From Marinomonas alcarazii (lineage in GTDB: Bacteria > Pseudomonadota > Gammaproteobacteria > Pseudomonadales > Marinomonadaceae): 64,000 nucleotides of DNA. A program made the translations under genes and the position numbers. Under the pieces are notes generated by a model. The model had not been told where the DNA came from. It made no database searches and saw only the letters and a list, made by a program, of their open reading frames with translations. How positions within the stretch are numbered: position 1 is the stretch's first letter; every line of letters starts with the position of its first letter. Below are positions 1-64,000 of the stretch, in pieces. The stretch is taken from the NCBI RefSeq assembly GCF_003208215.1, contig NZ_QKLW01000001.1, positions 762,234 through 826,233 of the forward strand, in the 5' to 3' direction.

Positions 1-2
1 CG

Positions 3-671
3 TTACCTAATAAGGTGGCGATTGTGCCAGGATTGCAAGGTACAGGCATTTCCGGTTTGCTTGATGTGATGCGCGGCGAAGAAACGCAATTGCTAGGAGC
101 ACTTGATTGGCTAGAAGAAAAAGGTCGCGGTGATGAATCTCCGATCTTTTGTTTGCCTGGTACCCATTGTAAATGGGCGCAAATTACTGAGGGTAAGGTA
201 ACGCAGTTTTCTACTTCTATCACTGGAGAGTTGTTTGCGCGCTTGAACGATGAATCGAGTTTGGTAAAAGGCTTGCCTAAATCAGATCAGCTTAACGAAG
301 CCGCCTTTAAAAAAGGGGTGTTAGCGAGCCAGCAAACGGGCGGTATTTTGCATCATTTGTTCAGTGCTCGCAGTCGTTTTGTGTGTGGCGAATTGGCCGC
401 AGACGAAGTGCGAGATTATTTGTCTGGTGTGGTGATTGGCCATGATGTGAATGACATCTTGGTGGCGTTAGAGGCCGCATCGCTAGAAACGAAAACTTGT
501 CCAGTAGTGATTGTTGGCAGTCAGGCGTTGAGCGCAAGATATGCCTTAGCCTTGTCTTCGCGTGATCTTACTTCTGAATTTCTGGCCGCCAACGAAGCGA
601 GTATTCGTGGTTTAAAGCGCTTGGCGAATCGTCAGGCTAAGTCGGAAGATAATCCGGCAAAGGGAGCATAA
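3..671 (+). CDS. dgoK: 2-dehydro-3-deoxygalactonokinase, 5' partial
   Basis: Phosphorylates 2-keto-3-deoxy-D-galactonate (KDGal) with ATP to KDPGal in the cytoplasm, the penultimate step of the De Ley-Doudoroff galactonate pathway. The reading frame is open to the window edge, so the N-terminal part lies outside. Visible are the family landmarks VPGLQGT, DVMRGEETQLLGA and CLPGTHCKWAQI. About 222 residues remain of a family usually near 290. The stop TAA is 4 nt before the dgoA start, so the two are almost certainly co-transcribed and translationally coupled. Family call is firm; only the missing N-terminus limits it. Confidence 0.9.
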   Translation, partial: LPNKVAIVPGLQGTGISGLLDVMRGEETQLLGALDWLEEKGRGDESPIFCLPGTHCKWAQITEGKVTQFSTSITGELFARLNDESSLVKGLPKSDQLNEAAFKKGVLASQQTGGILHHLFSARSRFVCGELAADEVRDYLSGVVIGHDVNDILVALEAASLETKTCPVVIVGSQALSARYALALSSRDLTSEFLAANEASIRGLKRLANRQAKSEDNPAKGA

Positions 672-675
672 TGAT

Positions 676-1311
676 ATGAAACATTCTTTTGATGCATTGA
701 TGCAAGAGTTTCCAATGGTTGCCATTTTGCGTGGGATAACACCAGCTGAAGTGGTTGAGCATGCTCAAGTTTTGATTGATGCCGGTTTTCGCCTAATTGA
801 AGTGCCACTCAATTCGCCTGATGCGTTTACCAGTATTCGTTCTCTTCAGGAAAAGTTTGGTGATCAAGTGTTAATTGGTGCCGGTACGGTTTTGACCATG
901 GCGCAGTTAACCGAGCTGGTTGATACTGGGGCGAAATTAATGGTGTGTCCACACACCGATGTTGAATTGATTAAGGCTGCAAAAGTAGCGGGCTTGTATG
1001 CTATGCCGGGCTTTTTTACGGCGAGTGAAGCCTTTGCGGCATTGCACGCAGGCGCAGATGCGGTGAAGCTGTTTCCTGCCGAAGCCTTGCCAACCATTAA
1101 TGTAGTGAAAGCCTTGGGTGCGGTGATTCCCGCCGAGACTTGGTTGTGTCCAGTGGGCGGTGTCACGCCTGCCAATGTCGAGGACTATTTAAATGTCGGT
1201 GCTCGTGGGTTTGGTTTAGGTTCGGCTTTGTATAAAAAGGGTCAATCGGTCGCAGTCACTAAAACGAATGCAGATGCTTTTGTGGCGGCTTGGAAGGCTT
1301 ATCAAAAATAG
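676..1311 (+). CDS. dgoA: 2-dehydro-3-deoxy-6-phosphogalactonate aldolase
   Basis: Class I aldolase that splits KDPGal into pyruvate and glyceraldehyde-3-phosphate, closing the galactonate pathway. The 211 residues match the compact KDPG/KDPGal aldolase TIM barrel. The catalytic Glu lies in IEVPLNSP (E42), and the Schiff-base Lys in AVKLFPAE (K131). An earlier ATG at 671 overlaps the dgoK stop but terminates at once, so the ATG at 676 with an AAGGGAG box just upstream is the start. The close paralogue KDPG aldolase (Eda) has a similar fold; the dgoK neighbour decides for DgoA. Confidence 0.92.
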   Translation: MKHSFDALMQEFPMVAILRGITPAEVVEHAQVLIDAGFRLIEVPLNSPDAFTSIRSLQEKFGDQVLIGAGTVLTMAQLTELVDTGAKLMVCPHTDVELIKAAKVAGLYAMPGFFTASEAFAALHAGADAVKLFPAEALPTINVVKALGAVIPAETWLCPVGGVTPANVEDYLNVGARGFGLGSALYKKGQSVAVTKTNADAFVAAWKAYQK

Positions 1312-1351
1312 CTCTCTTTAACTATAAAGTAGAGATAGGAGAATAAAAATA

Positions 1352-2230
1352 ATGAAGCAAATTAGTACTCAGCGACATCAATTAGCGGAAGGGCCTTTTT
1401 GGAGTCAGTCAGAACAAGCTTTGTATTGGGTTGATATTCCAGCCTGCCAAGTATGGCGTTGGCATCAAGAGTCAAATGAATACCAACATTGGACTTTGCC
1501 GAAAAAAGTGTCAGCAGTATTTACCACGCAAAGTGATCGTCTGTTGGTGGCTTTGGCGGATTCTGTCGCGTATTTAGATAAATCTACAGGGGAGTTAGAG
1601 CACCTGTGCGATCTAGATACCGATATTCCTGGGAACCGCAGTAACGATGCCAAATGTGATCCAAATGGTGTGTTATGGCTTGGCACAATGGACGATGCAG
1701 AGGAACAAGCATCGGGGCGTCTATGGAAAATCACGCCAGAAGGTAAAAGAACATTGCTGCTTGAAGGGGTTGGTATTTCAAACACCTTGGCATGGGATGA
1801 AGCGCGCGGTCGTTTTTATTTTGGTGATTCAATGACACGCAAAGTGCATGCTTTTCCATACCCAGAATTTTATGACGTGCGCAGCCAAAAACCATTTTTC
1901 GAAGTGAAAGAGGGCATCGGTGCGGATGGTTCTTGTATCGATGCCGAAGCCTGTATTTGGAATGCGAATTGGGATGGTTCTCGTATTGTACGCTACAGCC
2001 CAGAAGGTGAGGTTTTGCAGACGATTGAGCTGCCGTTCTCTAAGCCGACAAGCTGTGTGTTTGGTGGTGCTGATGGCAATACTTTGTTTATTACATCGGC
2101 GAGTGTCGCCACAAGTGAAAGCGAATTAGCAGAAAAGCCGTTGTCTGGTCATGTTGTTGCTATCGATTTGAAAGCCACATTGGGTCTTGATATCACAGGT
2201 GAACCAAGTCAGCCATTTGCTGGAGCGTAG
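1352..2230 (+). CDS. SMP-30/gluconolactonase-family sugar lactonase
   Basis: A 292-residue six-bladed beta-propeller of the SMP-30/regucalcin/gluconolactonase family. These enzymes hydrolyse aldonolactones using one divalent metal. Candidate metal ligands are E13 (AEGPFW), N144 (GISNTLAWD) and D192 (ADGSCIDAE); N98-D99 lie in the substrate-side loop. Cytoplasmic, with no signal peptide. Between dgoA and a beta-galactosidase it most likely opens D-galactono-1,4-lactone to galactonate. The substrate is inferred from context; L-arabinonolactone or gluconolactone are alternatives. An AGGAG box at 1337-1341 supports the ATG. It ends 3 nt before the next gene. Confidence 0.85.
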   Translation: MKQISTQRHQLAEGPFWSQSEQALYWVDIPACQVWRWHQESNEYQHWTLPKKVSAVFTTQSDRLLVALADSVAYLDKSTGELEHLCDLDTDIPGNRSNDAKCDPNGVLWLGTMDDAEEQASGRLWKITPEGKRTLLLEGVGISNTLAWDEARGRFYFGDSMTRKVHAFPYPEFYDVRSQKPFFEVKEGIGADGSCIDAEACIWNANWDGSRIVRYSPEGEVLQTIELPFSKPTSCVFGGADGNTLFITSASVATSESELAEKPLSGHVVAIDLKATLGLDITGEPSQPFAGA

Positions 2231-2233
2231 AAT

Positions 2234-4204
2234 ATGAAGTTAGGTGTTTGTTATTACCCAGAGCATTGGCCAAAAACTCGTTGGCGAGAAGATGCAGAGC
2301 ATATGCAGCGTATTGGAATTGAATACGTTCGGATAGGCGAATTCAGTTGGAGCACAATTGAACCGACTCCGGGCGAGCTGCATTGGGAATGGTTAGATGA
2401 ATCCTTAGAAATTCTTCATTCGCATGGTTTAAAAGTCATTTTAGGAACGCCAACTGCAACGCCACCAAAATGGTTGGTAGATCGTCATCCTTCTATGTTG
2501 GCAAAAGACGAGCAGGGCCGTGTGCGTAATTTTGGTTCTCGTCGACATTATACGTTTGCCAGCCTTGAATACCGTGAAGAATGTCGTCGCATAGTTACTA
2601 TGATGGCAGAGCGTTATGGCCAACATCCAGCCGTAGCGTCTTGGCAAACTGACAATGAATTCGGCTGTCATGACACGATTCTAAGTTATGCAGATGCCGA
2701 TCTTGCGGCTTTTCGGGTTTGGTTGGCAGAGAAATACGGCACGATTGAGGCGTTGAATACGGCGTGGGGCAATGTGTTCTGGAGCATGGATTATCGCTCT
2801 TTTGACGAAATTGAATTGCCAAATTTAACCGTGACAGAAGCCAATCCTTCTCATCGTTTGGATTTTCAGCGTTGTTGTTCTGATCAAGTGGTCGCGTTTA
2901 ATAAGCTGCAAGTGGATATTTTACGCGAGCACTCTGCAGGGCGTGATTTGGTCCATAACTACATGGGCTTTTTTACCGCTTTCGATCACCACAAAGTTGG
3001 GCAAGATCTGGATGTGGCGAGTTGGGATACTTACCCATTGGGCTTTTTAGACCAAGAAGCCATTTATACCCAAGAAGAAAAACATCAGTATTTACGTGTT
3101 GGTCATCCTGATTTTGGTGCTTTCCATCATGATTTATATCGCGGTTGTGGTAAAGGTCGTTTGTGGATTATGGAACAGCAACCAGGGCCGGTGAACTGGG
3201 CGCCACATAATCCAACGCCTGCTGATGGTGCGGTGCGTTTATGGACATGGGAGGCTTTTTCCCATGGCGCTGAATTGGTTTCTTACTTCCGCTGGCGTCA
3301 GGCACCATTTGGTCAAGAGCAAATGCACGCCGGTTTGTTACGCCCAGATGCGGAAGAAGCCGAAGCGGCAAAAGAAGCGACTTTGGTTGCGAATGAAGTG
3401 AAAGCATTGGCTGAAAAATTAGGGTTAGATGCTGATGAACTGATGTCCTTGCCAAGCGCTGGCAAAGTCGCTCTGATGTTTGATTACGACGCCTGTTGGT
3501 CATTGGATATTCAGCCACAGTCACGCGCGTATCGTTATTTATTCTGGTGCTATCGTGTCTATGAAGCGTTGCGCGAAATCGGACTTTCAGTCGATATTAT
3601 TCCAAGTGATGGACCATTAGACGCTTATGAGCTTCTCGTTTTACCTGCTCAAGCTCATATCACGCCACAGTTGCAAGAAAGACTAAATGCTTACCAAGGC
3701 GTGTTATTAGCGGGGCCAAGAACAGGCAGTAAAACGGACAGTTATCAAATTCCAGACAATCTTGCGCCGGGGCCATTAGCGGAATTATTGCCGTTAACGG
3801 TCGAACGTGTAGACGCTTTGCCTGAGCATACTCAGCCAGCCGTTTCTGGGCGCTGGGGAGCCGGTAGCGTGAAACATTGGCATGAGCAGATCAAGACAGA
3901 TTTGCCTTGTTTGCTAAGTGATCGTGGCGGCAATCCTGTGTTGATGGGCGAGGGACGACATTTTTATTTGGGCTCTTGTCTGGATAATAGCTTGTTGAAA
4001 GCCAGCTTGGCGAAGCTAGCAGACGTTGCTTCTCTGCCTACTTGTTATTTGCCAGAAGGCGTGAGAATTCGTGAGCGCGGTAATGTCATTTTTGTCTTTA
4101 ATTATTCTTCGCAATCGGTGGTTTTTGAACCAGACAATGCTGAGTTGGTTTTGGGTAATAGAACGCTAAATGGTGCAGATGTTTCCATTTGGAAGAAAAA
4201 GTAA
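2234..4204 (+). CDS. beta-galactosidase, glycoside hydrolase family 42
   Basis: A 656-residue GH42 enzyme that releases galactose from beta-galactosides. The opening LGVCYYPEHWP and the order of motifs are typical: a TIM barrel to about residue 385, then a trimerisation-like domain and a small beta C-terminal domain. The acid/base Glu is E142 (TDNEFGC) and the nucleophile is E314 (WIMEQQPGP). There is no signal peptide, so the substrate must be imported first, which fits the binding-protein gene that follows. Galactose made here could feed galactonate formation, but no galactose dehydrogenase or dgoD is visible in this window. The start is 3 nt after the lactonase stop. Confidence 0.93.
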   Translation: MKLGVCYYPEHWPKTRWREDAEHMQRIGIEYVRIGEFSWSTIEPTPGELHWEWLDESLEILHSHGLKVILGTPTATPPKWLVDRHPSMLAKDEQGRVRNFGSRRHYTFASLEYREECRRIVTMMAERYGQHPAVASWQTDNEFGCHDTILSYADADLAAFRVWLAEKYGTIEALNTAWGNVFWSMDYRSFDEIELPNLTVTEANPSHRLDFQRCCSDQVVAFNKLQVDILREHSAGRDLVHNYMGFFTAFDHHKVGQDLDVASWDTYPLGFLDQEAIYTQEEKHQYLRVGHPDFGAFHHDLYRGCGKGRLWIMEQQPGPVNWAPHNPTPADGAVRLWTWEAFSHGAELVSYFRWRQAPFGQEQMHAGLLRPDAEEAEAAKEATLVANEVKALAEKLGLDADELMSLPSAGKVALMFDYDACWSLDIQPQSRAYRYLFWCYRVYEALREIGLSVDIIPSDGPLDAYELLVLPAQAHITPQLQERLNAYQGVLLAGPRTGSKTDSYQIPDNLAPGPLAELLPLTVERVDALPEHTQPAVSGRWGAGSVKHWHEQIKTDLPCLLSDRGGNPVLMGEGRHFYLGSCLDNSLLKASLAKLADVASLPTCYLPEGVRIRERGNVIFVFNYSSQSVVFEPDNAELVLGNRTLNGADVSIWKKK

Positions 4205-4225
4205 ATTCTTTGCCAGGGAATAAAG

Positions 4226-4287
4226 TGGAACTTTGTTTCGTTTATTGATTTTTGCGCTTTTATGGTCAATACTGAAACTTGGTTCCA
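4226..4287 (+). promoter_or_regulatory. Promoter bracketed by two GRAAC-N3-GTTYC dyads
   Basis: A plausible sigma70 promoter sits between the beta-galactosidase and the binding-protein gene: -35 TTGATT (4245-4250), 17-nt spacer, -10 AATACT (4268-4273). One pseudo-palindrome, GGAACTTTGTTTC, lies just upstream of the -35 (4227-4239). A near copy, GAAACTTGGTTCC, starts next to the -10 and covers the probable +1 (4274-4286). Both fit GRAAC-N3-GTTYC and their centres are 47 bp apart. The shape resembles IclR/KdgR-type operators (TGAAAC-N3-GTTTCA), known for sugar-acid regulators. The regulator is not in the window; this is inference from pattern. Confidence 0.5.
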
Positions 4288-4320
4288 TTTAATAAAAAAA
4301 TAAAAAGAGGGCTTTAATAA

Positions 4321-5544
4321 ATGAAAAAATTACAATCTTTATTGGTAGGGGCAATGGCATTGAGTGCTGTCTCTATCGCCAACGCGGGTACTTTGGTGAT
4401 CAACTCCGATCAAGCGGACCCAGCGCCGAAAAAAGCGTTTACTGAAATCGTGCAGAAGTTTGAGAAAGAAAACCCTGACGTGACAGTGAAGTACAACTTG
4501 TACGACAAAGAAGGTTATAAAACCGCCATTCGAAATTGGTTGTCGACGACACCACCTGATATTGTTTTCTGGTACGCGGGTAACCGTATGAAAGCCTTTG
4601 TTGACCGCGGCTTATTTGAAGACGTGAGTGACATCTGGAAAAACCAAGACCTCAAAGCCAATATGCCATCTGCCACTTCAGCGATGACTATTAAAGATAA
4701 GCAATGGGGCGTTCCTTATACTTATTATCAGTGGGGTATTTACTACCGCAAAGATATCTTTGATAAGTTAGGTTTGAGTGAGCCAAAAACGTGGGATGAA
4801 TTTTTAGCGGTAAACGCGAAATTAAAAGCCAATGATATTGCGCCAATCGCGATTGGTACCAAGTATCTTTGGACTGCTGCGGGTTGGTTTGACTATTTGA
4901 ATATGCGTACCAACGGTTTGGATTTTCACATCGATTTGATGGATGGCAAAATTCCTTACACTGATCCACGCGTTCGTAAAACGTTTGAACACTGGAAAGA
5001 GTTAATTGATAAGGGCTATTTCCTAGAAAATCATGCTTCTTATTCTTGGCAAGAAGCGCAGCCGTTTATGTATAACGGTAAAGCGGCTATGTATTTGATT
5101 GGTAACTTCATTGTACCTAACTTCCCTAAAGAGCTAGATGGGAAAATGGGCTTTTTCCAATTCCCACAAATAGATAGCAATGTGCCGATGGCCGAAGATG
5201 CGCCAATGGACACTATTCATATTCCAGCAAAAGCGGCGAACAAGAAAGACGCGCGTAAATTCCTAGAATTTATGGCTCGCCCAGACAACCAAACTTTGGT
5301 GAACGCTGCATTGTTGCAAATTCCTCCACATAAGAAAGCGAGTGCGCCAGATGACTTCTTCTTGAATAAAGGGGTTGAAATGCTAAGCAATGCTTCTGGT
5401 ACAGCGCAGTTTTATGACCGTGATACGGATCCAAGCATGGCTCAAGAGGGTATGAAGGGTTTCCAAGAGTTCATGGTAAAACCTGAGCGTTTGGATGCGA
5501 TTTTGAAACGTTTAGAGCGTGTTAGAAAGCGCGTTTTCAAATAG
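4321..5544 (+). CDS. Sugar ABC transporter substrate-binding protein (family 1)
   Basis: A 407-residue periplasmic solute-binding protein of the carbohydrate (CUT1) type. A clear Sec signal peptide precedes a likely cut after A22 (IANA|G). The rest is a two-lobed family-1 binding protein, with the typical WGVPYTYYQWGIYYRKDIF hinge region and a closing helix. No permease or ATPase follows, since a terminator comes 60 nt after the stop, so its membrane partners lie elsewhere, perhaps upstream of dgoK. Its place after a cytoplasmic GH42 enzyme suggests it binds beta-galactosides or galacto-oligosaccharides; this is inference. The start ATG follows a poorly spaced AGAGGG box. Confidence 0.85.
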   Translation: MKKLQSLLVGAMALSAVSIANAGTLVINSDQADPAPKKAFTEIVQKFEKENPDVTVKYNLYDKEGYKTAIRNWLSTTPPDIVFWYAGNRMKAFVDRGLFEDVSDIWKNQDLKANMPSATSAMTIKDKQWGVPYTYYQWGIYYRKDIFDKLGLSEPKTWDEFLAVNAKLKANDIAPIAIGTKYLWTAAGWFDYLNMRTNGLDFHIDLMDGKIPYTDPRVRKTFEHWKELIDKGYFLENHASYSWQEAQPFMYNGKAAMYLIGNFIVPNFPKELDGKMGFFQFPQIDSNVPMAEDAPMDTIHIPAKAANKKDARKFLEFMARPDNQTLVNAALLQIPPHKKASAPDDFFLNKGVEMLSNASGTAQFYDRDTDPSMAQEGMKGFQEFMVKPERLDAILKRLERVRKRVFK

Positions 5545-5603
5545 CAGCGAGTTTGCTTAAAGGCCACAATCCGCCTTTGAAAGCATCCTACAGTTAGTAT
5601 AAA

Positions 5604-5636
5604 ACCAGTTCAATTAACGTTGAGCTGGTTTTTTTT
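5604..5636 (+). terminator. Rho-independent terminator
   Basis: A 10-bp stem (ACCAGTTCAA with TTGAGCTGGT, one G-T pair), a 6-nt loop and a run of eight T. It ends the galactoside/galactonate operon downstream of the binding-protein gene. Confidence 0.9.
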
Positions 5637-5715
5637 GGCTTATAAATTAATGAGGTACGATTTTATTTTCTGGTTGTTTAAATTTTGTACGTTAATGAAA
5701 GCAATTCTCAAATGA

Positions 5716-5750
5716 TTGCTAAATTCTTCCATTATGTTATATCATAACTT
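5716..5750 (+). promoter_or_regulatory. Zur-box-like dyad overlapping a putative promoter
   Basis: At 5735-5749 the sequence TGTTATATCATAACT matches 12 of 14 defined positions of the proteobacterial Zur operator core (TGTTATA-N-TATAACA), with a perfect left half. A candidate promoter overlaps it: -35 TTGCTA (5716-5721), 16-nt spacer, -10 TATATC (5738-5743). The site lies about 30 bp upstream of the importer's binding-protein start, a sensible place for repression. A chance AT-rich dyad cannot be excluded. Confidence 0.5.
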
Positions 5751-5777
5751 TTTATTATCGTTGTGGAAAATACGGAT

Positions 5778-7334
5778 ATGAAAGTAATGCCTTTTTATAA
5801 AAAAATACTAATGTGTGCCTCCATAGTGGTTGGGTTGTTGGCACTAACAGCTTGTTCGGGGCCGACATCTTCTAACACAGTGTCAGTTAGCGGGGCTTTT
5901 GAATTCACCAGTCTAGATCCTTCAAAGAACGGTTATGTATTCAGTCGTATGCAAGTTTTGGAAACATTATTAGATGTGAATGAAAAAGGTTTGCTTGTTC
6001 CTGCTTTGGCAAAGGAATGGCGAGTAAGTGATGACGCGAGAACTTGGACGTTCGATTTACGCGACGACGTGTATTTTCACGATGGTAGTTTGATGAATGC
6101 CGAGGCGGTTGTTAATAGTCTGTTGATTGCTCAGTCCAAGCATGGCGCGTTGAAAAAAGCGCCGATCGACAGTATTACCACCGCGGGTGATCATTCTGTG
6201 GTTATTTCATTATCGCGTCCTTACACTTTGCTGGGGGCGGTGTTAGCGAATTATGCCAACAGCATTTTATCTCCTTCTGCGTATGGAAAGGATAAGGAAG
6301 TTGTGGCGTTATCGGGTACTGGTCCATACAAAGTCTTTCAGTTTGCTCCGCCACATAAACTGGTGGTTGAAAAGTTTGATGATTACTGGGGGAAAAAAGC
6401 CAGTATTCCTTACGCTAGCTACTTAACGGGTCACCGTGCTGAAAGTCGTGTGTTGCAAGCTAAAAGTGGTCAAGCAGATATTGTGTTTGGCTTAGACCCA
6501 GCTAGTCTGCCGTCGTTACAACGATTAGACACTTTGACTCTACATTCGAACCCTATTCCTAGAACCATTGTTTTGAAGCTAAACAGCGGCCATCGCTTTT
6601 TAGATGATGTACGAGCACGCAAAGCTTTGAGTTTGGCGGTTGATAGACAGGGCATTGCCAAAAGTGTTTTGCGTATTCCAGGTTCAGAAACGGAGCAAAT
6701 ATTGCCGGCATCTATGTCTAATTGGTATTTGCAGAATGTTACTCCTGAAACTGAAGCGGCAGCTGGCACTCCTGAATCCTTGTTGGCATCTTTAGGTTGG
6801 AAGAAAAACGCGCAAGGAATGTTAGAGAGAAATGGTGAACCGTTTGAATTAACACTTATAACTTACGCAGACCGACCAGAATTAACTACGGTAGCGACGG
6901 CAATCCAAGCTCAGTGGGAAGCTATTGGTGTGTCTACAAAAGTAGAGGTTACGAATTCCAGTGCGATCGCAATGGGTCATCAAGATGGCTCTTTAGAGGT
7001 GGCGTTGATGGCTCGAAATTATGGTTTTATTGCCGATCCTCTGGGTGTGATGTTGTCTGATTTTGGTTCCAATGGCGGTGGCGATTGGGGAGCAATGAAT
7101 TGGAATAATAGCGAATTTAGTGCCGACTTAATGACCCTAGAACACACCTCCGACCCAGTCAAATACAAAGAAATTGCTCAGCGCAGTGCGCAGATAATTT
7201 ATGACGAACGTCCGATGATTCCTGTTTCTGCTTATGTTCAGCAAACGTCTGTTAATACACGGATTAAAGGTTTTCGTTTTGATCCTTTTGAGCGCAGCTT
7301 TTATTTGAATGAAATGGAGTTTGTAAAACCATGA
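5778..7334 (+). CDS. Nickel/peptide-type ABC substrate-binding lipoprotein (SBP family 5)
   Basis: A periplasmic binding protein of the DppA/NikA/OppA family, about 518 residues from the ATG at 5778. An in-frame GTG at 5763 would add five residues. The N-terminus is a lipoprotein signal with lipobox LTAC, so the protein is probably anchored to the inner-membrane face. Family signs are LVPALAKEW, VYFHDGS near residue 100, GTGPYKV, and the ARKALSLAVDR region. It heads a four-gene operon with two permeases and one double ATPase, joined by 4-nt overlaps. Substrate is open: nickel, a metal-metallophore complex or short peptides. The Zur-like site upstream favours a metal complex. Confidence 0.82.
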   Translation: MKVMPFYKKILMCASIVVGLLALTACSGPTSSNTVSVSGAFEFTSLDPSKNGYVFSRMQVLETLLDVNEKGLLVPALAKEWRVSDDARTWTFDLRDDVYFHDGSLMNAEAVVNSLLIAQSKHGALKKAPIDSITTAGDHSVVISLSRPYTLLGAVLANYANSILSPSAYGKDKEVVALSGTGPYKVFQFAPPHKLVVEKFDDYWGKKASIPYASYLTGHRAESRVLQAKSGQADIVFGLDPASLPSLQRLDTLTLHSNPIPRTIVLKLNSGHRFLDDVRARKALSLAVDRQGIAKSVLRIPGSETEQILPASMSNWYLQNVTPETEAAAGTPESLLASLGWKKNAQGMLERNGEPFELTLITYADRPELTTVATAIQAQWEAIGVSTKVEVTNSSAIAMGHQDGSLEVALMARNYGFIADPLGVMLSDFGSNGGGDWGAMNWNNSEFSADLMTLEHTSDPVKYKEIAQRSAQIIYDERPMIPVSAYVQQTSVNTRIKGFRFDPFERSFYLNEMEFVKP

Positions 7335-8263
7335 AGGCAATGTTGCTAAGACGGGTGCTTCAACTGATTACTGTGGTGTGGGGCGTTGGTACGTTAACGT
7401 TTATTTTGATGCGCTCATTGCCTGGTGATATGGCTTATCGCATAGCGGCCAGCCGATATGGGCAAGACAATGTAAACTCAGAAGCGGCAGCGTTAGTGCG
7501 CGCAGAGTTACAGTTAGATCAAAGCCCGTGGGTCGCCTATTGGCACTGGTTAACGGATCTTTTGCAATTCAAGTTAGGTGATTCATTAGTAAGTGGATTG
7601 CCAGTGATGGATTCTGTTCAGCATATGTTAGGGCATTCATTGTTGTTGGCTCTTTCTGGTTTGTTATTGTCGGTCTTGATCGCTGTGCCACTGGGATTGC
7701 TCAGTGCATGGCGTGGTAACCCTTTAGACTCTGTTTTTATGGGGCTCTCTAGTGTGATTCGCGCTATGCCTGTTTTTGTGGTTGGTGTGTTACTGCTTTT
7801 GCTGTTTGCTTTGAATTGGCGGCTGTTTCCAGTAGCGGGTTTTGGGACGCCTGCACATCTCGTGTTGCCTGCTTTCACCTTGGCTATTAGCTTGGCTGCC
7901 GTGTCGAATCGTGTGGTGAGGGACTCGGCTAAGCAGACTTTTCAAGCTGCTTTCTATCGTTTTTCTCGGGTAAAGGGCTTGTCTGAATGGCAAACCTTTC
8001 GACAGCATGGTGTTCGTAATATTGCTGTGCCTGTGGTGGCGTTCTTTGGTATCCAATTGGTGAGTATGATCGAAGGGATTGTGATGATCGAGTCTTTGTT
8101 CTCTTGGCCTGGAATCGGCCATGGTTTGGCTCATGCTATTTTTGCTCGTGACATTCCGGTGATCCAAGGATCTGCTTTGGTCATGGGGATATTGTTTGTT
8201 TTGCTGAACACTCTGGTGGACATGATTTGTTTATGGATTGATCCAAGAGGAGTGAAAGCATGA
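7331..8263 (+). CDS. ABC permease, DppB/NikB type
   Basis: A 310-residue inner-membrane subunit of the nickel/peptide importer family. It has an N-terminal membrane helix, a periplasmic loop with DQSPWVAYWHWL, and a block of about five further helices. The cytoplasmic ATPase-contact loop reads FRQHGVRNIAVPV, matching the EAA loop of DppB/NikB. ATGA overlap with both the preceding and the following gene shows tight translational coupling. It should pair with the next permease to form the channel. Confidence 0.88.
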   Translation: MKAMLLRRVLQLITVVWGVGTLTFILMRSLPGDMAYRIAASRYGQDNVNSEAAALVRAELQLDQSPWVAYWHWLTDLLQFKLGDSLVSGLPVMDSVQHMLGHSLLLALSGLLLSVLIAVPLGLLSAWRGNPLDSVFMGLSSVIRAMPVFVVGVLLLLLFALNWRLFPVAGFGTPAHLVLPAFTLAISLAAVSNRVVRDSAKQTFQAAFYRFSRVKGLSEWQTFRQHGVRNIAVPVVAFFGIQLVSMIEGIVMIESLFSWPGIGHGLAHAIFARDIPVIQGSALVMGILFVLLNTLVDMICLWIDPRGVKA

Positions 8264-9045
8264 TGAGCATGAAAAAATCACAATGGGTTGGTTTGGCAAT
8301 CTTATTCGCTCTGTTGGTGTTTTCATTGGGGGGAATGGCTTTTTCTCCTTATAGTATTTCCCAGCAAGATTTAAACGCCGTTATGGAGCCGCCTTCTGCG
8401 ACTCATTGGCTGGGCACAGACCATTTTGGTCGAAGTATGTTTACGCGTATGGCCCATGCTGTTGGGTTGTCTTTCGCGTTGAGTCTGTTGTGTATGTTTA
8501 CTTCCTCGCTGGTTGGAACAGCATTTGGTGTCTGGTCTGTTTGGGGTGGGAAGAAAGTCGATGTCGCCATGGGCATTGTTGTGAATATTCTTCTGGCGTT
8601 ACCAGGTTTAGTGGTGGTGTTGCTGTTTGCCGCAATCGCGCCGGGCTCTTTTTTGGTGCTGTATTTGGCAATTTCTTTGGTGCAGTGGGTGGAATACTAT
8701 CGCGTTGTTCGCGCTGTGACTCAAGGCGTAATACAAAGCCCTGCAAGGCAGTCGTCTCAGATGATGGGTTTTGGCCGCTGGTATCAATTTAAGCGTCATA
8801 TTTGGCCGGCTATTTCGCCTTCGGTATTTACACTGGCTGCATTTGGTGGCGCAAATGCTATTTTGACCATGGCCTCTTTGGGCTTTGTTTATGTTGGTAT
8901 TCAGCCTCCGTTGGCTGAACTTGGCTTGATGACGGTTGAATTATTTCCTTTTTACAGTGAAGCGCCTTGGTTACTCGCTCAGCCCTTGTTAGTGATTGCC
9001 TTGATGGTGTTTGCATTTCATTTATTGGCAGGGAAACGAGCATGA
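8260..9045 (+). CDS. ABC permease, DppC/NikC type
   Basis: A 261-residue inner-membrane permease, the second half of the channel. The family hallmark HWLGTDHFGRSMFTRM follows the first membrane helix. A transmembrane core and an EAA loop (FKRHIWPAISPSV) come after it. It is a little shorter than the usual 280-300 residues. It overlaps its neighbours by 4 nt on each side. Two adjacent starts (ATGATG) exist at 8260; either gives essentially the same protein. Confidence 0.86.
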   Translation: MMSMKKSQWVGLAILFALLVFSLGGMAFSPYSISQQDLNAVMEPPSATHWLGTDHFGRSMFTRMAHAVGLSFALSLLCMFTSSLVGTAFGVWSVWGGKKVDVAMGIVVNILLALPGLVVVLLFAAIAPGSFLVLYLAISLVQWVEYYRVVRAVTQGVIQSPARQSSQMMGFGRWYQFKRHIWPAISPSVFTLAAFGGANAILTMASLGFVYVGIQPPLAELGLMTVELFPFYSEAPWLLAQPLLVIALMVFAFHLLAGKRA

Positions 9046-10430
9046 GCGTATTACTGAAATTAACCAATGTGGCTGTTTATGTGGACGATACTTGTTTATT
9101 AGAGCCAATATCTTTGGCGTTAAAGCAAGGCGAGCCACTGACTATTCTGGGGCAAACTGGGTCTGGTAAGAGTCTATTGGCGCAGGCCATTATGGGACTA
9201 TTGCCGGATGGTTTGACGGTGTCGGGTGAGATCGAAACCTTTGGCAAAGTGATGACGCTTGAAGAACGACAAGCTTTGTGGGGGCGCGAAATGGTTATGC
9301 TGCCGCAAGAGCCTTGGCATTCACTGGACCCTTTGATGAAAGGGGTCGATCAAGTTAAAGAAGTTTATCGTTTTGTCCGTGGCAATAGCCCTGAAAAGGC
9401 ACTTGCGATGGCGGAAGAGGATCTCGCGCAAGTTGGTTTGGCTGGCAATGGCCATAAACGTCCAGACGAACTGTCGGGAGGCATGGCGCAGCGCCTTGCG
9501 ATTACGGCGGCCACGGCGGGCGGTGCTCATGTTATCTTGGCGGATGAGCCAACCAAAGGGCTTGATGTGTCTCGACGTGATGGCATTGTTCGTTTGCTGC
9601 AAACTCGCGCAAAGATGGGCTGTTTGTTGACGATCACGCACGATGTGGAGGTGGCTCGTCAATTAGGTGGCTTGCTGTTGGTGATGAAGGAAGGTCGCTT
9701 GGTAGAAAAAGGAGAGGCGGCTAGCATCCTTGATTTTCCACAAGACGCTTACACTCAAGAACTGATTGCTGCTGAGCCAAGCGCTTGGTCGGACATCACT
9801 GCGCCAATTCGACAAGCAAACGCGAAGGATCTTATTGTTGCAAACGAGCTAGTGCTAGAGCGAGGAGGACGCGTCCTATTTGATCGTTTGTCTTTTACTA
9901 TCAAGCAGGGGGAAGTGGTTGGTATCGTGGGTGATAGTGGCTGCGGTAAGTCTTCGCTTGGGGATGCTTTGCTGGGCTTACTGTCTATTTCATCTGGCAG
10001 TATTGTTCGTAGCGATAGCACCGCTAAGCCGTTCCAATGGCTGAAGCTATATCAAGATCCACCTTCAGCGTTTTCTTCCAGTGTGTCGCTCGGTCAGCTG
10101 TTGGATGATTTGGTGGCGTTGCATCGTATTGATGAAAGCCGTATTCCTCCTTTAATGGCTAAATTGAAACTACCAGCAGGGATTTTAGAACGTAATTGTT
10201 TGTCGGTATCCGGTGGTGAATTACAACGCTTTGCCATATTACGCGCCTTGTTGCTTGATCCTGTTTTTCTGTTCGCAGATGAGCCGACATCACGTCTAGA
10301 CCCGATTACGGCTAAGGAGGTAACGCAGTTATTGGTCGAGTTAGCCACTGAGGCGAATTGCGCTGTGTTGTTAGTGAGTCATGACCCTGACCTTATTCAG
10401 CGAACTTGTCATCAAGTTATTGCCTTATAA
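9042..10430 (+). CDS. Fused dual ABC ATPase of the nickel/peptide importer
   Basis: A 462-residue protein with two complete ATPase domains, replacing the separate DppD/DppF or NikD/NikE subunits. Domain 1: Walker A GQTGSGKS (37-44), signature LSGGMAQ near 144, Walker B VILADEPT near 164-171. Domain 2: Walker A GDSGCGKS (297-304), a less regular signature VSGGELQ near 389, Walker B FLFADEPT near 409-416, switch His in LLVSHD. The start was set at the ATG that overlaps the previous stop (ATGA) rather than an in-frame start 75 nt upstream. It is the last gene of the importer operon. Confidence 0.88.
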   Translation: MSVLLKLTNVAVYVDDTCLLEPISLALKQGEPLTILGQTGSGKSLLAQAIMGLLPDGLTVSGEIETFGKVMTLEERQALWGREMVMLPQEPWHSLDPLMKGVDQVKEVYRFVRGNSPEKALAMAEEDLAQVGLAGNGHKRPDELSGGMAQRLAITAATAGGAHVILADEPTKGLDVSRRDGIVRLLQTRAKMGCLLTITHDVEVARQLGGLLLVMKEGRLVEKGEAASILDFPQDAYTQELIAAEPSAWSDITAPIRQANAKDLIVANELVLERGGRVLFDRLSFTIKQGEVVGIVGDSGCGKSSLGDALLGLLSISSGSIVRSDSTAKPFQWLKLYQDPPSAFSSSVSLGQLLDDLVALHRIDESRIPPLMAKLKLPAGILERNCLSVSGGELQRFAILRALLLDPVFLFADEPTSRLDPITAKEVTQLLVELATEANCAVLLVSHDPDLIQRTCHQVIAL

Positions 10431-10614
10431 GTTAGGTTAAGGATCTGTGGTATTAGGTAAGTGTGTTCAAATGCACTTGCTTAATATCTGCAGGTTACTT
10501 CTATTTAACATTGAAACTGCTAAATACACTGGCTTAAGGGTGAGTTTAGGTTTCACTTTTGTGTTGTCTATGATCTAATTTTTCTAATTAAATGGCTTTA
10601 TTTAGGAAAATTTT

Positions 10615-10866
10615 ATGTCGTTCAAAAAAACTTTCTCTGTTGCTTTTGTTGGTGTTGCTGCAGCTGTTGCATCGACTGGCGCTTTTGCGTTTGAAGACTA
10701 TTGCACGCCCAAACTGGATATTTATTTGAGCAATGTTCAGAAGACTGTGGATTCTGAGCATGTGTCAGATCGCCAAAAAGACGTAGCTCAGAAAATCTTA
10801 GATAAAGTGAAAGCAAGCCGAAATACTACTAAGGATTGTGTTCTTATCGATAAATTACTCCCTTAA
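10615..10866 (+). CDS. Small secreted protein of unknown function
   Basis: 83 residues, not recognised. Residues 1-25 form a textbook Sec signal peptide ending in GAFA, giving a mature peptide of about 58 residues starting FEDYC. The mature part holds two cysteines (C30 and C75) that could form one disulfide, and a predicted amphipathic helical middle rich in K, D and Q. It stands alone, 184 nt after the importer operon and 107 nt before the kinase gene. A short AGGAAAA box precedes the ATG. It may be an orphan periplasmic protein. Coding status is supported by the signal peptide and ribosome-binding site, not by homology. Confidence 0.6.
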   Translation: MSFKKTFSVAFVGVAAAVASTGAFAFEDYCTPKLDIYLSNVQKTVDSEHVSDRQKDVAQKILDKVKASRNTTKDCVLIDKLLP

Positions 10867-10915
10867 CTTATGACTTCGATGCAGCAAAACTTTTATTTTC
10901 TGTTATGTTTTATAT

Positions 10916-10950
10916 AAAGCCTAGAATGATCGAATATATAGAGGCTTTTT
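10916..10950 (+). terminator. Possible weak terminator
   Basis: AAAGCCT (10916-10922) pairs with AGGCTTT (10942-10948) across a 19-nt loop and is followed by T residues. The loop is long, so the fold is less certain. It would separate the small secreted protein from the kinase gene. Confidence 0.35.
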
Positions 10951-10973
10951 GGTTTGTATTTAGGGGGAAATAA

Positions 10974-13900
10974 ATGGATCCATTGCAAGCTTCTCTGAAA
11001 GTCGCTCGGTCTCTATTGGGGATGTCTTGTTCTGGTTTGCTGTTTGAAGATGGCCGTGTTGTTATTTCAGGTGACGGACACGGTGTCGATTTTACTGATA
11101 CCTCATTTCACAGCCAAGAGTTAAATTCTTCTCGGCAACTCCACATACAGCAGCGTGCTGCCACGTCGCCTTTTTTGTCTCGTTACTTTCAGGTGTCCAG
11201 TTACCTTTCTGAATTTATCCCGCTTTACAGGGCGCGTTTGTTTTTTTTAGACGTGGTCCCGTGTTCGACAGACATATCTGAAGTGAATGCGCATATTGAT
11301 GATTTAGTGGATGTCATTTCTGGGTTATTGGCGTCAGATCTTAGTCAATCATCAAGTGAATCTCCTGAGTTCATGAAAGACGAAGCGCTGTTAAGTTTAA
11401 GCAATAATGTGCCAGTTTATCTGGCCTTGCTCGATTGCGAATTACGCTATCAGTTCGTTAATGAAGCTTACGCCCAGCGTTTCAACTCGTCGCGTGATGC
11501 TTGTTTAGGGAAATATGTAAAAGACTTGGTTCCTGCTGAGGTTTACACGAAGATTGAACCTAAATTGAGAGAGGCGCTGCAAGGTTCAACCGTAGAATTT
11601 CATTATGAAGTTGACTATTCGAAGTGTGGTGGTGAGGTTAGATTTAATAAGTCGTCATATATTCCTCGAATAGAGCAAGGGCAAGTGGTTGGAATTTATG
11701 TGTGTGTGCAAGATGTTACCCGTCAAAGGCGAACTCTTAAAACACTACACCATTTGCATGAGGTTGCTACTAATGCAGAGCTATCATTGGATGATAAGTT
11801 ACAAGAAATCCTCGAAATTGGTACTGAGCAATTTGCCCTCCCAATTGGTTTGATTAGCTCTATCACAGGAGACGTCTATGAGGTGAAATATTGTCAGACG
11901 CCAAATGGCGAGGTGCTTCAAGGAGAGCGGTTTGATTTAGCTGACACTTATTGTGTGCATGCGTTAGGCAGTAATGTACCAACCTCTTATTTCCATACGG
12001 CAATAAGTGACATCAAAGAGCATCCTTGTTATGTGATTTTTGGTTTAGAAGCTTATATCGGCATGGTTGTGCGTGTCGGTGGTAAGTGTTGGGGAGTATT
12101 AAGCTTTTCGAGTCCGGATCCCAAAAAATATCCATTCAGCGAAGATGATAATGAAGTCATGAAATTGTTGGCTCAATGGATTGGGAACGAAATGACGTTG
12201 GAACAGGATAGGGCCATACAGGCTCAGTACGAGAGAGAACTGCGAGAGCAAAAAATATTCTTTGAGACCCTTTTTGTGAACGCACCAGAAGCCATCGTTA
12301 TGGTTGGGGCTGATCGAACAATTAAAATGATTAACCCGGCTTTCACAGAACTCTTTGGTTATGAGCTTAATGAGGTGAAAGGAGAAAGCACTCGGATGCT
12401 TTATGCTGAAGAGCGTGATTTTTTAAATCAAGGCAAAGCGTATTCTAAAGACGTTGAAGATGTTTTAAACCGTTACCGCGTTAGCTATAAACACAAGCGG
12501 GGTAAGATTTTTCATGCTGAAACAATTGGCAACATGATCAAGAACCTTGATGGTAGCCTTGGTGGGTATATTGCACATGTGCGTGACGTAACAGAACGAT
12601 TAGAGGTTGAAAGGCAAATGATCAACACTAACCTTCGCCTCTCTGTTGCGGCGGACGCGGCTGGTATTGGTGTTTGGGAATTTGATCTGCAGAGTAACAA
12701 ATTACATTGGGATGAATGGATGTATCGTTTATACGGTACGTCAAAGTCGGCTGATGTGACACCTTTGGATGTTTGGGACGAGTGTGTGATCCCAGAAGAT
12801 AAGGTCAGGCTAAGTGAGGTTTTTAGTAACTTAGATCGAAACGGTCATTTTACGGCACAAGAGTCCGATTATATTTCAAAGACTTTAGATTTTGATTTCA
12901 AAATTATCAGAAAGGATGGTCAAACCCGATACCTTAAGTCTAACGCGATTCTTGTGTTAGACAAGCAAGGTCATGCGTCTCATCTTGTTGGTGTGAATAT
13001 GGATATCACTTCACGTAAAGAAACGGAAGTGCTGCTGCGGGATGCAAGTAAGCAAGCTGTTGCGGCAAGTAAGGCGAAAAGTGATTTTCTTGCCACAATG
13101 AGCCATGAAATCAGAACGCCACTAAATGGCGTATTAGGTATGGCCGAGTTGTTGTCTGGTACAGCTCTGAATCCTGAGCAAACCGAGCAATTGAAAGTGT
13201 TGCGCGAATCAGGCGAGGGGTTATTAACGCTAATTAATGATTTGTTGGATTTCTCTAAGATAGAAGCGGGCCATTTGTCGATTGAGCGAGTGGACTTTAA
13301 TCTAGAGAAAAGCATTTACGATGTTGTTCGCATGCTGGTGGTCAAAGCCGAAGAGAAGGGCATTGATTTGCTTGTCGAGTTTGATGAAAGCTGTCCTAGA
13401 TTTTTAGTAGGCGATGTATTTCGTATTAAGCAGATCCTTATTAACCTGATTAGTAACGCCATTAAGTTTACCAGTGTTGGTCATGTGCTGGTGACGGTTA
13501 AAGGCACGGTAGATAAAAAAGGCATCGCAGCCCTGACAATGAGTGTGTCCGATACAGGTGTTGGTATTGATAAAAATGTTCAGCCGTTATTGTTTAATGC
13601 TTTCGTGCAGGCAGATAGTTCGACTACGCGTAAATTTGGTGGCACAGGACTTGGATTGGCTATTACAAAGCAGCTGATCGATTTAATGAATGGCAGTATA
13701 GCTTTGGTCAGTGAACCAGATGTTGGTTCTACTTTTACTGTGACTGTGTCTTTGCCTGAAAGCCATGCTATTTCTCATATTGAGGCCATTATCAATGAAG
13801 ACTTATTGATTGGTAAGAAAACATTAATTGTCGATGACAATGAGACGAATTTAACCATTTTGAAAAATCAGCTCCGCTCTTGTGATATTTACGCGGATGC

Positions 13901-15074
13901 TGAGAGTAAAACGGAAAAAGCCCTGCATAGAGTGATCCAAGCCTTAGACGACGGGGTACCGTATCAGATAGTGGTAACGGATTATATGATGCCCGATATA
14001 GACGGTTTGATGCTTACTCGACGTATTCGAGAAGTCACCGGATCCAATCATCAGCCGATTATTTTAATGACTACGTCGGCAGGACTGCTTACCAGTGAGG
14101 TGCTTTCCGATGCGGGTGTTAATATCAATGTCGCGAAACCCATGACAGGCGTGATGCTGAAAAAGAGCCTTATTGCGGCTTTGTCTACGCACTTTATTGG
14201 GCGTCAATACTCGTATTTAGATGCAAAAGAGCATTCTGCTGAAGATGAATCAACGGTCATAGATCAAGTTGAACATCAAAAGCGCGGACTGATCTTAGTT
14301 GTGGAGGATATGAAGGCGAATATGGCTGTTGCGAAAGGCATATTGGAGCGCATTGGGTTTGATGTTGTTGGTGCTGAGAATGGTGCGGTTGGTATTGAAA
14401 TGTGGGAAGCGCATTATCCAGATCTGATTTTTATGGATCTGCATATGCCAGTTATGGATGGGCTTACTTCTATGCGGCATATTAGGCAGGCTGAAAAAAG
14501 TGCGGGCCGTACACGCGTTCCTATTCTGGCGTTGACTGCGGATATCATGCCCGAGACTTTGTCCGAGGTGTTTCGATCAGGCGGAAATGGTTTGCTACCT
14601 AAGCCATTCAAACAAAAAGAGTTTATTAGTATGTTAGATAAATGGTTGCCAGCGAATCAATCACAGCACGCAGATGAGGAACCGCCTGTGCTGTCTGCTG
14701 GTTCCGCTTTTACCGTGCAATCTGATGTCATTATTAATGAAGTCGCTCTAGGCGAATTGAAAATGATATTGGGGGACGATTTTGTATTATTGGTAGAGGC
14801 ATTTTACGCTGATGCAGACAGTATCCTTGGCTCGTTTGAGGAAATACTTAAACAAGATGGTGATATCGATTGTGAGCACATTTCTCGGCTTGCACATAGC
14901 TTGAAATCCATTAGCCAAAATGTCGGGGCCATGACGATGTCTTCTATGGCGGCGCAACTTGAAAAAGAAGGTCGTGAGGGTGAAATACCTGAGCTGCATA
15001 CGAAGTTGCAAGAGTTGTTGGCGATGTACCACGAAGTGAAAAATAAACTGCAGGATATACTGTCATGCCAATGA
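10974..15074 (+). CDS. Multi-sensor hybrid histidine kinase (PAS-GAF-PAS-PAS-HK-REC-REC-HPt)
   Basis: A 1366-residue phosphorelay kinase. Approximate order: a short N-terminal region, PAS (about 140-250), GAF (265-410), PAS (425-545), PAS with PAC (555-685), HisKA with phospho-acceptor H711 in MSHEIRTPLN, and HATPase (N box near 827, G boxes DTGVGI and GGTGLGLAI). Then come receiver 1 with D1003 (TDYMMPD), receiver 2 with D1155 (FMDLHMP), and HPt with H1308 (LAHSLKS). No transmembrane segment is evident, so it appears cytosolic, consistent with PAS and GAF sensing of internal signals. The AGGGGG box fixes the start. Its 3' end overlaps the GGDEF regulator by 10 nt. Confidence 0.92.
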   Translation: MDPLQASLKVARSLLGMSCSGLLFEDGRVVISGDGHGVDFTDTSFHSQELNSSRQLHIQQRAATSPFLSRYFQVSSYLSEFIPLYRARLFFLDVVPCSTDISEVNAHIDDLVDVISGLLASDLSQSSSESPEFMKDEALLSLSNNVPVYLALLDCELRYQFVNEAYAQRFNSSRDACLGKYVKDLVPAEVYTKIEPKLREALQGSTVEFHYEVDYSKCGGEVRFNKSSYIPRIEQGQVVGIYVCVQDVTRQRRTLKTLHHLHEVATNAELSLDDKLQEILEIGTEQFALPIGLISSITGDVYEVKYCQTPNGEVLQGERFDLADTYCVHALGSNVPTSYFHTAISDIKEHPCYVIFGLEAYIGMVVRVGGKCWGVLSFSSPDPKKYPFSEDDNEVMKLLAQWIGNEMTLEQDRAIQAQYERELREQKIFFETLFVNAPEAIVMVGADRTIKMINPAFTELFGYELNEVKGESTRMLYAEERDFLNQGKAYSKDVEDVLNRYRVSYKHKRGKIFHAETIGNMIKNLDGSLGGYIAHVRDVTERLEVERQMINTNLRLSVAADAAGIGVWEFDLQSNKLHWDEWMYRLYGTSKSADVTPLDVWDECVIPEDKVRLSEVFSNLDRNGHFTAQESDYISKTLDFDFKIIRKDGQTRYLKSNAILVLDKQGHASHLVGVNMDITSRKETEVLLRDASKQAVAASKAKSDFLATMSHEIRTPLNGVLGMAELLSGTALNPEQTEQLKVLRESGEGLLTLINDLLDFSKIEAGHLSIERVDFNLEKSIYDVVRMLVVKAEEKGIDLLVEFDESCPRFLVGDVFRIKQILINLISNAIKFTSVGHVLVTVKGTVDKKGIAALTMSVSDTGVGIDKNVQPLLFNAFVQADSSTTRKFGGTGLGLAITKQLIDLMNGSIALVSEPDVGSTFTVTVSLPESHAISHIEAIINEDLLIGKKTLIVDDNETNLTILKNQLRSCDIYADAESKTEKALHRVIQALDDGVPYQIVVTDYMMPDIDGLMLTRRIREVTGSNHQPIILMTTSAGLLTSEVLSDAGVNINVAKPMTGVMLKKSLIAALSTHFIGRQYSYLDAKEHSAEDESTVIDQVEHQKRGLILVVEDMKANMAVAKGILERIGFDVVGAENGAVGIEMWEAHYPDLIFMDLHMPVMDGLTSMRHIRQAEKSAGRTRVPILALTADIMPETLSEVFRSGGNGLLPKPFKQKEFISMLDKWLPANQSQHADEEPPVLSAGSAFTVQSDVIINEVALGELKMILGDDFVLLVEAFYADADSILGSFEEILKQDGDIDCEHISRLAHSLKSISQNVGAMTMSSMAAQLEKEGREGEIPELHTKLQELLAMYHEVKNKLQDILSCQ

Positions 15075-15991
15075 AAGTATTAATAGTTGATGACACAAAT
15101 ACAGATCGCTTGTTGCTTAAGTTGCATCTAGCGAAACTTGGCTACCGAACGATAGAGGCCAGCAACGGTAAAGAGGCTATAGAGCAATTTACGGCACATT
15201 CAGATGATTTGGATTTGATCTTAATGGATGTGCAAATGCCTTATTTAAACGGTTTTGATGCAGTGCGTTCTATTCGTGAAATACAAGAGCAGCAAAAACA
15301 GGAATGGCTTCCTGTCATTTTTTTAAGTGCCAGTGCGGAAGACGATGATGTAGAAGATGGTATCTTAGCGGGTGGCGATGACTATCTAATTAAGCCCATT
15401 AGCCAGAAAATATTATCCGCTAAAATGTTGGCCATGCAACGTATTGCAGATATGAGACGGCGTTTGGTTGAGTCCAATCTAGTTCTTGAAGAATTGGCCT
15501 CTACCGATCATTTAACAGGGGTTGCAAACCGTCGTGCCTTTGAGGTCATGTTAGAGCGAGAAATGTCCTTTACACGTCGATATGGTATGCCTATGGCGTG
15601 TGCGATATTTGACCTTGATAAATTTAAAACAATCAATGATACCTATGGTCATGATGCAGGAGATGCTGTGCTTGTGGAAGTTGTGCGACGCATCAATAAA
15701 AATCTAAGGGATGGCGATGTCATTGGCCGCTTAGGTGGGGAAGAATTTGGTATGATCTTGCCTAAAATGCATGAGGAAGAGATGTTATCGGCCTTTGATC
15801 GTTACCGTACAATCGTTGCAGAGCATCCTGTAGTGCACGAAGGTGTTGAGATTCCGGTTACGGCTAGTATCGGTGTGGCGCAATACACTGGGGATAATGG
15901 TGATAAGCTGACGTTGCTAAAGCGTGCTGACGAATGTTTGTACGAAGCAAAAGAGACTGGTCGCAATAAGGTTGTCTATCATTCAGAATAG
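15065..15991 (+). CDS. Response regulator with GGDEF diguanylate cyclase output
   Basis: 308 residues: a receiver domain (about 3-125) with phospho-acceptor D55 (LMDVQMP) and conserved K110, then a GGDEF domain from about 145. The active-site loop is GGEEF (224-228), a competent variant. A product-inhibition I-site RxxD (R215-D218) sits exactly five residues before it. It should make cyclic di-GMP when phosphorylated. The gene starts inside the kinase's last codons (10-nt overlap), so the HPt H1308 of that kinase is the natural phosphodonor; this pairing is inference. Confidence 0.92.
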   Translation: MPMKVLIVDDTNTDRLLLKLHLAKLGYRTIEASNGKEAIEQFTAHSDDLDLILMDVQMPYLNGFDAVRSIREIQEQQKQEWLPVIFLSASAEDDDVEDGILAGGDDYLIKPISQKILSAKMLAMQRIADMRRRLVESNLVLEELASTDHLTGVANRRAFEVMLEREMSFTRRYGMPMACAIFDLDKFKTINDTYGHDAGDAVLVEVVRRINKNLRDGDVIGRLGGEEFGMILPKMHEEEMLSAFDRYRTIVAEHPVVHEGVEIPVTASIGVAQYTGDNGDKLTLLKRADECLYEAKETGRNKVVYHSE

Positions 15992-16023
15992 AGCGACTGA
16001 TGGGTTTGTTATCGTGTAAATAT

Positions 16024-16057
16024 AAAAAAAGCTGACAATAAAATTGTCAGCTTTTTT
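16024..16057. terminator. Bidirectional terminator between GGDEF regulator and leuA
   Basis: A 9-bp perfect stem GCTGACAAT/ATTGTCAGC with a 3-nt loop, flanked by seven A on the left and six T on the right. It can terminate transcription from both convergent genes. Confidence 0.92.
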
Positions 16058-16079
16058 GTTTTTACTTCTAGCTCAAAAA

Positions 16080-17753
16080 TTAAGCAACGGCAGAATCTTT
16101 GTTTTCAGTGATTTTTTGGTTCACGGTTGCCAATAATGCCTGGATGGATGCGGACACGATATCATTGTCGATGGCAACACCGTTGAAACGGTCGCCGTCT
16201 ATATTTGCTTGAACATAGGCGATAGCTTGTGAATCACTGCCTACTGTCAACGCATGCTCCTGGTACTGGATAATATCCACTCGCATATTGAAGTGTTTGC
16301 CTAGCGCTTCGCTGAAGGCAGACAACGCACCATTACCATCGCCAGTAATCTTGATTGAGCTATTATTGCCTACCAATTCTGCATGAACGGTATCAACCTC
16401 ATCTTTTGCAAGATCGTATTTGCCCAATTTGTATGGTGTCGTTCCGGTCATGAAGCTGTTTTCGAACAAGTCTTTCATGGATTGCGCGTTCACCACACCG
16501 CCGTCTTTTTCAGCAAACTGCTGAACAATTGGGCTGAATTCTACTTGCAACCAGCGAGGCAAAGCTAAGCCGTATTCTTGTTCAAGAGTATAAGCAACAC
16601 CGCCTTTACCTGATTGGCTGTTCACACGAATAACTTCTTGGTAGCTACGACCTACATCGCGAGGATCGATTGGCAAGTATGCCACGTCCCACGGTTTGTC
16701 GTCTGTCTGATTCGCCAAACATTTCTTAATGGCATCTTGATGAGAGCCAGAGAAAGCGGTGAACACCAATTCGCCTGCGTATGGGTGACGCGGGTGAACT
16801 TGTAGCAAGGTGCAAGCTTGAACCACACTTATGATGCGGTCCATATCGCCTAACGCCAACTCTGGATCAATACCTTGGCTGTAAATGTTCATCGCCATAG
16901 TAACGATGTCCATGTTGCCTGTGCGCTCGCCGTTACCTAGCAATGTGCCTTCAATACGGTCTGCACCAGCCATTACGCCTAATTCTGCTGCCGCTACGCC
17001 ACAACCACGGTCGTTGTGTGTGTGCAAGCTGACAATCATGCTGTCGCGCTTCTTAACATTACGGCAGAAATATTCAATTTGGTCTGCGTAGCGGTTAGGA
17101 GTGGATACTTCTACCGTAGCAGGCAAGTTAATAATAATTTTGTTGTCTGGTGTTGGTTGCCAAACTTCAGCAACCGCATCTACGACTTCTACTGCGTAGT
17201 CGATTTCTGTGCCAGTGAAGCTTTCAGGAGAGTATTGGAATACCCACTCTGTTTCTGGGTGCTTAGCGGCATGTTCTTTTACGCATTTTGCGCCATTAAC
17301 CGCGATCTGTTTAACGCCTTCCATATCCATGCGGAATACTTGCTCGCGCTGTGTTGTAGACGTTGAGTTGTAAACATGGACAATGGCTTTTTTCGCGCCT
17401 TTTAGAGATTCGTAAGTACGCTCAATCAATTCTGGACGTGCTTGAGTCAATACTTGGATGTAGACATCGTCTGGCACTTGGTCTTCTTCGATCAACCAGC
17501 GGACAAAGTCAAAATCCAATTGAGAGGCGGCAGGAAAACCTACTTCGATCTCTTTAAAGCCAACATCTACTAGTAGGGCAAAAAATTGTTTCTTTTGTTC
17601 CACAGTCATTGGTTCAACCAAGGCTTGGTTGCCATCACGCAGGTCAACACTAGACCAAATAGGGGCTTTAGTGATTTCTTTATCAGGCCAAGTACGGTTT
17701 GTAATAGCGACTGGCTTGAATGGCGTGTACTTTGTATGGTCAAAAGACGACAT
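16080..17753 (-). CDS. leuA: 2-isopropylmalate synthase
   Basis: Condenses 2-ketoisovalerate with acetyl-CoA, the first committed step of leucine synthesis. The 557-residue length fits the long LeuA form found in pseudomonads and relatives. Landmarks: catalytic RDGNQAL near residue 40, metal site SLHTHNDRGCG, the GNGERTGN loop, and a C-terminal leucine-sensing dimer domain (about 430-557) giving feedback inhibition. leuBCD are not adjacent. On the minus strand an AAGGACAAG box precedes the ATG. The leader contains two hairpins and a promoter-proximal dyad described separately. A divergent Lrp-family gene shares the upstream region. Confidence 0.95.
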   Translation of the reverse strand: MSSFDHTKYTPFKPVAITNRTWPDKEITKAPIWSSVDLRDGNQALVEPMTVEQKKQFFALLVDVGFKEIEVGFPAASQLDFDFVRWLIEEDQVPDDVYIQVLTQARPELIERTYESLKGAKKAIVHVYNSTSTTQREQVFRMDMEGVKQIAVNGAKCVKEHAAKHPETEWVFQYSPESFTGTEIDYAVEVVDAVAEVWQPTPDNKIIINLPATVEVSTPNRYADQIEYFCRNVKKRDSMIVSLHTHNDRGCGVAAAELGVMAGADRIEGTLLGNGERTGNMDIVTMAMNIYSQGIDPELALGDMDRIISVVQACTLLQVHPRHPYAGELVFTAFSGSHQDAIKKCLANQTDDKPWDVAYLPIDPRDVGRSYQEVIRVNSQSGKGGVAYTLEQEYGLALPRWLQVEFSPIVQQFAEKDGGVVNAQSMKDLFENSFMTGTTPYKLGKYDLAKDEVDTVHAELVGNNSSIKITGDGNGALSAFSEALGKHFNMRVDIIQYQEHALTVGSDSQAIAYVQANIDGDRFNGVAIDNDIVSASIQALLATVNQKITENKDSAVA

Positions 17754-17771
17754 GATCTTGTCCTTATTAAT

Positions 17772-17870
17772 AGGAGGTCGATAAACCTCGTTGTTATTTG
17801 TGCGTCTTGAGTAGACGCTTTCTTTTGCTAGCGTTCTTTATTTCTTCAGTTTGTATAGTGTAAACAAAAA
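17772..17870 (-). promoter_or_regulatory. leuA leader: two hairpins and an operator-like dyad
   Basis: Between leuA and the divergent Lrp-family gene. On the leuA transcript, one hairpin is GCGTCT/AGACGC (17803-17819). A second is GAGGT/ACCTC (17773-17788), close to the ribosome-binding site. Further upstream, TTGTATA-GTG-TAAACAA (17851-17867) is a 17-bp pseudo-palindrome with 6 of 7 arm positions matching. It overlaps the likely leuA -10 (TATACA on the minus strand). No leucine-rich leader peptide was found, so classic attenuation is not supported; operator control is more likely. Confidence 0.4.
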
Positions 17871-17966
17871 AGATGAGTAAAAGATTGCGTTTTTTATAGA
17901 ATTTTCAATTCAAATGGCATTATATTGCGTAATGAAGAAAAAAATTAGCAATTTGGAGCTGTGATT

Positions 17967-18440
17967 ATGGGTTTTGATAAAATCGACTTGAGTATATTGC
18001 GAGAGTTACAGCAAGATTCTAGCTTAACCAACCAAGAGTTAGCCGATCGGGTTGGTTTGTCTGCCTCACCTTGCTTACGAAGAGTTAAAGCGCTGGAAGA
18101 CATTGGGGTGATAGATCGTAAGGTGACCATTTTAAAAAAGTCGAGTTTGGGGTTGAAGTTGACCGCTTTTTTGCAAATAAGTATGGATCGACATACACCG
18201 GATCGATTTAGTGTGTTCGAAGAGCAGGTGGATGTTTTTCCAGAAGTACGCAACTGTAACTTGGTGACTGGGCAGAATTGCGATTACTTATTGGAAGTCG
18301 TGGTAGAGGATATGGAAAAGTATCATGATTTTTTATTAGGAAAGTTAACACGCATTCCTGGCGTGACTGGTGTACAGTCTAGTTTTTTGTTGCGTAGTGT
18401 AAAAGAGAGTACCGCTTTGCCTTTGGATCACCTGATTTAA
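17967..18440 (+). CDS. Lrp/AsnC-family transcriptional regulator
   Basis: 157 residues. The N-terminal helix-turn-helix (KIDLSILRELQQDSSLTNQE..., then VGLSASPCLRRVKALE) is typical of Lrp/AsnC. It is followed by the RAM ligand-binding and oligomerisation domain (about 70-150). The ATG at 17967 has a GGAG box 9 nt upstream; an in-frame GTG at 17961 sits too close to that box. It is divergent from leuA and probably controls itself and perhaps leuA, in response to an amino acid. The specific member (Lrp, AsnC, BkdR-like) cannot be told from sequence alone. Confidence 0.88.
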   Translation: MGFDKIDLSILRELQQDSSLTNQELADRVGLSASPCLRRVKALEDIGVIDRKVTILKKSSLGLKLTAFLQISMDRHTPDRFSVFEEQVDVFPEVRNCNLVTGQNCDYLLEVVVEDMEKYHDFLLGKLTRIPGVTGVQSSFLLRSVKESTALPLDHLI

Positions 18441-18549
18441 AAGGTTATTTCCTTATTTGGCATTGATATTTTTGCTTTCGACCAAATTAATGGGCGTTAT
18501 ACTTGTACAATGTGCATAAAGTAAAAAAATCCCTAGTAGAGAAGATGTG

Positions 18550-19158
18550 ATGAGCGATTTGACAATTAAGCGTCGAGTGATGATTCCCGTGAGGGCTGGC
18601 GACGTGATGGCGGAGTTTATTTCCTTTGATGGTGATGACTCAGGCAAAGAACATATAGGGATATTTTTTGAAGGAACACAGGGAAAAGAAGCCAATAGTA
18701 TTCCGTTGGTTCGTCTACATTCAGAGTGTTTAACGGGTGATGTCTTTGGTTCAGGGCGCTGTGACTGTGGCGAACAATTAGACGAGGCCATTGATCTGAT
18801 TAATGAGCAGGGCGGATATATTCTTTATTTACGCCAAGAAGGTCGCGGTATTGGTTTATATGCAAAGCTAGAAGCGTATGCATTACAAGATAAGGGCTAC
18901 GATACTTACCAAGCTAATGAAATGTTACATTTGCCAGATGATGGTCGCGATTTTGGTATTGCGGCGGAAATGTTGAAAGCATTAGGTGTGGATGAAGTTC
19001 GTTTATTGACCAATAACCCAGATAAAGCACAACAACTTATCGAGCACGGTATTTCCGTTGCTGAGTTAGTGCCAACTAAAGTGCATGTAAATCAGCATAA
19101 TCGTTTGTATTTAGAAACCAAAGCGAAACGCAAGCTCCATACGTTGAAGTTTGATTGA
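18550..19158 (+). CDS. ribA: GTP cyclohydrolase II
   Basis: First enzyme of riboflavin synthesis, opening GTP to a diaminopyrimidine. Zinc ligands C60, C71 and C73 ([12 protein letters not shown]) and the catalytic stretch [12 protein letters not shown] are intact. At 202 residues it is a stand-alone RibA without the RibB domain. The ATG at 18550 has a GAGAAG box 5 nt upstream; a GTG directly before it is less likely. It stands apart from other rib genes and ends at a strong terminator facing the helicase gene. Confidence 0.94.
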
Positions 19159-19185
19159 TTGTGATTGTTGGTAATACTTAAAAGC

Positions 19186-19226
19186 AAAATAAAGAAAGGC
19201 ACTTTTAAAGTGCCTTTCTTTATTTT
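19186..19226. terminator. Bidirectional terminator, 41-nt perfect palindrome
   Basis: Two 20-nt arms match perfectly around a single central base. The GC-rich core GGCAC/GTGCC is extended by A/T tracts, so both strands carry a T-rich tail. It serves the convergent ribA (+) and helicase (-) genes. Confidence 0.92.
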
Positions 19227-19245
19227 AGAGGACGTTATACCCGCT

Positions 19246-20451
19246 TTATTTTTTACTTGGTGCTGGTTTCTTCTTTTTCTTCTTGCTGCTTGGTGAGCGG
19301 GCTTTTGTTTTTGGTTCCAACCCTTCGATTCGACCAAACTTGATATTGGCCTGCATAAAGCGTTGGATCTTCTCGATCATGGGTAGGTCGTTAATGTCGA
19401 TTAACGAGATGCAATCGCCAGGCGCGCCTTCACGTGAAGCTCGGCCTGCGCGGTGAATATAGGAATCCGCTTTGCGTGGTAGGCGAAGGTTAATTACTGT
19501 GTTGATTTCAGGAAGATCGATACCACGAGAGGCCACGTCTGTTGCTACCAATACCTGTAAGCGGCCACGTTTCATTTGTTTCATGTGTTCGCTGCGGTCA
19601 CCTTGCTTCATTTCTCCGTGCAAACCGTCACACATTAAGCCCATTTTGCGAATGCGCTGAACCCAAATATCTACGTGCTCTCGGTTGGAAACAAATAATA
19701 CCGCTTGTTGAACGCGTTCTTGTGTTAATAAATGCTTTAGTATGGCTTCTTTGTGTTCTTCGCTATCTACGCGGTAGGCCAATTGGCGAATTTGGCTTGG
19801 TACTGTGCGTGAAGATTCGCCAAGACGAATCTGTTCGGTTTCGCTGTTTAACAGCGCGCTAGCAAAGCGACCCATTTTCTCGCCTTCAAGGGTGGCGGAA
19901 AACATAAGTGTTTGATGTTCTTTTGGTAACTCTTTGGCGATGTGGTTAATGGCATTAACAAAACCCATATCCAGCATACGGTCAGCTTCGTCGATAACGA
20001 AGTAAGAAACATCGGTTAGGTCTAACCATTGTTTGTCGTCGAGTTCGACCAGACGGCCAGGGGTGGCAATTAATATATCGCATGGTTCGCTGAGCTGTTG
20101 CTGCTGCATGCCATAAGGCGTCCCACCAATGATAAGTTGAGACTGAATGCGTGTGTGCTGAGTCAGCTGTTCAACCACATTGAAAATTTGGCGTGCTAGT
20201 TCTCGGCTTGGCGCTAAAATCAGCACTTTGGGTGCGGTAGTGGATTGTTCGTCGCGGTCAAGAATATGCTGAACAGCCGGTGCACAAAATGCGATGGTTT
20301 TGCCTGTGCCTGTTGGTGCGGTTGCAAGCAAGTCAGAACCATCTAAAGCGATTGGGATGGCTTGTTCTTGGATTTCTGTTGGGGTTTCAAAACCAAGATC
20401 ACTAATAGCTTGTTCTATGGTGAAATCCAGATCTAATTCAGCAAATGACAT
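19246..20451 (-). CDS. srmB: DEAD-box RNA helicase, SrmB-like
   Basis: 401-residue ATP-dependent RNA helicase. Motifs: Q motif region ahead of Walker A APTGTGKT (45-52), PSRELA, ATPGRL, DEAD (154-157), SATLEG, then ATDVASRGID and HRAGRASR in the second RecA domain. It ends in a lysine-rich basic tail. The order of motifs and the LEPKTKA linker before that tail resemble E. coli SrmB, which assists 50S assembly; RhlE-like assignment is an alternative. The start at 20451 (MSFAELDLDF) was chosen because it begins at the usual SrmB N-terminus; an upstream TTG would add 12 residues with no family support. Confidence 0.88.
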   Translation of the reverse strand: MSFAELDLDFTIEQAISDLGFETPTEIQEQAIPIALDGSDLLATAPTGTGKTIAFCAPAVQHILDRDEQSTTAPKVLILAPSRELARQIFNVVEQLTQHTRIQSQLIIGGTPYGMQQQQLSEPCDILIATPGRLVELDDKQWLDLTDVSYFVIDEADRMLDMGFVNAINHIAKELPKEHQTLMFSATLEGEKMGRFASALLNSETEQIRLGESSRTVPSQIRQLAYRVDSEEHKEAILKHLLTQERVQQAVLFVSNREHVDIWVQRIRKMGLMCDGLHGEMKQGDRSEHMKQMKRGRLQVLVATDVASRGIDLPEINTVINLRLPRKADSYIHRAGRASREGAPGDCISLIDINDLPMIEKIQRFMQANIKFGRIEGLEPKTKARSPSSKKKKKKPAPSKK

Positions 20452-20662
20452 GTAAACTCTCTGTAGCGGGATAAGTGGTACGGCCAAGTATGAATATCAT
20501 AATAAATTTGGGCGTATGACCACTATAATGGACTGTAATGTAAGTCATGATACCTTGTTTTATGAGGATTCGAAATCGAAACATCAGATGATAATTGGAT
20601 AAGTTAGACCCTTTGTACGCTTTGTTCTAAAATACTCATAAATATTTATAAGAAGACACGTT

Positions 20663-21223
20663 ATGCTGTTATCAGATGAGTTGGTTACTGCCCAAACAAT
20701 GACATGGGTAAAAGAGTTTATTGTAGGGTTGAATGTTTGTCCTTTTGCGAAACGTGAAGTGGAAAGAGACAGCGTGCGTTGCGTGGTGTTGCGATCGAAA
20801 AAAATGGATGTGGCGTTAGAGGAGTTAATGGCTGAAATTCAGTGGTTAGACGAACATCCTGAGACAGAAACAACTTTATTGATTTTTCCGACCTTATTTA
20901 AGGATTTTCATCGTTATTTAGACTTTGTTGAAACGGCGGAAAACCTTATGTTTGATCAAGGTTGTGAGGGTGTGTATCAGCTCGCAACTTTTCACCCTGA
21001 TTATTGTTTTGCAGGCACTGAACCAGATGATGTATCCAATTACACCAATCGTTCGCCTTACCCTATGCTGCATCTTTTAAGAGAAGCGAGTGTTGATAAG
21101 GCGATTGAGTTTTATGGTGATACTGCTGAGATACCGAATCAAAATATTGAAAAAATGGAAGAGCTTGGGAAGTCTAAATTAGACGGTATATTTGCTGGTT
21201 GTATGAAAGCAGATAATGACTAA
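20663..21223 (+). CDS. DUF1415 family protein
   Basis: 186 residues of the DUF1415 family, function unknown. Family signs are the N-terminal WVKEFIVGLNVCPFAK block and the FHPDYCFAGTEPDDVSNYTN segment, which holds conserved His, Asp, Cys and Glu that could bind a metal or ligand; that role is speculative. Cytoplasmic, no signal or membrane segment. AGAAGA precedes the ATG. The next gene starts about 80 nt later, so the two may share a transcript. Confidence 0.85.
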   Translation: MLLSDELVTAQTMTWVKEFIVGLNVCPFAKREVERDSVRCVVLRSKKMDVALEELMAEIQWLDEHPETETTLLIFPTLFKDFHRYLDFVETAENLMFDQGCEGVYQLATFHPDYCFAGTEPDDVSNYTNRSPYPMLHLLREASVDKAIEFYGDTAEIPNQNIEKMEELGKSKLDGIFAGCMKADND

Positions 21224-21304
21224 CTTATAACATTCAAATTGAACTGTATTGCGCTTATTGATGAAGTGCGTATAGTGCGAAAAAAATTGCTTGCCGGAGA
21301 ACTC

Positions 21305-22138
21305 ATGGCTACACAAATTGGGCGCTTAAATACATTAAGAGTCGTTAAAGAAAAAGATTTTGGTGTGTATTTAGATGCCGACCAATTAGGCGAAATTTTA
21401 CTTCCTAAACGTTACGTGCCAAAAGGTGTGACGGTGGGAGACGAAGTGGAAGTATTTGTCTATTTGGATTCAGACGATAAATTAATTTCCACCACTGAAT
21501 TTCCTAAGGCGCAGGTGGGGGAGTTTGCTGCATTAACGTCAATAGCAGTCAACCAAGTGGGGGCGTTTTTTGATTGGGGCTTGCCAAAAGATTTGTTGGT
21601 GCCTTTTAGTCAGCAGAAGAATCGCGTAGAAGAAGGTGAAACACATTTGTTGTTCATCTACTTGGACCAAACAACCAATCGCATTGTGGCGACAACCAAA
21701 GTGGATGCCTTGCTGAATCGTGAGGAAGCGCCTTATCGAGTGGGAGATAAAGTTTCCATCATCATTGGTGACAAGACAAATATTGGTTTTAAGTGTGTGA
21801 TCGATAACCGTTTCTGGGGTGTTTTATTCTTCGAAGATGCATTTAGACAACTGCGCAAAGGTGAAAAGACCGTTGGCTTTATTAAGCAAATGCGAGAAGA
21901 CGGCAAAATCGACTTAAGCTTGCAAGAAGTTGGCTACAAGAAAGTGCGTAATATATTAGACGATATTCTTGATTATTTGGATGCTCATGGTGGCGAGTCA
22001 CCATTGACCGATAAAGCCTCTCCAGAAGCCATCTATGCGGTATTTAAAGTCAGTAAGGCGACCTATAAAAAAGCTTTGGGTGCGCTTTATAAAGAAAAGA
22101 AAATTCTTCTTACGAAAGAAAAAATCACTAAAATCTAA
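21305..22138 (+). CDS. S1-domain RNA-binding protein, CvfB/YitL family
   Basis: 277 residues with tandem S1-type OB folds followed by a C-terminal winged helix, as in the CvfB (conserved virulence factor B) family. The first fold starts at IGRLNTLRVVKEKDFGVYL. The second has the GAFFDWGLPKDLLVPFSQQ core, and a third lies around 140-215. The C-terminal ATYKKALGALYKEKKI fits the winged helix. Probably an RNA-binding regulator. The ATG at 21305 follows a CGGAGAAC box; upstream non-ATG starts lack one. It ends in a terminator shared with the convergent reductase gene. Confidence 0.85.
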   Translation: MATQIGRLNTLRVVKEKDFGVYLDADQLGEILLPKRYVPKGVTVGDEVEVFVYLDSDDKLISTTEFPKAQVGEFAALTSIAVNQVGAFFDWGLPKDLLVPFSQQKNRVEEGETHLLFIYLDQTTNRIVATTKVDALLNREEAPYRVGDKVSIIIGDKTNIGFKCVIDNRFWGVLFFEDAFRQLRKGEKTVGFIKQMREDGKIDLSLQEVGYKKVRNILDDILDYLDAHGGESPLTDKASPEAIYAVFKVSKATYKKALGALYKEKKILLTKEKITKI

Positions 22139-22154
22139 TCTTGTGTGAATCAGT

Positions 22155-22189
22155 AAAAAAGCTGCTAAGAGAGACTTAGCAGCTTTTTT
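22155..22189. terminator. Bidirectional terminator overlapping the reductase stop codon
   Basis: A 9-bp perfect stem GCTGCTAAG/CTTAGCAGC with a 5-nt loop, A6 on the left and T6 on the right. The left part lies past the stop codon of the minus-strand reductase gene, and the right arm lies within that gene's last codons. Confidence 0.92.
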
Positions 22190-23112
22190 CTCACCTCTTC
22201 ACGCTGTTCTGCGTGGGCAACGCCATCAAAAAGCAGTCGCTGTACGGGCAACTCTATTGGACTGTTATCAAGTAAAAAGCCAGAAATAAAGTTGTTTTCA
22301 GTTTGTCGCTGTAGTCGGATGTCTTCATGCATGGAGGACCGATTTAAGCGGGTGAGTTGGGCGATGGTGTTTACTCTGTTCTTTAGGTTATCTCGGGTGA
22401 GGTGTTGGCTTTCTTGTAAGTAGCTAAACTTAGGATGGGTAAAAACGCTGGACAATTCTGAGAGAGTGGCGTCGATCAGTGGCTTGTATTCATCATTCAA
22501 TATATCGCCGTTATGGATGTTGAAAATAGCGGTAATAGGATTAATAACTGCGTTAACGGCGAGTTTTTCAATCATTCGTTGGTGGATGTTAGTTACCGTC
22601 ATTCCTTCCAGTGGAAAGTCTTTGGCTGGTGTCGTTGGACGCCATTGGCCGAAGTAGGTGTCACCCAGTCCCGTGTGCTTAATGTGGTTTGCTTCTATTT
22701 TGAGTACGCCTTCGCTGGTGGTGCCAGCCCAAAGGGTTTGTGTTTCTAGTAGTTTGTTTTGAAGTTCTTCTTGTGCCCCTATGCCATTACAAAGGCAAGC
22801 AATATCGGCATCGTTTGTAATGTGTGCTTCTACTTGGGTGAAAGCATTTTTGAGGTCAAAAGACTTAGTGCAGATTAGCACTTTATCGTATTGGTCGGTT
22901 AGCTCTTCAGCAGTAAAGCTTTTGATTTTATGTTTGGTTGTGCAAACCTGCTGTTGACCTTCTTCGTCAGTAAGCGATTCCAAGGTGATTTTCTTCCCGG
23001 GGCTCTCTGATCGATACACTAGATGGACTTTATTGCCGAGTTTTTCTAGCTTACAAGCCCAAAAAAGGCCGATAGCGCCAGCGCCGATGACTAACCAAGG
23101 CGTGTTCTTCAT
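22165..23112 (-). CDS. 2-dehydropantoate 2-reductase family protein (ApbA/PanE-like)
   Basis: 315 residues with an N-terminal Rossmann fold (VIGAGAIGLFWACKLEKLG) and a C-terminal helical domain with the KLAVNAVINPITAIFN block that holds the catalytic Lys. Members reduce ketopantoate with NADPH for pantothenate and CoA synthesis, but paralogues with other substrates are common, so PanE function is not certain. Cytoplasmic. It stands alone on the minus strand. Its final codons form one arm of the terminator. Confidence 0.8.
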   Translation of the reverse strand: MKNTPWLVIGAGAIGLFWACKLEKLGNKVHLVYRSESPGKKITLESLTDEEGQQQVCTTKHKIKSFTAEELTDQYDKVLICTKSFDLKNAFTQVEAHITNDADIACLCNGIGAQEELQNKLLETQTLWAGTTSEGVLKIEANHIKHTGLGDTYFGQWRPTTPAKDFPLEGMTVTNIHQRMIEKLAVNAVINPITAIFNIHNGDILNDEYKPLIDATLSELSSVFTHPKFSYLQESQHLTRDNLKNRVNTIAQLTRLNRSSMHEDIRLQRQTENNFISGFLLDNSPIELPVQRLLFDGVAHAEQREEVRKKLLSLS

Positions 23113-23195
23113 AATAGGTTTCCATTAGGTGTTTTATTTCAATCCCTGTTATTATCGCTCCAAATTACCTTATTGAAAATGCAAAGGAGCAGAAA

Positions 23196-23681
23196 ATGCC
23201 ATCATTTGACGTAGTATCTGAGTTGGATTGGCACGAAGTCAGCAACGCAGTCGATCAGGCTAACAGAGAAATTACAACGCGTTATGACTTTAAAGGCGTG
23301 AAAGCGCACTACGAAATTAAAGACAAGAAAAACGTTGTCATGGAAGCAGAGGCTGAGCCTCAACTTCGCCAGATGTCCGATATTCTAAATCAAAAATTGG
23401 TTGGCCGTGGCATTGATTTGAAAAGTTTGGAAAAAGAAGATGTTGTAAAAGGCAATATGCGAGCATCTCAAGCCGTGAAAATGAAAGAAGGGCTTGAAAC
23501 AGATGAAGCAAAACGGATCGTGAAAATGATCAAAGACAGCAAGATAAAAGTTCAGGCTCAGATTCAAGGCGACCAATTACGCGTCACGGGCAAAAAACGA
23601 GATGATTTACAGCAAGTAATGGCGTTATTGCGTGGTGCGGATTTAGCACAGCCGGTTCAATTTACCAATTTTAGAGATTAA
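23196..23681 (+). CDS. yajQ: YajQ family nucleotide-binding protein
   Basis: 161 residues matching the UPF0234/YajQ family throughout, from MPSFDVVSELDWHEV to the VQFTNFRD end. The fold is two ferredoxin-like repeats. Family members bind nucleotides and RNA, and a Xanthomonas relative is a cyclic di-GMP effector; whether this one binds c-di-GMP is not shown. An AAGGAGC box precedes the ATG. Cytoplasmic, single gene. Confidence 0.93.
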   Translation: MPSFDVVSELDWHEVSNAVDQANREITTRYDFKGVKAHYEIKDKKNVVMEAEAEPQLRQMSDILNQKLVGRGIDLKSLEKEDVVKGNMRASQAVKMKEGLETDEAKRIVKMIKDSKIKVQAQIQGDQLRVTGKKRDDLQQVMALLRGADLAQPVQFTNFRD

Positions 23682-23694
23682 GCCTACTCTACAA

Positions 23695-23724
23695 GGAGCG
23701 TTACTAAATATTGAGTGACGCTCC
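23695..23724. other. Hairpin between yajQ and the convergent alkyltransferase-like gene
   Basis: An 11-bp stem (GGAGCGTTACT with AGTGACGCTCC, one G-T pair) around an 8-nt loop. No T-run follows on either strand, so it is not a standard intrinsic terminator, but its place between two convergent stops suggests an end-of-transcript role. Confidence 0.5.
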
Positions 23725-23728
23725 TCAC

Positions 23729-24052
23729 TCACTTGCCTTCATTTAGGGTTAGTTTGTTGCCAACGATAACCCAGCCTTCCTTTTCTAATTTTTCCTTTTG
23801 CCTCAAATAGCCATCTGTATTTTCTGCAAAGCTAATTCGACGTTGAGCATTTACAACGCGGTGCCAAGGCAGCTTAGTGTCTTTGGGAAGTTTTTTCATT
23901 AATTGTCCTACTTGTCGCCCATAACCAGGAAAGCCTGCTTGCTTAGCCAATTCACCATAGGATATGCAGCTTCCGAAGGGTACTTCACTTAAAATAAGAA
24001 GTACTTGCGATTTAAAGTGCTTCATTGCTTGATTAATCAAAGGAGCGCCCAT
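23729..24052 (-). CDS. Alkyltransferase-like protein (ATL), MGMT domain lacking the acceptor cysteine
   Basis: 107 residues equal to the DNA-binding domain of O6-alkylguanine-DNA alkyltransferase. The active-site PCHR is PWHR here (62-65), with Trp replacing the alkyl-accepting Cys, the defining trait of ATLs such as E. coli YbaZ. Tyr32 and Arg46 match the base-flipping residues. ATLs cannot repair the base; they bind O6-alkylguanine and hand the lesion to nucleotide excision repair. Single minus-strand gene. Confidence 0.9.
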   Translation of the reverse strand: MGAPLINQAMKHFKSQVLLILSEVPFGSCISYGELAKQAGFPGYGRQVGQLMKKLPKDTKLPWHRVVNAQRRISFAENTDGYLRQKEKLEKEGWVIVGNKLTLNEGK

Positions 24053-24100
24053 AGATAGATACTAGAAAACGAATTTGAGTATGACATAAAGAAGGTGAAT

Positions 24101-24571
24101 ATGAGATTTGCGCTATTACTTTTTATTTTAGTGCCCATTGTGGAAATGACCGTGCTTATTCAGGTCGGTGGAAAAATTGGCGCATTGGCTACAGTAGGTT
24201 TGGTGTTCCTTACAGCAATTATAGGTGTCACTTTAATTCGTAAGCAAGGTTTAGAGACATCATTAAAAGCGCAGGAAAAAATGCGTCGTGGCGAACTTCC
24301 TGCCACAGAAGTGGCAGAAGGTGTTATGTTGGTTTTCGCTGGCCTGTGCTTGTTGATTCCTGGTTTTGTAACCGATGCGATTGGTGCCTTGTTATTAGTG
24401 CCGCCATTAAGAAAGTTATTCGCAGCAGGTTTGATTGTTAAGTTTGTTAGCTCTTTGATGGCTCGCGGCACACAGTGGCGTGATGGTCAACGATATGGCC
24501 CAAAAGATGATGGGGATATCATTGAAGGAGAATATGCTAATGAAGATAACGACTTAATAGATAAAAAATAA
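24101..24571 (+). CDS. fxsA: FxsA-family membrane protein
   Basis: 156 residues. Two or more N-terminal membrane helices (ALLLFILVPIVEMTVLIQVG, then a Gly/Val-rich segment) are followed by LIRKQGLETSLKAQEKMRRGELPA and a further helix with the LLLIPGFVTDAIGALLLVPP family signature, then a charged cytoplasmic tail. FxsA relieves phage T7 exclusion by F plasmid in E. coli; its native role is unclear. ATG at 24101 has AAGG 5 nt upstream, whereas the in-frame GTG at 24095 overlaps that box. It lies just upstream of groESL, as in many gammaproteobacteria. Confidence 0.88.
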   Translation: MRFALLLFILVPIVEMTVLIQVGGKIGALATVGLVFLTAIIGVTLIRKQGLETSLKAQEKMRRGELPATEVAEGVMLVFAGLCLLIPGFVTDAIGALLLVPPLRKLFAAGLIVKFVSSLMARGTQWRDGQRYGPKDDGDIIEGEYANEDNDLIDKK

Positions 24572-24584
24572 TTTTTTGTTTGGG

Positions 24585-24690
24585 TTGAAATACGAATTAC
24601 TAGCCGTATATAAAACTTCGATAGAGATTCTTGCTTCAAAGCAAGAGCAGTCCTGCCAGGGGAGTCCTGGTATTGTTTTAATTGGAGAAA
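24585..24690 (+). promoter_or_regulatory. groESL promoter, sigma32-like, with hairpins in the leader
   Basis: TTGAAA (24585-24590), 13 nt, then CCGTATAT (24604-24611) matches a heat-shock sigma32 promoter. The same TTGAAA with TATATA after 16 nt could also serve sigma70. The leader has two hairpins: CTTGCTT/AAGCAAG with a 2-nt loop (24630-24645) and CCAGG/CCTGG with a 5-nt loop (24656-24670), just before the GGAG box at 24684-24687. No CIRCE element was seen. Confidence 0.6.
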
Positions 24691-24697
24691 ATGATTG

Positions 24698-24988
24698 ATG
24701 AATATTCGTCCTTTGCACGATCGTGTCGTTGTTCGCCGTAAAGAAGAAGAGACAACAACCGCATCTGGTATCGTTCTGCCTGGATCTGCGACAGAAAAGC
24801 CTACACAAGGCGAGGTTTTGGCTGTTGGCACTGGCCGTATTCAATCTAATGGTGACGTGCAAGCGTTGGCTGTTAGCGTTGGTGACACTGTGTTGTTTGG
24901 TCAATACTCAGGTCAAACAGTGAAAATCAATGGTGAAGAGCTACTTATCATGAAAGAAGATGAAATTTACGGTGTTGTTGAAGCCTAA
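24698..24988 (+). CDS. groES: Co-chaperonin GroES
   Basis: 96-residue lid of the GroEL folding chamber, forming a heptamer in the cytoplasm. [14 protein letters not shown] and the [14 protein letters not shown] mobile loop are standard. The end [12 protein letters not shown] is typical. The GGAG box at 24684-24687 fits the ATG at 24698; a TTG one codon earlier is not needed. It precedes groEL by 62 nt in a shared operon. Confidence 0.97.
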
Positions 24989-25026
24989 TTTATCTTTGTA
25001 GTTCATATTCGATTTGTAACACTTAA

Positions 25027-26697
<1,671 letters not shown>

Positions 26698-26724
26698 TTC
26701 CTCTCTAACTCATTGAGATAAAAG

Positions 26725-26755
26725 AAAACCTCGCTATTTGGCGAGGTTTTTTTTT
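26725..26755 (+). terminator. groESL terminator
   Basis: 10-bp perfect stem AAAACCTCGC/GCGAGGTTTT, loop TATTTG, then a T tract. Confidence 0.93.
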
Positions 26756-26809
26756 ATAATAAGTCTTTATATTAGTGAGTGTCATTCTCATTTATTTAAG
26801 GCTGTTAAA

Positions 26810-27532
26810 ATGGATTTTTTATCACAAAAAATGCTGTTAGAGTTGGTTGAGTCTAAGCGGTTTGGTGTTGAGTATCAGCCGATTGTGGAACTGAAAACGA
26901 GAGATGTATTTGCTTATGAAGCCCTGTCTAGGTTTCGCTCTGTAGCGGGTGAATTTATTCGGCCTGATCATGTTTATGCTGCATTGCATGATAATCCGCT
27001 GCTGCTGTTTCAGGTTGAGTTGGCTCAAAAAAAGATTCAGCTAGATCGCCTCTGCAATTCAGAGAAAATTTTTGTTAATTTAGATCAGGATGCGTTTTAT
27101 GCCTGCGGGCAGGATGCAGAAAATAACGCTTTTGTTGAACTTATTCAGTTGTCTGGTCGTGATCGGGTAGTGGTCGAGTTGATAGAAAACTCTGAAATAA
27201 GCGATGCATTAATGAGTTTGTCTATGATTGAATTGTTTAATGGGCTGGGTGTTCGTACTGCGTTAGATGATTTGTGTAATCCAAAATCCATGTTGTCTGT
27301 TGCTGTCTTGCAGTTAGTTGAGTGGATAAAGTTGGATAAATGTGTGCTAGATAATAGATTAGATGCTAATTTTATGGTGTTTGTGTCTAAGATAATTGAT
27401 TTTGCTCATGCTACTGGTAAGCAGGTTATTCTTGAGGGCGTAGAGAGAGAAGAAGATTTAGCCTTTGCTCAACAGATCGGTGCAGACTTTGTTCAAGGTT
27501 TTTATTTTAGAGATCAATTTTTAAGTTATTAG
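26810..27532 (+). CDS. EAL-domain protein with a divergent loop 6
   Basis: 240 residues, an EAL c-di-GMP phosphodiesterase domain alone, with no sensor domain. Kept residues: E37 (YEALSRFR), N90, E123, D153-D154, K174, E209 and Q229. The loop after the paired Asp reads LCNPKSM where active enzymes have FGTGYSS, a region linked to metal coordination and dimerisation, so the protein may be weakly active or act as a c-di-GMP binder. The ATG at 26810 has AAGG 8 nt upstream; an upstream in-frame start would run into the groEL terminator. It stands alone between groEL and fimV. Confidence 0.82.
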   Translation: MDFLSQKMLLELVESKRFGVEYQPIVELKTRDVFAYEALSRFRSVAGEFIRPDHVYAALHDNPLLLFQVELAQKKIQLDRLCNSEKIFVNLDQDAFYACGQDAENNAFVELIQLSGRDRVVVELIENSEISDALMSLSMIELFNGLGVRTALDDLCNPKSMLSVAVLQLVEWIKLDKCVLDNRLDANFMVFVSKIIDFAHATGKQVILEGVEREEDLAFAQQIGADFVQGFYFRDQFLSY

Positions 27533-27678
27533 CTGTAAAAAACTATTGCTTTTGTATTTTTCTTCTTTCACTGGTGTTAAGTGCAAACCATTGATTCTAA
27601 AGCTATTGATAAATAGTCACCTGTGTAAGATACTTGGTTAGATATTTATGTCCACTTTTTGTAAATAAAGGGAAGCTT

Positions 27679-29934
27679 ATGCTCAGAAAAACCCTCGTTA
27701 GTATTGCTGTATCAGGCGCGCTATATGTGTCCAGCAGTTACGCATTGGAACTGGGTGAGTTAACCTCTCAATCAAATTTGGGCGAACCTTATCGCGGGAG
27801 AATAGAGCTTTCCGATGTAGGTGCTTTAACCGACAATGATATTTTGATTCGTCTTGGCAGTGAAAGTGAATTTCGCCAAGCGGGTTTTGCCCCAACGAGT
27901 GTATTATCTCAGCTTAAGTTTGATGTGATTCGCGAAAATGGGCAACTAGCCGTTTCTGTTTCTTCAGACCAAGCTTTGAAAGTGGATGAGTTGCATTTCG
28001 TGTTGGCGGCACGTTGGCCAAGCGGACAGCTGGTACGAGAATATCAAACGCCACTAAATCAGTCAGCATTGGTGAATAAGTCGCAAAATGACGTGGTTCA
28101 ATCGACCGTAGTGTCTTCCCAACAAACTGGTTCTTCCTCTTCCGTGTTTCGTCAAGCAACACTCGCTGCTCAGAAAATGTCTTCTAAAGGTCAGCTAAAT
28201 GTGGCTAAGGGGAATACTCTGTGGTCGATTGCTGGGCAAAATCGACCAACCAATCAGCTAACTATTTATCAGACAATGATGGCGATACAAGCCCTCAACA
28301 AAGATGCGTTTTATTCTAATAACATTAACCTTCTAAAAGAAGGCGCTATTTTACGCTTGCCAACACAAGAGCAGATCGCTCTTTTCAATAAGTCTATTTC
28401 AGAAGAAGAGTTTCAGCGTCAGCACAATGCTTGGATGGCATTAAAAGGCTCCCAATCTGGTGCTTCTGTGAATCAAGCTCAATTAAATACACAAGCGAAA
28501 GCAAAAGCCGCGGCTGATAAAGCTGGAGCGGCTGGTGATAAGTTAACGTTAGCATCCGGCCAAAGTTTATTGCCAGAGAATGCGGCTAGCTCAAATACAG
28601 GTCAAAGCTCTAGTGCGGCAATGAGTGCTTTGCAGAATGAGTTGTCAGCCTCAAAAGAGATGCTCGACAAAGAGCAAAGAGAGAAAGCGGAACTTTCTAG
28701 TCAGCTTGGTGATTTGAATAAGCAGCTGGAAACGTTGGAAAAGCTTATTAGTTTGAAAGACAAGCAAATGGCCGAACTGCAGCAGCAGTTTGCTAGTGCT
28801 CAGCAAGCGCTACAAGAGCAAAAGAATACAGTTGATCAATTGTTAGAAGCCGATCAGATACGTAGAGAGAAAGAGCAAGCGGAAGCGGATTCCTTTGTAA
28901 ATAAAGTATTTGGCAATCCTATTGTTGTATCTATCGGTGCGGTGGTTCTATTGCTGATTGGTCTCTTGATCGGTTTGGTTATGCGTCGTTCTGGAAAAAA
29001 ACAGGAGGAACAAGACCTATCAAAAAAGGATGAGTTTGATCTTTCCCCTGCGGCAGCAGTTGCACCCGTCGCAGCAGTAGCAGCAGCGGAACAGGTTTTA
29101 GCGGATGAACCTGAATCTGAACCTGTTGAAGAGACGAAAGAAGAAGACCCTTTCGCCTTCGATTTTGATAGTCCAGACGACGATGAAGAAGATGATTTGG
29201 CGGACTTCGGTTCGTTCGGTGAAGATGTTGCTTCGACAGAACCATCATTTGATGCGTTTGAGGATGAAGCTGATTCAGCTGAAGATGAGTTTGAAAGTGC
29301 GCTTCAAGATGATACTGAAGAAAGTCTTGATGACATGTTTGATTCCTTTGGTGGCGATGATGCTGTAACTGACACTTTTCCAGAATTAGAAGATACCGAT
29401 GACTTGGATGAGTTAGAAGCATTTGTTGAAGAAGATGATATTCCAACCGTAACCCCAGAAGCGTTGGATACGGATGCTGAAATTGATGAAATAGATACTG
29501 AAGTTGATGAAGTTGATGAAGTTGATAGTGAAGAAGAATCCTTTGTATCAAGTTTATTAAATGATGTTGATGAAGAAGAGCAAGAAGATGTCGATGAATC
29601 TGCTGTCTTTAGTGAATCTCCAAGCGATACATTAGCTAACTCCATTGAAGAGTCGTTAGCAGAAGCTCAACAAGAAGAAGAAATGGAAGTTCCTTCGTTT
29701 GGTGAGGCTGAAGCCGCACAAGACGAAGAAGTAAGCGATGAGGAAGAAGAGTTTGACTTCTTTGATGCTAGTGGGGATGAAGCCGCCACTAAATTAGATT
29801 TAGCAAGAGCCTATATGGATATGGGTGATGAAGAGGGCGCGCGGGTGATCCTTGAAGACGTTATTGATTCTGGCAATGAAAAACAAATTGCGGAAGCGCA
29901 GAATATGATGGAGCGAATGTTCCCAAGTGACTAA
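27679..29934 (+). CDS. fimV: FimV-family polar/pilus assembly protein
   Basis: 751 residues. Signal peptide with cut after SSYA; FimV N-terminal motif LELGELTSQSNLGEPYRG; LysM peptidoglycan-binding domain (about 170-235); long coiled coil (about 310-400); one membrane helix (about 415-440); a strongly acidic Asp/Glu-rich cytoplasmic stretch (about 460-695); and the C-terminal FimV motif TKLDLARAYMDMGD near the end. FimV organises type IV pili and polar complexes in pseudomonads. An AGGGAAG box fixes the ATG. The last 8 nt overlap truA. Confidence 0.9.
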   Translation: MLRKTLVSIAVSGALYVSSSYALELGELTSQSNLGEPYRGRIELSDVGALTDNDILIRLGSESEFRQAGFAPTSVLSQLKFDVIRENGQLAVSVSSDQALKVDELHFVLAARWPSGQLVREYQTPLNQSALVNKSQNDVVQSTVVSSQQTGSSSSVFRQATLAAQKMSSKGQLNVAKGNTLWSIAGQNRPTNQLTIYQTMMAIQALNKDAFYSNNINLLKEGAILRLPTQEQIALFNKSISEEEFQRQHNAWMALKGSQSGASVNQAQLNTQAKAKAAADKAGAAGDKLTLASGQSLLPENAASSNTGQSSSAAMSALQNELSASKEMLDKEQREKAELSSQLGDLNKQLETLEKLISLKDKQMAELQQQFASAQQALQEQKNTVDQLLEADQIRREKEQAEADSFVNKVFGNPIVVSIGAVVLLLIGLLIGLVMRRSGKKQEEQDLSKKDEFDLSPAAAVAPVAAVAAAEQVLADEPESEPVEETKEEDPFAFDFDSPDDDEEDDLADFGSFGEDVASTEPSFDAFEDEADSAEDEFESALQDDTEESLDDMFDSFGGDDAVTDTFPELEDTDDLDELEAFVEEDDIPTVTPEALDTDAEIDEIDTEVDEVDEVDSEEESFVSSLLNDVDEEEQEDVDESAVFSESPSDTLANSIEESLAEAQQEEEMEVPSFGEAEAAQDEEVSDEEEEFDFFDASGDEAATKLDLARAYMDMGDEEGARVILEDVIDSGNEKQIAEAQNMMERMFPSD

Positions 29935-30751
29935 AAAAGTAGTATTGGTTATTGAGTATAACGGCTCTGAATACAAGGGCTGGCAAGCACAAAAATTTGG
30001 TGTTCCAAGTGTTCAGGAGAATTTAGAAAAAGCGTTAAGTGTTGTTGCTAATCACCCTGTGCAAGTGGTTTGCGCAGGGCGAACAGATTCTGGTGTTCAT
30101 GCAAGTGCGCAAGTTGTTCACTTCGAAACAGATGCTGAGCGAAATGAGCGGGCATGGACGTTAGGTGTTAATACCTATTTGCCCTCAGATATTACGGTTG
30201 TCGCAGCGAGCTATGTATCTGACGACTTCCATGCTCGCTTTAGTGCATTAAGTCGTCGTTATCGTTATGTGATTTATTCTTCTCCTTTTTGCCCTGCAAT
30301 TTTGGCAAAAGGCGTGACTTGGACGTACAAAACACTTGATGTTGATGCGATGAGAGAAGCCGCTAAAGTGTTCCTTGGTACTCATGATTTCTCTTCCTTT
30401 CGTGCTATTGGCTGCCAAGCCAATACGCCTATCCGCACCATTCTTAATTTTGACGTACAAAAGCTTGGCCAGTATATTGTTTTAGATGTTAGAGCTAATG
30501 CGTTTTTGCATCATATGATTCGAAATTTTGCTGGTGTCTTAATGTCTATAGGCGCGGGGGAAAAGCCCGTGTCTTGGGCAAAACAGATTTTGGATGCGAA
30601 AGACCGTACTAAAGGTGGTATTACGGCACCACCAACAGGTTTGTATTTTGTCGATGCTCAATATCCAGATGTTTTCAACGTACCTAAACTGCATTTAGGT
30701 CCTCATTTTTTACCCTATGTAGACGAGCCTAACTATGAATTGCCGAGTTAA
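29927..30751 (+). CDS. truA: tRNA pseudouridine(38-40) synthase
   Basis: 274 residues. Makes pseudouridine at tRNA positions 38-40. Catalytic Asp is D54 in AGRTDSGVHA; FSSFRAIGCQA and AFLHHMIRN are further family blocks. The start is a GTG within the last codons of fimV, so it needs coupled translation. It overlaps trpF by 17 nt. The fimV-truA-trpF order is typical of pseudomonads and relatives. Confidence 0.94.
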   Translation: MTKKVVLVIEYNGSEYKGWQAQKFGVPSVQENLEKALSVVANHPVQVVCAGRTDSGVHASAQVVHFETDAERNERAWTLGVNTYLPSDITVVAASYVSDDFHARFSALSRRYRYVIYSSPFCPAILAKGVTWTYKTLDVDAMREAAKVFLGTHDFSSFRAIGCQANTPIRTILNFDVQKLGQYIVLDVRANAFLHHMIRNFAGVLMSIGAGEKPVSWAKQILDAKDRTKGGITAPPTGLYFVDAQYPDVFNVPKLHLGPHFLPYVDEPNYELPS

Positions 30752-31352
30752 AATCTGTGGGATAACCAACCTTGAAGATGCAATGATGGCTTGTAATCAT
30801 GGGGCGGATGCTCTTGGTTTTGTTTTTTATGAAAAAAGCCCAAGGTATGTGTCCCCAGAAATGGCAAATTCTATTGTTAAACAATTGCCTCCTTTTGTTA
30901 CGCCCGTTGCTTTATTTGTTGATGCTGACTCATCGCTTATTGAGTCAGTGGTTGGAGCGAATTCACGTTGGATGATTCAATTTCATGGTAATGAATCTGA
31001 GTCTGAGTGCCGTCGCTATGATCGTCCTTATATGAAAGCGTTGCGAGTTCAGCAGGGCGATAATATTGTCGCTCTAGTTGATCAATACCCAAGCGCCACA
31101 GCAATGCTGCTAGATGCTTATAAAGCAGGTGTGCCAGGAGGTACTGGCGAAGTATTTGATTGGTCTCTAATTCCGGCCGATTTGTCGAAGCCCATTGTGC
31201 TTGCCGGTGGTTTAACCCCAGAGAATATTAAACAAGCGATAAATCAGGTTGCTCCTTATGCTGTTGATGTAAGTGGTGGCGTTGAATTGTCAAAAGGCAT
31301 CAAGAGTGAGCCGAGAGTTCAAGAGTTTATTCGTGGAGCAAAGAGTGAATAG
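30735..31352 (+). CDS. trpF: Phosphoribosylanthranilate isomerase
   Basis: 205-residue TIM barrel that converts phosphoribosylanthranilate to CdRP in tryptophan synthesis. General base C8 (VKICGIT) and the acid Asp in VDVSGGVE are present. The ATG lies 17 nt before the truA stop. It overlaps trpB by 8 nt. Stand-alone TrpF, not fused to TrpC. Confidence 0.94.
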
Positions 31353-32556
31353 CAACGATATTAATCTAGATTTACCAGATTCCCATGGCCGTTTTGGTTC
31401 CTATGGCGGCATTTTTGTTTCTGAAACATTGATGTCAGCTTTGGACGATTTGGCCAAAATGTATGAACGCCTCTCTAAAGACAGTGAATTTCAAGCGGCG
31501 TTTGACTATGACTTGGCCCATTATGTTGGTCGTCCATCACCGCTTTATTTTGCTGAGCGCCTTACTAAGAAAGCAGGTGGGGCTAAGATTTACTTAAAGC
31601 GTGAAGATTTGAATCACACTGGCGCTCATAAGATAAATAATACGATAGGCCAAGCTTTGCTGGCGAAGCACATGGGCAAGCCAAATATTATTGCGGAAAC
31701 TGGGGCGGGGCAGCACGGTGTTGCTTCAGCGACAGTGGCGGCTCGTTTGGGTTTAAAATGTAAGGTGTTTATGGGGGCGGAAGATATTCGTCGTCAATCA
31801 CTGAATGTTTACCGTATGAAGTTGCTTGGTGCCGAGGTTATCTCTGTCGATTCGGGTACGAAAACGCTGAAAGACGCGCTGAATGAAGCGATGCGCTATT
31901 GGGTTGGCAATGTGGACGATACTTTTTACATCATTGGTACGGCTGCAGGTCCTCATCCATACCCAAAATTGGTTCGCGATTTTCAGGCTGTTATTGGTCG
32001 TGAGACCAAAGCACAATGCTTGGATCATGAAGGTCGATTGCCTGATGCTGTTGTGGCCTGTGTTGGTGGTGGTTCAAACGCCATTGGTATGTTTCATCCA
32101 TTCATAAAAGATGAAAATGTTGCTATGTACGGTGTTGAGGCTGGCGGTGATGGTATTGAAACGGGTCGTCACGCTGCCCCTCTAAGTGCTGGTCGTCCTG
32201 GTGTGTTGCATGGTAACCGTACTTATGTGATGGCGGATGATGACGGCCAGATTATTGGTACCCATTCCATTTCTGCGGGTTTGGATTATCCGGGTGTGGG
32301 TCCTGAGCATGCTTGGTTGAAAGACATTGGTCGAGCTAATTATGTCGCAATTAATGATGATGAGGCGATGCAAGGCTTCAGGGATTTAACCCGTCTAGAG
32401 GGTATTATGCCTGCGCTTGAGTCAAGTCATGCTGTTGCATATGGTATGAAACTCGCTGCGACGATGGAGAAAGATAAGATTGTCGTTATCAATCTTTCTG
32501 GTCGTGGTGATAAAGATATTCTTACTGTAGCTGAGCTGGATGGGATTGATGTATGA
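31345..32556 (+). CDS. trpB: Tryptophan synthase beta chain
   Basis: 403 residues. Joins indole and serine to tryptophan with PLP. Schiff-base Lys is K96 (HTGAHKINN); GGGSNAIG binds the PLP phosphate. The GTG at 31345, with GGAG 7 nt upstream, lies inside the end of trpF. It ends in ATGA shared with trpA. It forms the alpha2-beta2 complex with TrpA. Confidence 0.95.
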
Positions 32557-33359
32557 GCCGCATTAAACAATGTTTTGAAAATTTAGAAAAATCTGGTAAA
32601 AAGGCGCTCATTCCGTATATTACCGCTGGCGATCCTTCGCCTGAGTATTCTGTCGCTTTAATGGATGCTTTGGTAGACGGCGGCGCTGATGTGATTGAAA
32701 TAGGTATGCCTTTTTCTGATCCTATGGCTGACGGTCCAGTTATTCAGTTAGCTTGTGAGAGAAGTTTGGCGGCGGGTACAAGTGTTAAAAAAGTATTGCA
32801 AATTATTGCCGACTTTAGAAAGAAGAATACTCACACTCCGGTTGTTTTGATGGGCTATTTGAACCCAATTGAGTTCTTTGGGTATCAAGCTTTTTCAAAT
32901 GCTGCAAAAGAAGCGGGTGTTGATGGCGTTTTATTAGTAGATCTGACTCCAGAAGAGGCGACAGATGTAGTAGAATGCTTCCGAGAGAATGAGATTGATC
33001 TTATTTATCTGCTGTCACCGACTACGACACCAGAGCGCGCTAAGAAAATTTGTGATTTAGCGACCGGTTATGTTTATTACGTTTCTGTTAAAGGTGTGAC
33101 AGGCTCTGCTGAGTTAGATGTAGACAGTGTAAAAAAGCATGTTGATTCATTACGTGCTATTACGACTTTGCCGATTGGTGTTGGCTTCGGTATTCGTGAT
33201 GCGAAAACAGCAGCGTTAGTCAGTCAATGTGCTGATGGGGTCATTGTAGGTAGTGTGTTGGTTAACGCCATTGCCGAAAATAAAGATCATCAAAAAGAAT
33301 ATATAGCTGGCGCTTTAAAAGATATTTTATTACCAATGCGTAATGAAATGGACGCTTAA
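32553..33359 (+). CDS. trpA: Tryptophan synthase alpha chain
   Basis: 268 residues. Splits indole-3-glycerol phosphate to indole, which is channelled to TrpB. Catalytic E49 and D60 fall at exactly the E. coli positions ([15 protein letters not shown]). ATGA overlap with trpB. It is followed after 31 nt by accD, so tryptophan synthesis is linked on one transcript to fatty-acid and folate genes. Confidence 0.95.
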
Positions 33360-33390
33360 GCGGCAGCCAACGAGAGATATGGAGAATTAA

Positions 33391-34254
33391 ATGAGTAGCT
33401 GGTTAGATAAATTTGTCCCTTCCATTGTGCGCAGCGAATCAAAGCGCAGCACAGGTTCTGTGCCTGAAGGTCTTTGGAAGAAGTGTCCAAAATGTGAAAA
33501 CGTTTTATATCGTCCCGAGCTAGAAAAGAATTTAGATGTTTGTCCTAAGTGCGAGCATCATCTTCGTGTAAGTGCACGTCGTCGTTTGGATATCTTTTTG
33601 GACAAAGAAGGTCGTCATGAAATCGGCGCACATCTTGAGCCTGAAGATAAATTGAAGTTTAAAGATTCAAAACGCTATAAAGACCGTATCGCGGATGCAC
33701 AAAAAGCAACTGGTGAGAAAGATGCTTTGGTTGCTATGCAGGGTGTCTTGAACGGTATGCCTGTTGTTGCTGTAGCATTTGAATTTAGCTTCTTGGGCGG
33801 CTCTATGGGGGCCATTGTAGGTGAACGATTTATCCAAGCGGTAAATGTTTGTTTAGAAAAACGTATTCCTCTTATTTGCTTCTCGGCAAGTGGCGGCGCA
33901 CGTATGCAAGAAGCTTTGATTTCTTTGATGCAGATGGCTAAAACAAGTGCTGGCCTTGAGCGTTTGAAGCAAGAAGGTATTCCATACATCTCTGTGATGA
34001 CAGACCCTGTATTCGGTGGTGTATCTGCTTCTTTGGCTATGCTAGGTGATTTAAACGTTGCTGAGCCAAATGCATTGATCGGTTTTGCTGGTCCTCGTGT
34101 AATTGAGCAAACGGTACGTGAAAAACTACCAGAAGGCTTCCAGCGTAGTGAGTTCCTGCTTGATAAAGGCGCTCTTGATATGATTATTAAGCGTGATGAA
34201 ATGCGCGATCGCTTGTTCAATATCTTATCTCTGCTTACCAATAAGGTTGCTTAA
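33391..34254 (+). CDS. accD: Acetyl-CoA carboxylase carboxyltransferase beta subunit
   Basis: 287 residues. Transfers carboxyl from carboxybiotin to acetyl-CoA in the AccA-AccD complex. The N-terminal C4 zinc ribbon uses C32, C35, C51 and C54; the crotonase-like core follows ([22 protein letters not shown]). accA is elsewhere. GGAG precedes the ATG. folC starts 4 nt after the stop. Confidence 0.96.
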
Positions 34255-34258
34255 TTAG

Positions 34259-35515
34259 ATGACGCACACGTCATTAGCGAGTTGGCTTTCATACATTGAA
34301 AGCCAACATCCCTCTGAGATAGAGCTAGGTCTAGAACGAGGGAATGCTGTATTAGCTCGATTAAATTTATCTAGACCTAAGGTCAATGTAATTACCGTGG
34401 CTGGCACTAATGGCAAAGGCTCGACTTGTGCCATGCTGACACAGTATTTATGTAGTCAAAATTATTCTGTTGGTACTTATACCTCTCCTCATTTCCTTCG
34501 ATTCAATGAGCGTGTTGCTCTTAATAACTCTCCTTGTGATGACGATATTTTGTGTCGCGCATTTGAAGCTGTAGAAGCGGCACGTGACGGCATAACGCTT
34601 ACCTATTTTGAATTTAGTACTCTGGCAGCTTTGTGGATTTTTGATCAAAGCGAATTGGATTATTGGGTTCTAGAAGTTGGTTTGGGTGGGCGATTGGATT
34701 CTGTCAATATGATCGATGCTGACGTTGCTGTTGTGACTTCTATCGCGTTGGATCACGTCGATTGGCTTGGTGATAATTTGGATGTTATTGCTCGAGAGAA
34801 AACAGGTATCGCCCGAAAAGACAAATTATTGGTCAGTGGTGTGGTGAATCCTCCTGAGACCATTGCTAGCACCGCGTTAGAAATTGGCGCTAGGCTACAT
34901 CAAAAGGGCGTGGATTTTACCTTTGACAGTAATGAGCATGAATGGTCATGGGTCGGAGCTGGTATTCAGTATGCGCATTTACCGATTCCTACATTGCCTT
35001 TGCAGAATGCTGCTACTGTTCTCGCTGTCTTAGTGTATATGGGATTTGCCCCATCTCAGGAAGATCTTGAGACACTATTTAGTACAGCAGAGCTAACTGG
35101 GCGTTTTCAGAAAGTAGCTTCTTCACCTGACGTTTATATTGATGTCGCACATAATCCGGAAGCGGCTTTGGAGCTGGCGCAGCGCATAAAACATTTGCCT
35201 GCCAAGCCGATTGCAGTTTGCGGTATGTTAAAAGATAAAGATATTAACAGTGTGATGACTTACCTTGCGGACAGTTTTTCAGGTTGGTTTTGTAGTGACT
35301 TGCCTGGTCCAAGGGGAGCAAAAGCCAATGAGCTTATTGAGTGCATTGTACAGCAGTCCGAGAGTAAAACTTTTAGCGTTAATGCTTTCACCTCGGTACA
35401 AGATGCCTATATGGCAGCGTTAAATCAGGCAAAGCAAAAAGATTGCCCCGTTGTTGTCTTTGGCTCCTTTGTAACCGTCTCAGAATATTTGGCGATCGGT
35501 CAATTGGAAAAGTGA
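34259..35515 (+). CDS. folC: Folylpolyglutamate/dihydrofolate synthase
   Basis: 418 residues, Mur-ligase-like. ATP loop VAGTNGKGSTCAM near residue 48, SLH-like EVGLGGRLDSVN and DHVDWLG blocks, C-terminal ligase domain with DVAHNPEAA. Adds glutamates to folates and makes dihydrofolate. Next in the order accD-folC-dedD-cvpA-purF seen in E. coli and Pseudomonas. Confidence 0.94.
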   Translation: MTHTSLASWLSYIESQHPSEIELGLERGNAVLARLNLSRPKVNVITVAGTNGKGSTCAMLTQYLCSQNYSVGTYTSPHFLRFNERVALNNSPCDDDILCRAFEAVEAARDGITLTYFEFSTLAALWIFDQSELDYWVLEVGLGGRLDSVNMIDADVAVVTSIALDHVDWLGDNLDVIAREKTGIARKDKLLVSGVVNPPETIASTALEIGARLHQKGVDFTFDSNEHEWSWVGAGIQYAHLPIPTLPLQNAATVLAVLVYMGFAPSQEDLETLFSTAELTGRFQKVASSPDVYIDVAHNPEAALELAQRIKHLPAKPIAVCGMLKDKDINSVMTYLADSFSGWFCSDLPGPRGAKANELIECIVQQSESKTFSVNAFTSVQDAYMAALNQAKQKDCPVVVFGSFVTVSEYLAIGQLEK

Positions 35516-35518
35516 TTT

Positions 35519-36097
35519 ATGATAGATAGAACCATTACGTACAGGCTGATTGGTGCAGGGATTATGGTGTTGTCCGCTTCTATTATATTGCCATTAATCC
35601 TAGATGGAGAACGTCCTGAAGAATTGGATATGCAGGTTCAGGTGACATCGCCACCTGCATTTTCTCCTATTGAAATTGCACCGGCTCAACCTGTTGACAG
35701 CCTACCCGTTACATCCATGCAAGATTCTGCAAGCGATTCTGACGAAATTGAATTAATACCTGTGCCAAAACCAGCAAAGGATGTTTCTCAGGTCAGCTCA
35801 ATAGAGCCTGAAGAGCCAGCATCGTCTGCGAAAGCGCCTGTCGAGAAACGTACTCCTACAGTGGTTGCTGATCGTTGGACATTGCAAATTGCTACGTTCA
35901 AGAGCAAAGACAATGCAACGCGCTTAGTAGAAAAGCTCAAGGCTGCTAAGTACGATGCCTACAGTCTGACAACCAATTCGCTTTATAAAGTGTATGTTGG
36001 TCCAGAGCTTAAGCGTGAAGTCTCCGATAAACTGCGAGATGAAATTAAAAAAGAGTTTAGTTTGAGCGGGATTGTTGTGAAATATTCGGTGAATTAA
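35519..36097 (+). CDS. dedD: SPOR-domain cell-division protein, DedD-like
   Basis: 192 residues. One N-terminal membrane helix (about 10-27), a Pro/Ser/Glu-rich periplasmic linker, and a C-terminal SPOR domain (about 117-192; RWTLQIATFKSKDNA and YKVYVGP) that binds denuded septal peptidoglycan. DedD joins the divisome in E. coli. Its place between folC and cvpA supports the name. Confidence 0.88.
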   Translation: MIDRTITYRLIGAGIMVLSASIILPLILDGERPEELDMQVQVTSPPAFSPIEIAPAQPVDSLPVTSMQDSASDSDEIELIPVPKPAKDVSQVSSIEPEEPASSAKAPVEKRTPTVVADRWTLQIATFKSKDNATRLVEKLKAAKYDAYSLTTNSLYKVYVGPELKREVSDKLRDEIKKEFSLSGIVVKYSVN

Positions 36098-36172
36098 GCT
36101 GATAATGTATTTCGCAGTGTTTGGAATCAGTTAGGCGTCTGTTAAACTCCGCAGCGATTTTTAGAGGTTTTC

Positions 36173-36706
36173 ATGGAGCAGGTAAGTTCTTTATCGACTG
36201 TTGATTGGTTGATTATTGCAGTAGTGGTTCTTTCTACTCTTTTAAGTTTGAAAAGAGGGTTTGTTAAAGAAGTTTTATCCTTGCTGACTTGGGTTGTTGC
36301 CTTTGTTGTGTCGGTGAAATTCTCAGATCAAATGCAATCTCTATTAATTGATCAAGTTCAAAATGATCAGATTCGATATATCGTTTCTTTTGTTTCGCTT
36401 TTTATCGCTTCGTTGATTGTAGGGGCGCTAGTCAGCTTTTTGCTCAGCTCCTTAATTCAGGTAACGGGCTTGTCTAGCACCGACAGAGTGCTAGGAATGT
36501 TGTTTGGCTTTGCTCGTGGTGGCTTAGTCGTTGTGGCTTTTGTTGCGTTATTGAGCTTAAGTCCTGCAATAGAGAAAACGGAATTTTGGAAAACATCTCA
36601 ATTGATCCCTCAATTGGGGCAATTGAATAACTGGACACGTGATATGTTAGGCAAGAGCTCGGATCTAATGGATTCGTCTCTCATTGATCGTGCCCTTGGC
36701 AATTAG
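36173..36706 (+). CDS. cvpA: CvpA-family membrane protein
   Basis: 177 residues with about four membrane helices, including VDWLIIAVVVLSTLLSLKRG at the start, and a conserved GFARGGLVVVAFVALL segment. Needed for colicin V export in E. coli; its core role in the envelope is unclear. It is upstream of purF as in most gammaproteobacteria. Confidence 0.9.
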   Translation: MEQVSSLSTVDWLIIAVVVLSTLLSLKRGFVKEVLSLLTWVVAFVVSVKFSDQMQSLLIDQVQNDQIRYIVSFVSLFIASLIVGALVSFLLSSLIQVTGLSSTDRVLGMLFGFARGGLVVVAFVALLSLSPAIEKTEFWKTSQLIPQLGQLNNWTRDMLGKSSDLMDSSLIDRALGN

Positions 36707-36783
36707 TTGTTATCAGTAGCAGCAAAAAAATAGATAGAAACTTGCGGCGTTTGCCGCAATTCCCCAACACGAGGATATAGAAC

Positions 36784-38292
36784 ATGTGTGGTATCGTTGG
36801 TGTCGTAGGCACATCCATGGTCAATCAAGCCATTTTTGATGCATTAACCCTTCTTCAACATCGCGGGCAAGATGCAGCAGGCATGGTCACAAGCCATAAT
36901 GGACGTTTGTGCTTACGCAAAGACAATGGTCCGGTGAGTGAAGTATTTCGCACTCGTCATATGAAAAAACTACACGGTAATATCGGCATTGGTCATGCTC
37001 GTTACCCAACAGCGGGTACTTCTAGTTCAGCAGAAGCCCAACCTTTTTATGTTAATTCTCCATATGGTATTTCGCTTGCTCACAACGGCAATTTAACGAA
37101 TACCGAAAAGCTTAAGCAAGAAGTGTTCGAGTCGGACTTGCGACATGTAAATACCACGTCTGACTCAGAAGTGCTGTTGAATGTTCTTGCCCATGAATTG
37201 CACTTGGAAAACAAGCTAATCCCAACACCTGAAGATATTTTTAATGCACTTGAGCGTGTTTACAATCGCATCGAAGGCGGCTACGCAGTTGTTGCCTTGA
37301 TTACTGGCTACGGCATTTTAGCCTTTCGTGATCCTGATGGTATTCGTCCATTAATTTACGGCTCTCGTAAAACTGAGTCAGGCGTAGAGTACATGGTGGC
37401 GTCTGAGAGCGTTGCTTTGGATGCAGCAGGCTTTAAGGTAGAGCGTGATATTCAACCAGGCGAAGCGATTTTCTTTGATGTGAATCACAACGTACATGTG
37501 CGCCAATGTACAGAGAAAAGGGTAGCCCGCCCTTGTTTGTTCGAGTATGTGTACTTTGCTCGTCCAGATACTGTTATTGATAGCATTTCTGTCTATAAAG
37601 CACGCATGAACATGGGTGATCGTCTGGCCGCGAAAATTGAGCGTGAGTGGAAAGATCATGACATTGACGTGGTGATTCCAATTCCAGATACCAGTCGTAC
37701 AGCAGCGTTACAAATAGCACAAACACTAAATATCCCATTCCGTGAAGGATTAGTGAAAAATCGCTATATTGGCCGTACTTTTATAATGCCGGGTCAATCG
37801 GTACGTAAGAAGTCAGTTCGCCAAAAACTGAACCCAGTACCTTTCGAATTTAAAGACAAAACGGTATTGCTGGTTGATGACTCTATTGTTCGTGGAACAA
37901 CGAGTAAAGAAATTATCGAGATGGCGCGTGAAGCGGGTGCCAAGAAGGTATATATCGCATCTGCAGCACCAGAAGTTCGTTATCCGAACGTGTATGGTAT
38001 TGACATGCCTGCGGTGACAGAGCTGATTGCTAATGGTCGTAATGTAGATGAAATTTGCGAATTAATTGGTGCTGATAAACTGATCTTCCAAGATTTGGAA
38101 GACTTAATTGAAGCATGCATTGATGACAAACATTCAGATGTTCGTGAATTCGATACTTCTGTGTTTGATGGCAAATACATTGCCGGCAATATTGATGGCG
38201 CTTATCTTGCTCGTCTTGAAAGCGTACGAAATGATTCCCAGAAGTCTTCTCTTGAAGTCGCGTCTGGTAGTGACATGATGCACCCTATGTAG
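36784..38292 (+). CDS. purF: Amidophosphoribosyltransferase
   Basis: 502 residues. First step of purine synthesis: transfers glutamine amide nitrogen to PRPP. The N-terminal nucleophile is Cys2 (MCGIVGVVG), freed by Met removal. The PRPP site is [15 protein letters not shown] 7-bp hairpin TTGCGGC/GCCGCAA lies 25 nt upstream of the start, without a T tract. The gene ends at a strong terminator. Confidence 0.96.
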
Positions 38293-38320
38293 CAAAATCA
38301 TGAGATAGTGACTTACGAAA

Positions 38321-38353
38321 CAAAGCCAGGTCACGCCTGGCTTTGTTGTTTTT
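38321..38353 (+). terminator. purF terminator
   Basis: 10-bp perfect stem CAAAGCCAGG/CCTGGCTTTG, 5-nt loop, then a T-rich tail. Confidence 0.9.
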
Positions 38354-38380
38354 AGCTAAGGCAATTTTGGAGAGACACGA

Positions 38381-39553
38381 ATGTCGGAATACAATGATGC
38401 GACGAAAGCGATTCATGCAGGCGCTCGTCAAACGCAAGAACAAGAGAATAGCGAAGCCATTTTCATGACCTCAAGCTTTGCTTATTCTAGTGCCGAAGAA
38501 GCGGCAGGTAAGTTTTCTGGCGAAGAAGATGGTAACGTTTATTCTCGTTTTACCAATCCAACGGTAGAGCTTTTTGAAAAACGCCTTGCGGCCTTAGAGA
38601 AGGGCGAAGCGGCGATTGCAACCAGTTCAGGCATGGCCGCCCTGATGACTCTAGCCTACAGCTTGTTAAGCGCTGGTGATCGAGTTGTTTGTTCACGTAA
38701 TATTTTTGGCTCTACGGTGAAGTTTTTTAATACCTATACCGTGAAGTTTGGTGTTGAAGTCGTCTACGTGGATGCAACAGATTATAACGCTTGGGAAGAA
38801 GCGATTAATGACAAAACTCGCTTATGTTATTTCGAAACGCCTTCAAACCCATTATACGAAGTTGTTGATGTGGCAAAAGTTGCTGAATTGGCTCACGCTA
38901 AAGGTGCTTTATTGTGCGTTGATACTGTATTGGCGACACCTGCCTTGCAAAATCCATTAACGCAAGGTGCTGATATCGTCATGCAATCTGCGACCAAGTT
39001 TATTGATGGTCAAGGTCGTTGCCTTGGCGGTGCTTTGATTGCAAGTAAAGACATTGTGGATGTTTTCACTGCGTTTATGCGCAGTGCTGGTCCATGCATG
39101 AGCCCATTTAATGCGTGGGTGTTGCTCAATGGTCTTGAAACCTTGTCGCTAAGAATGACAGCGCATTCATCAAATGCATTGAAATTGGCGCAGTTCTTAG
39201 AGGCTCACCCTAAAGTATTGAAGGTGAATTACGGCGGTTTACCAAGTCATAAATACCATGAGCTTGCTAAGAAGCAGCAAAAAGATTTTGGTGGTTTGCT
39301 GTCTTTCGAAGTTGAGGGTGGTCGCAAAGCGGCTTGGGCGTTCATCAATGCTACTAAGTTGATGTCTATTACAGGCAATCTGGGCGACACCAAAACTCTC
39401 GTTACGCATCCAGCAACAACCACGCATGGCCGCTTAACCGACGAAGAGAAGGCGAAAGCAGGTATTGCAGAAGGTCTGGTTCGTGTATCTGTTGGCTTAG
39501 AGGATATCGACGATATTATTGCTGATGTCGAGAGTGCGTTGGCACAGCTATAA
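38381..39553 (+). CDS. metZ: O-succinylhomoserine sulfhydrylase
   Basis: 390-residue PLP enzyme of the Cys/Met metabolism family. PLP Lys is K206 (MQSATKFIDGQGR). The position right after purF is the pseudomonad metZ location, where direct sulfhydrylation makes homocysteine. Cystathionine gamma-synthase or beta-lyase are alternatives from sequence alone. It has its own start 90 nt after the purF stop, beyond a terminator. Confidence 0.9.
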   Translation: MSEYNDATKAIHAGARQTQEQENSEAIFMTSSFAYSSAEEAAGKFSGEEDGNVYSRFTNPTVELFEKRLAALEKGEAAIATSSGMAALMTLAYSLLSAGDRVVCSRNIFGSTVKFFNTYTVKFGVEVVYVDATDYNAWEEAINDKTRLCYFETPSNPLYEVVDVAKVAELAHAKGALLCVDTVLATPALQNPLTQGADIVMQSATKFIDGQGRCLGGALIASKDIVDVFTAFMRSAGPCMSPFNAWVLLNGLETLSLRMTAHSSNALKLAQFLEAHPKVLKVNYGGLPSHKYHELAKKQQKDFGGLLSFEVEGGRKAAWAFINATKLMSITGNLGDTKTLVTHPATTTHGRLTDEEKAKAGIAEGLVRVSVGLEDIDDIIADVESALAQL

Positions 39554-39598
39554 GCCTTGCGGTATTTTTTGGCGCCACATTGAGTAATGTGAGTGCTC

Positions 39599-39638
39599 AA
39601 AAAAGCGGACTTAGATATTCTCTAAGTCCGCTTTTTTT
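39599..39638. terminator. Bidirectional terminator between metZ and the RND pump
   Basis: A 17-bp perfect inverted repeat around a 5-nt loop, with an A tract on the left and a T tract on the right. It ends metZ (+) and the efflux operon (-). Confidence 0.93.
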
Positions 39639-39681
39639 ATGGCTACTAACAAAATACGTTGTAACGTCATGGCAATAATTG

Positions 39682-42600
39682 CTACGACTCGTCAACCTTA
39701 TCTATTGTTTCCTCATCTGTTTTTTCTGCCGTTTGCGCATTAAGTGCTTCGAGCTGTTTACGTTCTTTGCGTCTATAACCCAATACTAATAAACAAGGAG
39801 TGAGTATAAGTGTTAACGGCGTGGCGAAGGTTAATCCGCCTGCTATAGCAGTCGATAGTTGTGTCCACCACTGTGCAGAAGGTGCGCCGATACTGAAGGT
39901 TTGATGGATTAAATCAATATTTAACTGAAATACCATAGGCACCAGGCCAAGGATCGTGGTGATGGTTGTCAGCATCACAGGCCTTAAGCGTTGAACACCC
40001 GTGCGAATTGCGGCTTCACGAACCAGCATGCCTTGCTTACGTAAACCGTTGAATGTATCAATAAGCACAATGTTGTTATTGACGACAATGCCCGCTAAGG
40101 CAATCACACCAACACCACTCATGACGATACCAAAGGGCTGGCCTTTTACCATCAAGCCAATCAAAACCCCCATGGTAGAGAAAATTACCGCACTTAGAAT
40201 CAATAAGCATTGGAAGAAGTTATTGAATTGGGTTACCAGAATAATCGCCATAATAAAGAAGGCAACGCCAAAGGCTTTTAACAAAAAGACCATGGATTTT
40301 TGCTGCTCTTCCGTATTACCTCGGAATTCATAACGAACTGACTTGTCTATTTTCGCCGCATCGATTTTTGCTTTAATGGCTTTAATAACTTCATCAATTA
40401 CCAAGCCATCTTTCACATCCGCATCAATTTTAACGGTTTTCTTGCCATCCGTTCGATTTATCACGCCTTGCTTGGGTGCCGCATAGCGAGTAATAAAGTT
40501 ACTGGCTGGAATGCTGCCTTGATTCGTTGGTATCTGTAGCTGATCTAGCTGATCAAGGTTTCGTTGGTTCACTGGATAGCGCAGCACAATATCGATTTTG
40601 TCATCAGCACCATCGGGTAGAAAGTCGCTTAATGTAATGCCTGTTGTGACTAACTTAATGACATTGCCTAGGCTGGTTACATCAACGCCGTAGCGGCTTG
40701 CTTCAGCGCGGTTAATGTCAATACGCCATTCAATACCGGGTAATGATCGGTCGTCACTCACGGTTAGAATCTCATCTCGTAGTAACAGCTGTTTGCTGAT
40801 TTCATCGGCTGCAATATTGAGCGCTTCCGTATAATTTGAACTTAGCTGCAATTGGATATCGGCGCCAGATTGAGGTCCACCTTGCTCTTTTTTGGCACTC
40901 ACTTCTATGCCAGGGATTTGTTTGGTTTTTTCCCTGATTCTATCGAGGATGACATTTGCTGAATCTCGCTTGTACCACTCGATAAACTCCATCGTAATAG
41001 TGCCAATACTGTCTGGCGCCACATTGTTTCCTGGTGTTGCATAAGAAGTAGCCACCACACTTTTCAATTCACGAGTGCCAATAATCCTTTGTTCGACTAA
41101 TTGAACAAGCTTGTCCTTTTCTTCAAGAGAGAGGTCTCCACGAGCGCGAATATCCAAGTTGGCCGTTTCTGGTTCAATATCTGGAAAGAACTCGATGCCT
41201 TTACCAAATTTTCCATAGCTAATGAAAATGCTGATCAGCAAAGCGATGGTAAACATTAATACCCAAATAGGCTTTTCGACTAAACGAGTCAGTACTCGAC
41301 CGTATAGTCCAGTTGCGCCTGTCAGCTCTCTAAGATCGCCTGTTTCAGTAATGCGTAGGGCATGCATTGTTTTATCGCTGTAAGCGCCTTTTTTGCCAAT
41401 AATTGAGCCAATAGTGGGAATCACAATAAGCGCCATGACAAGAGAGGAGGCCAGCGTTGCTATGATGGTAATTGGCATAAAGCGCATAAACTCACCAGCG
41501 ATATCTGGCCAAAACAATAGCGGCATGAAAACCGCTAACGTGGTAGCGGTGGATGCAGTAATTGGCCATGCCATGCGTTTAGCGGCTTCACTGTAGGCTT
41601 GTCGTTTAGATGCGCCTTCGGAAAGTTTCCGGTCTGCATACTCGGTTACCACAATAGCACCGTCTACCAGCATGCCGACACTGAGTATTAACGCAAACAA
41701 CACCACCATATTAATGGTGAAACCTTGTAGGTTTAAGATCAAAATTCCGGCTAGGAATGCTCCAGGAATGGCTAGACCAACTAAAATGGAGCTGCGTATA
41801 CCAAGAGCCCAAACAATAACAATCATCACCAGCAAGGTGGCTGCTAGGACATTGTTAAAGAGATCATTAAGCGAGGTTTCGATTTCAGTTGATTTGTCAC
41901 CTGTGAGATTATAATTCACACCACTTGGCCATTGCTGACTTTCTGTTTCAACAACGTTTTTGACTGCTTCTATGGTATTTATAATATTGGCGCCAACGCG
42001 TTTAGAGACAGCTAAAGTGATGCTACGCTTGCCTTCAACCCGCGCATAACTGGTGGGATCTTCGAACGTCAGTTCTCCTGTCGCAATGTCGCCTAACAAA
42101 ACGACTTGATCGCCATCGGCTTTAATTGGCAAATTAAGTATGTCTTCCTTGGTTTTTAACAGCCCAGGGACTTTTAGAGAGAAGCGACCTGCGCCGGTGT
42201 CTAAATTGCCCGCGGCCACCAAACGGTTATTATTAGAAACAAAGTTTGCAACATCACTCAGGGATAGGTTATACGATTCAAGCTGTTCAGGGCGAATGAT
42301 AATTTGTGCTTGTTGATCTCTATCTCCACTAATGTTTGCTTCTAATACACCATCAACCGCTTCAATTGCGTCTTGTAAGTTTTTGGCTGTGCGGCTAAGA
42401 GTAGCGAAATCCACATTCCCGGATAAATTGACCCGTAAAACAGGGAAGGTGGAAAGGTTAATTTCGGTGACGGTTGGTTCATCGGCATCACTGGGTAGTT
42501 CGCTCTTTGCTCGGTCAACTTTATCCTTGGTATCGCTGATCGCTTGATCAATGTCTACGCCAGATAGGAACTCCACAATGATAGAAGCATGACCTTCTGA

Positions 42601-42855
42601 AGCCGTAGATTTCAATTCTTTCAGGCCGTCTAAACCTTTTAATTCTTTCTCTAAAGGGTGAACCAATAAGCTATCGGCGTCTTCTGGCGATATGCCCTCT
42701 AATGATACCGATACATAGGCCATTGGAATGGTGATGTCGGGATCGCTTTCTTTGGCAATTTCGATATAAGACACTGTGCCCATTATTAATATGAGCAAAA
42801 AAAACATCATCACGGTTCGGGAGCGTGCTAAAGCAGCCTCGATTATTGCTTGCAT
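39682..42855 (-). CDS. RND-family efflux permease
   Basis: 1057-residue inner-membrane proton-driven pump with 12 expected helices and two large periplasmic porter loops, the usual RND length. TM4 reads LVDGAIVVTEYADR (D398, G399, E405) where AcrB has paired Asp, and TM10 has VVNNNIVLID where AcrB has its relay Lys; so the proton path differs from HAE-1 drug pumps. The substrate is unknown. It is co-transcribed with the adaptor gene just upstream (11-nt gap). No outer-membrane channel gene is adjacent, so TolC must come from elsewhere. Confidence 0.9.
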   Translation of the reverse strand: MQAIIEAALARSRTVMMFFLLILIMGTVSYIEIAKESDPDITIPMAYVSVSLEGISPEDADSLLVHPLEKELKGLDGLKELKSTASEGHASIIVEFLSGVDIDQAISDTKDKVDRAKSELPSDADEPTVTEINLSTFPVLRVNLSGNVDFATLSRTAKNLQDAIEAVDGVLEANISGDRDQQAQIIIRPEQLESYNLSLSDVANFVSNNNRLVAAGNLDTGAGRFSLKVPGLLKTKEDILNLPIKADGDQVVLLGDIATGELTFEDPTSYARVEGKRSITLAVSKRVGANIINTIEAVKNVVETESQQWPSGVNYNLTGDKSTEIETSLNDLFNNVLAATLLVMIVIVWALGIRSSILVGLAIPGAFLAGILILNLQGFTINMVVLFALILSVGMLVDGAIVVTEYADRKLSEGASKRQAYSEAAKRMAWPITASTATTLAVFMPLLFWPDIAGEFMRFMPITIIATLASSLVMALIVIPTIGSIIGKKGAYSDKTMHALRITETGDLRELTGATGLYGRVLTRLVEKPIWVLMFTIALLISIFISYGKFGKGIEFFPDIEPETANLDIRARGDLSLEEKDKLVQLVEQRIIGTRELKSVVATSYATPGNNVAPDSIGTITMEFIEWYKRDSANVILDRIREKTKQIPGIEVSAKKEQGGPQSGADIQLQLSSNYTEALNIAADEISKQLLLRDEILTVSDDRSLPGIEWRIDINRAEASRYGVDVTSLGNVIKLVTTGITLSDFLPDGADDKIDIVLRYPVNQRNLDQLDQLQIPTNQGSIPASNFITRYAAPKQGVINRTDGKKTVKIDADVKDGLVIDEVIKAIKAKIDAAKIDKSVRYEFRGNTEEQQKSMVFLLKAFGVAFFIMAIILVTQFNNFFQCLLILSAVIFSTMGVLIGLMVKGQPFGIVMSGVGVIALAGIVVNNNIVLIDTFNGLRKQGMLVREAAIRTGVQRLRPVMLTTITTILGLVPMVFQLNIDLIHQTFSIGAPSAQWWTQLSTAIAGGLTFATPLTLILTPCLLVLGYRRKERKQLEALNAQTAEKTDEETIDKVDES

Positions 42856-42866
42856 AATAGACCTCC

Positions 42867-43961
42867 CTAGTTTTGGTAGTGTGCGTCAACAAGATCACCG
42901 GCTGAGACAAAGCCTTGTCCAACAGTGATGATATTGACATTATCAGGTAGGCCTACAACCCAAACATGATCACGCTCCGATTTCACAATATCGACAGGCG
43001 TGATGGTAACGGTGTTATCAATGCTAATGGTTTTGATGGCAGTACGCCCTGTGTCGTCGAGCGTTAATAGAGCAGGAGACAATGCATGTGCTTTTTGCTC
43101 ATCAATGATGAAATCAACCGATGCTGTGAGTCCTGCTGGGATGGTATTGTTTGGATTGTCTACGAGCAGCTCAACACTAATGGTTCGACTGGTTTCGTTG
43201 GCCGTTGCACTAATGTATGTGACGAAACCGTCCGCCTCATAACCAGATTCGAAGCGAATGTTCCCAGGCGTACCGATTTTAACTAGATGGACTTTATTTT
43301 GTGGGATATCCACTTTCACTTTGATTGGATTAATAGAGACAAGTGAGCCAATAGTGACGCCAGTAGCCAGAATTTGCCCGACCTGCACATCAAGCGTGTT
43401 GAGAATACCTGAAAAGGGCGCAACAAGGTTGGCATTTTCTAAGTCAATTAATAACGAAGTTTTGGTGGCTTTTGCAGACGCTAGATCTGTCTCTGCTTGG
43501 GCAAGATTAACCTTAGATGATAGGTTGGTGGTATTGAGTTTTTTAACACCATCTAGCTCAAATTGACGCTGTTTAACGAGTAAGTCAGCTTGCTCAATTT
43601 GCATTTTTAATGTTCGTGTATCGATCTGCATGATCGATTGACCTTTTTCAACAAGCTGACCTTTTTCTATTGGTAGCATAATGATTTTGCCTTGGTAGCT
43701 ATTAACGAGATTTAACGTTTCTCCCGCCATCGTTTTACCACTTAATGGCAGGTGTATCTCAATGCGTTTTGGCGATAAGGTTTTGGCTTGTACTGGATAG
43801 GCTTGCTTAATTTCAGCAGCTTGAGAAGAAACTGTGCTTTCACTAGGTTGAGCGTCAGGGTTGCTTACGGTAATGCCATTGCCACCTACGAGCATCCAAC
43901 CCACTGTCGCTGTCGCCACGACCACTGCTGTTATTGGTCCTAACTTATTTTTTAACGCCAT
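42867..43961 (-). CDS. RND efflux membrane fusion protein
   Basis: 364-residue periplasmic adaptor. N-terminal membrane anchor (about 10-27), lipoyl half with GETLNLVNSYQGKIIMLPIEKGQ, short helical hairpin, beta-barrel and membrane-proximal domains. The start at 43961 is preceded by a GGAG box with 7-nt spacing; a start 27 nt further upstream has none. It transfers substrate from the RND pump to an outer-membrane channel. Confidence 0.9.
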   Translation of the reverse strand: MALKNKLGPITAVVVATATVGWMLVGGNGITVSNPDAQPSESTVSSQAAEIKQAYPVQAKTLSPKRIEIHLPLSGKTMAGETLNLVNSYQGKIIMLPIEKGQLVEKGQSIMQIDTRTLKMQIEQADLLVKQRQFELDGVKKLNTTNLSSKVNLAQAETDLASAKATKTSLLIDLENANLVAPFSGILNTLDVQVGQILATGVTIGSLVSINPIKVKVDIPQNKVHLVKIGTPGNIRFESGYEADGFVTYISATANETSRTISVELLVDNPNNTIPAGLTASVDFIIDEQKAHALSPALLTLDDTGRTAIKTISIDNTVTITPVDIVKSERDHVWVVGLPDNVNIITVGQGFVSAGDLVDAHYQN

Positions 43962-44214
43962 CCAATACTCCGTTATTTGAAAAATCATTATTAAGCGACT
44001 TTAGTATAGGCTCAAACAAGAATGAATAAAGGGGTTTTATGAAATCTCTTTGCTAATAGTTTTACAGATAGCAGCTGTTTGGAGAAAAGCAAAAAATGCT
44101 TTTTTAAAATAAGAATCCTTTTCTTTTTATCAATTGATAGCGTCTATTTGCTGAACCTTCGCTTAGAAGGATGATACTATACCGCCACAAAATTTTTACT
44201 TTATATGGATAGAT
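43962..44214. other. Divergent intergenic region, RND adaptor and uup
   Basis: 253 nt of AT-rich sequence holding the two outward promoters. A weak AAAAGCA/TGCTTTT hairpin lies at 44085-44103 and a short CCTTC/GAAGG dyad at about 44157-44171. No operator or regulator gene could be recognised. Confidence 0.4.
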
Positions 44215-46146
44215 ATGAGTCTATTGTCGTTAGAACAGATTAGTGTCGCTTTCGGTCATAATCCACTGTTGTCAAAGATTAGTTTTTCAGCAGAGGCTGG
44301 AGAGCGTGTTGCAATTATTGGTCGTAATGGTGCAGGCAAATCCACATTATTAAAAGTCATCTCTGGTGAGCAAGTACCTGATGAAGGTGTGGTACGCATT
44401 GAAGGCGGAATGAAGGTTGCTCAGCTTCCTCAAGAATTGCCTGATGCAAATGAAAAAACGGTACGTGAAGTTGTGAGTGAAGGGGCTGGTGAAGCACATT
44501 CCTTAATGACTCGTTACTTTAAGTTATTAGAAGATTTTGAAAATGATCACTCAAATGAGCTAAGTGATATCCAAACTGAATTGGATCGAATTCAGGGCTG
44601 GGACCTAGAGCAACGAGTGAATCATATGGTTCAACGTTTGGCTTTGCCTGCTGACAAGTTGATGTCGGAACTGTCTGGTGGTTGGCGTCGTCGCGTTATT
44701 TTAGCGCAGGCACTTATTTCTAATCCAGATGTCTTGCTACTCGACGAACCGACTAACCATTTGGATGTGCCGACAATCGAATGGATGGAGCAGCAGCTTC
44801 AACAATTTCGTGGTTTGATTTTGTTTATTACCCATGATCGTCGCTTCCTAGAAAAATTAGCCAATCGTATTATTGAGCTAGACCGCGGCAATCTTATTTC
44901 CTTTAGCGGTAACATCACCGCGTTCTTAGCTTTTAAAGAAAAAATGTTGGAAGAAGAAGAGCGTGCAAACGCCTTGTTTGATAAACGTCTTGCTGAAGAA
45001 GAGGTTTGGATTCGTCAGGGCATTAAAGCACGTCGTACCCGTAACGAAGGTCGAGTTCGTGCCTTGAAGGCACTTCGTGAAGAGCGCTCTGAACGTATTA
45101 ATCGCCAAGGCAATGCAAAAATGGCGATTGAAACGAAAGAGAAGTCTGGCAAGTTGGTGGCGGAGTTTACGCAAGTTGGCCACTCTTTCGAAGACAAAGT
45201 CATTTTGCAGCCGATGGATTTTATTGTGAATCGCGGTGACCGTATTGGTTTGATTGGCCCCAATGGTTGCGGTAAAAGTACGTTTTTAAAGATTCTTTTG
45301 GGTAATCTGGAGCCACAGACAGGTACTGTTCGCCAGGGCACCAAACTTAACGTGGCGTATTTCGACCAGTTGCGTGAGCAACTTGACCCTGAAAAAACCG
45401 TCGCAGAGAACGTTGGTGAAGGCAAAGACGTTATCGAAATCAACGGTCAGAACAAACATGTGATTGGCTACCTTGGCGATTTTCTTTTCCCGCCAGAACG
45501 TGCACGAACACCAATCAAAGCGTTATCAGGTGGTGAGCGTAACCGAGTGTTGCTAGCGAAGCTATTCACCAAACCTGCTAACTTGCTCATTATGGATGAG
45601 CCGACCAACGACTTGGATGTAGAGACGCTGGAGTTATTAGAAGAACTTTTAATGAATTACGATGGCACTTTGTTATTGGTAAGTCACGACCGTTCTTTCC
45701 TAGACAACGTGGTCACCAGCGTTATTGCTTTTGAAGGCGAAGGCCGAGTAAAAGAATATGTTGGTGGCTATCAAGATTGGATTCGCCAAGGTGGTAAGTT
45801 CCCAACTGAATCCACTTCACAAACGGATGATGTGCCATCTAAAAAGGAAAAAGCTAAGGTAGAAGCAAGTAATGCTGAACAGGCCAATCAGAAAACGCCT
45901 GAACCAGCCAAGCCTAAAGCGAAGCTTAGCTACAAAATTCAGCGTGAATTTGATGAGATGCCTGCCACCATTGCTAAGTTAGAAGAAGAAATTGCCGCTT
46001 TGCATGTCACCACAAGTTCACCGGAGTTCTATACCGGAGATGCAGAGAATGTTCAAAAAACCTTAGCGAAGTTAGCGCATAAAGAAGAAGAGCTTGAAAC
46101 AACCATGGAGCGTTGGTTAGAGCTTGAAGAAATGCAAAACGGATAA
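44215..46146 (+). CDS. uup: ABC-F ATPase Uup
   Basis: 643 residues without membrane segments. Two ATPase domains: Walker A GRNGAGKS (36-43) with signature LSGGWRRR, and GPNGCGKS with signature LSGGERNR, separated by a linker rich in charged helices. A C-terminal coiled coil (about 560-640) follows, as in Uup. ABC-F proteins act on ribosomes; Uup also affects transposon excision. It heads a four-gene run, with the DUF2760 gene starting 3 nt after its stop. Confidence 0.93.
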   Translation: MSLLSLEQISVAFGHNPLLSKISFSAEAGERVAIIGRNGAGKSTLLKVISGEQVPDEGVVRIEGGMKVAQLPQELPDANEKTVREVVSEGAGEAHSLMTRYFKLLEDFENDHSNELSDIQTELDRIQGWDLEQRVNHMVQRLALPADKLMSELSGGWRRRVILAQALISNPDVLLLDEPTNHLDVPTIEWMEQQLQQFRGLILFITHDRRFLEKLANRIIELDRGNLISFSGNITAFLAFKEKMLEEEERANALFDKRLAEEEVWIRQGIKARRTRNEGRVRALKALREERSERINRQGNAKMAIETKEKSGKLVAEFTQVGHSFEDKVILQPMDFIVNRGDRIGLIGPNGCGKSTFLKILLGNLEPQTGTVRQGTKLNVAYFDQLREQLDPEKTVAENVGEGKDVIEINGQNKHVIGYLGDFLFPPERARTPIKALSGGERNRVLLAKLFTKPANLLIMDEPTNDLDVETLELLEELLMNYDGTLLLVSHDRSFLDNVVTSVIAFEGEGRVKEYVGGYQDWIRQGGKFPTESTSQTDDVPSKKEKAKVEASNAEQANQKTPEPAKPKAKLSYKIQREFDEMPATIAKLEEEIAALHVTTSSPEFYTGDAENVQKTLAKLAHKEEELETTMERWLELEEMQNG

Positions 46147-46149
46147 ATT

Positions 46150-46758
46150 ATGACGAATAAAATTAAACCAATTTCATTTGTACCGCGCTTTTTTGGCGCT
46201 TTTGGTCAGTTTATAAAATACATGGCGAGCGGCGATTATGCCGCTCGTTGTCAGGCGATAAGTGAAGGTAAGCAATTTGCCTTTGAAGTTGAGCCGACAG
46301 TCATTACTAAAGAAGTCGAAGTGATTCGTGAGGTTGAAGTCGCGGCTCCTATTTTGGATACGGTAAATGCAGACGGTGCCCATCAGTTATTACAACTGTT
46401 ACAACAAGAAGCGCGTTTTATCGATTTTATCCAAGAAAGCATTGATGATTATAGCGATGCTGATGTTGGTGCTGCTTCACGTCAAATTCATGCAGGCTGT
46501 TCGAAAGTATTGAAACAACACTTTACCATTGATGCGGTCTCTACATCTGTTGTCAACACTGCGGTAGAGAACAGCCGTGTTGAAGTGCCGTCTGGATATG
46601 ATGCCAAGCAGATTAAGCTTGAAGGTAAAGTCGAAGGGGATGGCCCTTATGCTGGAACGCTGATTCACCCAGGTTGGAAAGTCACTGAAACACGCTTACC
46701 AAAAGTGACGAATACAGAAAGTCTAACCATTCTAGCGCCAGCCGAAGTCGAGGTATAA
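46150..46758 (+). CDS. DUF2760 family protein
   Basis: 202 residues of the DUF2760 family, function unknown. The N-terminal third is basic and amphipathic (FVPRFFGAFGQFIKYMASGD) and could touch a membrane. A V/E-rich linker (residues about 50-70) follows. The C-terminal domain holds LLQLLQQEARFIDFIQE and GPYAGTLIHPGWKVTETRLP. It sits between uup and two Hsp70 genes with 3- and 4-nt gaps. The tight packing suggests a partner or adaptor for the Hsp70 pair; this is inference. Confidence 0.85.
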   Translation: MTNKIKPISFVPRFFGAFGQFIKYMASGDYAARCQAISEGKQFAFEVEPTVITKEVEVIREVEVAAPILDTVNADGAHQLLQLLQQEARFIDFIQESIDDYSDADVGAASRQIHAGCSKVLKQHFTIDAVSTSVVNTAVENSRVEVPSGYDAKQIKLEGKVEGDGPYAGTLIHPGWKVTETRLPKVTNTESLTILAPAEVEV

Positions 46759-46762
46759 TTCA

Positions 46763-48541
46763 GTGAGTCAATATTTCATTGGTATCGACTTGGGTACCAC
46801 GCATTCTGCTGTCTATTATTCTCCATCGACACAAACATCAACAGAAGCTGAACAAGTAGGGCGTATTCAACAATTAGCCATTCCGCAGTTTATTGCAGCA
46901 GGCCAAGTTGATGCTCGTCCTTTATTGCCTTCCTTTGTGTACTTTCCTCATCAAAGTGAGTTTTTGGAAAGCGATTTGCAGCTGCCTTGGGGTAAGGCTG
47001 CTTCTATTGTGGGCCAGCTGGCGCGAGAACTTGGTGCTAAATCTTCTGGTCGATTGGTGCAAAGTGCTAAGAGCTGGCTGTGCCATTCGAGAGTTAGTGC
47101 AGACGAAGCGGTTTTACCTGTCGATGCGCTAGAAGAAGTGCAAAAAGTGTCTCCAGCACAGGTCACAGAAACCCTTTTAGCGCATTTGGTTAGCGCATGG
47201 GGAAATCAATTTCCTGATGCTCCTATTACTGAGCAAACCGTTGTCATTACGGTTCCAGCGTCCTTTGACCCTGCCGCTCGTGCCATTACTGAGCAAGCAG
47301 CGGAAAAAGTTGGCTTACGTGCTCGTTTGATCGAAGAGCCATTAGCCGCGTTTTACGCTTGGTTAAGTGATCAACAAAATTGGACTGATAACCTAGAAGT
47401 TAACGAGCATATTTTGGTTGTTGATGTTGGTGGTGGCACGACGGATTTGTCTTTGATCCAATCAGTCGAGCAAGAAGGCGCTTTAAGTTTAGAGCGGGTG
47501 GCTGTTGGTCGTCATATTTTGCTTGGTGGCGACAATATGGACCTCACGTTAACTTACCATCTGGCGGCTCAGCTCGCGCAAAATGGCACCCATCTTGAGG
47601 CTTGGCAAATTAGCGGTCTAACACAGGCGTGTCGAGAGGCCAAAGAACGCTTGTTAACCAATGCAGACTTAGAAGAAGTCAGCGTCGTGGTGCCTAGTCG
47701 TGGCCGTAGTTTATTCAATAACAGCATTAAAGCGACCTTGACGCGAAATGATGTTCAACAGCTATTAATTGATGGTTTTTTTCCGCAAGTGCAGCTGGGT
47801 GAACAAGCTCAAAAAGCAGCGCGCAGTGGTTTCAGTGCGATTAATTTGGATTACGAGGGTGACCCTGCGATCACTCGCCATATCAGTGAGTTTTTGTCTC
47901 AGCATGATGTGAAACCAAGTAAGGTTTTGCTAAACGGCGGTGTATTCAATGCCAGTTTGATTCGCAATACTTTAGAAACACGTTTGGCTTCAATGCTGTC
48001 TGAATCATCCGGTGGCAGTGAGTTAACCATGCTGACACCTTCACATTTGGATCATGCGGTTGCCAAAGGCGCAACGTATTATGCTCAAGTGCAAGCAGAA
48101 GGTGGTGTAAAAGTAAAAAGTGGTTTAGCGGCCAATTATTACATTGGTGTTGCAAGTCCAATGCCTGCTATTCCTGGAATGGCACCACCTGTCGATGCGA
48201 TCTGCGTGGCACCATTTGGTCTGGAGGAAGGTTCAGATGAGCAAATGCTGCCGAATGAATTTTCGCTTGTTGTTGGCGAAAGTGTGACATTTCGTTTTTT
48301 CCAGTCAAAAACGAGTGAAGTGGATTCGGTTGGTAAAGTCATTGCGTCGTTTTCAATTGCACAGCTAAATGAACTAAACCCTTTATCGGTTCGCTTAGAT
48401 GCAGGTCATTATCAAGCTGGTGACATGGTTCGTGTGTATTTGACGGCCCGTGTAACTGAATTGGGGCAATTGCTGCTACAAGCCCATGACACCCAATCAG
48501 ACCTGAGTTGGACTATTGAGTTTCAAGTTAGGGAGTCTTAA
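46763..48541 (+). CDS. Divergent Hsp70-family protein (short)
   Basis: 592 residues. Actin-like Hsp70 ATPase: phosphate-1 FIGIDLGTTHSAVYY (D9), the K70-equivalent Lys in LVQSAKSWL (K103), EEPLAAFYAW (E192), phosphate-2 VVDVGGGTTDLS (D221). The adenosine motif reads LLNGGVFNAS rather than DnaK's VGG-type. After the ATPase only a beta-type substrate domain remains (to about 592), with no lid helices. Start is GTG at 46763. No DnaJ or GrpE gene is near. Not DnaK, HscA or HscC by sequence. Confidence 0.88.
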   Translation: MSQYFIGIDLGTTHSAVYYSPSTQTSTEAEQVGRIQQLAIPQFIAAGQVDARPLLPSFVYFPHQSEFLESDLQLPWGKAASIVGQLARELGAKSSGRLVQSAKSWLCHSRVSADEAVLPVDALEEVQKVSPAQVTETLLAHLVSAWGNQFPDAPITEQTVVITVPASFDPAARAITEQAAEKVGLRARLIEEPLAAFYAWLSDQQNWTDNLEVNEHILVVDVGGGTTDLSLIQSVEQEGALSLERVAVGRHILLGGDNMDLTLTYHLAAQLAQNGTHLEAWQISGLTQACREAKERLLTNADLEEVSVVVPSRGRSLFNNSIKATLTRNDVQQLLIDGFFPQVQLGEQAQKAARSGFSAINLDYEGDPAITRHISEFLSQHDVKPSKVLLNGGVFNASLIRNTLETRLASMLSESSGGSELTMLTPSHLDHAVAKGATYYAQVQAEGGVKVKSGLAANYYIGVASPMPAIPGMAPPVDAICVAPFGLEEGSDEQMLPNEFSLVVGESVTFRFFQSKTSEVDSVGKVIASFSIAQLNELNPLSVRLDAGHYQAGDMVRVYLTARVTELGQLLLQAHDTQSDLSWTIEFQVRES

Positions 48542-48544
48542 AAG

Positions 48545-51274
48545 ATGGCGAAAGCGGCTTTTCCTGCTACTTATCGAGTCGGTATTGATTTAGGGACAAC
48601 CAATTGTGTTGTCTCTTACACGCCGATTAATAGCGATGTTTCTGTCTGTGCAGAAAGCGAACCCGAACTCTTGTCGATTCCTCAAGTGATGGCGGATGGT
48701 TCTGTACAAGAGTTCGTATATTTGCCAAGTGCTATTTATGTCTTAGCGTCTGATGAAGTGGGTAAAATCGATCCTGTTTTGCCTTGGCGTCATTGTGATA
48801 AAGAGCGAGTTGTTGGTGTTGGAGCTTTGGCTCTTGGCCAGCGACGAGCAGGGCAATTGATACAAAGTGCGAAAAGCTGGCTTAGCCATCGTCAGGTTGA
48901 TAGGCGATCAGCCATTTTGCCTTGGGCAAGTGAGTTCTCGAAAAAGCTCAGTCCATTAGATGCGAGTAGAATACTCTTGTCGCACATTAAGCAAAGCTGG
49001 GATTACCGCTTTGCTGATGCACCATTAGAATATCAATCCATTGCCTTGACCTTACCTGCTTCCTTTGATGAAGAAGCGAGAGCTTTAACGTTGGAAGCAG
49101 CCAAGCTAGCAGGTTTAAAGGATTTGTACCTTCTTGAAGAGCCACAAGCGGCTTGCTATCACTATATAAGCGATGATGAAAAACTCGCGGCCATAGCAGA
49201 TAAGAAAATGCTTTTAGTGGTGGATATTGGCGGGGGTACCAGCGATTTTAGTTTGGTTGCAATTAAGCCTGTGTCGTCAAAGGGGAAGAATGTTTCTCTT
49301 AAGCGTATTGCGGTAGGCGAGCATTTATTACTTGGTGGCGATAACCTTGATCAAGCCTTGGCATTTCAGCTAGACCCCAAACAGATTTCAGCATTGTCTG
49401 CCTCGCGCTTAGCCGCGTTGGTTCAGCAAACTCGTCAGGCTAAAGAAACGCTATTAGGTGAAAATGCACCAGAGTCATTAACCATTACCGTACTGGGCGG
49501 CGGCAGTCGTCTAATTGGTGGTTCGCAAAAGTTTGATGTTTTCAGAAATACCTTGTTAGAGCAAATAACCAGTGGTTTTTTTCCTTTAGTGGATGCGGCT
49601 GACAAGGTGCAAAAAAGCGATTACGCCATGCATACCTTGGGTTTGCCCTATGAATCGGACCCTGCTTTCACTCGTCATTTAGCGGCATTTTTGCAACAGC
49701 ATAGGTCGGCCATTGAAGCTGCGACAGGTTCGGGTATGCCTGATGCGGTGTTGTTTAATGGTGGTTTATTTAATAGCCCAGTATTAAAAGCACGTTTGTT
49801 AGAGCAACTTAACGATTGGCGTGCTGAGCCTATCCTTGCTTGCGCAGCGGATGAACCTAACGATGCTGTTGCCAAAGGCGCAGTGAAGTATTTAACTGCT
49901 TTGGCGGGAGAAAGTGCACGCATTGAAAGTGGTGTGGCACACAGTTTGTATTTGCAAGTAGGAGATGATCAATTTGTTGGTATCTTGCCGAAAGGTACCT
50001 TAAAAGGCGATGCCATCGTTTTAGAGCAAGAGTTTTTTGTCACCTTGGGGCAGCAAGTTCAGTTTCCTTTATATCGCTCTGATGACCATATTGATTGTGC
50101 GGTTGGTACAGTGCGTAACCAAGAGGGCTTACATTATATTTCTACCTTGATGACCGAGCTGGACGGCTCTATCGACTCTGAAGAAGTGCCTGTAAAGCTG
50201 TCGGTACAAATGACCGAAGTGGGTGTCTTACAAGTTGAGCTAAAAGCTAACAATAAACAAGACCAATGGCGTTTGGATTTTTCAACACATGCCAGTTCTT
50301 CTCAAGAGTCTGCACAAGCAGATGAAAGCGGTTTGCTTCATGCCAATATGGGGCAAGCAGAAGAGCACTTGGCTAAATGCTTTTCTAGTGTAGGACAAAA
50401 ACAACATCCTGATCTGGTGAAATCACTTAAGCAGGATTTGGATCAGTTGCTTGGCAATCGAGATGTCTGGAATCTTGCAACGTCTCGACGTTTGGTTGAT
50501 AAGCTTTTAAGTTTGAAGTCAGGTCGAACCAAAAGTGCTCAACATGAGCGACAATGGTTACAGCTCATGGGGTATTGTTTGCGTCCAGGCTTTGGTGCCA
50601 CCGATGATTTAGCTCGTGTTCAGCAAGTGGTGAACATTACTAAAGCGGGGGCTCAGTATGATACTGCGCCAGTTTGGGGGCAATATTGGACCTTATATCG
50701 CCGTATTGCTGGTGGTTTATCCGTTGAGCAGCAAACGCATTTGTTTAAGCAGTTTAGCCAATATTATTCACCATCAGGGCAGCGATCTCGTGACAAAATG
50801 AAGGCGCTGACCACTAAGTCGAGTGATGATCTGATTCGTCTAGTTGGCGCGCTAGAACGCCTGTCGAATGAAGACAAAACCGTAACCATAGATTGGCTGC
50901 TAAAGCGTTTGCAAAAGACCTCGGAGCCAGACACCGCTTGGTGGACGATAGGACGCATAGCCTCACGTCATCTTTTATCTGGCAAGCAAGAGGAGAGAAT
51001 TGCAGAAGAAACACTTTTTCCGATTTTAGAAACTGTCCTCAAGGAAGATTGGAAGAAGCGTAAGCAAGCTGGATTGGCTGCGGTGTTAATGAGCCAGGTG
51101 AGCGTTGGGGAATCTGATAAGCTGAGCGCGTTTCGAAAGAAAGTCGCGAATAAACTCAAAAAAGACAAATGCCCCGCTCAATGGTTGGAGCGTTTAGAAA
51201 GTCAAATCGAGATTAACAGCGACGAATTGAATGCCTTGGTCGGTGAGAGCTTGCCAATTGGTTTACGCCTATAA
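48545..51274 (+). CDS. Divergent Hsp70-family protein with long C-terminal extension
   Basis: 909 residues. ATPase motifs: VGIDLGTTNCVVSY (D15), QSAKSWLSH (K110), LLEEPQAACYHY (E199), VVDIGGGTSDFSL (D227), and VLFNGGLFNS. The Hsp70 core ends near residue 580. A further 300 or so residues, helical and rich in Lys/Arg and Trp, match what is known as a DUF3731-type extension; that label is from memory of the family, not a search. It shares motifs such as SAKSWL and LGGDN with the preceding Hsp70, so the two are likely tandem paralogues. Starts 3 nt after it. Confidence 0.86.
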   Translation: MAKAAFPATYRVGIDLGTTNCVVSYTPINSDVSVCAESEPELLSIPQVMADGSVQEFVYLPSAIYVLASDEVGKIDPVLPWRHCDKERVVGVGALALGQRRAGQLIQSAKSWLSHRQVDRRSAILPWASEFSKKLSPLDASRILLSHIKQSWDYRFADAPLEYQSIALTLPASFDEEARALTLEAAKLAGLKDLYLLEEPQAACYHYISDDEKLAAIADKKMLLVVDIGGGTSDFSLVAIKPVSSKGKNVSLKRIAVGEHLLLGGDNLDQALAFQLDPKQISALSASRLAALVQQTRQAKETLLGENAPESLTITVLGGGSRLIGGSQKFDVFRNTLLEQITSGFFPLVDAADKVQKSDYAMHTLGLPYESDPAFTRHLAAFLQQHRSAIEAATGSGMPDAVLFNGGLFNSPVLKARLLEQLNDWRAEPILACAADEPNDAVAKGAVKYLTALAGESARIESGVAHSLYLQVGDDQFVGILPKGTLKGDAIVLEQEFFVTLGQQVQFPLYRSDDHIDCAVGTVRNQEGLHYISTLMTELDGSIDSEEVPVKLSVQMTEVGVLQVELKANNKQDQWRLDFSTHASSSQESAQADESGLLHANMGQAEEHLAKCFSSVGQKQHPDLVKSLKQDLDQLLGNRDVWNLATSRRLVDKLLSLKSGRTKSAQHERQWLQLMGYCLRPGFGATDDLARVQQVVNITKAGAQYDTAPVWGQYWTLYRRIAGGLSVEQQTHLFKQFSQYYSPSGQRSRDKMKALTTKSSDDLIRLVGALERLSNEDKTVTIDWLLKRLQKTSEPDTAWWTIGRIASRHLLSGKQEERIAEETLFPILETVLKEDWKKRKQAGLAAVLMSQVSVGESDKLSAFRKKVANKLKKDKCPAQWLERLESQIEINSDELNALVGESLPIGLRL

Positions 51275-51314
51275 CGTGCCAATTTTTCGACTTTGTCACC
51301 AAAGTGTTTAAAGA

Positions 51315-52502
51315 CTATTCGTATTTCTTTTTCGCTTTGGTGACTTTCTCTAGGTACATTTTGGATTCTGATCTAGGGTGGTCGTACCTAAGCTTCTTAT
51401 AGACGTTACTAGTGGATGTTTGATTAATTTTGTTCATCGCTCTCGTTCGGTCATTAGGATCAAAGGTTTTTAACACATTGCCTGTGCCACCATTATAGGC
51501 CGATATCATAGAGTATTCTTGACTGATCTTGTTGCTGACTTTAACAAGATAGCGCGTTTGCAAAATATGTAGGTAAGCGCTGCCAATATCAATGTTGTTT
51601 TCTGGTACAAACAACACCTCTTTAGTCGGCTCCCCTGATTTTTTCTTCACTAAGTTATAAACATCTCGTCCAGCTGTCGCCGGAACAACTTGCATCAAAC
51701 CGTAGGCGTTCGCTGGGCTAACTGCATAGGGGTTAAACGAGCTTTCCGTTTCTATGATTCCGTAGATAAGCGCCGGAGATAGGTTGTAGCGTTTCGCAGC
51801 AGCGATGACATATTGGCTGTATTTTTCTTGTCTTAGGTGCTCATGTTGTGGGGCGAGATTGAACTCTACTGCATAAACGGATTTGCCATTTGAGCTGGAT
51901 CGTTTCAATTGTTTAGACACTAAATAATCGGCATAGCGTTCTGCTCGCCAGCGATATTGAACAACCTTGCCATCGTGATCTATGACCTGAGGGTACAAGA
52001 AGGGGACGCCTTCCGTATCCGGTGCATCGCTCGAAAAAATATCCGTTTTAGACGGGTCAGAGGTGGTGAGTAACGTGGTTGATACCGCTTGCTTTAGGGT
52101 TTCAAGCGGTCGATCCGTGGTTAATGTTTCGACCCGAACTGTGCCTTTTTCAAAATCGACGATTGTTCTCGCTTGATAATCATTGGTGTATTTTACGTAC
52201 TTTTTCTTTTCGGGTAACTCGCTATTATCCTTGCCCCATCGCTTATTCACTTTCTGATCAAGTTCGGCGTATAAGGCTCTTATTGCTTCAATATCAGCCC
52301 GAATAACTTTGCTAGTGGCTTTTACCTGCTTGGCAATGGCTTTTACATCTTTTATGTCGTCTGCCTCTTTAATTTGATTGGAAAGTGTATTAACAGAATC
52401 CACAGAATTGAAGGACAGTGACATAGATTCACAGCCATTTAATGTTAATAATAAAGGGCCAATCAATACAAAGCGGGACTGGCGGACGATACTCTTTAGC
52501 AT
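51315..52502 (-). CDS. mltC: MltC-type membrane-bound lytic murein transglycosylase
   Basis: 395-residue lipoprotein (lipobox LNGC, C24). An N-terminal MltC-like domain is followed by an SLT domain with catalytic Glu E253 in ETESSFNPYAV, then NAYGLMQVVPATAG and ISAYNGGTGNV. Cleaves glycan strands with anhydro-muropeptide formation at the outer membrane. The ATG at 52502 has AGAGG 7 nt upstream. It lies 27 nt downstream of the OsmC-YcaO gene on the same strand, so they are probably one transcript. Confidence 0.88.
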   Translation of the reverse strand: MLKSIVRQSRFVLIGPLLLTLNGCESMSLSFNSVDSVNTLSNQIKEADDIKDVKAIAKQVKATSKVIRADIEAIRALYAELDQKVNKRWGKDNSELPEKKKYVKYTNDYQARTIVDFEKGTVRVETLTTDRPLETLKQAVSTTLLTTSDPSKTDIFSSDAPDTEGVPFLYPQVIDHDGKVVQYRWRAERYADYLVSKQLKRSSSNGKSVYAVEFNLAPQHEHLRQEKYSQYVIAAAKRYNLSPALIYGIIETESSFNPYAVSPANAYGLMQVVPATAGRDVYNLVKKKSGEPTKEVLFVPENNIDIGSAYLHILQTRYLVKVSNKISQEYSMISAYNGGTGNVLKTFDPNDRTRAMNKINQTSTSNVYKKLRYDHPRSESKMYLEKVTKAKKKYE

Positions 52503-52529
52503 TAAATGGCCTCTCATGGTGTACGTTTT

Positions 52530-54716
52530 TTATTTCAATGAATGTGCTTTACGCGCTTGATGAAGTTTCTTATAACTTTCAATTAAGCGCAAATGTGGTT
52601 CAATGCCTTCAAGTTGCATGCTGGTTTTGGTTAAACCGTAAAAGCGCACATCGCCTTTAACGGAGCCAATAACGTTATCGATGACTTCTTTACCAAACAT
52701 TCGGCTGAAGCTATGAACAAAATGATCCAGTTCTAATTCATCGTCTAGAGTGACTTCTAGTACACAATTCATGGCTTGATAAAATAAGCCTCGCTCCGCT
52801 GTGTTGTCGTTGAATTGTAAAAATTCACCCACCAGTTCTAGTGCGTCTTCATGGGCACCAAGAGCCAAGTAAATTAGAATCTTAAGCTCCATAATGGTTA
52901 ACTGTCCCCAGACGGTATTTTCATCAAATACAATGCCAATCAAGGTTGGGATGTCGGTATAGTTATCTAGTTGACTTTCTTCTAGACGATTAACTAAGTC
53001 TTCTAATTGATCATCACTTAAGGCATGTAGGTTTAGAATATCTTCACGATAATCCAGCGCTTTGTTGGTATTATCCCAAACTAAGTCTTCTACTGGATAG
53101 ACTTCGGAATAATCTGGAACCAAAATACGACAAGCGGCAGCGCCTAAGTCTGTTAACTCGGCTACATACACTTCTTTATCTAGGTCCTCTAAGATACCAA
53201 ATAACGCATTAGCTTCTTCTTCGCTGGTCCCAGAAAAGTCCCATTCGACAAAATCATAGTCAGCTTGGTCACTGAAGAAGCGCCAAGAAATAACGCCTGT
53301 TGAGTCAATAAAGTGTTCAACGAAGTTTTCTGGTTCTGTAACGGCCATACTGTTAAAGGTAGGCTTTGGTACATCGTTTAAGCCTTCGAAACTACGTCCT
53401 TGCATTAACTCAGTTAAACTACGTTCTAAAGCAACTTCGAAACTTGGGTGAGCACCAAAAGAAGCAAACACACCGCCAGTTCTTGGGTTCATTAATGTAA
53501 CGTTCATGACTGGGAACTGGCCACCAAGCGACGCGTCTTTCACTAGGATTGGAAAGCCTTGTTCTTCTAGCCCTTTGATGCCAGCAAGGATGCTTGGGTA
53601 TTGTTCCAACACTGCCATTGGTACATCCGGCAAGACAATCTCGTCTTCGATAATCTGGCGTTTTACCGCACGCTCGATGATTTCAGATAAGCATTGTACT
53701 TGCGCTTCTTGTTGGTTATTACCCGCGCTCATGCCGTTGCTTAAGAATAAGTTTTCGATGAGGTTTGATGGGAAATAAACCGTTTCCCCATCGGATTTGC
53801 GTGTGTAAGGAATGGTGCAAATACCACGGGCTTTATTGCCTGAGTTTGTATCGATCAAGTGTGAGCCGCGCAGCTCATCGTCTGGATTGTAAATCTCCAA
53901 GCAGTAATCATCTAAGATGCCTTCCGGTAAGGAATCGTCTTCTGTTAATGCAAACCATTTTTCATTCGGGTAATGAACAAAATCACTGTTAGCGATTTCG
54001 GTACCAAAAAACTGATCATTATAGAAAAAGTTGTTGTTTAAACGTTCGATGAATTCCCCAAGAGCAGAACACAGAGCGCTTTCTTTAGAGGCGCCTTTGC
54101 CGTTGGTAAAGCACATTGGAGAGGCTGCATCACGAATGTGCAACGACCAAACGTTTGGCACTATGTTACGCCAAGATGATATTTCAATTTTCATCCCAAG
54201 ATCGGCTAACATAGCCGTCATGTTACTGATGGTTTCTTCCAGTGGTAAGTCTTTCCCAGGAATGAAAGTGTTGGATGAGCCGTCTGGTTGGCCCATTAAC
54301 ATAGCATTGGCGTCAGCGTCTAAGTTTTCAACGGTCTCAATTTTGAATTCAGGACCAGTTTGTACGACTTTTTTTACTGTGCAGCGATCAATAGAGCGCA
54401 AAATGCCTTGGCGGTCTTTATCTGAAATATCGTCAGGCAGCTCGACATGAATTTGAAAAATCTGATTATAACGGTCTTCTGGGTCGACGATATTATTCTG
54501 AGACAAGCGAATATTGTCTGTCGAGATATCGCGAGACTTACAATATACCTTGACGAAATAGGCGGCACATAACGCAGAGGAAGCTAGGAAATAATCAAAT
54601 GGACTGGGTGCTGAGCCATCGCCTTTGTAGCGTATTGGCTGATCTGCAGTGACGGTAAAATCATCAAACTTGGCTTCTAGTCTGAGATTGTCGAGAAAAT
54701 TAACTTTGATTTCCAT
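52530..54716 (-). CDS. OsmC domain-YcaO domain fusion protein
   Basis: 728 residues. Residues 1-130 are OsmC-like, with two candidate catalytic cysteines (C50 in SSALCAAY and C112 in DRCTVKK) of the kind that reduce organic hydroperoxides. Residues 150-600 are YcaO-like, with ATP/Mg-binding GEFIERLNN and CLSEIIERAVKR and the C-terminal tail of E. coli YcaO. E. coli YcaO supports methylthiolation of ribosomal protein S12. The role of the fused OsmC part is unknown. Cytoplasmic; length exceeds E. coli YcaO by about 140 residues because of the fusion. Confidence 0.87.
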   Translation of the reverse strand: MEIKVNFLDNLRLEAKFDDFTVTADQPIRYKGDGSAPSPFDYFLASSALCAAYFVKVYCKSRDISTDNIRLSQNNIVDPEDRYNQIFQIHVELPDDISDKDRQGILRSIDRCTVKKVVQTGPEFKIETVENLDADANAMLMGQPDGSSNTFIPGKDLPLEETISNMTAMLADLGMKIEISSWRNIVPNVWSLHIRDAASPMCFTNGKGASKESALCSALGEFIERLNNNFFYNDQFFGTEIANSDFVHYPNEKWFALTEDDSLPEGILDDYCLEIYNPDDELRGSHLIDTNSGNKARGICTIPYTRKSDGETVYFPSNLIENLFLSNGMSAGNNQQEAQVQCLSEIIERAVKRQIIEDEIVLPDVPMAVLEQYPSILAGIKGLEEQGFPILVKDASLGGQFPVMNVTLMNPRTGGVFASFGAHPSFEVALERSLTELMQGRSFEGLNDVPKPTFNSMAVTEPENFVEHFIDSTGVISWRFFSDQADYDFVEWDFSGTSEEEANALFGILEDLDKEVYVAELTDLGAAACRILVPDYSEVYPVEDLVWDNTNKALDYREDILNLHALSDDQLEDLVNRLEESQLDNYTDIPTLIGIVFDENTVWGQLTIMELKILIYLALGAHEDALELVGEFLQFNDNTAERGLFYQAMNCVLEVTLDDELELDHFVHSFSRMFGKEVIDNVIGSVKGDVRFYGLTKTSMQLEGIEPHLRLIESYKKLHQARKAHSLK

Positions 54717-54757
54717 TGAAACGTATTTCCACTAAATAGGGCGTATGTGCAGGACAG

Positions 54758-54808
54758 TTATCGAGCTAAGAGGTCGATAAAAAATGATAGAGAGATTATC
54801 TTCGATAA
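54758..54808 (-). promoter_or_regulatory. Two TTATC/GATAA dyads upstream of the OsmC-YcaO gene
   Basis: TTATCGA-N9-TCGATAA (54758-54780) has perfect 7-nt arms. TTATC-TTC-GATAA (54796-54808) repeats the same half-site. They lie 42 and 80 nt upstream of the start codon. The pattern suggests a regulator site; which regulator is unknown. Confidence 0.35.
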
Positions 54809-54925
54809 GAGGGGGGTGAGTAAAATCAAATTGGCCATTTTAAAACAAATTGCCTTCTTTTCAGTTTTAGTTTGCCCAATTGCATTATAAAACTTCATAA
54901 GAAGGCTTTATTTTGTACTTTGCGA

Positions 54926-55750
54926 TTAGCTTTTCAGGCGTCTGATGTTGATTAGAATAGGGCTTCCTGTCATAGGGTCGGGCATAAGGTCGCAATCAAC
55001 ACCGTAGAGTTCACGTACCAGCTCTTTGGTCATAATGTCTTTTGGACTCCCTTGCGTCAATATTTCACCTTCTTTCATGGCGATGATATGGTCTGAATAT
55101 CGACACGCACTTGGTAAATCATGAACAACCATCGCTAATGTTTTACCTTGCCGAGATAGATTTCGTATCAGCTCGAAAACTTCGATCTGGTGGCCAAGAT
55201 CAAGTGCAGATGTTGGTTCATCTAACAGTAATAAAGGCGTTTCTTGTGCAATGGACATAGCTATCCAAGCGCGCTGACGTTGACCACCTGACAAGGTGTC
55301 CAGTAGACGGTCTTTTAAACCCTCAAGATCTGCAGCCTGCAAAGCATATTTTATGGCTTCTTGGTCATCCATTGCCCATTGTCTTAATAAGCTTTGGTGT
55401 GGATGACGGCCAAATCGTATGAGTTCTTCTATGGTGATGCCATCAGGTGCCAAAGTGTCTTGTGGTAATAGGGCAAGACGACGAGCCACTTCCTTAGATG
55501 GCAATGAGTGGATATCTTTACCATCTAACATTACAACGCCTGAACTGGGCGTATGAACACGAGATAGTCCGTTCAATAAAGTGGATTTTCCACAGCCATT
55601 TGGCCCGACAATCGCCGTTACTTGGCCTTCTGGTAAGGTAACGTTTAATTGATCGATAATGCTTATTTTGCCATGTTTTAGACTTAGTTTATCTGCGCTA
55701 AGGCTGGCGCTAAAAGTGTTGGGCTTTTGTTTAAAAGCAGTAGCTGTCAT
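54926..55750 (-). CDS. Ferric-siderophore ABC ATPase, FecE/FepC type
   Basis: 274 residues. Walker A GPNGCGKS near 52-59, signature LSGGQRQRAW near 157, Walker B LLLLDEPTSALD near 177-188. Drives import of iron-siderophore across the inner membrane. Last of a four-gene operon; overlaps the upstream permease by 4 nt. Confidence 0.9.
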   Translation of the reverse strand: MTATAFKQKPNTFSASLSADKLSLKHGKISIIDQLNVTLPEGQVTAIVGPNGCGKSTLLNGLSRVHTPSSGVVMLDGKDIHSLPSKEVARRLALLPQDTLAPDGITIEELIRFGRHPHQSLLRQWAMDDQEAIKYALQAADLEGLKDRLLDTLSGGQRQRAWIAMSIAQETPLLLLDEPTSALDLGHQIEVFELIRNLSRQGKTLAMVVHDLPSACRYSDHIIAMKEGEILTQGSPKDIMTKELVRELYGVDCDLMPDPMTGSPILINIRRLKS

Positions 55751-56832
55751 AACGAACTCCTTGAAGAGCGTCTAACGAGTATCCAAATTAAATAAGGTCC
55801 ACCTATCACAGCAGTCACAATGCCTACTGGTAATTCGATAGGAGATAAAACAGTTCGCCCAAATAGATCGGAGAGCATCATAACCAGTGCACCAGTGAGC
55901 GCGGAACTAATAAGAGGAATACCTCGATAGCGAGAAAGAACACGGGCAATTTCAGGTCCAACCAACGCAACTAAACCAACCGGCCCAGCGACAGCGACAG
56001 CCAGTCCAGTTAAGGTAATACACAGAATTAGCGCGAGTATTCTGATGTGTTTTATATTGGCACCAAGCCCAGTAATAACCTGATCTGAAAAAGGTAATAG
56101 AGCAAATTGTCTTGAAAACAAAAGACAGCCAATGACACAAATGGCAATGCCAATACTCAACGTATTGACCATGAAAGGATCGCGAGCACTGAGACTTCCG
56201 ACCGTCCATGGATACGCGCTATTGGCAACATCAATACTGACTTGGCTTAATAAGAGCTGAGTTACTGCGCCAGCTATAGCGCCAATCCCAATGCCTGCAA
56301 CAATGAAGCGATAGCCACGAGTGCCACTTCCACCAGCCAAGCCAAATGCCAATGCTGTTGCGGTTGCTGCGCCTGCTAGGGCCATAAAGGAAGGGGCCAA
56401 GGATACACTCATGCCAACAATGGAGGAGACCGCAAAGGCCATAGCTGCATTGTCGATACCAATGATACCTGGTGTTGCCAAACGATTTCGAGCCATTGTT
56501 TGCATCAAACAACCCGCCAAACTGAAGGCTGCACCGGTATAAATAGCGGCCAATAATCGTGGTAAGCGTAAATCTTTGACAACAAATTGATTCATGGTAT
56601 CACCCTGTCCTAAGAGGACATCAACGACTTCTTTTGGCGAAATAGCCATAGTGCCGCTGCCAAGAGTAATGATGCTGGCAAAAAATAAGACAAGCAAAAG
56701 CCAAGTGTTGCGAACAATCGCTTCTTTCTCTATTAGGATTTGCGCATGTTGGCCAATAGAAACGAGTCTATAGCCATTTGGACTTGTGTTGCTGGTCGGA
56801 GTATCTGGCATGGAAAGGCTTTGGTTAATCAT
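55747..56832 (-). CDS. Ferric-siderophore ABC permease, FecD type
   Basis: 361-residue BtuCD-type permease with about ten membrane helices; signature blocks RLPRLLAAIYTGAAFSLAG and GPVGLVALVGPEIAR. An N-terminal extension of some 35 residues precedes the first helix. Overlaps both neighbours by 4 nt, forming a heterodimer with the next permease. Confidence 0.88.
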   Translation of the reverse strand: MINQSLSMPDTPTSNTSPNGYRLVSIGQHAQILIEKEAIVRNTWLLLVLFFASIITLGSGTMAISPKEVVDVLLGQGDTMNQFVVKDLRLPRLLAAIYTGAAFSLAGCLMQTMARNRLATPGIIGIDNAAMAFAVSSIVGMSVSLAPSFMALAGAATATALAFGLAGGSGTRGYRFIVAGIGIGAIAGAVTQLLLSQVSIDVANSAYPWTVGSLSARDPFMVNTLSIGIAICVIGCLLFSRQFALLPFSDQVITGLGANIKHIRILALILCITLTGLAVAVAGPVGLVALVGPEIARVLSRYRGIPLISSALTGALVMMLSDLFGRTVLSPIELPVGIVTAVIGGPYLIWILVRRSSRSSL

Positions 56833-57848
56833 AATGTGGGCAGCCTACGTGATCGGACAATCAATAAAAGCACAGGGGCACCGACGATGGCGGTGAGCAC
56901 GCCCAGAGGCATTTCTGTAGGTTGTGCGACAAGTCGCGAAATAATGTCAGCACTTATCACAATAATTGGCCCAAGAGGTAAGCATAGCCATAATGTTCTA
57001 CGAATATCAGGGCCAACTAAGGCTCTGGCAGCAAAAGGAACCACTAAGCCGATAAAGGCTACGGGACCGGCTATTGCCGTGGCACCGCCTACGAGCAAGG
57101 CTACCGCGATAATGATAATGCCGCGAATTCGTCTTGGCTTGTGTCCAAGACCAATAGCGACACGCTCACCTAAAGCTAACGAAGCCAGCGGCTTTGCCGT
57201 GTATAGAACGCAAGCAGCGGCAACTAACATGGAAGGCAAAACGGACATTAGCGTGTGGGTGTCACGACCAGCAACACTTCCAGTGACCCAAAAGCGAATT
57301 TCGTCTGCCGCTCTTTGATCGAATAAGAGAATAAGTGACGTCATGGCTAATAGCAGACTAGATAACGCAGCACCAGCAAGTACAAGGCGAATAGGGTCGT
57401 TGTGTTGACCTTGCATACGCGCCGCACCAAGCACACAGATACAGCCAATTAAGGCTCCTAACTGCGCGATGCCAACCGTTAACGTTGCTGTACTGGCTCC
57501 CATGACAAGTGCCATGGCGACGGCAAATGAACTGCCTGCACTGACACCAAGCAAGCCTGGCTCGGCTAAAGGATTACGAGCCACGGCTTGCATTAACGCG
57601 CCAGCAATACCTAGCGTTAAACCAACAAATAATCCAATTAATGTTCTTGTTGAGCGCAGATGGAAAACCGTAAATTCGTCGTCTGGAGAACCGTTACCAA
57701 ATAAGGTTTGAAGGGAAGCCTGAGGGGTTAACCCTCCAGCACCAAATAATAAGCTCAGCAAGCAGCAAAGTGCCAACACAAAAAGTGCTGACACTAAGAC
57801 GGCAAACAATGGTCGCTGAGCTGGAGACTTAAGAAACCAACTTTGCAT
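56829..57848 (-). CDS. Ferric-siderophore ABC permease, FecC type
   Basis: 339 residues. Blocks STRTLIGLFVGLTLGIAGAL, GLLGVSAGSSFAVA and VAFIGLVVPFAARALVGPD identify the FecCD family. First permease after the binding-protein gene (5-nt gap). Confidence 0.88.
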   Translation of the reverse strand: MQSWFLKSPAQRPLFAVLVSALFVLALCCLLSLLFGAGGLTPQASLQTLFGNGSPDDEFTVFHLRSTRTLIGLFVGLTLGIAGALMQAVARNPLAEPGLLGVSAGSSFAVAMALVMGASTATLTVGIAQLGALIGCICVLGAARMQGQHNDPIRLVLAGAALSSLLLAMTSLILLFDQRAADEIRFWVTGSVAGRDTHTLMSVLPSMLVAAACVLYTAKPLASLALGERVAIGLGHKPRRIRGIIIIAVALLVGGATAIAGPVAFIGLVVPFAARALVGPDIRRTLWLCLPLGPIIVISADIISRLVAQPTEMPLGVLTAIVGAPVLLLIVRSRRLPTL

Positions 57849-57853
57849 CGAGT

Positions 57854-58795
57854 TTAATTCATCTTTTTATCAATAACAGTTTCAATGGTGTCTAAAATTG
57901 CATGCGCTGCCAATGGTCCCGCCGCACTTGTCCAAAGCTGTCCGTTAACAGTCATAACGTGGTTTTCTTTAACAACATTTAGGCGAGAAAACGAAGGCGA
58001 GGTTTTAGCGGCTTCGAGTGCGGCATTGCCTTCATTGTTCAGTGTTGCCAAGAACAACCAGTCATTGTCCACTTTAGATAAATTTTCTAAGCTAAGAGGG
58101 CTACTGTGTGGACGTCCTTCTTTGACGACACCTGCATCGTTAATCTCAAAACCAACGGAAGCTAGGATGTCAGGTGCAAAAATCTGTGAAGACATGACGA
58201 CAGGTCCTTGAGGCATCCAGCGAGCAAGTGTTGCTGAACGCTCATTTTGAGGTAATTTAGTTGTAATCTTGTTTTTAAGCGCACTTGCACGTTTCTCTAT
58301 ATCAGCAAGAATGACATCCATTTCGTCAGTCTTGTTCAATGCATCAGCATAAACGTGGGCTATCGTTTCCCATGAACCTGTAACTATTCCTGGGGATTTT
58401 GGCACGACAGTTGGTGCGATTTTCGAAAGAATATTGTATTGATCTTGGGACAAAGTCGCTGATGCTAGAATCAAGTCTGGTCGCTGAGCAACGATGGCTT
58501 CTAAGTTGTTTTGTCTCGAAGTGCCCACGATGCTGATATTGCCGACACGATCTTGAATGTACTCTGCGACGGAATCACCACCCCGTGTAGCAACCGCCGC
58601 CAAAGGTTTAAATCCCAAAGCAATCGCGCTATCTAAGGCATCTTCGGATAAAGTAACCACACGTTTTACCTCGTCATTAACCTTAACATTACCGTATTTC
58701 GTGCTAACAGTATGTTCCGCTGCGAATGTAGTAAAAGAAGCGGCTAAACCAGCACACAGTAATATTTTCTTAAACGAAGGGCGATTAAACGTCAT
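57854..58795 (-). CDS. Ferric-siderophore periplasmic binding protein, FecB type
   Basis: 313 residues. Signal peptide with cut after TTFA; a class III binding fold begins AEHTVSTKYGNVKV, with LSEDALDSAIALGFKPLAA and RPDLILASATL typical of FecB. Probably binds Fe(III)-citrate or another siderophore; the ligand is not determined. The ATG at 58795 is 9 nt from an AAGGA box. Another in-frame ATG at 58804 is too close to that box. Confidence 0.88.
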   Translation of the reverse strand: MTFNRPSFKKILLCAGLAASFTTFAAEHTVSTKYGNVKVNDEVKRVVTLSEDALDSAIALGFKPLAAVATRGGDSVAEYIQDRVGNISIVGTSRQNNLEAIVAQRPDLILASATLSQDQYNILSKIAPTVVPKSPGIVTGSWETIAHVYADALNKTDEMDVILADIEKRASALKNKITTKLPQNERSATLARWMPQGPVVMSSQIFAPDILASVGFEINDAGVVKEGRPHSSPLSLENLSKVDNDWLFLATLNNEGNAALEAAKTSPSFSRLNVVKENHVMTVNGQLWTSAAGPLAAHAILDTIETVIDKKMN

Positions 58796-58888
58796 AACAT
58801 ACATTCCTTAAAAATGAATATTTTCAATAAGCAGTACGCTTCAGTGCGAGCTGGAGTATTGAGGGTATAAAGAAACCAAATCAAGTTT

Positions 58889-58907
58889 AGTAATGATAAC
58901 GCTTCTT
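58889..58907 (-). promoter_or_regulatory. Fur-box-like site
   Basis: The 19-nt site matches about 12 of 19 positions of the Fur consensus, including an uninterrupted TAATGATAA. It is embedded in GTAAT-N13-ATTAC. It lies about 95-110 nt upstream of the iron-importer start, consistent with iron repression of that operon. Confidence 0.45.
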
Positions 58908-59061
58908 ATTACTGTGTTTAACTGTTTAATCTAATGAAAGCACTGCAAAAAATGCAACGTAGCGTTTTACAATTCGAGTATTTCTCAGGCGGGGCGTATT
59001 CGTAGAATAAGAACCAAGATGAATTTATGAAATAGTGTCGTTTAGCTATTGGTCTGAAATG

Positions 59062-59089
59062 AAAAAAAGCGCTCTTTTACTGAGCGCTT
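59062..59089 (-). terminator. Terminator of the peptide-type importer operon
   Basis: 8-bp stem AAGCGCTC/GAGCGCTT with a 7-nt loop; on the minus strand it is followed by a run of T. It lies about 20 nt after the stop of the OppF-like ATPase. Confidence 0.88.
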
Positions 59090-59109
59090 AAAAACACTAT
59101 TTGTATGCT

Positions 59110-59892
59110 CTAATAAATATTAGATTCAGCTGTTACGTTTGTTGCTTCTGTATGATAGCAACAATCCAGAAGCATTCTGGTGTAAGGTTCTGATGCATTA
59201 TGATTAGCAAGATCGTCAGAGGATATGGTTTCTACAATGCGGCCACTTTGCATAACGGCAACACGATCACAGAGATAAGACACGACACCCAAATCATGAG
59301 TAACCATAAGATACGTTAGACCTTCTTTTTCCTTTAAGTCTTTTAATAAATTTAAGATTTCAGCTTGCACTGAAACGTCCAGCGCTGAAGTAGGTTCATC
59401 CAATAAAAGGATCTTTGGTTCAAGTATCAAGGCTCTAGCGATAGCTACGCGTTGACGTTGCCCCCCAGATAATTGATGTGGCGACCGATAGCGGAAGCTA
59501 TTATCCAAGCCTACCTTTTTCAGTATGGTGGTAATCCGTTCGTCTCTGTTGTCCATTTTATGAATTTTCAAAGGTTCCGCTAACGCGGTCTCAATACTGT
59601 GTCTTGGGTGCAATGATCCGTATGGATCCTGAAAAACCATTTGCATATCGATGCAGCGTTTTTTGTCGAGCTTATGTTGCAATTGCTCGCCATTCACAGA
59701 CAGCTGACCTGACCAGTGATGGTATTGTCCTGCAAGGCAGCGTAAGACAGTTGTTTTTCCTGAGCCAGATTCACCTACTAGACCAAAGGATTCTCCTGCC
59801 TGAATCTGAAGACAAACGTCGTGTAAAACTTTGCTTTCATTAACACCACTACCAAAAGATAAGTTGAGTTTTTCAATGTCGATTATATTCAT
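59110..59892 (-). CDS. Peptide-type ABC ATPase, DppF/OppF-like
   Basis: 260 residues. Walker A GESGSGKT, signature LSGGQRQR, Walker B LLLLDEPTSALD. Lacks the long C-terminal oligopeptide extension. Last gene of the operon, 11 nt after the partner ATPase. Pairs with it as the energy module. Confidence 0.88.
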   Translation of the reverse strand: MNIIDIEKLNLSFGSGVNESKVLHDVCLQIQAGESFGLVGESGSGKTTVLRCLAGQYHHWSGQLSVNGEQLQHKLDKKRCIDMQMVFQDPYGSLHPRHSIETALAEPLKIHKMDNRDERITTILKKVGLDNSFRYRSPHQLSGGQRQRVAIARALILEPKILLLDEPTSALDVSVQAEILNLLKDLKEKEGLTYLMVTHDLGVVSYLCDRVAVMQSGRIVETISSDDLANHNASEPYTRMLLDCCYHTEATNVTAESNIY

Positions 59893-59903
59893 AAAGCTCC
59901 CCC

Positions 59904-60743
59904 TTAATTGAATAACCAGCTTGGATCCCTTTGCAGGGTTGGAAGGCGGTTTCGAATATCGCCTATTCTAGGCGGTGCTTTGAGTAAGCCTTGTGTGTAT
60001 GGGTGTTGCGCATTTTCAAGTTCACTGGCCTTAATAGATTCCACAACTCGGCCTGCGTACATAACCAGTACGCGGTCACAGTAATTACGTACCAGATCTA
60101 GGTCATGACTAATAAAGATAAGCCCAATATTGCGTTCGCTGATCAACTCATCAAGTAAGTTAAGTACTTGGCGCTGAACGGATACATCAAGTGCAGAGGT
60201 GGGTTCATCCGCAATGATTATTTCTGGCTCAGGAATTAACATCATTGCAATCATAACCCTTTGACCCATTCCGCCTGATACTTCATGAGGGTAAAGAGAG
60301 TAGACTCGCTCTGGGTCACGAATTTGTACTTTTTCAAGCATAGTTATGGCTTTTTCTTTGGCGATTTTTTTGCTTACTTTGTAATGAGCAAGGTAAGCTT
60401 CCGCAATTTGATCGCCAACTTTCATGACAGGATTCAGTGAGTATTTTGGATCTTGCATTATCATCGATATTCTGCGGCCGCGAATATTCTGCATGGTTTT
60501 ATCGTTTGCCTGTAACAAATCGATATCACCAAATTGCAATTTTTCGGCTTTCACTGTGGCATTTTTAGGGTGAAGTTTTAATAAACTTCGGCCCACCGTC
60601 GATTTACCTGATCCAGACTCTCCAACGATCGCTAGCTTCTCTTGCCCTAGAGTAAATGAGACATCACGTACCGCATTTACTTGGCTCCCTTCATGAGAAA
60701 AGCTAATTTGGAGATTTTTAACTTCTAATTTTGTATCTTCCAT
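59904..60743 (-). CDS. Peptide-type ABC ATPase, DppD/OppD-like
   Basis: 279 residues. Walker A GESGSGKS, signature VSGGMGQRV, Walker B IIIADEPTSALD, and a C-terminal APPRIGDIRNRLP tail of the OppD type. The ATG at 60743 with an AAGGTG box was chosen; an upstream in-frame extension lies inside the permease gene. Confidence 0.9.
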   Translation of the reverse strand: MEDTKLEVKNLQISFSHEGSQVNAVRDVSFTLGQEKLAIVGESGSGKSTVGRSLLKLHPKNATVKAEKLQFGDIDLLQANDKTMQNIRGRRISMIMQDPKYSLNPVMKVGDQIAEAYLAHYKVSKKIAKEKAITMLEKVQIRDPERVYSLYPHEVSGGMGQRVMIAMMLIPEPEIIIADEPTSALDVSVQRQVLNLLDELISERNIGLIFISHDLDLVRNYCDRVLVMYAGRVVESIKASELENAQHPYTQGLLKAPPRIGDIRNRLPTLQRDPSWLFN

Positions 60744-60756
60744 AAAAATCACACCT

Positions 60757-61659
60757 TTAGTTTCTAGGGTCGAGTAGGTCACGTAAACCATCGCCAAGTA
60801 AATTGAATGCCAGACTGACGAGCATAATTGCAGCGCCTGGAGCGGCAACGAGCCACCAATTTTCTAACATATAGCTACGGCCTGTAGATATCATCGCCCC
60901 CCATTCAGGCAAAGGAGCCTGAGCACCAAGTCCTAAGAAGCCTAAACCTGCTGCGGTCAAAATAATTCCAGCCATATTCATTGTTAGACGAACGATGACG
61001 GAAGATAGGCACATTGGAACAATATGGCGAAAAATGATTCGTGTAGCAGAGGCACCTTGTAATTGAACCGCAACAATATAATCCGCTTTACGCAATTGAA
61101 GGGTTTCTGCTCTTGCCAAGCGTGCTATAGGCGGCCAAGTTGTTAGAGCAATAGCAATAACAGCATGTTCAAGGCCAGGCCCTAAAGCAGCAACAAAGGC
61201 TAAGGCTAGGACAAGCCCAGGGAATGAAATGAAAATATCCGTGATTCGCATGAAAACGGTATCGATGATGCCACCGAAATAACCTGAAATGGTGCCTATT
61301 GCTAAACCTATTGGTCCAACAATTATGGTAACTAATGCAATGATATACAGGGTTATACGAGAACCATAGACAAGACGACTAAAGATGTCTCTTCCAAATT
61401 CATCGGTACCGAACCAATGCTCAGCGCTAGGTGCCTGTAAGCTATTGCTGAGCTGCTGAGCAAGCGGATTATGAGTTGCAATCCAAGGTGCGAATACCGC
61501 TATTACAAGTAGCAATATCACGACAACAAGACCCGCAGCGGTCAAAGGATTACGTATGATTCGTTTACAGCCATGACCTACCGTTTTTAATAACATCATT
61601 AGGTTGGCATTAGTTGATTTTGAGATTGAAGACGACTTCATTGTTGAATTTGTAATCAT
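60757..61659 (-). CDS. Peptide-type ABC permease, DppC/OppC-like
   Basis: 300 residues. HWFGTDEFGRDIFSRLVYG is the family hallmark. EAA loop region with ATRIIFRHIVPMC. 4-nt overlap with the upstream permease gene. Confidence 0.9.
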   Translation of the reverse strand: MITNSTMKSSSISKSTNANLMMLLKTVGHGCKRIIRNPLTAAGLVVVILLLVIAVFAPWIATHNPLAQQLSNSLQAPSAEHWFGTDEFGRDIFSRLVYGSRITLYIIALVTIIVGPIGLAIGTISGYFGGIIDTVFMRITDIFISFPGLVLALAFVAALGPGLEHAVIAIALTTWPPIARLARAETLQLRKADYIVAVQLQGASATRIIFRHIVPMCLSSVIVRLTMNMAGIILTAAGLGFLGLGAQAPLPEWGAMISTGRSYMLENWWLVAAPGAAIMLVSLAFNLLGDGLRDLLDPRN

Positions 61660-62690
61660 TTTCGTGTCCTCGGATCAAATACTCGATAAAGCAAATCTGT
61701 CAGTAAATTCAGTGATATAAAAATTAGACCAATGAGTAAAATTGATGCGACCACGGCATTCATATCACCGAGCAAAAGGCTACTAGTAAGGTATTGTCCA
61801 AAACCTGGCCAAGCAAAAACCGTTTCAATTAAAACGGCACCTTCTAATAACGAGCCGTAGGAGAGGGTAATAATAGTGAGCAATTGCACAAGAATATTGC
61901 GAAACGCGTGACGCCAGATAACCACACGTTTAGGCAAACCTTTAACTTGGGCAGTCAAAATATATTCTTGTGAAAGCTGCTCTAACATGAAACTGCGTGT
62001 CATACGGGTAATGAATGAAACAGCGTTCAATCCCAGTATAAAGGCAGGCAAAATGATGTGCTTAATCGCACTTTGAAATACATCCCAGTCTCTTGCCAGA
62101 GCAGAATCTATCAATAACATCCCAGTAACTGGGTCGACAAAGCCATCGTAGGCTAAATCTACGCGCCCAGATCCACCAACGACATTAAGCCAAGCATAGA
62201 AGATAATTAGACCTATCATCCCTACCCAAAATACGGGTGTTGAATAACCAAAGAGGCTGATAACTCGGATAATATGGTCAACAGCGCGACCTTTGTTAAC
62301 GGCAGCGTACACACCTAATGGAATGCCGATAACAATACCAAAGATAATCGCGACAGTGGCGAGCTCCAGTGTTGCAGGAAAAACACGTGCAATATCTTCT
62401 ATTACTGGACGACCTGTTAGTAGGGCGTTACCAAAGTCTCCATGAGCAATGTCATTTAAATAATATAAATACTGAGTGTAGAGGGGCTTATCTAACCCCA
62501 TTTCTTTGTAAACTTGTTCATACGTTGAATTATCAGCATCTGGCCCTACGACAGAAAGAACAGGGTCGATGGGCATTACTCGACCGATAAAAAACGTCAA
62601 TGCAAGCAAACCTAATAGCGTAATGGCGACGGAGCTAAGTCCACCAAAGAAATGCTTAAAACGCTTATTTGATAACTGGAAAGTAAGCAA
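61656..62690 (-). CDS. Peptide-type ABC permease, DppB/OppB-like
   Basis: 344 residues. Blocks VMPIDPVLSVVGPDA, LDKPLYTQYLYYL and IWRHAFRNILVQLL (EAA loop). The TTG at 62690 has a GGAG box 7 nt upstream; an in-frame GTG at 62723 would put that box inside the gene. Follows the binding-protein gene after a hairpin. Confidence 0.85.
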   Translation of the reverse strand: MLTFQLSNKRFKHFFGGLSSVAITLLGLLALTFFIGRVMPIDPVLSVVGPDADNSTYEQVYKEMGLDKPLYTQYLYYLNDIAHGDFGNALLTGRPVIEDIARVFPATLELATVAIIFGIVIGIPLGVYAAVNKGRAVDHIIRVISLFGYSTPVFWVGMIGLIIFYAWLNVVGGSGRVDLAYDGFVDPVTGMLLIDSALARDWDVFQSAIKHIILPAFILGLNAVSFITRMTRSFMLEQLSQEYILTAQVKGLPKRVVIWRHAFRNILVQLLTIITLSYGSLLEGAVLIETVFAWPGFGQYLTSSLLLGDMNAVVASILLIGLIFISLNLLTDLLYRVFDPRTRK

Positions 62691-62746
62691 AGTAAATCTC
62701 CAAAATAATGGTGAGAAAGCCACTATTTACAAAGTAACTAGTGGCT

Positions 62747-62772
62747 AGTGCTGGACAGAGTAGGCCAGCACT
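62747..62772 (-). other. Intercistronic hairpin in the peptide importer operon
   Basis: 8-bp perfect stem AGTGCTGG/CCAGCACT with a 10-nt loop, no T tract on the minus strand. Such hairpins after binding-protein genes often stabilise the upstream message and give uneven expression. Confidence 0.55.
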
Positions 62773-62792
62773 TTCGTTGTAAAAGAATTCTC

Positions 62793-64000
62793 TTAACGCT
62801 CTTTAGTAACTTCTCGTAACCGAGTCGTTGCCGCCTGGTGGCCTTCGTAGTGTTTCACATCGGTTCTAAGCAGAACGGTGTCTAACATTTGTGAAACGGG
62901 GAAGATGGCTCCAATTTGAGTTTCATAAATATTTTGAACATCTTGATACATTTCAATTTGCTTTTGTGCGTCTTTCTCTAGCAGCGCGTTTTCAATAATG
63001 GTGTTTATTTCTGGGCTATAAAATCCAGTACGCCAGCCTTGAAAATTAGTCAGTTTGGCTTCATCGCTGTTATCAGGGTTGTAAACTAATGAGCGCAAGC
63101 TTGAGTGAGGATGTGGTTCAATACCGCCACCGCCTCGGCCAACCAACATCTCGAATTTACGTTCGCGCATTGCGCCATAGACCTGATTGCCTGTACCTGT
63201 GATGATTTCTGCATCAATACCTGCTTGAGCAAGAGTAGATTGCAAGCTTGTAGCGATATTGATAAATGGAAGTTGAGACAACACTCTAATGCTGGTTTTG
63301 AACCCGTCTGGATAGCCTGCTTCTGCTAGAAGCGTTTTGGCTTTTTGGACATTTAATGCATAACCAGGTTCAGGGAGAGTTGCATCTAATCCTAGTTTGA
63401 GCGGGCGTTGGTGCAAAACACCATAATTCGGCATGATTGAATCGTTTATTCCTTTGTAATCGATCAAATAGCGCACTGCCTCGCGCACTTTTTTGTTCGA
63501 AAACTTATCGTCTTTCATGCTTACTGCGACATAGTAAAGTGTGCCACGGATCGTCGCTTCTGAACGGATATTGTCGTCTTTTTTTAAGGCTTCGATGTCA
63601 GGAACCGACATTCCCATGGCGATATCAATATCGCCACGTTCCAGCATTAAGCGCAATGATTGAGACTCTGTCATATGGCGCATTACAATACGCTTCATCT
63701 CGGAAGGCTCGCGCCAATAATCATCGAATCTGGTCATTAGAACACGGTCTTTTGCTCGCCAATCTCTCAATTGAAAAGGGCCTGAACCAGCAACATTTGT
63801 GGTTAGCCACGCGTGGCCTAAATCGCCATCTTTTTCATGTTTTAAGACCTCTTTACTATCAACAATAAAAGCACTTGGAGAGCTACCGAGTGTATAAAGT
63901 ACTAAGTTAGGGTCTGTTTTTTCTGGCAAGCTAATTTCAACTGTATAGTCGTCTTTTGCTTGAATAAATTGTTCGACATTATCAGCAGTGAAGCCGTATG
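62793..64000 (-). CDS. Peptide-type ABC substrate-binding protein, 5' partial
   Basis: C-terminal 402 residues or so of an SBP family 5 protein; the frame stays open to the window edge, so the signal peptide and first lobe lie outside. Family blocks: AGSGPFQLRDW, VREAVRYLIDYKGI, LLAEAGYPDGF. Binds peptides or a related ligand for the four downstream genes. Order binding protein-permease-permease-ATPase-ATPase is complete. Confidence 0.88.
   Translation of the reverse strand, partial: YGFTADNVEQFIQAKDDYTVEISLPEKTDPNLVLYTLGSSPSAFIVDSKEVLKHEKDGDLGHAWLTTNVAGSGPFQLRDWRAKDRVLMTRFDDYWREPSEMKRIVMRHMTESQSLRLMLERGDIDIAMGMSVPDIEALKKDDNIRSEATIRGTLYYVAVSMKDDKFSNKKVREAVRYLIDYKGINDSIMPNYGVLHQRPLKLGLDATLPEPGYALNVQKAKTLLAEAGYPDGFKTSIRVLSQLPFINIATSLQSTLAQAGIDAEIITGTGNQVYGAMRERKFEMLVGRGGGGIEPHPHSSLRSLVYNPDNSDEAKLTNFQGWRTGFYSPEINTIIENALLEKDAQKQIEMYQDVQNIYETQIGAIFPVSQMLDTVLLRTDVKHYEGHQAATTRLREVTKER

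Follow-up and report, generated by a model that had tools for sequence, protein, structure and literature searches.

The locus at positions 44215-51274 of the window (the whole stretch of 64,000 nucleotides of Marinomonas alcarazii DNA that was analysed) raises the question of whether its four genes encode a dedicated chaperone machine and which of them belong to it. The cluster had been described as uup, a DUF2760 gene, and two divergent Hsp70 genes, and the open reading frames matched this description exactly, with all four genes on the + strand and gaps of 3, 4, and 3 nt by ORF coordinates:

44215-46146, + strand: uup, encoding a Uup-type ABC-F ATPase of 643 aa, the first gene of the tight run
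46150-46758, + strand: DUF2760 gene, encoding a protein of 202 aa (PF10816)
46763-48541, + strand: hspA, with a GTG start, encoding a divergent Hsp70 of 592 aa that comprises an NBD and a beta-sandwich and has no lid
48545-51274, + strand: hspB, encoding a divergent Hsp70 of 909 aa, by alignment a paralogue of HspA over the NBD and beta-sandwich
50342-51271, + strand: DUF3731 (PF12531) of HspB, a C-terminal all-helical domain at the position of the canonical lid

Family searches supported these annotations. The Uup protein scored 878 bits against NF050005 (curated cut-off 900), far above all other ABC-F models, and its C-terminal domain PF16326 was found. The DUF2760 protein matched PF10816 (E 1.5e-46, 157.7 bits) above the gathering score of 25, and its ten closest relatives were all from Marinomonas species (73-89% identity). 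Both HspA and HspB matched PF00012 (81 and 56 bits against a cut-off of 20.6) and are thus members of the Hsp70 superfamily. The last 250 residues of HspB matched PF12531 (E 4.5e-75, 253 bits; gathering score 25); the 300-residue tail noticed earlier therefore exists, and what had been left unnamed is the domain that Pfam calls DUF3731. Elsewhere in the window, we observed a groEL-type chaperonin gene (PF00118) at 25051-26697, about 18 kb upstream, and an OsmC-YcaO fusion at 52530-54716 (TIGR03549, 1490 bits), named S12 methylthiotransferase accessory factor by NCBI.

The conserved unit consisted of the last three genes, DUF2760-hspA-hspB, without uup. This trio was seen again in Burkholderiales, Rhodocyclales, Methylococcales, Vibrio, conjugative plasmids of Bradyrhizobium, and Myxococcota. 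In an even class sample of 229 genomes, DUF2760 was present in nine and DUF3731 in ten; all nine DUF2760 genomes contained DUF3731 (Fisher p 2.5e-15, uncorrected for relatedness), and the contig of the tenth DUF3731 genome stopped inside hspA. Both domains occurred in the same 47 of 49 Marinomonas genomes and were absent from the same two, from which HspA was absent too; one complete trio-less genome showed no trio remnants downstream of uup. Among 72,556 plasmid records, DUF2760 was found in 11, two of which were conjugative Bradyrhizobium plasmids, and an HspB-type match was found in the same 11 (that of Thiodictyon being hspA only). On the Bradyrhizobium plasmid pCB82_1, the trio was located about 1 kb from groES-groEL.

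Gene order was examined in 80 named loci of many genera, in all of which hspA directly followed DUF2760, and DUF2760 was the most constant neighbour of hspA. The hspB gene belonged to the same locus in 70 of the 80 (67 full length, three cut by the edge). For five of the ten loci lacking hspB, the whole genome was searched, and DUF3731 was detected elsewhere in four; the fifth genome, that of Ca. Thiosymbion, gave no DUF3731 match, and the Thiodictyon plasmid pTs485 (L235) carried DUF2760-hspA alone, without hspB. In Myxococcota, DUF3731 was present in 40 of 237 genomes, and the three genes stood in order at 22 of 32 fetched loci; at the locus level, the other ten (L275, L276, L278-L281, L283, L288, L296, and L299) contained hspB with neither hspA nor DUF2760 nearby. 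Judging from the lone-hspB loci of Myxococcota together with Ca. Thiosymbion and Thiodictyon, some lineages may use HspB on its own or do without it. About six of the ten lone-hspB loci scored closer to the proteobacterial HspB profile. The pTs485 region also contained anti-phage genes (DUF1156, PLD-like, TIR, and VapC) around DUF2760-hspA.

At 70 of the 92 loci from outside Marinomonas, the overlap between DUF2760 and hspA was exactly 4 nt, which suggests that translation of the two genes is coupled in these bacteria. Across the loci examined, we found neither a recurrent extra neighbour of the trio nor an inserted gene recurring between hspA and hspB. A small signal-peptide/lipoprotein-like gene was observed just upstream of DUF2760 in Methylococcales-type loci (L133, L137, L175, and L176) and apparently also in L068. 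Apparent HspA-HspB fusions of 1415-1485 aa at four GC-rich loci were rejected as artefacts: a long alternative frame is open there, and hspA itself is intact. In L091 (G261), a Marinomonas assembly with 7% contamination, the genes for an RND pump, Uup, and HspB were split by apparent frameshifts, likely reflecting poor sequence quality. The three genes are thus co-inherited as a unit far beyond the genus Marinomonas. The original prediction had stated that it would be contradicted if the Hsp70 pair and DUF2760 were found widely both without uup and without each other; of this combination, we observed the absence of uup but no general separation of the three genes.

The two Hsp70s aligned over 589 columns spanning the NBD and beta-sandwich with 33% identity, which identifies them as paralogues over these domains. 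The full ATPase motifs attributed to both proteins were borne out: the catalytic and allosteric residues D8, T11, K70, P143, E171, D194, T199, and D201 (DnaK numbering) were invariant, and R151 nearly so, across 34 HspA and 40 HspB sequences, and both proteins are predicted to be ATPase-competent. The unusual NGG adenosine motif likewise proved real and invariant in the same sequences. A canonical lid was found in neither protein; HspA has none, as described earlier, because it ends after the beta-sandwich, and HspB has DUF3731 in the lid's place. In the predicted HspB model (pLDDT 81), residues 10-453 form an Hsp70 NBD, residues 468-579 a docked beta-sandwich, and residues 602-899 an all-helical domain. 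Residues 8-583 showed strong fold matches to DnaK and BiP, including the DnaK model 9a5j (VIA Z 36.5, rmsd 4.6 over 457 residues) and the experimental DnaK structure 7krv (Z 34.0 over 466 residues). These fold-search lists were filled by the Hsp70 part and so did not reach DUF3731, for which the only hit was a non-significant, importin-alpha-like one (E 0.06).

Such an arrangement recalls the eukaryotic Hsp70:Hsp110 system, which also combines two related Hsp70-type ATPases, one of them with an enlarged C-terminal half. On this analogy, HspB might promote nucleotide exchange on HspA in the manner of Hsp110, with DUF3731 standing in for the extended helical region and DUF2760 being no more than a scaffold. 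The regular pairing of two paralogous Hsp70s, one enlarged in its C-terminal half, fits this reading, and the HspB model matched Sse1 (2qxl, E 7.9e-19) and Hsp110:Hsc70 (3c7n) among many Hsp70s. However, DnaK and BiP outscored Hsp110 in these matches, all catalytic residues are intact in HspB, and some genomes carry hspB without adjacent hspA. The trio also differs in being bacterial and in carrying DUF3731 where Hsp110 has its helical region, and we regard the exchange-factor reading as doubtful.

Assignment to a known class was similarly examined. HscA was the best NCBIfam model for both proteins, at 79-93 bits against HscA cut-offs of 620-709, and scores against the curated equivalogs were 72 bits for DnaK (cut-off 648) and 93 bits for HscA (cut-off 620), which places the proteins in neither. 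The likeness to HscA, the Hsp70 of Fe-S assembly, thus consists in this best score, whereas HspA and HspB fall far under the cut-offs, have no isc context, and lack a DVLLLD-type linker. In the phylogenetic tree, E. coli DnaK, HscA, and HscC formed a 100/100 group, from which HspA/HspB were separated by a branch of 5.3 changes per site; YegD and HscC were long branches, and therefore only this separation was used. HspA and HspB accordingly appear to form a branch outside DnaK/HscA/HscC. The other PF00012 matches of this Marinomonas genome were DnaK, a YegD-like protein, and MreB only, with HscA and HscC absent from the search results; as the genome is without HscA, we also considered the pair as an HscA replacement.

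The columns of the DVLLLD linker were empty in 34 of 34 HspA and 39 of 40 HspB sequences; the linker region is poorly aligned, and the claim is therefore limited to absence of the motif and does not extend to exact column equivalence. N170 of DnaK, which we take to be a J-domain contact, was replaced by E in all 74 sequences. Q378 was mostly Y, and R167 was variable and lost in most HspA sequences (DnaK numbering); these two residues and the linker residue L391 are J-domain contacts of DnaK (PMC8215388). The alignment thus indicates that the canonical J-contacts are changed in HspA and HspB, which leaves room for J-protein binding as such. In agreement with the original prediction, no J-domain or GrpE gene was present in the window; the genome has dnaJ, three other J-domain genes, and a single grpE, all at other loci. 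Their presence, together with the predicted Hsp70 architecture with a docked beta-sandwich, would suit an ordinary accessory Hsp70 pair that works with the housekeeping DnaJ and GrpE and for which DUF2760 is a minor passenger. We consider this unlikely in view of the altered contact residues, the missing linker motif, and the constancy of DUF2760 beside hspA.

The DUF2760 protein is laid out as an amphipathic helix (approximately aa 10-26), a low-complexity spacer (approximately aa 45-70), and a conserved core (approximately aa 70-202) with 23 invariant positions among 55 sequences. The N-terminal helix follows the pattern FxxRLxLAFGxFFxxL from Marinomonas to Myxococcota, and other lineages have one or two TM helices in its place; KD19 was at least 1.6 in 17 of 70 sequences. 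Hydrophobic moments of 0.42-0.56 and a mean hydrophobicity of 0.7-1.2 are compatible with a helix lying on the membrane surface, and the spacer that follows is Pro/Ala-rich or of the EKxVEK type. Helix type and spacer favour a domain that would be tethered at the membrane. The Marinomonas helix is short and has a low TM-scale score (0.9), and membrane attachment in Marinomonas is therefore uncertain. The core had no sequence relative in the PDB, and the predicted model, which was of moderate quality (pLDDT 74, pTM 0.49), gave no significant PDB or VIA match. No J-domain was detectable in DUF2760. Its layout of helices followed by beta structure suggested by eye a relative of GrpE; this candidate was rejected by profile comparison (hhalign probability 0.4%). 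Sigma32-type heat-shock promoters were not enriched upstream of DUF2760 over random windows.

Uup-type ABC-F proteins act on ribosomes, and the original prediction accordingly proposed that the chaperones might be coupled to translation; in this reading, Uup would bring the trio to ribosomes. In all 26 Marinomonas loci, uup was directly upstream of the trio (gaps of -8 to 32 nt), which makes co-transcription of uup and the trio likely in this genus, and Ssz1 (6sr6) was among the fold matches of HspB. The parallel would be yeast RAC-Ssb (Ssz1/Zuo1/Ssb; PMC8476630), which likewise combines an atypical lidless Hsp70, a second Hsp70, and a tethering third protein; the trio differs in having no J-domain protein and no conserved ribosome link, and Ssb is canonical whereas HspB is not. 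Against this proposal, uup adjoined the trio at none of the non-Marinomonas loci examined, was located elsewhere in the five non-Marinomonas trio genomes checked, and was retained in the two trio-less Marinomonas genomes. The link to translation is therefore weak, and we judge this reading highly unlikely; gene order is widely conserved for DUF2760-hspA-hspB, and the position of uup is specific to Marinomonas, where the gene appears to be a lineage-specific operon partner outside the conserved module.

It is highly improbable that the three genes form no machine and are linked only because they move as a mobile or selfish element. Two conjugative Bradyrhizobium plasmids and one defence-rich plasmid region do carry them, but they are usually kept in the genome when their order is broken, are near-universal in Marinomonas, show the 4-nt DUF2760/hspA overlap, include no mobility genes, and gave neither a phage occurrence nor a real PADLOC match. 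An anti-phage role of the trio was also considered and rejected: the sole PADLOC result was a weak match of the NBD to PDC-M61B, and no phage record was found.

We therefore favour, as on balance probable, the reading that DUF2760, HspA, and HspB form a dedicated, membrane-tethered two-Hsp70 machine of which DUF2760 is an obligate partner. The proposal of a dedicated machine with DUF2760 as its partner or membrane link is to this extent strengthened by the co-inheritance of the trio beyond the genus and by the membrane-type N-terminal helix. In the proposed mechanism, DUF2760 would sit at the cytoplasmic membrane via its amphipathic or TM helix, and the flexible spacer would present the conserved core to HspA and HspB. 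DUF2760 would serve as a tether and probably also as a regulator, replacing the targeting, and perhaps the activating, role of a J-domain protein. The lidless HspA and HspB, with its all-helical DUF3731 instead of a lid, would probably act as a heteromeric pair, in a physical complex with DUF2760, on clients bound near the membrane. The closest organisational parallel in E. coli is HscC with the tail-anchored J-proteins DjlB/DjlC (PMC8215388), an accessory Hsp70 whose membrane-anchored partner is encoded close by. HscC differs in having a lid region and J-domain partners, whereas the trio has two paralogous Hsp70s without a lid and a DUF2760 without a detectable J-domain; HspA/HspB were, moreover, placed outside DnaK/HscA/HscC in the tree.

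Three types of prokaryotic Hsp70, DnaK, HscA, and HscC, have been distinguished, all discussed with J-domain partners (2021 review, PMC8215388). The literature searched did not mention DUF2760, DUF3731, or their accessions, and the field therefore seems open. A possible phenotype lead for the module is MXAN_5323 of M. xanthus, a candidate family member: this divergent Hsp70 (WP_011555288.1) has 925 aa, and its deletion reduces sporulation and resistance to oxidative stress (PMC8265645). We tentatively raise the possibility that the trio represents a further class of bacterial Hsp70 machine, in which an obligate pair of paralogues would work independently of J-domain proteins and GrpE, under the control of membrane-attached DUF2760, a regulator of a new kind. 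If this were true, a tightly co-inherited and widely scattered trio would add a further type to the bacterial Hsp70s beyond DnaK, HscA, and HscC, and would make it testable whether a protein other than a J-domain protein can drive an Hsp70.
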